Virus record (IMG/VR): IMGVR_UViG_3300046533_000756
Location: 1 to 29,452 of that record
Origin: a virus
DNA: 29,452 nt
Reading direction: 5' to 3' (one strand)
Shown here: positions 1 to 29,452 of the stretch, one piece after another
Position numbering within the stretch: position 1 is the stretch's first letter
Layout of the letters: every line of letters begins with the position of its first letter
Translations under genes and position numbers: made by a program
The notes under the pieces: generated by a model
What the model saw: only the letters and a program-made list of their open reading frames with translations
Database searches by the model: none
What the model was told of the DNA's origin: nothing

Positions 1-1
1 C

Positions 2-3000
2 TCCTCCCACTTCGACGAGCCCAACATCCTCGCGCACGTCCGCTTCGATGACCGCACCGATGCTAATGGCAAGCGGGTGCTGATGGTGGAGGAGGTCCAG
101 AGCGATTGGCACCAGACGGGTAGACAGAAGGGGTATGTCTCGCCTGAAACGAAGACTCAATATCTTATTGTAGGGAAGCGCAACGGCAGCGTTTACAGAC
201 AATTCGATACACGCGCTGAGGCAGAGGCGCGCATTCAGCAGTTCGACGAATTGACACGCGATGGTCTTGTGATTGAGGAGCGTACCCGGCCAGCGCAGAA
301 TGCCGGCGGCGTCCCCGACGCACCTTTCAAAACCACATGGCCGGAACTGGTGATGAAGCGCATGGTTCGGTACGCTGCCGAGAATGGCTACGACTCGGTG
401 GCGTGGACTACGGGAGAGCAGCAGGCGAAGCGGTACAATCTGGCGAATCATGTGGACACGCTCTACTGGATTCCGGAAACCGGATCGATCTCCGCGTCGA
501 AAAACGGCGAGGAGGTATTCACGAAAGACGACGTCACTCCCGGAGATTTGGCGGATATTGTTGGCGTCGAAATAGCGAGGAAACTGATCAGCAATCCCAC
601 GGCGATCACCAAAAACCAACACGACGAAACACTTCACGTACTCAATGGCGTCGATATGAACGTGGGTGGCGAGGGCATGAAAACCTTCTACGACGAATTC
701 CTCCCACGCACCATGGAGAAGCTCGGCAAGAAGTATGGGGCTGAGGTGGGGAAGACGACGCTGCAGGGAGGCACTGGCAGATACGAGGTCACGAAAGCTG
801 GCGACGGCTGGTATGAGGTGCGGGACTTCAATACTGGCAAGGTGGTCGAATCGTTCCAGCTGAAAGGTCAGGCGCTGGAATGGATGAAACGGAACCCTCC
901 TGTAAGTATTGAACAGCCCGTCCACAACATGCCGATCACCGAGTCCATGCGTGAGGCCGCGATGCAGCAAGGCTTCCCGCTGTTCCAAGGCAAGGAGAAA
1001 ATCCCTCGTGGTTCGACGGTGTTCAATGCCGATGGCACCATCAACATGAACCTGTTTGCTCGGGCGGATCTCAGCACGTTCCTCCACGAAACCGGCCATA
1101 CGTTCCTCGGCATCATGGGAGATCTTGTCGACGATCTGAAGACGCGTGATCCGGAGAATCTCTCTGTCACTCAACAGCAGATGGTTAAGGACTGGAATGC
1201 CATCCTGCGTTATCTGGGCGTCGACTCCCGCGCTGACATTGGCGAGGATCAGCACGAGAAGTTCGCCAAGAGTTTCGAGGCCTACCTGCGCGAGGGTAAA
1301 GCGCCATCGATTGAAACCCGGTCGATGTTTGCCACATTCAAATCATGGCTCGTGGGTCTCTATGCAGACGTCAAGCGGCGGCTGGGAGTCGAATTGAATC
1401 CCGAGATCCGCGATGTGTTCGACCGGATGATTGCCACCAGTGAGGCGATCGACGCCGCCAAAGCGGAGGCAGAGATCACGCAGCTGTTCCTGACGCGGGA
1501 CGAAGCGCCGACGATGTCGGATATAGAGTGGGTGGCCTACCAGAAGAAAGCCATCGAGGTCACACAAAAGGCCAAGGATGCTCTGGAGTTGAAAGCCCTG
1601 CGCGACTACCAGAAGCAGCACGCCAAATGGTGGAAGGAGGAGGAGGCCGCGGTTCGTGTGGATATTGCCCGCGATATCGAGAGCCGTCCGGAATACCAGG
1701 CGCTCCACGCGCTGAAGAACAACACGGCGCCGAACGGGGAGCCGCTGAACATTCCTCCGGTAAAGCTCGATCTCAACATCATCAAGCAGATGTTCGGCAA
1801 GAAGTCTCCCATCGTCGAGCAGGTCAATCGTCTGGGAATTGCGCGCCTGGATGGCGGTATCGATCCCGATCTGATCGCCCGCCGGTATGGCTATTCCTCC
1901 GGCCAGGAACTGGTGGAGGCGTTGGTCGGGGCCCGGCCCATGGATCCGCTGATCGACGCTGAGGCCCATCAGGAAATGATCCGCCGGCATGGCGACATCG
2001 CTGTGGACGGCACCGTACATGATCAGGCCCGGTCGGCAGTGATGGGCAAGTACCGCGACGACGTCGTCCGGCTGGAGATGAAGGCGCTGATCGACCAGCA
2101 GAAGGCGGCCCGGCCGTCTGTGCTGGCAGAACGCGAACGTCAGGAGGCGGAACGGGCATACGAGCGGCGCTGGTTTGAAGCGGAGGCCAAACTCAAGGTT
2201 GCCATCGCGGAAGGCCAGAAGCAGGCCGTCATCGATTCGTTGACAGCGGAGGCGGCCAAGGCGCGGGCGGAACAGATCGCGGCGCGTCGGGGCTTCCTGA
2301 AGGATCTGCGGGCGGGCCAGGCAATCCCCACGGCGGATCAGCTGGAGCGGATTGCCGAGGACCAGCTGGCGGACACGCGTGTCGGTGACGTCAATCCCTC
2401 GCGGTTCTGGTCGGGGGCGCGCAAGGCCTCGCGGGTGGCCATCGAAGCCACAGCCAAGGGCGATCTCACCGGAGCCATCAAGGCCAAAGGGCAGGAGCTC
2501 CTGAACCTGGAGCTCTTCCGGCAGGCCACTGAGATCCGCAAGACGCTGGCGGATGCGCGCGAGAAGGCGCTCAAGATGTTCAAGCCGGATGCCAAACTCG
2601 AAGCCACTCGCGAGATGGATCTGGTCAACGCGGCCCGGGCGATCGCGGCACACTACCTGTTCCCCGACAAGGCCTCCCGGGTCCAGCAGGCCCTGGATCT
2701 GCTCAAGGAATACGATCCGGAGCGCCATCAGGACGTGCTCGACCGCCTGCCGGTACTCATGAATGACGGTCGCGTTCTGCGCGATCTGACGGTTTCCGAG
2801 TTCAAGGGCGTCATGGATATCATCGACGAACTGTGGACCTCGTCCCGGCGCGAGAAGCAATTGCTGATCGAGGGGCGGCTGGTCCAGGCCAACCTGGTGC
2901 GCGACGAGCTCCGCGCCCGCATGGACAAGTTCAAAGGCGGTTGGAACAAGTACCGTACGGATCACGGCCACACGAAGTGGGAGACAGTCTCAGGCATGCG

Positions 3001-5056
3001 GGCGGTTCTCCGGCGGATTGAATCCTGGACGGTGGCGATGGACGGTGGTCCCGATGGTCCATTCCGCAAGTACATCTGGGATGTGCTCGATGGACCTGAC
3101 GCGGAGTATCGCATCAAGCGGCTCGAGTTTTTGCTGCGGAACGATCAGAGCCTGGAGCCGATCCGGGAGCGCCTGACCAATACCAAGATCCCGGCCGCCG
3201 AGATTGGCTACACGTTCAAGAACCATTCGGAGTTGCTCGGGTTCCTCACGCATATCGGGAACCGCGAAGGACCGACGTCGAACTACTGGAAGCTGGTTCG
3301 CGGTGGCCGTGGTCCGGAGGGTGCAGAGTGGGGGCGGATCCGCGAGGATGGAACGCTGGACGACACCAAGGTCCAGGCCATGCTCGACCGGATGATGTCG
3401 GATGGCACCATCGTCAAGGCGGATCTCGACTACGTCCAATCGCTCTGGGATCTCTTCGAGGATCTCAAGCCCGGGCTTCAGGCCTCGCACCGGGAGATCA
3501 AGGGCAGTTACTTCAACGAGGTCACCGCCACTCCGTTCACGACGCCGTGGGGCGACTACCGCGGGGGGTATGTGCCGGCCAAGGCGGATCCGATCCTGTC
3601 GGAGGAGGCGGGGATCCAGGACATCAAGCGGGTGGTCGGTGAATCCAACAACAGTTTCTCCCTGCCGGGCACAGGCAGCGGCGCCACCAAGCAGAGGGTG
3701 AACGTGGCGCGGCCGCTCCAGCTGGGACTCGGCTATGTTCCCAGCCACATCGACTGGGCGCTGAGGTACACGTACTTCGAACCGCGGGTGCGGGACATCT
3801 ACCGGCTGGTGAAGGATAAGGAATTCACCTACGCCATGAAGGATCTGGATCCGTCGTTCATGCAGCGGGCCCTGATACCCTGGCTGCGAAGGGTCGCTAC
3901 TCAGCGGATCGCGGAGATGGGGCTGCATGCCGGCCTGATGGATAAACTCCTCAATGGACTCCAACGCGGCGCCGCGATGAATACCCTGACTCTGTCGGTC
4001 ACCAACGCGCTCCACCAGCTGGTCGGCATTCCCATCGCAAAGACCCACCTTCCGATGTCGGCGTTACTGGGTTCGACCATGCACATGATGGTATCTCCCA
4101 AGGAGGCTTTCGGGCGCGCGCACGATCTCTCCTCCTACATGAGGATGCACAATTCTACCGAGACGGCAGACTTGATCCAGGACTTCAAGCACTCGATCGA
4201 AGTGGCGGGCGCTGTCGAGCGCGGTGTGGATTCGCTCCAGCGCCACGGGATGATCCTGCGCCGGATCACGGCTGGCTTCGTGGAGACGATGGTCTGGAAC
4301 GCGGGGTATGACAACGCCAAGGCCCATAACCGGACCAACGAGCAGGCGGTGCGGGATGCAGACAGTATCGTGCGGCAGACGCAACACGCCACCCGGCCGA
4401 TCGATGTCGCGGCTTACGAGTCCGGCACTCCGCTGGTGCGCCTGATGCTGATGTTCTCCTCGTGGTTCAACAACGTCGGCAACAACGCGGCCACACAAAT
4501 TGGCAATGCCTGGAGGTCGGACGCGCCACTGTACCAGCGCGCCGGCCGTGCGGTCTCGATGTACACGTTCGGCATCATGCTGCCCTCGGTGATGGCGCAG
4601 GCGATCCTGAACATGGTCCATGGGCACTGGAAGGACGATGACGAGTCCGACCTGATGGCGGCATTCGATCTGGTCATCGGATCGCAGTTCAAGATGGGGA
4701 CGGCGATGATACCGGGCTTCGGCCAGGCGCTGAACGTCTTCGCCCAGGCGGCGACCGATATCAAAAAACCAGAGGTCGATGACATTCGTCTCTCGCCCAC
4801 GATCTCGATGACGACGGCGGCGGCCGCGGCGCTCCACAGTGCGGTCAAACGGGATGTGACCAGCGGCACCTACGAGGTCCATGGCAAGGAGATCAGCGAC
4901 ACTCTGAAGTTCATCGGGATGCTGTCGAAACTCCCGCTGGGAGTGCTCGGGAGTCCCGCACGATTTCTCAAAGATATTTCGGATTTCAAAGCATTTCCCC
5001 AGGGTCCGGGGGATTATGTCCGTGGTCTGATTTCGGGGTCGATTCCAAAACGATGA
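2..5056 (+). CDS. Giant internal-virion / DNA-ejection protein with metallopeptidase motif (5' partial)
   Basis: The reading frame is open from base 2, 25 codons before the first internal ATG (77), and that upstream part (a HFDEPN block followed by an EEVQSDWH block) matches large polyvalent phage proteins, so the gene starts left of the window. At least 1,684 residues are visible. Numbering from the ATG at 77: an N-terminal large-polyvalent-protein region with a GVPDAPFK and AWTTGEQQ segment (about 75-120); a zincin-type HETGH motif at 337-341 (bases 1085-1099), followed by an EKFAKSFEAYLREGKAP segment that could supply the third zinc ligand; a long Glu/Lys/Ala-rich helical middle (about 480-950); and a C-terminal part with hydrophobic stretches (near YTFGIMLPSVMAQAI). 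Proteins of this type are internal head or ejection proteins of podoviruses. The ejection role is inference from size, architecture and position; peptidase activity is inferred from the motif only. Confidence 0.8.
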   Translation, partial: SSHFDEPNILAHVRFDDRTDANGKRVLMVEEVQSDWHQTGRQKGYVSPETKTQYLIVGKRNGSVYRQFDTRAEAEARIQQFDELTRDGLVIEERTRPAQNAGGVPDAPFKTTWPELVMKRMVRYAAENGYDSVAWTTGEQQAKRYNLANHVDTLYWIPETGSISASKNGEEVFTKDDVTPGDLADIVGVEIARKLISNPTAITKNQHDETLHVLNGVDMNVGGEGMKTFYDEFLPRTMEKLGKKYGAEVGKTTLQGGTGRYEVTKAGDGWYEVRDFNTGKVVESFQLKGQALEWMKRNPPVSIEQPVHNMPITESMREAAMQQGFPLFQGKEKIPRGSTVFNADGTINMNLFARADLSTFLHETGHTFLGIMGDLVDDLKTRDPENLSVTQQQMVKDWNAILRYLGVDSRADIGEDQHEKFAKSFEAYLREGKAPSIETRSMFATFKSWLVGLYADVKRRLGVELNPEIRDVFDRMIATSEAIDAAKAEAEITQLFLTRDEAPTMSDIEWVAYQKKAIEVTQKAKDALELKALRDYQKQHAKWWKEEEAAVRVDIARDIESRPEYQALHALKNNTAPNGEPLNIPPVKLDLNIIKQMFGKKSPIVEQVNRLGIARLDGGIDPDLIARRYGYSSGQELVEALVGARPMDPLIDAEAHQEMIRRHGDIAVDGTVHDQARSAVMGKYRDDVVRLEMKALIDQQKAARPSVLAERERQEAERAYERRWFEAEAKLKVAIAEGQKQAVIDSLTAEAAKARAEQIAARRGFLKDLRAGQAIPTADQLERIAEDQLADTRVGDVNPSRFWSGARKASRVAIEATAKGDLTGAIKAKGQELLNLELFRQATEIRKTLADAREKALKMFKPDAKLEATREMDLVNAARAIAAHYLFPDKASRVQQALDLLKEYDPERHQDVLDRLPVLMNDGRVLRDLTVSEFKGVMDIIDELWTSSRREKQLLIEGRLVQANLVRDELRARMDKFKGGWNKYRTDHGHTKWETVSGMRAVLRRIESWTVAMDGGPDGPFRKYIWDVLDGPDAEYRIKRLEFLLRNDQSLEPIRERLTNTKIPAAEIGYTFKNHSELLGFLTHIGNREGPTSNYWKLVRGGRGPEGAEWGRIREDGTLDDTKVQAMLDRMMSDGTIVKADLDYVQSLWDLFEDLKPGLQASHREIKGSYFNEVTATPFTTPWGDYRGGYVPAKADPILSEEAGIQDIKRVVGESNNSFSLPGTGSGATKQRVNVARPLQLGLGYVPSHIDWALRYTYFEPRVRDIYRLVKDKEFTYAMKDLDPSFMQRALIPWLRRVATQRIAEMGLHAGLMDKLLNGLQRGAAMNTLTLSVTNALHQLVGIPIAKTHLPMSALLGSTMHMMVSPKEAFGRAHDLSSYMRMHNSTETADLIQDFKHSIEVAGAVERGVDSLQRHGMILRRITAGFVETMVWNAGYDNAKAHNRTNEQAVRDADSIVRQTQHATRPIDVAAYESGTPLVRLMLMFSSWFNNVGNNAATQIGNAWRSDAPLYQRAGRAVSMYTFGIMLPSVMAQAILNMVHGHWKDDDESDLMAAFDLVIGSQFKMGTAMIPGFGQALNVFAQAATDIKKPEVDDIRLSPTISMTTAAAAALHSAVKRDVTSGTYEVHGKEISDTLKFIGMLSKLPLGVLGSPARFLKDISDFKAFPQGPGDYVRGLISGSIPKR

Positions 5057-5073
5057 ACAGGGGGTGCGAGTGT

Positions 5074-5337
5074 ATGACCGAGGAGCCTAGTGGCACAGTG
5101 GTGGGTATTTTTATGTGGATCGTTGGAGGCGTGGGGGCGGCATTCGCATTCCTGCTCAGGGCTCTCTGGGGCAAGCATAACAAGGAAATCGACAACATCC
5201 ACGACCTGATTGAAACTCAGCGGGTCGAGTCCAAAGACAACGTGCGTCTCCTTCATGACAAGATTGAAGAGACCGATCGGCGCGCACAGGACCGGCATTT
5301 GGCGGTACTCGCATTGATACGCGAGACGATTAAATAA
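5074..5337 (+). CDS. Small membrane protein with cytoplasmic coiled coil, holin-like
   Basis: An 87-residue protein. A hydrophobic segment (GIFMWIVGGVGAAFAFLL, residues about 11-28) is followed by a basic patch and a charged helix with heptad-like spacing (from HNKEIDNIHDLIETQ to the end). One transmembrane helix plus a coiled coil fits some holins, XhlA-type lysis proteins and spanin partners, but nothing identifies it specifically. The start at 5074 is chosen because AGGGGG (5059-5064) lies 9 nt upstream. An ATG at 5053 overlaps the stop of the ejection gene (ATGA) and would add seven residues. No endolysin is visible beside it, so a lysis role is tentative. Confidence 0.65.
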   Translation: MTEEPSGTVVGIFMWIVGGVGAAFAFLLRALWGKHNKEIDNIHDLIETQRVESKDNVRLLHDKIEETDRRAQDRHLAVLALIRETIK

Positions 5338-5354
5338 TCTGGAGGTCACACTAG

Positions 5355-5771
5355 ATGGCAGTCACATTCAACAAAATCAATTCATTTGTCGAGGCGGTCT
5401 ACGAAAAGGTCCACAACATGGGATCCGATGCGTTGACGGTCTTCCTTACCACCAACGCCAACATGCCGGTGGCGTCGAACACCCAGCTGTCGAACATCAC
5501 GCAGATCGCCTACACCAATCTATCGACGCGGGTCATCTCTATCTCGACGTCGGCGCAGACATCGGGAACCTACAAGCTCGTGCTCACGGATCTGGTGCTG
5601 ACCGCATCAGGCGCAGTGGCCACGTTCCGCGGCGTCGGAATCTTCAACGATACGGCCACCAATGATGAGCTCATCGGCTGGTTTGATTACGGTTCGGACG
5701 TCACGCTGGCGTCTGGCGAAACATTCACGATCGACTTCGACGGAACCAACGGGCTGCTACAGCACGCGTAG
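5355..5771 (+). CDS. Small beta-rich phage virion protein
   Basis: A 138-residue protein preceded by a good ribosome site (GGAGG at 5341-5345). It begins MAVTFNKINSFVEAVYE and has a GSDALTVFLTTNA segment, a Thr/Ser-rich beta core and a C-terminal block (GWFDYGSDVTLASGETFTIDFDGTN) that I recognise as a recurrent pattern in small structural proteins of tailed phages, usually near tail genes. It lacks a signal peptide, membrane segment or catalytic motif. A minor tail or head-decoration component is likely; the exact role is unknown. It is followed 9 nt later by the Lar-like gene. Confidence 0.65.
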   Translation: MAVTFNKINSFVEAVYEKVHNMGSDALTVFLTTNANMPVASNTQLSNITQIAYTNLSTRVISISTSAQTSGTYKLVLTDLVLTASGAVATFRGVGIFNDTATNDELIGWFDYGSDVTLASGETFTIDFDGTNGLLQHA

Positions 5772-5780
5772 GAGGGACAC

Positions 5781-6164
5781 ATGAGAAGAGTCAAAGATAT
5801 CCGGGCGGATTTATCCGCGGCGCTGGCCGACCATCACGCCAATTCACAGGAATGGACTGCGGGCAAGACGCGCGAGAACGATATGAAGATCAAGGGCTTC
5901 CGGCAGGAGCTCTCCGATGTCTATTCTGAGGGGGCCAAGCCTTGCCCGAAGTGCGGCAATGCTCCGCATGGTATGGACCGGGATGGCAAATCGTTATTCG
6001 AGGTGGGCTGCCTGGTCTGTCCGCCGGAGCCGGTCATCGTTGATGGGGAGGTGCGGTGGCGTAAGTCGTGGTCGTCCCAGGGGCGCACGCCTCAAGAGGC
6101 GGTCGAGATGTGGAATGACGATCAATATCTGATCGATAAGAAACTGGACGCATTCCAGAAGTAG
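5781..6164 (+). CDS. Lar-like zinc-ribbon protein (possible restriction alleviation)
   Basis: A 127-residue protein. The first 50 residues are charged and helical. Then comes CPKCGNAPHGM, a second pair CLVC about 25 residues later, and a C-terminal AVEMWND. The arrangement CPxCG - x(n) - CxxC - (A)xxxWN is the signature of the Lar/restriction-alleviation family, small zinc proteins common in phages and known from Rac prophage Lar, which modulates type I restriction-modification. The family match is from the motif; whether this copy counters restriction is not shown. The N-terminal helical extension is longer than in minimal Lar proteins. Ribosome site GGAGGG lies just after the previous stop. 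Confidence 0.65.
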   Translation: MRRVKDIRADLSAALADHHANSQEWTAGKTRENDMKIKGFRQELSDVYSEGAKPCPKCGNAPHGMDRDGKSLFEVGCLVCPPEPVIVDGEVRWRKSWSSQGRTPQEAVEMWNDDQYLIDKKLDAFQK

Positions 6165-6170
6165 CCGCCT

Positions 6171-7433
6171 ATGGCGCTATCCTTCACCACTCGCGGCACT
6201 GGTGGTAACAACGCCAGTGCCACGTCACTCACCGTCGTTCCAGGATCCAACCTGACTGTCGGTACGCTGGGCGTGCTCTGCGTGGCGTTGGACAATGCGG
6301 GTTCCGCGGGTTCCGCGATTGCGGCCCCGGCTGGGCCTGTAACCGATTCAGCGGGCAACGCATGGACGCGGCAGGTCGACGGCATCTATGACAATGGCGC
6401 GGCCTCCGCTGGCGTCGAGGTGGCGATCTATACGGCGCCGATCGTCGTCTCATTGACCACAGGCGGATCGCTAGTGCTCAACTGGGTGTCTGCTGTTTCC
6501 GTTACGGCCAAAGCTTGGACCCTACAGGAATGCGCTGCGGGCGCCGCCAAGCTGGCGGCATTCAAGGCAGGCGCCGCGGGCACCGGAGCCACCACCGGAA
6601 CACCCACAGTGACAACGTCGTCGATTACCAGCGGTGATGCGGTGGTGGGCGTGGCGGGGGTGGAGTCGGCCGATACCTGGGCCGGAGATGCCGACACCAG
6701 CAATGGGTCGTGGGCGACACATCAGCACACTGGATTCGGGACTAGCACAAATGGAATGTCGGTCACCAGCCAGACCAAGGTCACCACCGGCACGGCCACG
6801 CAAACCTACAATCCCACCTGCACCTCGGCCGATACGATGATCGCGTGGATCTCCATCACCGAACTGAACGCCTATACCCTGACGGCTACCCAGCAGTCCT
6901 ACACGTTAACGCGGGAAAATCTCAGTGGCCTGGTGGGCAAGGTCGGAGTGCCGTCACAACAGTCCTATGTGCTGACTCGGGAGAATCTCTCCGGGCTGTT
7001 CGGGCGCATGGGGACGGTCAATCAGCAGTCTTACGTGCTGACAAGGGAGACGGCCGACTTCCAGAAGGGGCGCACGATGATTGCCGCGCAGCAATCCTAC
7101 GTTCTGACGCGGGAGGATGCGGCGCTGCTGTATTCCAGGATCGCGACGGTGGGTATGGTGGCGTTTGTGTTGACGCGGTTCACGGCGGACTTCGAGATTG
7201 AAACTCCGGTAGTCAACACCACCCTGACGGCAGGTACGGGACTCTTCACGACGACGCTGGAAACGCTGAATGCTTCGAGGACTCGCGTTTTGCAGGCGGC
7301 GCCGGGACTCTTCTACTGGTACGTGTTTGAAGCGAACTTCATCAAGAAGAGTCCCCGGGTCTGGTTGCCGCCGGGGACTCCGATGATTATCAGAGGGCAG
7401 ATCTACGTGCTAAAGCGGGGGCGCTATCTCTGA
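6171..7433 (+). CDS. Tail/virion surface protein with five 22-residue repeats
   Basis: A 420-residue protein rich in Thr, Ala, Gly and Val. Residues 1-230 look like a beta-sandwich (Ser/Thr-rich strands, a VTDSAGNAWTR segment typical of phage and bacterial surface proteins). Residues 241-350 hold five tandem 22-residue units with core QQSYVLTRE; the fifth is degenerate (MVAFVLTRF). The C-terminal 70 residues contain a GTGLF/APGLF doublet and end in a basic tail. It starts 6 nt after the Lar-like stop with no clear ribosome site, suggesting coupling. A tail fibre, spike or other adsorption structure is the best guess from composition, repeats and position near tail genes. Its 3' end converges on the leftward operon with only 17 bp between. 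Confidence 0.65.
   Translation: MALSFTTRGTGGNNASATSLTVVPGSNLTVGTLGVLCVALDNAGSAGSAIAAPAGPVTDSAGNAWTRQVDGIYDNGAASAGVEVAIYTAPIVVSLTTGGSLVLNWVSAVSVTAKAWTLQECAAGAAKLAAFKAGAAGTGATTGTPTVTTSSITSGDAVVGVAGVESADTWAGDADTSNGSWATHQHTGFGTSTNGMSVTSQTKVTTGTATQTYNPTCTSADTMIAWISITELNAYTLTATQQSYTLTRENLSGLVGKVGVPSQQSYVLTRENLSGLFGRMGTVNQQSYVLTRETADFQKGRTMIAAQQSYVLTREDAALLYSRIATVGMVAFVLTRFTADFEIETPVVNTTLTAGTGLFTTTLETLNASRTRVLQAAPGLFYWYVFEANFIKKSPRVWLPPGTPMIIRGQIYVLKRGRYL
6891..7220 (+). repeat. Five in-frame 66-bp repeat units in the tail protein gene
   Basis: Units begin at 6891, 6957, 7023, 7089 and 7155, exactly 66 bp apart. Four encode QQSY(T/V)LTRE followed by about 14 variable residues; the first two also share NLSGL. 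The fifth keeps only the F/Y-V-L-T-R core. The DNA has diverged much more than the protein core, pointing to old duplication kept for structure rather than recent slippage. Confidence 0.85.
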
Positions 7434-7450
7434 CGGGTGAGGCGGTATGT

Positions 7451-7615
7451 CTACTTGACCAGCACGATCAGTGCGGTGTGGTCTTCAATCCATCCTTGGG
7501 CCTCGATGAATGTCAGGTAGTGTTCGACCTGCGGGGCATCGACGACAAACGTCTTCTCGCGCGTTCCTGGGTATTCCCCGCGGTGGTCGGTGGTGCTGAC
7601 GATGATTTCAATCAT
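7451..7615 (-). CDS. Hypothetical 54-residue protein
   Basis: A short gene reading MIEIIVSTTDHRGEYPG at its start and ending ALIVLVK. A very strong ribosome site (AGGAGG about 4 nt before the ATG) and a short overlap with the stop of the winged-helix gene support it as real. It is the last gene of the leftward operon and is convergent with the tail protein gene. It has alternating beta/alpha-like character and no recognised motif. Function unknown. Confidence 0.6.
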   Translation of the reverse strand: MIEIIVSTTDHRGEYPGTREKTFVVDAPQVEHYLTFIEAQGWIEDHTALIVLVK

Positions 7616-7940
7616 AATCCTCCTCTTCAAAAAGTAATTGTGGCGTGCCGGCGAGAGTCGCTGGAGTGAGGTCGGGCGGTCTGTACTTTGTCAGCCGCCA
7701 CACAATCTGATCCACACCGCATTTGCTCTTTCGTCTGACGCCGCTGTCGTAAATGATTCCCGCTTTTTTAAGCTCGGCCGTTCGTGGGCTCAGGCTGGCG
7801 CGGAGGTCTGGTCTTAGTAGCAGGGTGGCTGCCGGAATATACGGTCTGGCCAGATCCACGATGGGGTCTATGTTCAAGCCTTGGCTGATACGTTCGTATT
7901 TCTCAAGAAGCATCACCATGATTTTGGGAATTATATACAT
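7608..7940 (-). CDS. Small winged-helix DNA-binding protein
   Basis: A 110-residue protein. Residues about 50-85 (SPRTAELKKAGIIYDSGVRR and on to IVWRL) match the recognition helix and wing pattern of small phage winged-helix proteins (AELxxAGxIxDSGxRR...GxxxxVWR). The N-terminal 45 residues may add a dimerisation helix. A GAGGGA sequence precedes the ATG. It follows the PAPS-reductase-like gene by 18 bp and overlaps the 54-residue gene. A regulatory or replication-associated DNA-binding role is likely; the target is unknown. Confidence 0.55.
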   Translation of the reverse strand: MYIIPKIMVMLLEKYERISQGLNIDPIVDLARPYIPAATLLLRPDLRASLSPRTAELKKAGIIYDSGVRRKSKCGVDQIVWRLTKYRPPDLTPATLAGTPQLLFEEEDYD

Positions 7941-7958
7941 GAGTCCCTCGGCCCTTCA

Positions 7959-8726
7959 TTATGTGAAACATCCAGACGTACATCCATGCTCGGCAAACAT
8001 GGTCGCTTGCGCGAAGAAATCCACTTCCGCCAACGGCACACAGGACTGATGACAATAGAAATGCGGATCAATGGCGCGTATTTCAGCTTCGACGGCGCAA
8101 GCGGCTGCGAAATCCTCGGGCCAGTTCATTTTCAGATCGATCCATTCGGCGTCACTCATGTTCGGACACATATAGCAGGCGGAATGCGGAATCGGCCCCT
8201 GCCATCCCGTAGACCGAATCAACTCAACACATTGCTGTCGGCTCATAGGAACAGAAAAGCAGAGCGGATACCACAACTCCAGCCAAGGCCGATGCTGCTT
8301 GCGAACACGCCGAACTTCATTGGTCGATATTCCGATCCAGTTCCGCGCCGTCTTGATTCCTATAGAACGCATAAAGCGTTCGCCAACGTCAGTCTTCCAT
8401 GCGCCAGAGCAAAACGGATTCAGTTTGCCGACGCTGCCGCTTTGAGTGGTAAATCCAGGCATCAAGGGCGAAATTCCATCTTCGCCGCCAAACAGTTTCC
8501 CGCCGCCAAAGTCCGACGCTTTAATGATCTGAAGTTCCGCCCCAACCTTAGCCAAGTGCGGACGAATAAAGGCTTCCACAAATGGCCATGTGCCGGACTT
8601 CTCCCGTCCGGTGTTCGTCATGAAGCACAAATCCGGCTTGGGGAGTTTGCCCATGCCAATCAGGACCGCAATCGCTCCGCTCTGCGTACCGCCGCCACAA
8701 CTCCAGACTTCGGTCCTATTTGCCAA
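7959..8726 (-). CDS. PAPS-reductase-like PP-loop ATP pyrophosphatase
   Basis: A 255-residue protein of the phosphoadenylylsulfate-reductase / DndC-like PP-loop superfamily often carried by phages. Visible marks: PP-loop SCGGGTQS at residues 9-16, KPDLCFMTNTGRE at 30-42 (the usual DTGxE block, here NTGRE), FCSGAWKTDVGERF (105-118), and CYMCPNMSDAEW (184-195), the usual Cys-pair/EW block. Related enzymes activate sulfate or tRNA/DNA substrates; phage members have no settled function. The PP-loop has Cys where Ser or Phe is common and the acidic D is replaced by N38, so activity may differ. The start is TTG at 8726, supported by GGAGGG upstream and by the motif lying close to the N-terminus. It overlaps the 38-residue gene by 11 bp. 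Confidence 0.8.
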   Translation of the reverse strand: MANRTEVWSCGGGTQSGAIAVLIGMGKLPKPDLCFMTNTGREKSGTWPFVEAFIRPHLAKVGAELQIIKASDFGGGKLFGGEDGISPLMPGFTTQSGSVGKLNPFCSGAWKTDVGERFMRSIGIKTARNWIGISTNEVRRVRKQHRPWLELWYPLCFSVPMSRQQCVELIRSTGWQGPIPHSACYMCPNMSDAEWIDLKMNWPEDFAAACAVEAEIRAIDPHFYCHQSCVPLAEVDFFAQATMFAEHGCTSGCFT

Positions 8727-8832
8727 TTGCTTTTGCCCTCCGCTGTCGCCGTTTCGCTGCCTTCGATTTCGGCTTCGGTCGATAGGCTAAAACCTTGTCT
8801 ACGATATCGTTTAGGATCTTTGGCGCTCTCAT
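8716..8832 (-). CDS. Tiny highly basic protein (38 residues)
   Basis: Begins MRAPKILNDIVDKVLAYRPK and continues with a Lys/Arg/Ala-rich tail ending KAIGK. The start codon overlaps the previous stop as ATGA and the gene ends within the start of the PAPS-reductase-like gene, so it fits the coupled operon exactly. The pattern DIVDKVLAYRPKPKSKAA followed by a basic tail recurs in small phage proteins as far as I recall. A nucleic-acid-binding role is possible from charge only. Confidence 0.55.
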   Translation of the reverse strand: MRAPKILNDIVDKVLAYRPKPKSKAAKRRQRRAKAIGK

Positions 8833-9089
8833 TGATACGCGCAACGAAACCCTTCAATTAGCATGTGGCTATGTGTCTTGCATTCAACGCAGGCCCAATC
8901 TCCACTGCGCTTGGCAGTATCGTGCTCTAGTTCTATTTTATATAAGCCGAGGATGATATCTCTCAACCGATCCCTCTCGGCGCAGACTTCGCGGATGGCG
9001 GCATCCAGCGCCACGAAGGAGGCATCGTGGATTCTGTCCTGAAATCCAGCATAATGATCGACTAAGGAAAGAAGTGCCTCCGCGTTCAT
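8829..9089 (-). CDS. Hypothetical 86-residue protein with CxxC
   Basis: An alpha-helical N-terminus (from MNAEALLSLVDHYAGF) is followed by a CxxC with nearby histidines (CVECKTHSH) near the C-terminus, which may bind a metal. The start overlaps the upstream stop as ATGA and its own stop overlaps the next start, so it is a coupled member of the leftward operon. No family recognised. Confidence 0.55.
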   Translation of the reverse strand: MNAEALLSLVDHYAGFQDRIHDASFVALDAAIREVCAERDRLRDIILGLYKIELEHDTAKRSGDWACVECKTHSHMLIEGFRCAYQ

Positions 9090-9289
9090 TTCAGTTTCTC
9101 CAAATCAATCTGGATTTGCTCCAAATATTCCCGTTTCAGTCTAACTGCATCACAGAGAACGCCAATCAGGGCATTATCTGGGAACGCCTTAGCTTGCTCT
9201 TCTTGGATCAAATGCTGGCAGCGCAACTCGAATTGAGCGAATGTGATTTGCATTCGACCGGCGACAGATGGTAAAGGTTCATCGTTCAT
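9086..9289 (-). CDS. Hypothetical 67-residue helical protein
   Basis: Predominantly helical by sequence (ITFAQFELRCQHLIQEEQ and a C-terminal REYLEQIQIDLEKLK amphipathic stretch). It begins MNDEPL with ATGA overlap to the upstream gene and ends with ATGA overlap to the downstream one. The acidic/hydrophobic C-terminal helix could be a dimerisation element. No recognisable family or function. Confidence 0.5.
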   Translation of the reverse strand: MNDEPLPSVAGRMQITFAQFELRCQHLIQEEQAKAFPDNALIGVLCDAVRLKREYLEQIQIDLEKLK

Positions 9290-9567
9290 TCCGTACTCCC
9301 CCCATACGCCGCCGCGAGGGCGGCTTTGGCGGCATTCAGCGCATTACCCGTTCCCCACATATCCTCAGCGTCTGCCTTGTGGTCCTTGCCGTCACCGTCT
9401 CCACACATGCCGAGTGCACCACGGCATACATCTAACGCTTCCGCACAAGCTTCCAACGCCTCCACCAGTGCGGGAGCGCAGCAGTTCGCCTGATGGACAA
9501 CATGCTTTCCGTTTAACGGTATTGAGTGACACCCGCAACCCTTGAACACCCGCTCAGGATTTGGCAT
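9286..9567 (-). CDS. Cys-rich small protein, apparent paralog of its upstream neighbour
   Basis: A 93-residue protein starting MPNPERVFKGCGCH. The ATG at 9567 is chosen over two in-frame starts further up (9579, 9591) because GGGGG lies 5 nt before it and the overlap with the upstream gene stays short. It has a CGC motif, a CC pair, a VEALEACAEALD helix and ends AKAALAAAYGGSTE. The neighbouring 77-residue protein has the same plan: CGC near the N-terminus, N-x-x-(G)C, a helix with ALE, and an AK-A-x-x-AAYGG end. The two look like a diverged tandem duplication. Function unknown; metal binding by the N-terminal Cys/His set is possible. Confidence 0.55.
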   Translation of the reverse strand: MPNPERVFKGCGCHSIPLNGKHVVHQANCCAPALVEALEACAEALDVCRGALGMCGDGDGKDHKADAEDMWGTGNALNAAKAALAAAYGGSTE

Positions 9568-9787
9568 CGTTGCCCCCATACGCCGCCTCAATCACTGCCT
9601 TGGCTTCTTTGAGTGCGAGTGGCATTTGAATTATGAATTCTTCCTTTGGCATGCTGTCCGGTGTCATAAGCATGACAATCCGCTCTAACGCCATCACTGC
9701 TCGGGTCATCAGACACCCCTCGGTATTCGGCGCGTGGAAGTCATCGTTTTTGCAGCCGCAGGGTATTCGTCGTTTGGTGTCAATCAT
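9554..9787 (-). CDS. Cys-containing small protein, paralog of the next gene
   Basis: A 77-residue protein beginning MIDTKRRIPCGCKN with HAPNTEGCL after it and ending AKAVIEAAYGGNDAKS. AGAGGAG upstream gives a strong ribosome site. Its start overlaps the end of the small membrane protein gene. It resembles the following gene at both ends (CGC near the start, AAYGG near the end). Cys10, Cys12 and Cys24 with His18 could bind zinc. No function assigned. Confidence 0.55.
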   Translation of the reverse strand: MIDTKRRIPCGCKNDDFHAPNTEGCLMTRAVMALERIVMLMTPDSMPKEEFIIQMPLALKEAKAVIEAAYGGNDAKS

Positions 9788-9932
9788 GGGGTTTTTTCTC
9801 CTCTAACTTCTCTTCCAGTGCGTTAAATCGGGCATCAATCCTATCGACGATGAACAGTGTCACTGCCGTAATGATGAGACCTATTACAATTATTGCTGAG
9901 ATGAGGTCTCCAGTCGTCACCATCTTATCCAT
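9780..9932 (-). CDS. Small single-span membrane protein (50 residues)
   Basis: MDKMVTTGDLISAIIVIGLI and on to FIVD forms one transmembrane helix (residues about 9-29), followed by a charged helix (RIDARFNALEEKLEEKK) with heptad spacing. The ATG at 9932 overlaps the upstream stop (TAATG), supporting coupling; a second ATG three codons later is possible. The fold plan resembles phage membrane proteins of unknown role, holin-like antiholins and XhlA-type proteins. Located in an early operon, so lysis function is uncertain. Confidence 0.6.
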   Translation of the reverse strand: MDKMVTTGDLISAIIVIGLIITAVTLFIVDRIDARFNALEEKLEEKKPHD

Positions 9933-10153
9933 TAGTGTTTCCTCGGCTTAGTCATCATTGCCTTTGCCTTCTTCAAGGCGTTGAGTTGAGCATCCGACAC
10001 GCGGGTGGCCAGTCCGGACTCGTTGAACTGGTCCCGCATGCTGATGTAGACCGCCGACGTCCATGGGATCCGGAACTCCGCGCCGGCAGCAATGGCCTCG
10101 CGGATCTCCCGGATGAGGGTGTAGGCGGCCTGATTCCTTTCAAGTGGCGACAT
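9932..10153 (-). CDS. Hypothetical 73-residue protein
   Basis: Starts MSPLERNQAAYTLIREIREA and ends LNALKKAKAMMTKPRKH. Mostly helical, with a basic C-terminus that may contact nucleic acid. It follows the 239-residue gene after 2 nt and is coupled to the next gene by TAATG. No family recognised. Confidence 0.5.
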   Translation of the reverse strand: MSPLERNQAAYTLIREIREAIAAGAEFRIPWTSAVYISMRDQFNESGLATRVSDAQLNALKKAKAMMTKPRKH

Positions 10154-10155
10154 GG

Positions 10156-10875
10156 TTATCCAACCACCACGATGCCCTTGGTGGCCTCACGCAGATACGT
10201 GGCGATGTTGTCCACGGCCTCCACTCTCCACCGTCCACCGTCGCCTTCGAACAGTGCGGCGCTGGGAAGTTCTCCTTCTTCAGCCTCCAGCCTGAGGATG
10301 AATTTGGATGGCGGCTGGGTGACGTCGAGGAACGTGCGGTAAGGCTGCAGGGTAACCGGATTCTTAACCACCAGTTCCTGCACCAGCGTCACGCCGGAAC
10401 TGGCCGTGACCTTCTGACTGACTCCGTCATCGATGGACGTCCGCACGCCTTCGCTCTTCACGGTTCCCATCATGCGGAGGATCTCTGCGACGTCTCCGTA
10501 GTGGGGATCGAACATGCTCATCAGTTCGATCATGAATTGATCGTGCTCGATGAAATGTCCGAAACCGAAAGCCTTGTTGGGAACCCGGGCGGTGAGGCGG
10601 TGCTCCCGTTTCTTGCTAATGGGAAGAATCGGCCCAAGCAGCATCACGGTGCGCTCGTCGACGATGTGGAGGACGTGCGTACCGTCCGGATTCACAAACG
10701 CATTGCAGAAGTCGCGGACGGCCGACAGGCTGGACACCTGAATGGTGTCGGGGCGTTCCTCCGCGATGATAGGGGGATTGAATACCGGACGGCTGGCGAA
10801 CTCCGTGCCATCGATCATCACGGCCTTGGTGGCGGCGATCTCGACGATCTTTTCAACGAACGATTTATCGATCAA
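10156..10875 (-). CDS. Conserved-type phage protein near recombination genes (unknown function)
   Basis: A 239-residue mixed alpha/beta protein. Marked blocks are HIVDERTVMLLGPI (about 70-83), FGFGHFIEHDQFMIELMSMF (about 103-122), a SIDDGVSQKV segment (about 146-155) and a C-terminal PYRTFLDVTQPPSKFILR followed by ALFEGDGGRWRVEAVDNI. These blocks resemble a family of uncharacterised phage proteins I have seen near recombination and replication genes, but I cannot name it with certainty. No membrane segment or signal. It overlaps the upstream 124-residue gene by 11 bp, so the two are probably co-translated. Confidence 0.6.
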   Translation of the reverse strand: MIDKSFVEKIVEIAATKAVMIDGTEFASRPVFNPPIIAEERPDTIQVSSLSAVRDFCNAFVNPDGTHVLHIVDERTVMLLGPILPISKKREHRLTARVPNKAFGFGHFIEHDQFMIELMSMFDPHYGDVAEILRMMGTVKSEGVRTSIDDGVSQKVTASSGVTLVQELVVKNPVTLQPYRTFLDVTQPPSKFILRLEAEEGELPSAALFEGDGGRWRVEAVDNIATYLREATKGIVVVG

Positions 10876-11239
10876 GGTTGGCGTCCTTTATCTGCTGTTC
10901 TGCTCTTCGCAGATCTTCAGCGGTTGGTGTCGGGTCGAAATTCAATCCGGCCTGACGGGGGTTAAACTGCATGGCCACATGCTGGCCGTCCTGCCTGCCC
11001 AGATACACTTCCTTGCGAACCGCCTTGATGCCGGCGAGTTTGCTGGTCACCTGCAGGGTGATCTCGCTGGACTCGCGGGACTCTGCGGGTTTATAGGTGA
11101 CCTGGATGTTGATGACGCGAGGGGTCTTGGCGTTGGTGTTCAGGTCCGCGATGTTGGCCAGCACTCGGGATTGCTCGTGTTCGAATAATTCGAGGCTGGC
11201 TCCATTGCAAATACTAACTAGCGTGACTCGTTCATTCAT
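10865..11239 (-). CDS. Phage protein resembling 'replication terminator' family
   Basis: A 124-residue protein. The N-terminal SICNGASLELFEHEQSRVLANI then DLNTNAKTPRVINIQVTYKP and SKLAG pattern matches a widespread small phage family (gene body: G-x-x-x-E-x-F-x(3)-L-x-x-V-L-x-N-I-x-D-x-N-T, R-x-I-x-x-x-x-x-x-K-P, S-K-L-A) often annotated as replication terminator protein. That name has weak experimental support for phage members, so the role is open. It directly follows the HNH gene (TAG then ATG with no gap) and precedes the 239-residue gene. Confidence 0.5.
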   Translation of the reverse strand: MNERVTLVSICNGASLELFEHEQSRVLANIADLNTNAKTPRVINIQVTYKPAESRESSEITLQVTSKLAGIKAVRKEVYLGRQDGQHVAMQFNPRQAGLNFDPTPTAEDLRRAEQQIKDANLDR

Positions 11240-11767
11240 CTATGCGACCTTTCTCGCTCTGGATGCTGCTTGTCTGGCAAGGGTGCACGGCTTGCACTGC
11301 CAGTTCAGACCATCGTATGAGCGACTGTTATTGTGGAAGTTCGTTCTATCGATCAGCGCTTTGCAGTCGGAACAAATCTTGACTTTATTGGGGTCTCCTC
11401 CTCTCTTTCCGATCCGTTGACGGGCATGTATTAGAAAGTGATACGCCCTGTCTTCGCAGACCACTAAATTGCTATTTTTGTTGTCGCCCTTTTCTTCATT
11501 GAAGTGGTGAATCTCGTGAGGCTCCTCGATGAATTTACCGAGAGCTTTCTCGGCTATCAGAATGTGCTCGTAGACGTATCCTTTTATGGCTCTCGGGTGC
11601 TCTGGCGAGAAGACTTGGACATATCCGCCGGGTCCGTTAACTTTCCGGCCTCCGCTCCAGCGCGCACAATGTCGAGAGCAGTACTTGCCTCGCCCTCTCT
11701 TTAGATTCGAGGGGCGCGTGTAAGGCATTGGTTTATTGCATCCCTTACATAATCGCTGCTCATTCAT
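11240..11767 (-). CDS. HNH endonuclease, homing type, with terminal zinc fingers
   Basis: A 175-residue protein. N-terminal Cys set C7-xx-C10 and C30-xxx-C34 (zinc finger), then YVYEHILIAEKALGK, the catalytic EIHHFN (His87-His88, Asn90), GDNKNSNLVV and a downstream H-x(3)-H (His110, His114), the HNH_3-type layout of phage homing endonucleases. A C-terminal zinc finger (C132-xx-C135, C158-xx-C161) probably helps target recognition. GGAGG stands just before the ATG. It is inserted between the DUF4031 gene and the next early gene and is preceded by a hairpin cluster, as expected for a mobile free-standing endonuclease. Expected activity is site-specific nicking or cutting of DNA; the target is not visible. 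Confidence 0.85.
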   Translation of the reverse strand: MNEQRLCKGCNKPMPYTRPSNLKRGRGKYCSRHCARWSGGRKVNGPGGYVQVFSPEHPRAIKGYVYEHILIAEKALGKFIEEPHEIHHFNEEKGDNKNSNLVVCEDRAYHFLIHARQRIGKRGGDPNKVKICSDCKALIDRTNFHNNSRSYDGLNWQCKPCTLARQAASRARKVA

Positions 11768-11776
11768 GGCTCCTCC

Positions 11777-11813
11777 AAAAAGGGCCGGCGGGTACGACTA
11801 AAAACCCGCCGGC
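11777..11813 (-). terminator. Rho-independent terminator upstream of HNH gene
   Basis: A perfect 10-bp stem (GCCGGCGGGT, 11784-11793, with ACCCGCCGGC, 11804-11813) has a 10-nt loop. Read leftward, the stem is followed by CC and five T (11781-11777). It lies between the DUF4031 gene and the HNH gene and could insulate the HNH cassette from operon transcription. The ribosome site of the HNH gene follows immediately. Confidence 0.65.
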
Positions 11814-11829
11814 TGAGATTCACACAGTT

Positions 11830-11866
11830 GCCCGTGATGACGGGCGGCATCTCCCCAAAATTGGGG
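11830..11866. repeat. Two small hairpins between DUF4031 and HNH genes
   Basis: Hairpin one is GCCCGT / ACGGGC (11830-11835 and 11840-11845, loop GATG). Hairpin two is CCCCAA / TTGGGG (11853-11858 and 11861-11866, two-base loop). Read leftward they follow the DUF4031 stop at once and precede the terminator, giving three hairpins in about 90 bp. They have no T-run of their own. Confidence 0.6.
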
Positions 11867-11871
11867 AAAAT

Positions 11872-12129
11872 CTACAGCTTCGGAATGGATGGAAATAACC
11901 TCACGAGTTCGCGCGAAGTTACTTCAATTGCGCCAAAGCTGATTGCAAGTTTTTTCTTTGAAAGACAGATATCGAAGTGTTCCCAGCGTCCGCCCTTATC
12001 CTGAATCCATTTGCGGGCTACTCCGATTCGGTCTGCCATCTCCAGAAGCTCAGCGGTGGTGTTTGCCTTCATGTGGCACATTACCATCCGCCCAAAACCG
12101 GCACGCATGTTGTCAACGTATACAGGCAC
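11872..12129 (-). CDS. DUF4031 family protein
   Basis: An 85-residue protein matching the compact DUF4031 pattern: MPVYVDNMRAGFGRMVMCHM near the start (VYVD, GRMVMCHM), ELLEMADRIGVARKWIQ in the middle, HFDICLSKKKLAISFGAIEV towards the end. The family is common in bacteria and phages and has no agreed function; the conserved His/Asp/Cys residues could suggest metal or nucleic-acid chemistry but this is speculation. The start is GTG, two bases after the TAA of the upstream coiled-coil gene, with AGGA ahead of it. Confidence 0.75.
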   Translation of the reverse strand: MPVYVDNMRAGFGRMVMCHMKANTTAELLEMADRIGVARKWIQDKGGRWEHFDICLSKKKLAISFGAIEVTSRELVRLFPSIPKL

Positions 12130-12131
12130 GG

Positions 12132-12941
12132 TTACGTCCTGAACGTCGTCGTCTGGTTGTTGGTGACCGTCACGCCGGGATAGTTCAGGGCGGTCTTTAG
12201 TGACCGTGCCTGTTGACCAAGGAATACCGGGTTGTGCGTGAAGGCTCCCGCCGATACTTTCCCTTTCACCACGAGAGACGCCAGCGCTTTAATTGCGGTC
12301 GGGTCGTTCGCGTTCATGGTGAGTGCCTGCGGTGGCGCTACTCCATCGGCCACGGCCTTGATTAACAGAAGCATGTCCCCCGGGGTCTTAATGGCGTAAC
12401 CGAAATTGTCCTTCGGTTTGCTTACTCCTGCCACCTTGGGCGCGTAGCTTGTCGTGTTGTGGATGACGGGCGGTGCGGTCCATGCGGGTTCCTGACGAAC
12501 CTGTTCGGCCATTCCGGTCTCGCCGGACTTCTTCAGTTCTTTGACGGTGGCCAACTGAAGCTCCCGCTGCTTGTCATCCTCGATCTTCTGGGCCTGGAGT
12601 CGTTCGACTTCAGCAAGTCGTGCCTGCTCCACGTTCCACTTGGTCACAAGCTGGCCAGCAATACCGACTGCCTGCGCCAGCGGGTCGGCATGACGCGCTT
12701 TGCTGGCAAGTGCCTGCCGGTGGGATTCGAGGGCTGACGTCTTCGTCTCGAATGCTTTTTTGATGATCGGATCAAAGGTGGCGTCGATCTCCTTCATGGT
12801 GGCTTTCCAGTCGAGGACATGTTGGCAAATGGCCACGTAGTCATCGGCGCTGGCAATGGTCATTCCTCGCGCCTGGGTGATGATCGCGTTAACCTTGGCT
12901 TCAATTGCGGGCTCGGTCAGAGTTGTTTCCGTTGTGGACAT
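12132..12941 (-). CDS. Coiled-coil phage recombination-associated protein
   Basis: A 269-residue protein. Residues about 10-150 form a long charged helical region (from EAKVNAIITQARGM through the LAEVERLQAQKIEDDKQREL segment) with coiled-coil character; residues 150-269 are more compact (PKDNFGYAIKTPGDMLLLIK and a C-terminal beta-like stretch). Similar coiled-coil proteins sit beside exonuclease/annealase pairs in many phages, sometimes compared with Gam-like or SbcC-like partners. The gene lies directly after the exonuclease gene (14 bp), which supports a recombination role, but no catalytic motif is seen. Confidence 0.6.
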   Translation of the reverse strand: MSTTETTLTEPAIEAKVNAIITQARGMTIASADDYVAICQHVLDWKATMKEIDATFDPIIKKAFETKTSALESHRQALASKARHADPLAQAVGIAGQLVTKWNVEQARLAEVERLQAQKIEDDKQRELQLATVKELKKSGETGMAEQVRQEPAWTAPPVIHNTTSYAPKVAGVSKPKDNFGYAIKTPGDMLLLIKAVADGVAPPQALTMNANDPTAIKALASLVVKGKVSAGAFTHNPVFLGQQARSLKTALNYPGVTVTNNQTTTFRT

Positions 12942-12955
12942 GGTGTGATCTCCTT

Positions 12956-13522
12956 TTAAAAGTCGGACGCTTTACCGTAAAGTTCGCGGCCGTACACGGT
13001 GGCCACGAGGGAAAAGAACGTATTTGAATCCTGCCGGTAGTTGTTGAACTCGGTAATTTTGAATTTGCCGTTACCTGAGAGTGAGACGCCGATGCGCTTA
13101 TAGGTCTCGGGGTCGGGCAAACATGAAGCATAGGCTGCCGTTTGAAGTGCAACCCATTCGGCGCAAATACCAGACTTGATATCAATGAGGACTTTCTTGG
13201 CAGTCGGGAATTTCCCAGTGCGATCCAAGGTTCCCTTGTACCGACGCAGGTCGTGATACACCGGGTGCTCGATCAGATCTGGGACGAAGAGAGTCTCGGC
13301 CTTGAATGCAATCCAAGCTTTCGCATATCCATCGAGGTCGGAACCCGACCAGTAGTCAGGCTCTCCCTTATCGATGGACTCGCAGATCATGTGAATGTCG
13401 CCGCCACGCTGCAGGTAGAACTCGGCATTGCGGATCTTCGAGAAGTCGGAGATCCCGGTGAGCTCCAGCACCTTGGTGACGCGAGGCCACTGCGTGATGT
13501 CGGGGCCTGGGTCTTTGCTCAC
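12956..13522 (-). CDS. PD-(D/E)XK exonuclease, RecB/Cas4-like
   Basis: A 188-residue nuclease. The visible motif chain is GGDIH (His44) and E48, E85, GTLDRTG (Asp100), VLIDIKSG (Asp114-Ile-Lys116) and ALQTAAY (Gln127-x3-Tyr131). This is the H..D..DxK..QxxxY set of RecB-family nucleases of the PD-(D/E)XK fold, using magnesium to degrade DNA. Length and placement beside an annealase-like protein fit a phage exonuclease that makes single-strand tails for annealing. It overlaps the annealase gene stop by 4 bp (ATGA). No iron-sulfur cysteine set is seen, so it is less like Cas4 than like small phage exonucleases. Confidence 0.85.
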   Translation of the reverse strand: MSKDPGPDITQWPRVTKVLELTGISDFSKIRNAEFYLQRGGDIHMICESIDKGEPDYWSGSDLDGYAKAWIAFKAETLFVPDLIEHPVYHDLRRYKGTLDRTGKFPTAKKVLIDIKSGICAEWVALQTAAYASCLPDPETYKRIGVSLSGNGKFKITEFNNYRQDSNTFFSLVATVYGRELYGKASDF

Positions 13523-14349
13523 TTCCCGCCCGCCTTCTGGAATCCGGCCACAATGCCGTCATAAATCGTCTTCGGCTCCTTCGGGATCTTGCGGTCGTCG
13601 TCGTAGCCCGCTGCTTTCAGCGCGGCCCGGTAGGTGTCGACAGTGAATCCGTTGGCCATCGCTATGGAGTAGCATCGCGAGGCCTGTGCGTGGCTGATGA
13701 ACTCGGTCACGGCGTCCTGCTTCTTCTTGTCATCCGCCTTGCGCTGTTCGCCTTCGGTGACGGCCTCGCGGGTGGTGTCGTCCATGTCGTCGAGGTCTTG
13801 ACTGAAGCAATCACTGGCACCCGTGATGGTCAGCACCGCATCGACCAGCGCCCGCTTCTTGGCCATCTTCAGGACCGTGTTGGCAATGTCGGACTGATTC
13901 ATGCGGACCTGCATCGTGGCGACGGCGGCCTTATCCTTCCACTTCTTCCACTTCAGCCGGCGCTCGTCTGCGGGAGTGGCGTCGTACTCTTCCTGACACT
14001 CCGCGGCACGCCACATATACTTCGTTTCGCCGCCAGAGGCCTCGCCCACGCCAGCACCGAGGTAGATCTGGCTGACTTGGTGGGTGACCAGCGCCCGCAC
14101 GCGGTAGCGGCAGATGCCGTTCTTCGACAGATCTTCAACCTGAGGGTCGATCGCGAAGCGGAACGTGCTGGCAATCTTCTCGGCGCCGGGTTTCAGCAGT
14201 GCAGGCTTATCGCCACATCCGGGGATCGTGCCGTAATGGATACCGTCCTTCATGACGGCCTGCATCACCTGCTGGATGAGTTGGACCTGCGCCTGGATCT
14301 CGGGCGCGGTGAGGTTGCGGTTCTCTTGGATCACAAGTTCAGTGGACAA
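13519..14349 (-). CDS. Probable phage recombination (single-strand annealing-type) protein
   Basis: A 276-residue protein starting at TTG 14349, chosen because AAAGGAG lies just upstream; an ATG at 14475 would add 42 low-complexity residues that overlap the membrane gene. Blocks: MKDGIHYGTIPGCGDKPALL near residues 32-51, KPGAEKIASTFRF, a CRYRVRALVTHQ strand, a positively charged WKKWKDKAA and NTVLKMAKKRALVDAVLTITGASDCFSQD. The MAKKRA...D.F.QD block is shared with phage annealase-like families in the Rad52/Erf/Sak sphere. It is followed with 4-bp overlap by a PD-(D/E)XK exonuclease, the normal partner. The exact family is not certain. Confidence 0.65.
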   Translation of the reverse strand: MSTELVIQENRNLTAPEIQAQVQLIQQVMQAVMKDGIHYGTIPGCGDKPALLKPGAEKIASTFRFAIDPQVEDLSKNGICRYRVRALVTHQVSQIYLGAGVGEASGGETKYMWRAAECQEEYDATPADERRLKWKKWKDKAAVATMQVRMNQSDIANTVLKMAKKRALVDAVLTITGASDCFSQDLDDMDDTTREAVTEGEQRKADDKKKQDAVTEFISHAQASRCYSIAMANGFTVDTYRAALKAAGYDDDRKIPKEPKTIYDGIVAGFQKAGGK

Positions 14350-14593
14350 GGTGGACTCCTTTCGCTTTCTGCAATTCACGGGTGCAGATCTCCAGATCCT
14401 GCACGAGCGTGTCGTTGTCGGATTGTTGCTTCTTCTGATTGTCAAACAGATCTCCGGACGTCTTCCAGAGATCATCGATGAAGGCTTGCTGGGCGTTGAT
14501 CTTGCGGTGCTGCAGGACGGCTACAGTCGAGACAATAAGCAAAGCCAGTGTCAGCGACAGCACGTCGAGCCAGATGGGTTGTCGCGGTTTCAT
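14339..14593 (-). CDS. Membrane-anchored coiled-coil protein, spanin-like plan
   Basis: An 84-residue protein with a short basic N-terminus (MKPRQP), a transmembrane helix (DVLSLTLALLIVSTVAVL, about residues 10-27) and a charged helical remainder (INAQQAFIDDLWKTSGD and onward). This N-in anchor plus periplasmic coiled coil is the plan of Rz-type inner-membrane spanins, but also of other phage proteins, and no outer-membrane partner lies next to it. The start overlaps the upstream stop (ATGA) and it overlaps the annealase start by 11 bp. Confidence 0.6.
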   Translation of the reverse strand: MKPRQPIWLDVLSLTLALLIVSTVAVLQHRKINAQQAFIDDLWKTSGDLFDNQKKQQSDNDTLVQDLEICTRELQKAKGVHLVH

Positions 14594-14778
14594 ACGAAAT
14601 GCTGCGGATCAATATTTGAAAGATCTGCGGCGTCTTTGTAGGCCTTCATCGCACGCTTGCGGGTTTCCTTCGCCACGTCGCGGACGGCGGTGAACCAGAT
14701 GTAGAGCGCGTTCTGTTGTTCCTCCTCCATGTCCAGCACGGCCTGCTTGATTCGTTCTTCAGCGGTGATCTTTCTCAT
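14590..14778 (-). CDS. Hypothetical 62-residue helical protein
   Basis: Highly charged and helical (MRKITAEERIKQAVLDMEEE, then VAKETRKRAMKAYKDAA). It overlaps both neighbours and its stop is coupled by ATGA to the membrane protein gene. No motif recognised. The overlap with the upstream stop is about 20 bp. Confidence 0.5.
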   Translation of the reverse strand: MRKITAEERIKQAVLDMEEEQQNALYIWFTAVRDVAKETRKRAMKAYKDAADLSNIDPQHFV

Positions 14779-14965
14779 GGGACTCCTTTTCTTTTGTCAG
14801 TTCGGTGCGTGATTTCAGGGTCAGTTCTCGATGGGTCTTCCATCCGCGCTCCCAGATGTAGAACAGGAGCGAATCCTTGTAATGGCAGGTCGTGACGGAA
14901 CGCCCGTGGGCTGACGCGCTCCATCCGGCCATGAATGCTTCGTCGGGGGCAACTACGGCTGGCAT
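14759..14965 (-). CDS. Hypothetical 68-residue phage protein
   Basis: Has a motif often seen in tiny phage proteins: DEAFMAGWSAS, then LLFYIWERGWKTHREL, i.e. a repeated aromatic G-W pattern (AF..GW, WxxGW). The start codon overlaps the stop of the upstream gene (TGATG). The C-terminus is very rich in Lys/Glu. No function known. Confidence 0.5.
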   Translation of the reverse strand: MPAVVAPDEAFMAGWSASAHGRSVTTCHYKDSLLFYIWERGWKTHRELTLKSRTELTKEKESHEKDHR

Positions 14966-15153
14966 CAGGACTCCGTCCAGTAGGCCAATGGGTCGGTAGC
15001 GGCACCGTGGGCAACGTGGGCACCGTCATGGTCTTTGGTGCGCGTGCAGATCCAGCCGTCACGCCTGTCCTCACACTGTCCTTCCTCGCTCGGTGGGGTC
15101 AAAAGCGCGATGAGTTGCTTCTCTTGGATGGGAATGTCTTCGATAATCATCAT
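14965..15153 (-). CDS. Hypothetical 62-residue protein
   Basis: Begins MMIIEDIPIQEKQLIALLTP; contains two Cys (GQCEDRRDGWICTR) and several His after them (KDHDGAHVAHG), a pattern that could bind metal. The start was set at 15153 because GGAGG lies directly ahead (15150 is the alternative second ATG). An upstream 40-residue in-frame extension was rejected since it overlaps the preceding gene and lacks coding character. Function unknown. Confidence 0.5.
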   Translation of the reverse strand: MMIIEDIPIQEKQLIALLTPPSEEGQCEDRRDGWICTRTKDHDGAHVAHGAATDPLAYWTES

Positions 15154-15160
15154 CGGCCTC

Positions 15161-15475
15161 CTATTCTGCGTACTCAGCAGACAGCAGTTTCGGGTTCCCG
15201 GCCACCAATCCCAGAATGTTGTCGTAAGGGTCCGTGACGCGCATCGTGTTGTTGTGGTCAGCGCCCAGATCAATGCTGATGACCCACAGCGGCTCGTCCT
15301 GCATCACCGATACGGAGCACCCACCGCAGATCAGGTGCTTGCCGTCCTCGTCATCGATGATCTCGGCGGTCACCATGTTGCACCGCTTGCCGCACTCAAT
15401 GCAGTGGGAGTCGATCCAGTCTTCGATCAGGGGAAATTCGTTGTCCTGTTGGGACATGGGAAGGTTTGGGTTCAC
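15161..15475 (-). CDS. Zinc-binding small protein (CxxC x2)
   Basis: A 104-residue protein with HCIECGKRC and CGGCS about 25 residues apart, a likely zinc knuckle or ribbon, followed by a beta-rich tail (VISIDLGADHNNT). The start is GTG 15475, overlapping the upstream stop (GTGA) and supported by GGAGGTG; a later ATG (Met7) is possible. Many phages carry unassigned zinc proteins of this sort in early regions. Function unknown. Confidence 0.55.
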   Translation of the reverse strand: MNPNLPMSQQDNEFPLIEDWIDSHCIECGKRCNMVTAEIIDDEDGKHLICGGCSVSVMQDEPLWVISIDLGADHNNTMRVTDPYDNILGLVAGNPKLLSAEYAE

Positions 15476-15828
15476 TTTACACCTCCAATCCAGACTGCCA
15501 TCGCACCGTGGGTTCCGTGACCGACGTGGATATTGTCTGCGTGGGCGTTGCGCGTGCAGGTGAAGCGCATGCCTTGAAGAGGCAAGCTATCGTTCTCGCA
15601 GAGGTCGTCGCTATCGGTCGGGAGTCGCTTGCTGTAGGGCGGGAATGCCGTGGTGATTGCGTTCGATTCTCTGATGCTGAGTTGCTGCGGCACTCCTACT
15701 TTATGCGTGATTTCGCAGAACGCCACCATCGACGCCGCATCCCTGTTAATCCCATCAGCGATCAATTCCTCCATCCGTGTGTTGTGTCGAGCCAGGTTGT
15801 CCTGGATCCGTTTGTCGTGTTTGTTCAT
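15472..15828 (-). CDS. Hypothetical 118-residue protein, first gene of leftward operon
   Basis: Starts MNKHDKRIQDNLARHN at 15828, preceded by AAAGGAG at normal spacing; the ATG 14 codons upstream (15870) lacks a ribosome site. N-terminal half helical and charged; C-terminal half has a FTCTRNAHADNIHVGHGTHG segment with Cys and several His. Being promoter-proximal it would be the earliest product of this transcript, but nothing identifies it. Confidence 0.5.
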   Translation of the reverse strand: MNKHDKRIQDNLARHNTRMEELIADGINRDAASMVAFCEITHKVGVPQQLSIRESNAITTAFPPYSKRLPTDSDDLCENDSLPLQGMRFTCTRNAHADNIHVGHGTHGAMAVWIGGVK

Positions 15829-15940
15829 CTGTGAGTCTCCTTTGTTTGCGGACGATTCGTACTCTCGCATAAGGGAGCAGGCATTGCAACACTAAAATTC
15901 ACATTGACGTGAGAATTCTTTTCTGCCAGAGTGGCGACCT
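15829..15940. promoter_or_regulatory. Divergent control region with palindrome
   Basis: 112 bp between the first leftward gene and the Cro/CI-type regulator. An imperfect palindrome ATTCaCA - TTGACG - TGaGAAT (15897-15916, arms 7 nt, one mismatch each) is centred in it and could be the regulator's operator. The stretch is AT-richer than its neighbours. I see no clean -35/-10 pair on either strand; TAAAAT (15893-15898, + strand) is the best -10-like match and is weak. Confidence 0.45.
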
Positions 15941-16141
15941 ATGGCAAAGCTGTCACCGACAATTCAATCAATTAAAGACGAAATGGAAAAGCGCGACTGG
16001 AACGCAATGAAGCTGGCTGAGGAGTCCGGCCTTAATTTCCAAACCGTGTACCGCGTGTTCAGCGGAGAGTTTGTTCCGAACCTGGCCATCGTCGAGAAGA
16101 TGGCGTGGGCGCTGGGCTGGCGTGTGCTGGTGAGACGGTGA
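15941..16141 (+). CDS. Cro/CI-type helix-turn-helix regulator (66 residues)
   Basis: A compact XRE-family protein: helices spanning TIQSIKDEMEKRDWNAMKLAEE, the turn SGLN and recognition helix FQTVYRVFSG, then a conserved tail PNLAIVEKMAWALGWRV. At 66 residues it is just the DNA-binding domain, like Cro. It heads the rightward early genes opposite the leftward operon, the classic place for a switch regulator. No CI-like partner with a cleavable domain is visible, so it may act alone. The ribosome site is weak. Confidence 0.85.
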   Translation: MAKLSPTIQSIKDEMEKRDWNAMKLAEESGLNFQTVYRVFSGEFVPNLAIVEKMAWALGWRVLVRR

Positions 16142-16374
16142 AAAACCCATCCCGCATCAAACCCTCTGGCCCCAAGGAACCACTGGCTGCATGGAAGCGG
16201 TTACCGGCGCGTGCCGTGCGGATCTACCGGCCGACCGATTCCGGCGCCACCACCGCGATGCGCGATGGAGTCCTGTACGCCACCGGTCCGAACAAGTCGA
16301 TCGTGCGGGTGACGCCGAAGAAACTCAGCAAGAAGGAAAGGAATCGGCTACGTTATGAAACCAAAACTTCGTGA
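16138..16374 (+). CDS. Basic hypothetical protein (78 residues)
   Basis: Starts at GTG 16138, which overlaps the regulator stop (GTGA). The protein is very basic (KNPSRIKPSGPKEP; a C-terminal KKLSKKERNRLRYE) with a central short beta stretch (AVRIYRPTDSG, GVLYATGPNK). Charge suggests nucleic-acid contact. An in-frame ATG at 16105 lies inside the regulator gene and was set aside. No family recognised. Confidence 0.5.
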   Translation: MKNPSRIKPSGPKEPLAAWKRLPARAVRIYRPTDSGATTAMRDGVLYATGPNKSIVRVTPKKLSKKERNRLRYETKTS

Positions 16375-16525
16375 CTTGAACTTCCGCCACTCGGGAGACG
16401 TCGACGACTACGCCGGCCGTTCCACCACCGAGGCGCGACAGTTCGCGATCCTCGCCATCTGGGCGGTGATCTGGGTGCTGGCGGCCATCTGCCTGGTGCT
16501 GGTGGCATTTCGGGTGCGGTCATGA
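16355..16525 (+). CDS. Small single-span membrane protein (56 residues)
   Basis: Reads MKPKLRDLNFRHSGDVDDYA and then a transmembrane helix (ILAIWAVIWVLAAICLVLVA, residues about 32-51). It overlaps the basic protein gene by 20 bp and its stop overlaps the next start (ATGA), which supports it being translated. N-terminal side charged, so an N-in orientation is likely. Function unknown; a superinfection or membrane-anchoring role is only speculation. Confidence 0.6.
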   Translation: MKPKLRDLNFRHSGDVDDYAGRSTTEARQFAILAIWAVIWVLAAICLVLVAFRVRS

Positions 16526-16731
16526 AACGCACTTCCTACTATTGCCCGTCCTGCCCAGTGGACCTGTCTGAGCTCAACCTGTTTGAACGTCTCGCCCACC
16601 TGCGCTACCACGCCAACGGACCAACATGGAAACCGGTGGCCAGCCAGGACGTCAAGCCGGATCCGGCGGGGGATCTCAATGACTCCCGCGGGGAGACCCA
16701 ACAGGCACATATCGGATGGAGGATGTATTAG
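16522..16731 (+). CDS. Small C2H2-like zinc protein (69 residues)
   Basis: N-terminus YYCPSCPVDLSELNLFERLA is followed by HLRYH: CxxC...HxxxH spaced like a C2H2 zinc finger. The rest is polar and probably disordered. Start overlaps the membrane gene (ATGA); the stop TAG shares a base with the GTG start of the replication gene. A DNA-binding accessory role is plausible from the finger alone. Confidence 0.55.
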   Translation: MKRTSYYCPSCPVDLSELNLFERLAHLRYHANGPTWKPVASQDVKPDPAGDLNDSRGETQQAHIGWRMY

Positions 16732-17756
16732 TGTACCGAACGCTCGACGCTTCATTCTGGACCGATCCCAAGGTCCGCAGTTTGAATCCATCTGGAAAGC
16801 TGGCACTGCTTTACCTGATCACGAATCCACACAGTCACGTCTCGGGAATCTACGTACTCCCACGGGCATACGCTATCCACGACACGGGGCTGGATGGCCC
16901 TACGCTGGATACCCTATACGATATCCTATCCAAGCTAGGAATCGGTAGTTTCGACCGGGAAAACGAGGTCGTGTGGGTGGTGAACATGCTCTCCTACCAA
17001 GGTCGAGGCGAAAAGAACCTCCGCAGTGCGGCCAACCAACTCTCAACACTCCATAACTCCAGTATCATCACCGACTTCCTGATTCGGTATCCAAAAGTTA
17101 AGCAATACGTGTCCGATACGGTATTGGATAGGGTATCCGCAGTTGGCACTCCGAACAGGAACAGGAACAGAACAGGAACAGAAGGGGAGAGGGAGGGGGA
17201 TCCGGGGGAACCACTCGCGCTCATCCGGCCTGAGGACTTTACGGGATTCGGTCCCGACATCCCGTTTGCGGGACCGACAGATCTCCAGAAAATGCTTTAC
17301 GGGGACGATGCTCCACCCGTGACGCTGATGGTGGATCACCAGCCCGAGGTCGGCAAGAAGCGGGCCCGGCAGATACCGGAGGATTTCAAAGTCACGGCGG
17401 TCATGCGGGAATGGGCAGCCAGCCAGGACCTGCACGTCGATCTGGATCTCGAGACCGCCCGCATGATCGACCACTTCAAGGCCAACGGGGAACCGAAGGC
17501 GGACTGGATCGCCACCTGGCGGAACTGGATCCGGCGGGCGCCGCAGTTCAATGGCAACGGGAATGGGAACGGCCGTAAGGATCAGACCAAGGCTCCTGCC
17601 ATCGAGCATCCCGACCATGAGGCACACCCCACACATTTCTGCTCCGACTGCAACGAGGCCCATGCCTGGACGTGTGAGAACTTCGGTCAGCCCGTCCGGT
17701 GTGGCAGTCCCACACACAGCGCCTGTCCCAAATTCGCAGCGAGGTTTAAACGATGA
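16731..17756 (+). CDS. Replication initiator / replisome organizer-type protein
   Basis: A 341-residue protein. Residues 1-100 match the N-terminal winged-helix domain of phage replication proteins (FWTDPKVRSLNPSGKLALLY, HVSGIYVLPRAYA, a helical YDILSKLGIG and VVWVVNMLSYQG). A low-complexity linker (NRNRNRTGTEGERE) joins this to a DnaT/DnaD-like C-terminal part (LPEDF-type PEDFKVTAVMREWAA... then KADWIATWRNWIRRA), followed by a Cys/His cluster (FCSDCNEAHAWTC, RCGSPTHSACPK) likely to bind zinc. Start GTG 16731 is preferred (GGAGG 8 nt ahead); an in-frame ATG at 16716 also exists. It probably loads helicase at the origin. See the repeats noted inside the gene. Confidence 0.75.
   Translation: MYRTLDASFWTDPKVRSLNPSGKLALLYLITNPHSHVSGIYVLPRAYAIHDTGLDGPTLDTLYDILSKLGIGSFDRENEVVWVVNMLSYQGRGEKNLRSAANQLSTLHNSSIITDFLIRYPKVKQYVSDTVLDRVSAVGTPNRNRNRTGTEGEREGDPGEPLALIRPEDFTGFGPDIPFAGPTDLQKMLYGDDAPPVTLMVDHQPEVGKKRARQIPEDFKVTAVMREWAASQDLHVDLDLETARMIDHFKANGEPKADWIATWRNWIRRAPQFNGNGNGNGRKDQTKAPAIEHPDHEAHPTHFCSDCNEAHAWTCENFGQPVRCGSPTHSACPKFAARFKR
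16907..17215 (+). other. Candidate replication origin inside the initiator gene
   Basis: Within the initiator coding region: GGTATCC-type heptamers at 16907-16913 (as GGATACC), 17086-17092 and 17132-17138; an 11-bp inverted pair GGATACCCTAT (16907-16917) and ATAGGGTATCC (17128-17138); then five GAACAG hexamers (17153-17181) running into an A/G-only tract of about 20 nt. The stretch up to about 17150 is AT-richer by eye than the rest of the gene. Lambda-type phages keep the origin with iterons inside the initiator gene at the interdomain linker, the position seen here. Not proven. Confidence 0.4.
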
Positions 17757-18334
17757 TCCTCAACTTCACCATGCCCGGCGATGTTCCCAGCTTGAAAAAT
17801 TCCAACGGCATGAACCGCCGCGGTCAACGCTTCGACAACGACGAAGTGAAGGTCTACAAGCGGGATTTCTTCTACAAGCTGGCCAAGGAATTCCACTGCA
17901 AGTACCTGGGCAACAAGGCAGGGCTTCTCGGCTGCATCATCCGCATCTACCACCGGGACTGGCGCCGGGACGCCGATGTCGAAATCATTTACGACTGCCT
18001 GCAAACCGCCGGCGTCGTGCTCAACGATCGATGGATTCGTAACAAGCTCGTGCTGGGAGACCTGCTCGACGCCGACAATCCTCGTGCCGAAATCACACTC
18101 TTCACTCTCGGAGACTCTCATGAAAATATCGCGTTACTCGATCTGGCCAAACAGCTGCTTGGGGCCATTCGTCCTATGCGCTCTCGTGCCGTTGATCTTA
18201 GCGGCTGGGTGCCTTCACCGGGTAAAATCGAATTCGTCCCAGCCGGTAGCGGACCAAGCCCTGATGGAACGCTCCCAACTGGGAAACGTCCACGCCAACA
18301 TCGTGGCGTTCGACGCCTACCTGAAGGGGCTTAA
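17753..18334 (+). CDS. rusA: RusA-like Holliday junction resolvase
   Basis: The ORF has 193 codons. Residues 1-120 are RusA-like: VPSLKNSNGM at 11-20, HRDWRRDADVEIIYD (Asp73, Asp75, Asp81) and CLQTAGVVLNDRWIRN (Asp92), matching the metal-binding aspartates of RusA (Asp70, Asp72, Asp91 in E. coli). RusA resolves Holliday junctions using magnesium; in phages it clears branched DNA before packaging. Start overlaps the initiator stop (ATGA). Residues after about 122 are Arg/Pro/Gly-rich and look like an out-of-frame reading of the lipoprotein gene that begins at 18120. The real protein may end near there if a frameshift is present, or carry this odd extension. Confidence 0.8.
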   Translation: MILNFTMPGDVPSLKNSNGMNRRGQRFDNDEVKVYKRDFFYKLAKEFHCKYLGNKAGLLGCIIRIYHRDWRRDADVEIIYDCLQTAGVVLNDRWIRNKLVLGDLLDADNPRAEITLFTLGDSHENIALLDLAKQLLGAIRPMRSRAVDLSGWVPSPGKIEFVPAGSGPSPDGTLPTGKRPRQHRGVRRLPEGA

Positions 18335-18536
18335 ACCGGGAACCGGTGTCGATCCAGCTCAGAACCGGGCACTACAGGTTGCCGTGGCTTCGTTCCAGCA
18401 GGCCAACACGGCGCTTTCGGACTTCGACACGGCTGTGAGGACGTTCGGGAACTGGAAGGCCTGTCTCCGGGTCGTACAGGCCAGAAGTCGTCAAGCGGTG
18501 CTCGATGGGGCCGTTTTGGACAGGATGCGGCCGTGA
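18120..18536 (+). CDS. Putative phage lipoprotein (lipobox signal peptide)
   Basis: A 138-residue protein from ATG 18120. N-terminus MKISRYSIWPNSCLGP then a hydrophobic stretch VLCALVPLILAAGC, which ends in a lipobox-like LAAG|C; the mature part is polar and helical (ANIVAFDAYLKGL, a QQANTALSDFD segment). Lipid anchoring on Cys31 is predicted. The first 215 bp overlap the RusA frame. Outer-membrane spanin, exclusion lipoprotein or other envelope roles are all possible; none is shown. Confidence 0.5.
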   Translation: MKISRYSIWPNSCLGPFVLCALVPLILAAGCLHRVKSNSSQPVADQALMERSQLGNVHANIVAFDAYLKGLKPGTGVDPAQNRALQVAVASFQQANTALSDFDTAVRTFGNWKACLRVVQARSRQAVLDGAVLDRMRP

Positions 18537-18709
18537 AAACCATCACCGTCGTGCTCGAAGAACAACCCGATGGCCACGTCATCATGCGGACTGAACCGCG
18601 GGAGGCCCTCAGCGTCATCCTGGCCAAGGCCGCACATCTCGAGGATCTCAGCCTCATCGAGATCGCTCTGATTAACTTCATGGTCGAACTACGGAGGCAT
18701 GGAAAGTGA
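18533..18709 (+). CDS. Hypothetical 58-residue protein
   Basis: Starts GTG 18533 with a GTGA overlap to the lipoprotein stop. Reads MKTITVVLEEQPDGHVIMRT, then helical (EALSVILAKAAHLEDLSL). Its stop overlaps the next GTG start. The tight coupling makes translation likely; no family recognised. Confidence 0.5.
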   Translation: MKTITVVLEEQPDGHVIMRTEPREALSVILAKAAHLEDLSLIEIALINFMVELRRHGK

Positions 18710-19017
18710 TGCATTACCGAGACTTACCACCATTACCGCCAGTGCGCTGGAGACGACACATTCCCGAAGGACATGTCTGCCGTTTGTGCGGTAGCGAGTT
18801 CCATCGATTCGCCTGTCCTGCCGGCGGAATTGCCGGGCGTTATCTCACGAACATATCGATTCCGCGGGAGCATTTTCTCAGCACGATGTTTGTGCGGAGG
18901 ACGCCCACTGAGGATCTGATCGATATCATGTGTAGTGCGCTGGAGGAACTGCCTCCGTTCACCACAATGAATGAGATGATCTATCGCGCACAACGCGTGC
19001 GCGTGGAGGATTTGTGA
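18706..19017 (+). CDS. Cys/His-containing hypothetical protein (103 residues)
   Basis: Starts GTG 18706 (ATG 18709 possible) with GGAGG at 18693-18697. Contains HVCRLCGSEFHRFACP, a likely zinc site (CxxC...H...C), then a helical C-terminus (LIDIMCSALEELPPF). Overlaps its neighbours by GTGA on both sides. Function unknown. Confidence 0.5.
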   Translation: MMHYRDLPPLPPVRWRRHIPEGHVCRLCGSEFHRFACPAGGIAGRYLTNISIPREHFLSTMFVRRTPTEDLIDIMCSALEELPPFTTMNEMIYRAQRVRVEDL

Positions 19018-19334
19018 AGAAAAAGGTTCGAATGAACTGGAAAAGGGAATTTGAGGATCTCGAGCTTAGAATGAAGCACAACAGCCAGATTGATCGTCGT
19101 CGCGTCGAAAAGATGCATCGCCGGGCATTGCTTTCTGAGCAACTAAGCGTCAGGCTCTACAGGGTTCTGCTCGATAGTTCGCAGACGGTTCGTGGTGGTG
19201 TTCAATGGTGCCGTGAATGTGGTAGTAGTGCTGTGGTGTCGGAGCGGTACCGCATGCTGCATGAGGACCATTGCAAGGTGGGAACTCTGGAATTGGCTGT
19301 GAACTCGATGTGTACGCGAGGCATTGAGGTGTGA
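19014..19334 (+). CDS. Basic hypothetical protein with zinc-type cysteines (106 residues)
   Basis: GTG start at 19014 overlaps the previous stop. The N-terminal half is a basic helical stretch (MKKKVRMNWKREFEDLELRM; IDRRRVEKMHRRAL) and the C-terminal half has WCRECG, then HEDHC, which may form a metal site. No family recognised. The positively charged helix suggests nucleic-acid or partner binding. Confidence 0.5.
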   Translation: MKKKVRMNWKREFEDLELRMKHNSQIDRRRVEKMHRRALLSEQLSVRLYRVLLDSSQTVRGGVQWCRECGSSAVVSERYRMLHEDHCKVGTLELAVNSMCTRGIEV

Positions 19335-19376
19335 TCGTCCGCGGGAAACGGATCCCGCACCAACTGAAAGGAAACT

Positions 19377-19748
19377 ATGAGTTTTATGTCAAAGTTCGCG
19401 GAAGTTCTGATGGGCTTCGATAAGGCGCTGGCTCAAGTCAATCCACTGTTCGCGATGGCGGCGCCACTGATCGCTGCAATCGATCCGAAGGCGGCTCCCG
19501 TCTTGAGCAAGGTGGGTGGTGGTATCGATTCCATGATCGGGATCGTGGCCAACATCGAAGCAGTGAAACTGTCGGTGCCGGGCATGACGGGACCACAAGC
19601 TGCGGTGGCTGCTGCTCCTCAGATCGCCCAAGTGGTGCTGGCGTCGTTGACGTTAGCTGGCAAGTCTCCCAAGGACAAGGAACTGTTTAAGGCCCAGTCC
19701 GCGCAGCTGGCCGGACTGATCAACGATATCGCCAATAACTTCGAGTAA
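19377..19748 (+). CDS. Small Ala/Val-rich phage protein (123 residues)
   Basis: Starts MSFMSKFAEVLMGFDKALAQ, with a helix-turn pattern rich in small residues (PLIAAIDPKAAPVLSKVGGG; a VAAAPQIAQVVLASLTLAGK block; AQLAGLINDIANNFE at the end). I recall similar small proteins next to terminase genes in tailed phages, without function. It may be amphipathic, but there is no clear transmembrane span. AAAGGAA lies ahead of the ATG. It is followed by a terminator-like hairpin. Confidence 0.55.
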   Translation: MSFMSKFAEVLMGFDKALAQVNPLFAMAAPLIAAIDPKAAPVLSKVGGGIDSMIGIVANIEAVKLSVPGMTGPQAAVAAAPQIAQVVLASLTLAGKSPKDKELFKAQSAQLAGLINDIANNFE

Positions 19749-19755
19749 CGGGAGC

Positions 19756-19785
19756 GGGAGCGCGAGGCCAAGGCTCCCTCTTTTT
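19756..19785 (+). terminator. Terminator-like hairpin before terminase genes
   Basis: Stem GGGAGC (19756-19761, with a second direct copy at 19750-19755) pairs with GCTCCC (19773-19778), followed by TC and five T (19779-19785). The T-run abuts the ribosome site GGAGG (19786-19790) of the small terminase. It could end the early transcript or act as a partial attenuator. Confidence 0.6.
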
Positions 19786-19797
19786 GGAGGTGCATAA

Positions 19798-20403
19798 ATG
19801 GCCGGCATGCCCAAACGCCGCGCGCGCAAGGAGCGTTCGAAGTCTTTCACCGAACTGAACAATGCTCTGGAAATCATCTGCATGCACATCGCCAGTGCGG
19901 GCAACCTGGTGACGTTCTGCCAGATGCACGATATTCACTACGGTACGGTCTTGGCCTGGATCCAGTCCGACGAGAAGCGGCAGGAGCAATTCACCAAGGC
20001 GATGAATGCCCGGGAGCAGCACGCCAAGGAATTCGTGCTGCGTGAACTGATCGAACATCGCCAGGCTGATCTGCTCGACGCGTTCAACGAGGACGGCGCG
20101 ATGAAGCAGCTATCCGACATTCCCGTGGGACTGCGCCGGCTGATCTCCAGCCTTAAGGTGGAGGAGCTCTTTGAGGACGTCGAGGAACCGATGGATCCCA
20201 AGAATCCCAAATCTCCCAAGGTCAAGAAGCGCGTGCTGATTGGGTATCTCAAAGAGATCAAGGTCATGGACAAGGCACGCACCAATGAGACACTCGCCCG
20301 GCATCTGAAGATGCTCACCGACAAGCTGAGTGTGGGTGTGGACCTGACCACTGAGGAGGTCGTCGAGAAGTCATGGCGCACCAATCAGGTGAAGAAATCG
20401 TGA
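19798..20403 (+). CDS. terS: Terminase small subunit
   Basis: A 201-residue protein. After a basic N-terminus (KRRARKERS) comes a helix-turn-helix-like unit (ASAGNLVTFCQMHDIHYGTV and on to WIQSDEKR), typical of small-terminase DNA-recognition domains, then helical oligomerisation segments (LLDAFNEDGAMKQL, LRRLISSLKVEELFEDV) and a C-terminal coil (KEIKVMDKARTNETLARHLK). It is two genes ahead of the large subunit, as expected. It would recognise pac or cos DNA and load the motor. GGAGG stands 7 nt before the ATG. Confidence 0.75.
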   Translation: MAGMPKRRARKERSKSFTELNNALEIICMHIASAGNLVTFCQMHDIHYGTVLAWIQSDEKRQEQFTKAMNAREQHAKEFVLRELIEHRQADLLDAFNEDGAMKQLSDIPVGLRRLISSLKVEELFEDVEEPMDPKNPKSPKVKKRVLIGYLKEIKVMDKARTNETLARHLKMLTDKLSVGVDLTTEEVVEKSWRTNQVKKS

Positions 20404-20603
20404 AGTGTCCGGTGTGCCATACCGAATGCGTGCGGCTTGATGTTCCAGTTTTTACTTTGAAGTGCGTTGAGCCTGAGCTCGAGACGCCGGAGGTCCGTAA
20501 GTGGTTTGATGAAGTCACTGTCATCCTCGCCAAGCAGCTGGAGTCTAATCCTTTCGGATTCTGCGTCTACTGTGGAAGTGTGGTTCACTTTGTTCCATCA
20601 TGA
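20400..20603 (+). CDS. Small zinc-ribbon protein between terminase genes (67 residues)
   Basis: GTG start at 20400 overlaps the small-terminase stop (GTGA), and the stop overlaps the large-terminase ATG. CPVCHTEC at the start and CVYCG near the end form two CxxC pairs, as in a zinc ribbon. The in-frame ATG at 20373 would overlap terS by 31 bp. Its position suggests a packaging-associated role, but none is known. Confidence 0.55.
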   Translation: MKCPVCHTECVRLDVPVFTLKCVEPELETPEVRKWFDEVTVILAKQLESNPFGFCVYCGSVVHFVPS

Positions 20604-22054
20604 CCGCTGCTGAGATCATCTGCAATTGGCGTGAGAATCCCCTCTCGTTTGCCTACGAAGAACTGAAATTTACTCCCGACAAGTGGCAGGAGGAGGCCCT
20701 GCGCGTGTTCCCATCGCAGGACGCCGACAAGATGCGGCTGAGTCTGCAGGCCTGCACCGGCCCGGGTAAGACTGCGGTGATGGCCATCATGGTCCTGAAC
20801 TTCATGGCCTGCTATGCCCGCAAGAACGAACACCCGAAGGGCCTGTGCGTCTCGATCACCCAGGACAACCTGCGTGCCAACCTGTGGCCGGAACTGGCGA
20901 ACTGGCAGAACAGATCAGAGTATCTGAAGCGCAAATTCGTCTGGGGCAAGGAACGGTTCTACAACGTCGACCACCCCGAGACGTACTTCATGGAGGCACG
21001 GACGTGGTCCAAGAAGGCTGACAAGGAGGCCCAGGGCCGCACGCTGTCGGGGCTCCATGCGCCATTCGTGCTGGTGGTGATGGATGAGGCTGGCGACATT
21101 CCCGTGCCGATCCTGCGTTCGGCAGAGCAGATCTTTTCCACGTCGTTTGAGTGGGCGAAGATTCTCATGGGCGGCAATCCCACATCACTGGAAGGCTGTC
21201 TCTACCATGCGGCCAGCCATGCGCGGAAACACTGGTACATCATCCGAGTTACGGGAGATCCCAACGATCCGATGCGATCACCGCGCGTCAACCTGGCCAA
21301 CGCGAAACTCCAGATTGAAACCTACGGCCGGGACAATCCCTGGATCAAGGCCACAATCCTTGGGCAGTTCCCGGATGCTTCGATCAACGCCCTACTCGGC
21401 ATTGAGGACGTTCAGGCGGCTATCGATCGCGTGATTGAACCGCATCTCTACGAATGGGCAGAGAAGCGGCTCGGTGTGGACGTGGCGCGATTCGGTGACG
21501 ATCGCACGGTGATCTTCCCGCGGCAGGGTCTCTACTGTCCTCCACGCCCAGTGCCGATGCGAAATGCCGATACAGTGGCGATTGCGGCCCGGGTGGCGGG
21601 GGCAGTGGCGAAGTGGGGTGGCGGCCATCGATCTCTGGTTCCGATCTTCATCGACGACACGGGTCACTGGGGTCATGGTGTGTTCGATATCCTGAACAAC
21701 GGCGGGTACACTGCCTTTCCGATCACCTACCATGCGCCGGCGACCGATCATCGGTTCAAGAACGTCACCACCGAGATGGCATTCCGCAAGGCGGACTGGG
21801 TCAAGAAGGGTGGCAAGCTGCCCAACATCCCAGAGCTCGTGACCGAACTGACTGCCCGTACTTACACGATTCTCGGGGGCAAGCTGGTGTTGGAAGACAA
21901 GGGGCTGGTGAAAGCCAGGCTCGGGTATTCGCCGGACTATGACGACGCATTGAACAACACGTTCTTTCTGCCTGATGCTCCGATGGAACAGTATCCTGGA
22001 GAATTGGGCCAGAGCTCTGTGGCTAAACACGATTTCGACCCCAACGCCGGGTAG
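20600..22054 (+). CDS. terL: Terminase large subunit (ATPase and nuclease)
   Basis: A 484-residue protein with the two-domain plan of packaging motors. ATPase: Walker A ACTGPGKT (residues 51-58), Walker B FVLVVMDEA with Asp162-Glu163, and GGNP coupling motif (about 181-184). RNase H-like nuclease: LGVDVARFGDD (Asp294), IFIDDTGHWG and YSPDYDDALNNTF (Asp446, Asp448 or Asp449), supplying acidic metal ligands. It cuts concatemeric DNA and pumps it into the procapsid through the portal encoded two genes downstream. It starts ATGA-coupled to the zinc-ribbon gene. Confidence 0.92.
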   Translation: MTAAEIICNWRENPLSFAYEELKFTPDKWQEEALRVFPSQDADKMRLSLQACTGPGKTAVMAIMVLNFMACYARKNEHPKGLCVSITQDNLRANLWPELANWQNRSEYLKRKFVWGKERFYNVDHPETYFMEARTWSKKADKEAQGRTLSGLHAPFVLVVMDEAGDIPVPILRSAEQIFSTSFEWAKILMGGNPTSLEGCLYHAASHARKHWYIIRVTGDPNDPMRSPRVNLANAKLQIETYGRDNPWIKATILGQFPDASINALLGIEDVQAAIDRVIEPHLYEWAEKRLGVDVARFGDDRTVIFPRQGLYCPPRPVPMRNADTVAIAARVAGAVAKWGGGHRSLVPIFIDDTGHWGHGVFDILNNGGYTAFPITYHAPATDHRFKNVTTEMAFRKADWVKKGGKLPNIPELVTELTARTYTILGGKLVLEDKGLVKARLGYSPDYDDALNNTFFLPDAPMEQYPGELGQSSVAKHDFDPNAG

Positions 22055-22106
22055 TGTCAAAAATAAATCACACAATCCCTTGACTGTGGAAAACTCTTGT
22101 GTCAAG
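22054..22106. promoter_or_regulatory. Short intergenic stretch with TTGAC-type repeats
   Basis: GTGTCAA occurs at 22054-22060 and 22099-22105; the inverse CTTGAC at 22079-22084 pairs with GTCAAG at 22101-22106. It is the longest gap in the head operon before the capsid gene and is AT-rich. It may hold a promoter or operator, but no -10 box at the right spacing is seen on either strand. Confidence 0.3.
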
Positions 22107-22114
22107 TTCCGCGC

Positions 22115-22597
22115 ATGCCTGTTGCGGAAAAGACACGTATTCAGACCAAATTTGCACGGGAGCCATTCGCATCGTTCTTCGAAGAGGCCAAGCCTCTATT
22201 GGTCCAGCATTTCGAAGAGATCTCCGCATTCCAAGACATTCCTCTCGATCCCAACATCGAACGCTACTTGGAGATGGATGGGGAGGGGCTTCTTCGGATT
22301 TACACTGCTCGTCAAGACGGCCTGCTGATTGGCTATGCCGTCTTCTGCATGGCATATAACCTGCACTACCGCAGCAGCCTGCAGGCCCACCAAGATGTGC
22401 TCTTCGTGCATCCGTCTTTCCGAAACTTCCGAAATGCTTACCGGCTGATCAAGCACACCGAGATCGCGCTGCGTGAGGAGGGTGTCCAGATAGTGACACA
22501 CCATTCCAAGCTGGCTCACCCGGCGTTGCACGCGATCCTGCATCTGATGGGATACGTGGATCTGGATATCACGCAAGGAAAGCGCCTCGATCTGTGA
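22115..22597 (+). CDS. GNAT-type N-acetyltransferase-like phage protein
   Basis: A 160-residue protein. The block YTARQDGLLIGYAVFCMAYN followed by HYRSSLQAHQDVLFVHPSFR, then NAYRLIKHTEIALREEGVQI and LHLMGYVDLD, matches phage GNAT-fold proteins (strand with G-Y, V-HP-x-x-R, and MGY end). Such genes sit between terminase and portal in many podoviruses and may modify virion or host proteins with acetyl-CoA. The ATG at 22115 is chosen; a TTG at 22097 would add six residues. Neither start has a good ribosome site. Catalytic activity is not certain. Confidence 0.7.
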   Translation: MPVAEKTRIQTKFAREPFASFFEEAKPLLVQHFEEISAFQDIPLDPNIERYLEMDGEGLLRIYTARQDGLLIGYAVFCMAYNLHYRSSLQAHQDVLFVHPSFRNFRNAYRLIKHTEIALREEGVQIVTHHSKLAHPALHAILHLMGYVDLDITQGKRLDL

Positions 22598-22935
22598 GCC
22601 AGACTGTGGCAGTGGTCTTCGGTGGTGCTAAAGCGAATGCGCCAGGGAAACATCCGCTCATTCGAGACGTCGGAGTGGTGGCGGCTGGCGTGGGCGCCGG
22701 GCTGCTGCTCAACAAGCTACTGGCAGGGGGTGTCCCGAAGCCACCAGCGACCACCCCTCCTGCGGCTCCCACTGTGCCAAAGCCTCCCACGACAGTGGCG
22801 GCGCCGGATCTCACCGCAGGAACCAAGGGGCCTGGTGTTAAGACAGGCCGTAATTCCACGATCATGACGAGTCCATCCGGGCTCGGATCGATTTCTCAAT
22901 CCAACGTGCAGACTAAGACTCTGCTGGGGCTCTAA
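22594..22935 (+). CDS. Small Pro-rich protein preceding portal (113 residues)
   Basis: GTG start overlaps the GNAT stop (GTGA). It has a hydrophobic segment (VGVVAAGVGAGLLLNKLLAGG, about residues 27-46, possible membrane span), a Pro/Ala/Thr-rich linker (KPPATTPPAAPTVPKPP) and a C-terminal block RNSTIMTSPSGLG...TKTLLGL. That last block is a recurrent ending in small podovirus proteins immediately before the portal. Role unknown; a virion or portal-associated accessory is plausible. Confidence 0.55.
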   Translation: MSQTVAVVFGGAKANAPGKHPLIRDVGVVAAGVGAGLLLNKLLAGGVPKPPATTPPAAPTVPKPPTTVAAPDLTAGTKGPGVKTGRNSTIMTSPSGLGSISQSNVQTKTLLGL

Positions 22936-24669
22936 GTGAAACTGGCTTCATACCGGGACGTCGCGGATAAGACCACGGGACTCACCAAACGTGAGAAGTA
23001 CGGCATCATGCAGGCCGAGATGCTCAACGACCGCTCGACGTTCCGAGTTCACTGGTCGGAACTGGCCAAGATGGTCTCGCCGCGGCGCACTCGCTGGTTC
23101 GTGGATGACAAAAACAAGGGTGACCGCCGGAACCAGAACATCATCGATACCACCGCCACTCTGTCACTGCGAACTCTGAAAGCAGGAATGCATGCCGGCA
23201 TGACGTCTCCGGCGCGGCCCTGGATGAAGCTGACGATCCTCGATCAGGATATGGCCAAGTACGGTCCTGTCAAAAGCTGGTTGCACGAGGTCACGCGTAG
23301 AATGCTGGCGGTGTTCGCCAAGTCGAACATCTACAACGTGATGCCCATGATGTATGGGGACGCGGGATTGTTTGCATCAGCGGCCGTGGGCATTCTCGAA
23401 GATGAGGAGTCGGTACTCCGCGCCTATTCCTATCCGATCGGATCCTTTGCCATGGCATTGAATGAGCGCGGCCTGGTGAACACGTTCTATCGGGAATACC
23501 CGATGACGGTGTTTCAGCTGGTCGAGAAGTTCGGTGTGATTCCGGGAACCAACGATATCGACTGGAGGAACCTGTCACAGACGGTCAAGACACTCTGGGA
23601 TCGAGGGCAGTACGGTACCAATGTGCCGGTCGATTGGATGGTGACGCCGAACATGGATTACAACCCGCGCATGCTCTCCGGGAAGTACAAGAAGTTCGCG
23701 TCCTGTTGGTATGAGCAAGGGTGCAACGAAGGAAAGTTCCTTCGAGAGCAGGGCTTTGATGAGTTCCCGATCATCGCGCCGCGGTGGGACGTTACCGGTG
23801 AGGACACCTATGGCACGGACTGTCCGGGCATGTCGACACTCGGCGCCATCAAGGGCCTGCAGCAAGCGAAAAAAGAGGGAGGCAAGGCCCTGGCGAAGAT
23901 GGTTTCGCCAGCACTCCAGGCTCCCGTCGAATTGAAACAGTCGTCCATCTCAATGCTGCCCGGCAACATCACGTACACTGCGGACGGTCCCGGCCGTCAG
24001 GGTATTCGGCCTCTGCACGAGGTCAACGTGGCGCTGGACAAACTCGAGTTGTGGAATCAGCAGGACCGCGACCAGATCAAGGATGGGTTCCTCGTGAACT
24101 TCTTCCTCTCGATGCTTTCCACAGAACGCGGTGAGATGACGGCCACTGAGGTGGAACAGCGCGCGCAGGAGCGGTCTCTGATCCTCGGGCCCACTTACGA
24201 GCGGTTCAACGATGAAGGGTTCGATCCACTTGTCGATCGCACGTTCGCGATCATGGATCGACGGGGATTCATTCCCGATGCGCCTCCTGAGCTCCATGGC
24301 GTCTCGCTCAAGGTCGAGTACACCTCGATTATGGCCACCGCCCAGCGCCTCAGTGGCATTGTCGGCGTCGACCGCCTGCTGACGACCGTGGTGAACGCGG
24401 CGCCGGTGTTCCCCGATGCACGGCACTACGTGGATATCGGTGCTGCCATTGAGGAGATTGGCGATATCCTCGACATCAATCCCAAGATTCTGGTCGATCC
24501 CGATGTCGCCGCCCAGAGCATTGCTCAGGAGCAACAGATGCTCCAACAGCAGCACGCCGCGGATGTCGCGGCGAAGTATGCGGGATCCGCCAAGGATCTC
24601 AGCCAATCCCCAACCACTGGAGACAATGCTCTGGCGCAACTGGTCACGGGCATTCGAGGTATCCAATGA
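22936..24669 (+). CDS. Portal (head-to-tail connector) protein
   Basis: A 577-residue protein of the podovirus head-tail connector family (PF12236 type). Recognisable parts: LNDRSTFRVHWSELAKMVSP near residues 30-50, LKAGMHAGMTSPARPWMKL at about 85-103, a helical wing (YGDAGLFASAAVGILEDEES), and a C-terminal helical barrel with Gln-rich end (SIAQEQQMLQQQHAADVAA). GTG start follows the previous stop directly (TAAGTG). The portal forms the ring through which the terminase packages DNA and onto which the tail docks. Confidence 0.9.
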   Translation: MKLASYRDVADKTTGLTKREKYGIMQAEMLNDRSTFRVHWSELAKMVSPRRTRWFVDDKNKGDRRNQNIIDTTATLSLRTLKAGMHAGMTSPARPWMKLTILDQDMAKYGPVKSWLHEVTRRMLAVFAKSNIYNVMPMMYGDAGLFASAAVGILEDEESVLRAYSYPIGSFAMALNERGLVNTFYREYPMTVFQLVEKFGVIPGTNDIDWRNLSQTVKTLWDRGQYGTNVPVDWMVTPNMDYNPRMLSGKYKKFASCWYEQGCNEGKFLREQGFDEFPIIAPRWDVTGEDTYGTDCPGMSTLGAIKGLQQAKKEGGKALAKMVSPALQAPVELKQSSISMLPGNITYTADGPGRQGIRPLHEVNVALDKLELWNQQDRDQIKDGFLVNFFLSMLSTERGEMTATEVEQRAQERSLILGPTYERFNDEGFDPLVDRTFAIMDRRGFIPDAPPELHGVSLKVEYTSIMATAQRLSGIVGVDRLLTTVVNAAPVFPDARHYVDIGAAIEEIGDILDINPKILVDPDVAAQSIAQEQQMLQQQHAADVAAKYAGSAKDLSQSPTTGDNALAQLVTGIRGIQ

Positions 24670-25544
24670 TCAAACTCAAGAATAAGTTTCTCCTGTATAA
24701 GTTTCTCCTGTATCTGTTGCTCGGCTTGCCTTTGCTGGCAGGACTGGGCCAAACCGCTTACGCGCAGACCTGCTCGGTGTCGAGTTCCAAGACAGCGGCC
24801 GGCGTGGGCACAACCGCCTGCTTTGTGAAGGCGGGCAATCAGCTGGTGATGTCCATCACCGGGACGTGGGTGGCCACCAACCAGATCCAGATGAGCGTAG
24901 ACGGCCAGGTGACCTGGCGCGTGGTCGGCCCCAATTACACGGCCAACGTGCAGGTCAAGACCGGTGTTCAGCAGCGGGATGTCTGGTTCCGCTGGTTCCC
25001 CTCGGCGTTCACGTCCGGGACGATCGCCTACACCCTGGCGGATCTCTCGCTTCATACCGGCAAGTACGCTTACACCAACGTGCCCTTGGCATTCCCTTAC
25101 ACCGCAAATGGGGCGTCGGCAGCGTTCTCGGTGACGCTGGAACCGATCACCGACGTCTACGTTCAGACTGTCTGCCATGCCACTGCGATTGGCTATCTGG
25201 TCGGAACCACGGGTGGAACCACCAAGGTCATCGCGATCCTTCGGGATAGCAAGGGTGAGTTGCTCGGCAATTCGCTGGTCGCGGGTACGACCTTGGGAAC
25301 GGCCAGCACCATCCAGGAGTTGAGTCTTCTGGTTCCCGTCGATCTTCCCGCTGGGCGGTATTACGTTTCCTTCCAGGGAGATGCGGTCACCGGGCACCTG
25401 CAGAAGATGGCGACGTCCACGTTCGTCGACGTCACGGCCTCAGAGTTGACGTCGGTATTCGGAACCATTCCGCGGTTCATTGCGCCACCCACGACATTCA
25501 CGGCGGCCAAGGGACCATTCGCGTTCATTCGTTGCACGAGCTAA
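24666..25544 (+). CDS. Secreted/signal-peptide protein in head operon, beta-rich
   Basis: A 292-residue protein, ATGA-coupled to the portal gene. The N-terminus is basic then strongly hydrophobic (KFLLYKFLLYLLLGLPLLAG), ending AYA|QT, a clear type I signal peptide, unusual between a portal and a scaffold gene. The mature part is Thr/Ser/Val-rich and looks like beta strands (TGTWVATNQIQMSVDGQVTW; ISVTLEPITDVYVQT-type segments) with few cysteines. It could be exported, or the hydrophobic end might insert in the inner membrane. A virion or host-surface role cannot be told from sequence. No close family recognised. Confidence 0.65.
   Translation: MIKLKNKFLLYKFLLYLLLGLPLLAGLGQTAYAQTCSVSSSKTAAGVGTTACFVKAGNQLVMSITGTWVATNQIQMSVDGQVTWRVVGPNYTANVQVKTGVQQRDVWFRWFPSAFTSGTIAYTLADLSLHTGKYAYTNVPLAFPYTANGASAAFSVTLEPITDVYVQTVCHATAIGYLVGTTGGTTKVIAILRDSKGELLGNSLVAGTTLGTASTIQELSLLVPVDLPAGRYYVSFQGDAVTGHLQKMATSTFVDVTASELTSVFGTIPRFIAPPTTFTAAKGPFAFIRCTS
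24682..24711 (+). repeat. 15-bp tandem duplication in the signal-peptide region
   Basis: ATAAGTTTCTCCTGT occurs twice without a gap (24682-24696, 24697-24711), in frame and duplicating five codons (KFLLY). The copies are identical, so the duplication is recent or unstable. It lengthens the hydrophobic core of the predicted signal peptide. Confidence 0.95.
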
Positions 25545-25553
25545 GGAGGGACT

Positions 25554-25940
25554 GTGAGCGGCAGGGATAACGGTGACAACGCAGCAGACCGGAACCGAGT
25601 TGAAGCCAAGCGGGATGTGTCCGAACGACATTCCGAGGTTTCTCTTGCGGCCTGGCGTGAGTCTGCCGCCCTTGCAGCATGCCGCAAAGCACTATGGGAG
25701 GTTCTGGTCTACTGCAAAACGTTTAATTCTGTCGTGGATCCGGAGGCGAACATGACCTTCGTCAACGCCGGCAAGCAGGACGTGGGCCACTTCATCATGG
25801 CAAAGATCGCGGAGGCCGATCCTCAGCGTCTGTTCCAGATGATGACCGAGGCCCAGCAGGACGAGAAACGCCAGAAGCTGGAGCACAAAGCAGCCCAAAG
25901 GACAGCCAAGGAGAAATCCGAGGCTGAAGACAATTCATGA
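25554..25940 (+). CDS. Bbp19-like small virion-morphogenesis protein
   Basis: A 128-residue protein starting GTG 25554 after GGAGGG. The core ACRKALWEVLVYCKTFNSVV, then NAGKQDVGHFIMAKIAEADP, matches the Bbp19-like phage domain (V/I-L-x-x-L-hydrophobic, DxG-H-type helix) found between portal and capsid in BPP-1-like phages. The C-terminus is a charged helix (QQDEKRQKLEHKAAQ). Probably virion assembly; its exact role is unknown in the family. Confidence 0.55.
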   Translation: MSGRDNGDNAADRNRVEAKRDVSERHSEVSLAAWRESAALAACRKALWEVLVYCKTFNSVVDPEANMTFVNAGKQDVGHFIMAKIAEADPQRLFQMMTEAQQDEKRQKLEHKAAQRTAKEKSEAEDNS

Positions 25941-25950
25941 AAGGAATTCT

Positions 25951-26568
25951 ATGAGCACGATCACACCACCGCCCGCGGCGCCTCCCGTAGAGACGCCTCC
26001 GGTAGTAACTCCTCCAGTGACGCCTCCCGCGGGAACACCGCCGGCGGCGCCGCCATCGGGGACTCCACCGGCAGCACCGATTGTTTATGACCTGAAGATT
26101 CCCGAGGGTTCTCGGGCGATCCAGGCCGACGTGGACCAGATCCTTGCCTTTGCGAAGGAGAAGAATCTGCCCAACGATCAGGCTGTCCTGCTTCTCGACC
26201 AGCGCCATGCGGCCTACGAGGCTGCGGAAGTGCGGGCCAAAGAAGTGACCGACGCCAATATTGCGCTCTGGCAGGAACAACTGAAGGCCGACCAGACTCT
26301 GGGCGGCGCCAAGTATGCCGAGACCAGCATTGCCGTCAAGACCGTACTGGACCGAGTTCTGCCCGAATCCACGCCCTTTGGTAAGGAGTTGCGCGAGAGT
26401 CCCGCTTATGCGGCGATCTCGGCGTATCCGCCACTGGTTGCGGCATTCGCGGCACTGGCACAAATCATGAAAGAAGACAAGGGTCTGGGTGGTGCTCCTC
26501 CTGCCGGAGGGGGTGGCGAGGGCACACCGAAGTCTGACGAGGCGATCTTCTTTCCTAACCGAGTCTAA
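25951..26568 (+). CDS. Capsid scaffolding-type protein with Pro-rich N-terminus
   Basis: A 205-residue protein. Residues 1-45 are almost only Pro, Thr, Ala, Val and Gly (PPP/TPP units), encoded by repetitive DNA. The rest is helical: YDLKIPEGSRAIQADVDQIL, an AFAKEKNLPNDQAVLLLDQR stretch, WQEQLKADQTLGGAKYAE and a Gly-rich end. The YDLKIPEG...FAKE...K-D-x-x-LGG pattern is typical of scaffolding proteins ahead of podovirus capsid genes. It would direct procapsid assembly and be removed before or during packaging. It is followed by the capsid gene after 11 bp with AAGGAG. Confidence 0.7.
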   Translation: MSTITPPPAAPPVETPPVVTPPVTPPAGTPPAAPPSGTPPAAPIVYDLKIPEGSRAIQADVDQILAFAKEKNLPNDQAVLLLDQRHAAYEAAEVRAKEVTDANIALWQEQLKADQTLGGAKYAETSIAVKTVLDRVLPESTPFGKELRESPAYAAISAYPPLVAAFAALAQIMKEDKGLGGAPPAGGGGEGTPKSDEAIFFPNRV

Positions 26569-26579
26569 GGAGTCCCCTC

Positions 26580-27575
26580 ATGACAGTATTGAATTCTGCT
26601 TATCCGACGCTGCTGGACCAGGCCAAAACCCTGGATCCCAATGGCAGCACCGCTCGATTCGTCGAGCTTCTCAAGGCCAGCAATCCGATTCTCGAAGACA
26701 TGGTGGCGATCGAGGGCAACCTGCCCGGCGGCCATCGTTCGACGGTCGAGACGTCTTTGCCTCCCGCTTACTGGCGTTCGTACAATCAGGGTGTGATTCC
26801 CGGCAAGGGAACCACGGCCCAGATTGATGAGCAGGCCGCGATGCTCGAAGCCTGGACCATCATCGATGCCAAGCTGGCCAACTTCGGTGGCAACAAGGCC
26901 CAGTTCAGCATGCAGAAGGGACGCATGCAGCTGGAAGGCATGAATCAGGAGATGGCCTCCACCCTGATCTACGGAAACGCGGGAGTGTCGCCCAGTGAAT
27001 TCACCGGCTTTATGCCGCGCATGTCTTCGCTGACGGCTGGCAATTCCCAGAACGTGATCAATGCCGGCGGAACCGGCGGTGACAACGCGTCGATCCTCGT
27101 CATCCGATGGGGCGATGGTGTTCACGGGTTCTTCCCGAAGGGATCCTCGGCCGGCGTCAAGCATTTCGACCTGGGCGAACAGATGGTCCAGAACGCTAAC
27201 GGCGTCACGGGCGCGCTGATGAAGGCTTTGGTCGATCAGTGGACCTGGGACATCGGTCTGGCCACTCCGGACTGGCGCCACATGGTTCGCATCTGCAACA
27301 TCGATGTGTCGAACCTGACCAGCAACACGACTCCCGCGGATCTGATCGAACTGCTGGAGCATGCGCTGGAATGCCTGCCCTTGGGAGACGGCCGTGACGT
27401 GATCTACATGAACCGCACGGTGGGCCGATTCCTTCGCAAACAGGTCCGTGAAAATGTGACCTCAGGCGGCGGCTTGACGTTCGATAACGTGGCGGGCAAG
27501 CGCGTCATGTTCTTCGACGATGTGCCGGTACGCCGTCTAGATTGCATGCTGAACGCGGAGACTGTCGTCACCTAG
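26580..27575 (+). CDS. Major capsid protein, BPP-1-like (HK97-related fold)
   Basis: A 331-residue protein, close to the 327 or so of the BPP-1 capsid. Diagnostic blocks are LPPAYWRSYNQGVIPGKGTT, FTGFMPRMSSL, INAGGTGGDNASILVIRWGD with GVHGFFPKGSSAGVKHFDLG (about 176-201), TWDIGLATPDWRHMVRICNI (about 222-241) and a C-terminal GGLTFDNVAGKRVMFFDDVP. This set is the fingerprint of capsid proteins of BPP-1-like podoviruses, whose fold is a circularly permuted HK97 type. It forms the shell with the scaffold and cement proteins encoded on either side. Strong ribosome site and typical late-gene placement. Confidence 0.9.
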   Translation: MTVLNSAYPTLLDQAKTLDPNGSTARFVELLKASNPILEDMVAIEGNLPGGHRSTVETSLPPAYWRSYNQGVIPGKGTTAQIDEQAAMLEAWTIIDAKLANFGGNKAQFSMQKGRMQLEGMNQEMASTLIYGNAGVSPSEFTGFMPRMSSLTAGNSQNVINAGGTGGDNASILVIRWGDGVHGFFPKGSSAGVKHFDLGEQMVQNANGVTGALMKALVDQWTWDIGLATPDWRHMVRICNIDVSNLTSNTTPADLIELLEHALECLPLGDGRDVIYMNRTVGRFLRKQVRENVTSGGGLTFDNVAGKRVMFFDDVPVRRLDCMLNAETVVT

Positions 27576-27597
27576 ACGTGGTCGGTAACAGCCTGAA

Positions 27598-27620
27598 CTC
27601 CCCTCCGATGTGGAGGGGAG
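27598..27620 (+). repeat. Perfect 9-bp hairpin after the capsid gene
   Basis: CTCCCCTCC (27598-27606) pairs with GGAGGGGAG (27612-27620) around a 5-nt loop. It is followed by ACCCAATCTC and not by T, so it is not a standard terminator; it may stabilise the capsid messenger or reduce expression of the cement gene. Confidence 0.8.
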
Positions 27621-27652
27621 ACCCAATCTCAAATCTCTAAGGAGTAACGACC

Positions 27653-28099
27653 ATGTTGAAAGATATCCTGCTTCAAGTCGCAACCGCGCAAGCCATCACC
27701 GTCGACACGCCACTGTTGGGCATCATCGATCTGGAAGATCTGGCACTGGCCCGCCACATTGGAACGGGTGAGCCGATGTGCTTTGCCATCAGTGTCGCGG
27801 TGGCCGCCGATCACACGTCCGGCACTGAGACCTACACGTTCATCCTGCAGCAATCGGATAACGCGGATCTCTCCAGTGCGGACAGCATTCTCCAGCGCAC
27901 GATCGATTACACCGATCTGGCTCTGGGCCATCTGGAGTACATCCCGATTCCTCCGGGCTGGCCTCGCAAGCGTTATCTCGGCATCTATGCCGATGTGAGC
28001 GCCAGCGACACGCCAACGGTTACCTTGAACTGCTGGCTGACGCTGCAGTCCATGATCGAGGATCGTCAGTATTTCCATACTGCATCCGCGATTCTGTAA
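27653..28099 (+). CDS. Bbp16-like capsid cement (decoration) protein
   Basis: A 148-residue beta-rich protein. The N-terminus (MLKDILLQVATAQAITVDTP, then IDLEDLALARHIGTGEPM) and the later GHLEYIPIPPGWPRKRYLGI segment match Bbp16-type cement proteins of BPP-1 (LxDAQAV..., I-x-x-G-E-P-M, PIPPG...KRYLxL...Y). These bind the outside of the shell and stabilise it. Its position directly after the capsid gene agrees. A ribosome site AAGGAG stands ahead of the ATG. Confidence 0.75.
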   Translation: MLKDILLQVATAQAITVDTPLLGIIDLEDLALARHIGTGEPMCFAISVAVAADHTSGTETYTFILQQSDNADLSSADSILQRTIDYTDLALGHLEYIPIPPGWPRKRYLGIYADVSASDTPTVTLNCWLTLQSMIEDRQYFHTASAIL

Positions 28100-28141
28100 G
28101 GGTTTCGTCCAGGCCTTCTCCTTTCACCTGGGCGGATGGCA

Positions 28142-28174
28142 GGGGCGGCACTCTCCCTTCCGGAGTGCCGCTCC
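28142..28174 (+). repeat. 12-bp hairpin before the tail fibre gene
   Basis: GGGGCGGCACTC (28142-28153) pairs with GAGTGCCGCTCC (28163-28174), one G-U pair, 9-nt loop; TCGTT follows. A weaker 7-bp stem (GTCCAGG/CCTGGGC) lies upstream at about 28107-28133. Probably a transcript-stability or partial-termination element between cement and fibre genes. Confidence 0.65.
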
Positions 28175-28194
28175 TCGTTAACTGAGGACTCGAG

Positions 28195-29452
28195 ATGCCA
28201 CTGACCTTAGACAAAGCTCCAGTGACCCGTCCGTTCTTTCCGGATCAACCGGCGAACACGGTGGTGGAGTCTGTCCCGTGGGAGGTGTGGTTCCGGCAGC
28301 TGAAGCGGAAGTTCGACACGGTGGCTTCGGCCACAGTAGCGGCCACACAGGTCATTCGTGAGGGCAGCCACTCGGGCCGTGTGGCGCTGAATCCTGCCGA
28401 CTATCCTCACACGCTATATATCGAAACAGATCGCAACCGGATCGTGTACGAGTCCGATGGAGCTCACTGGCACTGGTTTGCCGGGACGATGGCGACCACG
28501 CTGGGAGTGGGTATTGCTCTGCTCGGCGCCACTCTCGGGAGCTTCGACACGGGTCTGCTGGCCTACGATGCGGCTTACGATCGCACTTTCAAATGGACGG
28601 GCTTGGTGTTTCTGGAGATCAACGCGCGCGACCGCTCGATCCATATGTGTGCTGAGACTCCAGAGTCCGCGGGGTATGCACTTTGTGATGGCTCCTCCGT
28701 CACACGGTCGAGGCCGGATGGATCAACGTACAGTTGGGCCACGCCAAATCTGTCCGGCCTTTATCCGAAGTTCGGGAGTGCCTACACGGGAATGCCCAAT
28801 GCGGCTGTACCTCCGACAATCCACGCCTCGATTCCCGCCGGCACTCTCACGCACCACCATGCGGTCGATATCGATTCGGGTGACGCCAAGGATGATGGCG
28901 GTGATCCCTGGAAAGTGATCTACACCGGAGATCTGACGCACCGGCACAACATCAGCGACCAGCTGACGGGCCCGGCGTTTGATGACATGGAAGCACCGTG
29001 GTCATTTACCGGGGCCATCTCGGGATCTGGCACTGGCACACTGGGTGGTTCGGCCACCATCGGCGGATCTGCGGTTCTGCCGGCGCATTCCCACATCACG
29101 GGATCCAACGTCGGGATCCAGAACCCGGAGCTCGACGGGGAGCCGTGGGTTCCCGTCCTGGGCGCGGATGTTTCGGGTTCGATTTCGGGAGCTACCGATA
29201 GCGTCGACATCTCGCACGGCCATTCGTTTTCTGCAGCTGGCGGTACAGACGCATCTCCAGGCGGTCTGGTGATGGCTCCGCTCTTCGAATACCCCACTGC
29301 TGAAGTGGCGCTCGTGCATACTCACGGTTTTACAGTTTCAGGTTTCACCGACGCGGGCGGTGGTTCTCACGCTCACGCGGTCGGTGGCAGCTTCGCAGGA
29401 TCCGGCCCAGTGACCGGAGCGTCCGGTGTCTGGATTCACTCGCACTTCGTCG
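28195..29452 (+). CDS. Tail fibre / collar-type protein with seven HxH motifs (3' partial)
   Basis: Open reading frame from ATG 28195 to the window edge (419 residues visible, no stop). Residues 1-120 include TLYIETDRNRIVYESDGAHW, a repeat often found at the N-terminus of phage tail proteins, and a short hydrophobic segment (GVGIALLGATLGSF). Then GYALCDGSSV (about 161-170) and ATPNLSGLYPKFGSAY resemble the tail-collar domain of short fibres. After this come Gly/Ser-rich beta segments with HxH motifs at residues 220, 249, 298, 341, 375, 392 and 415, the arrangement that binds metal ions in T4 fibre tips. It likely forms the receptor-binding fibre; tip and C-terminus lie outside the window. Confidence 0.8.
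   Translation, partial: MPLTLDKAPVTRPFFPDQPANTVVESVPWEVWFRQLKRKFDTVASATVAATQVIREGSHSGRVALNPADYPHTLYIETDRNRIVYESDGAHWHWFAGTMATTLGVGIALLGATLGSFDTGLLAYDAAYDRTFKWTGLVFLEINARDRSIHMCAETPESAGYALCDGSSVTRSRPDGSTYSWATPNLSGLYPKFGSAYTGMPNAAVPPTIHASIPAGTLTHHHAVDIDSGDAKDDGGDPWKVIYTGDLTHRHNISDQLTGPAFDDMEAPWSFTGAISGSGTGTLGGSATIGGSAVLPAHSHITGSNVGIQNPELDGEPWVPVLGADVSGSISGATDSVDISHGHSFSAAGGTDASPGGLVMAPLFEYPTAEVALVHTHGFTVSGFTDAGGGSHAHAVGGSFAGSGPVTGASGVWIHSHFV

Follow-up and report, generated by a model that had tools for sequence, protein, structure and literature searches.

A candidate replication origin, built of phased dyads and a T-every-third-base tract, inside the gene of a DnaD-like phage initiator

The gene for a DnaD-like replication initiator on a viral DNA record of 29,452 bases is likely, on comparison of its sequence with relatives, to contain a phage replication origin. 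The stretch analysed, referred to here as the window, is the complete IMG/VR virus record IMGVR_UViG_3300046533_000756, which is probably a fragment of a genome. Inside the gene, 11-bp dyads are followed by GAACAG hexamers and a purine-rich tract. These repeats exceed chance expectation; their layout recurs in relatives, does not depend on the reading frame and is accompanied by biased codon choice. We put at roughly 70% the probability that the segment is a phage origin at which dyads acting as iterons receive the initiator, and a neighbouring tract with T at every third base of one strand (TnnT) is opened and captured. Origins lying within genes are a kind already known. An earlier note on this DNA had proposed a candidate origin at 16907-17215, in the same relative place as the lambda origin in gene O, with low-complexity linker coding as the alternative. 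Conservation in the one close relative and the layout in distant relatives, from which we infer the origin itself, favour the former, since linker coding alone predicts no frame-shifted layout, whereas iterons and tract are read in other frames in some relatives.

The initiator gene (16716..17756, plus strand) falls by sequence match within the family of DnaD-like phage helicase loaders and initiators: residues 6-128 of its product match phrog_1701 (phage DnaD-like helicase loader; E=1e-21) and residues 145-294 match phrog_1408 (replication initiation proteins; E=1.8e-10). No Pfam family was matched by the window protein, neither the DnaB_2 or DnaT C-terminal domain nor RepA_N, and among 38 aligned members (the window protein and 37 relatives) DnaB_2 was found in 5 and DnaT in 2. 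Structure prediction with AlphaFold2 on this alignment gave a winged-helix N-terminal domain (residues 5-142, plus strand 16728..17141; pLDDT about 90 or more, with winged-helix matches), a linker that is mostly predicted to be disordered (residues 143-227, plus strand 17142..17396; low pLDDT over most of its length) and a C-terminal helical domain (residues 228-281, plus strand 17397..17558; high pLDDT, with matches to phrog_3992 and phrog_1032). Predicted disorder starts at residue 149. Compared with solved structures, the N-terminal domain resembles winged helices generally, including those of transcription factors, and plasmid Rep N-domains weakly (structures 5kbj, 4pql and 4pt7; Foldseek E 0.13-0.21, Z 6.1-6.3); among predicted viral structures the best match is a replisome organizer (E=7e-9). 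Profile searches of solved structures returned no credible match, and a DnaD single-strand-binding tail was not identified in this protein. Elsewhere in the window, an XRE-type gene lies upstream of the initiator at 15941, the next gene downstream (17753-18334) has a sub-threshold match to a RusA-like resolvase (E=0.32), and the structural part holds a 1659-residue open reading frame (ORF) that begins with GTG (77-5056).

The GGTATCC-type heptamers described previously are present (GGTATCC at 17086 and 17132, GGATACC at 16907), and the 11-bp inverted pair 16907-16917/17128-17138 is an exact match. This pair extends to 24 bp, its plus-strand left arm at 16907..16930 being 83% complementary to the right arm at 17115..17138. 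The repeats are better described as 11-bp dyads, GATANNNTATC, of which the heptamers are halves, and the inverted pair is one tandem pair of dyads facing another. Seven dyads with no more than one mismatch lie in the gene: single-mismatch copies at 16867..16877, 16908..16918, 17081..17091 and 17115..17125, exact copies at 16920..16930 and 17127..17137, and one beginning at 16915 that overlaps its neighbours. Codon shuffles, which preserve the encoded protein, contained 0.82 dyads on average and at most 5 among 5000 shuffles, so that repeated sites within the initiator gene, as sought for an embedded origin, exceed coding expectation; the rest of the window outside this gene has only three further dyads. 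Two pairs, begun at 16908 and 17115 and completed by the exact copies, are spaced exactly 12 bp, an arrangement matched by 0 of 3000 codon shuffles. One loose resemblance to a DnaA box was seen near 16873.

Downstream of the dyads, the five GAACAG hexamers start at 17153, 17159, 17165, 17170 and 17176 (17153..17181, plus strand), one unit being a base short so that the series slips by one base after the third copy. Codon shuffles contained 0.43 hexamers on average and at most 4 in 3000. On the minus strand, a period-3 run scan finds T at every third base over 17154..17183, seven times and then, after a register shift made by the five-base unit, five times more; this run starts 17 nt after the last dyad, so that more than the minimal two TnnT motifs stand on one strand beside the presumptive initiator sites. 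The A/G tract said to follow the hexamers is also there, as a G-rich purine stretch at 17182..17215 on the plus strand, with purines making up 78.5% of 17151-17215. Within it, the coding strand at 17182-17209, unchanged in the close relative, is rich in G, with several blocks of that base, and might form a G-quadruplex. The earlier note had placed all of the repeats in linker-coding DNA, which is true of the hexamers and purine tract (17151-17215, residues 146-167) and not of the dyads, which lie in the part encoding the folded N-terminal domain, residues 5-142. It had also judged the region up to 17150 to be richer in A+T than its flanks; the difference is real and mild, with 50% over 16907-17150 against 42% before and 38% after, at the 94th percentile of the window. 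GC skew over the record is uninformative for an origin, because the record is a 29-kb fragment and the skew tracks gene direction.

Only one close relative was found, the viral contig L001, whose protein is 86% identical to the window initiator. Over 497 aligned bases of the 5' half of the gene the two differ at 23; none of these differences falls on the 48 core dyad positions and one lies in a dyad spacer. The 100 bases at 17113-17212, in which the final pair of dyads, the GAACAG units and the purine tract as far as 17212 are found, are unchanged. For this single pair of sequences, the pattern is consistent with constraint on dyads and tract. Immediately after the purine tract, the window (17213 onward) and L001 (after 1785) enter an unalignable stretch, beyond which near-identity returns; judged from this alignment, the break at the tract is a recombination boundary.

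An exact search with the 17-mer AACAGGAACAGGAACAG matched at least 120 viral loci, and family scans of these loci covered 185 of 218 ORFs. With the tracts masked, 44 of the loci and the window formed one blast-linked initiator cluster. Among the 44 listed, the tract lies on the coding strand in 42 and on the opposite strand in 2; the 42 read it as QE (34) or GT (8), and the window reads NR. In the pairs L030/L040, L009/L024 and L016/L052, about 20 upstream bases are common to both members and are read in different frames. Since 76 of the at least 120 loci fall outside the initiator cluster, with unrelated proteins among them, the 17-mer alone is not diagnostic. One ten-member cluster (L012, L018, L035, L041, L084, L092, L095, L097, L105 and L110) consists of other phage proteins, unrelated to initiators, that carry the same hexamer as GTGTG. 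The initiators at L064:5498-6544 and L118:5722-6717 and those of L195 and L196 have an inverted tract, read PVPVPV or PAPAPA, in which the strand with T at every third base is the coding strand.

A wider sample of initiators was collected with five N-domain profiles, the best 80 loci or fewer being retained per scan. Groups A4 and A5 (viral) and A6 (titled bacterial genomes) supplied 224 best-scoring loci, of which one was dropped and from which deduplication at 90% left 182 genes; groups A7 and A8 (viral) supplied 160 loci, whose 160 ORFs were reduced to 87 genes by removal of near-duplicates. The sample thus comprises 269 deduplicated initiators drawn from the best loci per profile. The queries for A4-A6 were N-domains of tract-bearing loci, and these groups may therefore be enriched in tracts, whereas those for A7 and A8 came from blast matches of the window protein. 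Of the 269 genes, 221 have a period-6 tract with a score of at least 12. Being a multiple of 6, period 12 gives similar scores; 0 or 1 genes reach the cut at periods 4, 5, 7, 8 and 10, and 31, 26 and 20 genes at periods 3, 9 and 15. The period-6 score rises above all 30 codon shuffles in only 94 of the 269 genes, with no excess in group A5, so dipeptide repeats carry most of this signal and the case rests instead on frame, codon choice and the periodicity of A. Tracts are built of CAGGAA-like hexamers in A4-A6, of GAAAAA-like and AATGAC-like hexamers in A7 and of GAAAAA-like hexamers in A8; their purine content has a median of 0.83, with only 6 of 221 below 0.5, and repeat numbers vary widely between relatives. 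Thirteen of 14 named phages have a period-6 tract, the exception being Citrobacter phage Chris1, and the genes that follow the initiator in named phages include DnaC-like loaders, DnaB-like helicases and primase/helicases. Contig JAHFTW010000006.1, labelled Thermoplasmata archaeon, has the initiator at two places (L309 and L310); the archaeal label could stem from mistaken binning, or the element may be present in duplicate.

The coding strand of these tracts has A at every third base, and the other strand therefore reads TnnTnnT. Such A runs of at least 8 occur in 242 of the 269 initiators, compared with 38 of 635 neighbouring ORFs (the others of at least 150 codons in the same loci). The contrast holds in every group, the longest run has a median of 14 over all groups, and in A7 and A8, which were not seeded from tract-bearing loci, 78 of 87 genes have a run of 8 or more. 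Runs of C, G or T at every third base show no such excess in the 269 initiators over the 635 neighbours. When T runs are counted as well, 245 of the 269 reach 8, leaving 24 with neither an A nor a T run of that length. The window initiator's own longest A run is 7, too short for this cut, and a second ORF in the window reaches the same length. Some PEPEPE and SPSPSP tracts, including the SPSPSP tracts of L190, L192 and L194, keep a period of 6 but lack both A and T at every third position.

In most sampled genes the A stands at the second codon position, which yields Q, E, K, N and D residues; a linker rich in these residues would also put A there. Independence of frame is seen in 18 of 142 CAG-type tracts, in the pairs read as QE and GT, and in the window. 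The second and fifth bases of CAG-type repeats are A in 648 of 648 cases while the fourth and sixth vary, and only the fifth-base A is independent evidence because CAG was the search criterion. Seventeen CAG tracts are shifted by one, so that A comes to the third codon position and the peptides are GT, VT and GA; four-fold degenerate codons end in A in 186 of 190 cases within them, against 363 of 2723 elsewhere in the same genes. Codon choice also sets tracts apart from the rest of the gene for CAG (649/726 v 931/1442) and, in A7, for AAT among Asn codons (155/156 v 574/925) and for GAC (69/108 v 266/939). In GAAAAA tracts, adjacent A registers make the codon phases of the A runs ambiguous, and these phases were excluded from the frame evidence. 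In A4, the tract is in phases 0, 1 and 2 in 48, 10 and 1 genes, and the upstream consensus is alike.

Iterons accompany these tracts. Group-specific motifs, differing from group to group, exceed their codon-shuffle counts three- to fifteen-fold (221 v 32, 101 v 34, 291 v 68, 135 v 11 and 50 v 3); copies most often stand 11 bp apart in A4, A5 and A8, as against 12 bp in A6 and A7. The iterons usually adjoin the tract, the layout being at the same place in the gene in relatives; in A7 (L360-L439) they lie 3' of the tract in about half of the genes (24 v 21). Copies in A4 are distributed over the three codon phases as 93/56/72, and since 11 is not divisible by 3, the frame downstream changes whenever an A4 iteron is added or lost. 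Three or more dyads of the window type occur in 13 of 30 A8 genes and in none of the 182 A4-A6 genes. The window initiator looks chimeric: its dyads are like the iterons found in Geobacillus E2-type phages (A8), whereas it has a CAGGAA-type tract and a C-terminal module whose best matches are to proteins of the CAGGAA groups.

Because the phage proteins are DnaD-like, the simplest model is one in which the initiator docks at iterons, the tract opens and the T strand is captured. The winged-helix N-terminal domain would bind the GATANNNTATC iterons, about one helical turn apart, and this binding would open the neighbouring hexamer and purine tract. The DnaD-like portion of the initiator, or else a partner loader, would keep hold of the exposed T strand (TnnTnnT), its recognition as a single strand being suggested by analogy with bacterial DnaD, and the replicative helicase would be loaded at the opened tract. 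The linker peptide would then be largely a by-product of origin DNA. We give even odds to a broader proposal, that many DnaD-type initiators from phages of several bacterial phyla share one mid-gene code, consisting of phased iterons and a T-every-third array read single-stranded, which is kept while frame, hexamer and peptide change, so that the origin dictates the linker sequence; this would be a viral counterpart of the bacterial DnaD recognition element. If it holds, such origins could be recognised from sequence alone, and to our knowledge few phage origins have been mapped so far; a rule of iterons plus TnnT array would place origins in many phage genomes at once. It would also tie initiation in phages to the DnaD element of Bacillus, a strand-specific one described recently, and the QEQEQE, EKEKEK, NDNDND and GTGTGT linkers found in replication proteins of phages would be accounted for as side effects of DNA function. 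A search of the open literature, which lacks most subscription journals, yielded no account of a frame-independent TnnT array or of a hexamer array in the initiator genes of phages.

Several other readings share part of the evidence. The origin could lie in the gene with the iterons doing the work, the tract serving only as an unwinding or spacer stretch and not as a TnnT recognition element; any strand-asymmetric, weakly structured and easily opened DNA would then suffice, like the purine-rich region of the lambda origin. The high purine content of the sampled tracts agrees with this, as do the almost wholly one-stranded purines of the lambda opening region (PMC5043065), the period-3 A runs of only 6 in lambda O and TP901-1 rep, and the PEPEPE and SPSPSP tracts that lack A or T at every third base. 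We nevertheless regard it as unlikely: a purine bias leaves unexplained a period of 3 confined to A and the wobble A that appears after a frame shift, and CAGGAA tracts are not AT-rich. More improbable still is that there is no origin and the tract is a microsatellite in a disordered linker, where slippage expands the hexamer, any hydrophilic peptide is tolerated and descent spreads the result. Widely varying repeat numbers and predicted linker disorder would be expected of a microsatellite, most of the period-6 signal is indeed that of dipeptide repeats, and the 17-mer recurs in unrelated proteins; what slippage does not account for is the neighbouring iterons, the A at every third base in unlike hexamers, the codon bias and the wobble A of shifted frames.

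The divergence of the window from L001 directly after the tract, together with A8-like dyads joined to a C-terminal module like that of CAGGAA-group proteins, would suit a tract that marks the boundary at which N- and C-terminal modules are exchanged and that recombination keeps uniform. As the whole explanation this is very improbable, leaving aside as it does the iterons beside the tract and the same A register of different hexamers across groups; it is compatible with an origin, because an origin between modules would be a swap point anyway. Least credible is that the dyads are operators of an autoregulating initiator or of a repressor. Dimeric regulators typically bind palindromic 11-bp sites like these, the winged-helix domain resembles transcription factors and an XRE-type gene stands upstream, but the sites lie 150-420 bp inside the gene, beside the tract, and relatives keep this layout at the same place. 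CTG is the site of Escherichia coli DnaG primase, and the sites in Firmicutes are CTA/TTA. A primase array, in which CAG repeats place CTG every 6 nt on the other strand, was dropped as a general explanation because GAAAAA and AATGAC tracts lack CTA/TTA sites. Reading the A strand as DnaA-trios fits some tracts by eye, such as that of Tenacibaculum phage JQ, and does not fit CAGGAA tracts; the trio consensus consists of repeated T/A-A-G/A triplets (as quoted in PMC10797057), and the window tract departs from it, its A-register triplets being, by inspection, mostly CAG and GAA.

The favoured reading, an origin of iterons and TnnT tract within the initiator gene, can be set against systems already described. 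Like the lambda origin in gene O, the window has presumptive iterons inside an initiator gene that adjoin a strand-asymmetric, purine-rich stretch; in lambda this opening region has almost all of its purines on one strand (L524; PMC5043065). Unlike the window, with its 11-bp dyads at 12-bp spacing, lambda has iterons of 19 bp and an opening region that is A+T rich, and the period-3 A run of gene O is only 6; no O-like family, the sign of a lambda-type origin, is among the matches of the window protein. TP901-1 rep also has an A-every-third run of 6, below the cut of 8. The putative origin annotated in phage 80alpha covers repeats and a tract whose runs are of 9 A's and 11 T's, and loss of ORF20 is not complemented in trans, which suggests that the origin lies in the ORF20 gene (PMC5499656). 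As in 80alpha ORF20 and SPP1 gene 38, the putative origin of the window lies within the gene for the initiator and includes repeats together with an opening region; the repeats themselves differ from those of both.

A plasmid and a bacterial chromosome offer the other comparisons. In the staphylococcal plasmid pSK41, of the RepA_N type, the origin is in the middle of rep, the linker encoded there is dispensable and the protein resembles DnaD; the N-domain of Rep recognises boxes located centrally in rep itself, a layout comparable to that proposed for the window (PMC5703833). Four repeats in pSK41 rep lead into a period-3 run of 13 T's; none of the 14 coding regions measured has a longer T run, although A runs reach 15 in other genes of the plasmid. 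The origins of 80alpha and pSK41, both in genes for proteins of this kind, agree with the proposed model. In contrast to the window, this T run is on the coding strand and the repeats are others, and the window protein has no RepA_N match. In Bacillus subtilis, DnaD binds single-stranded DNA through pairs of TnnT on one strand of an oriC element; less DnaD is recruited when one TnnT is mutated, and at low temperature initiation is reduced as well. The element as quoted has T at every third base (PMC10201434). As in this DnaD Recognition Element, one strand of the window tract has a T in every third position, and initiator boxes, putative ones in the window, lie alongside. The B. subtilis element is chromosomal and stands with DnaA boxes and DnaA-trios, whereas that of the window is predicted and lies inside a phage gene, beside phage iterons.
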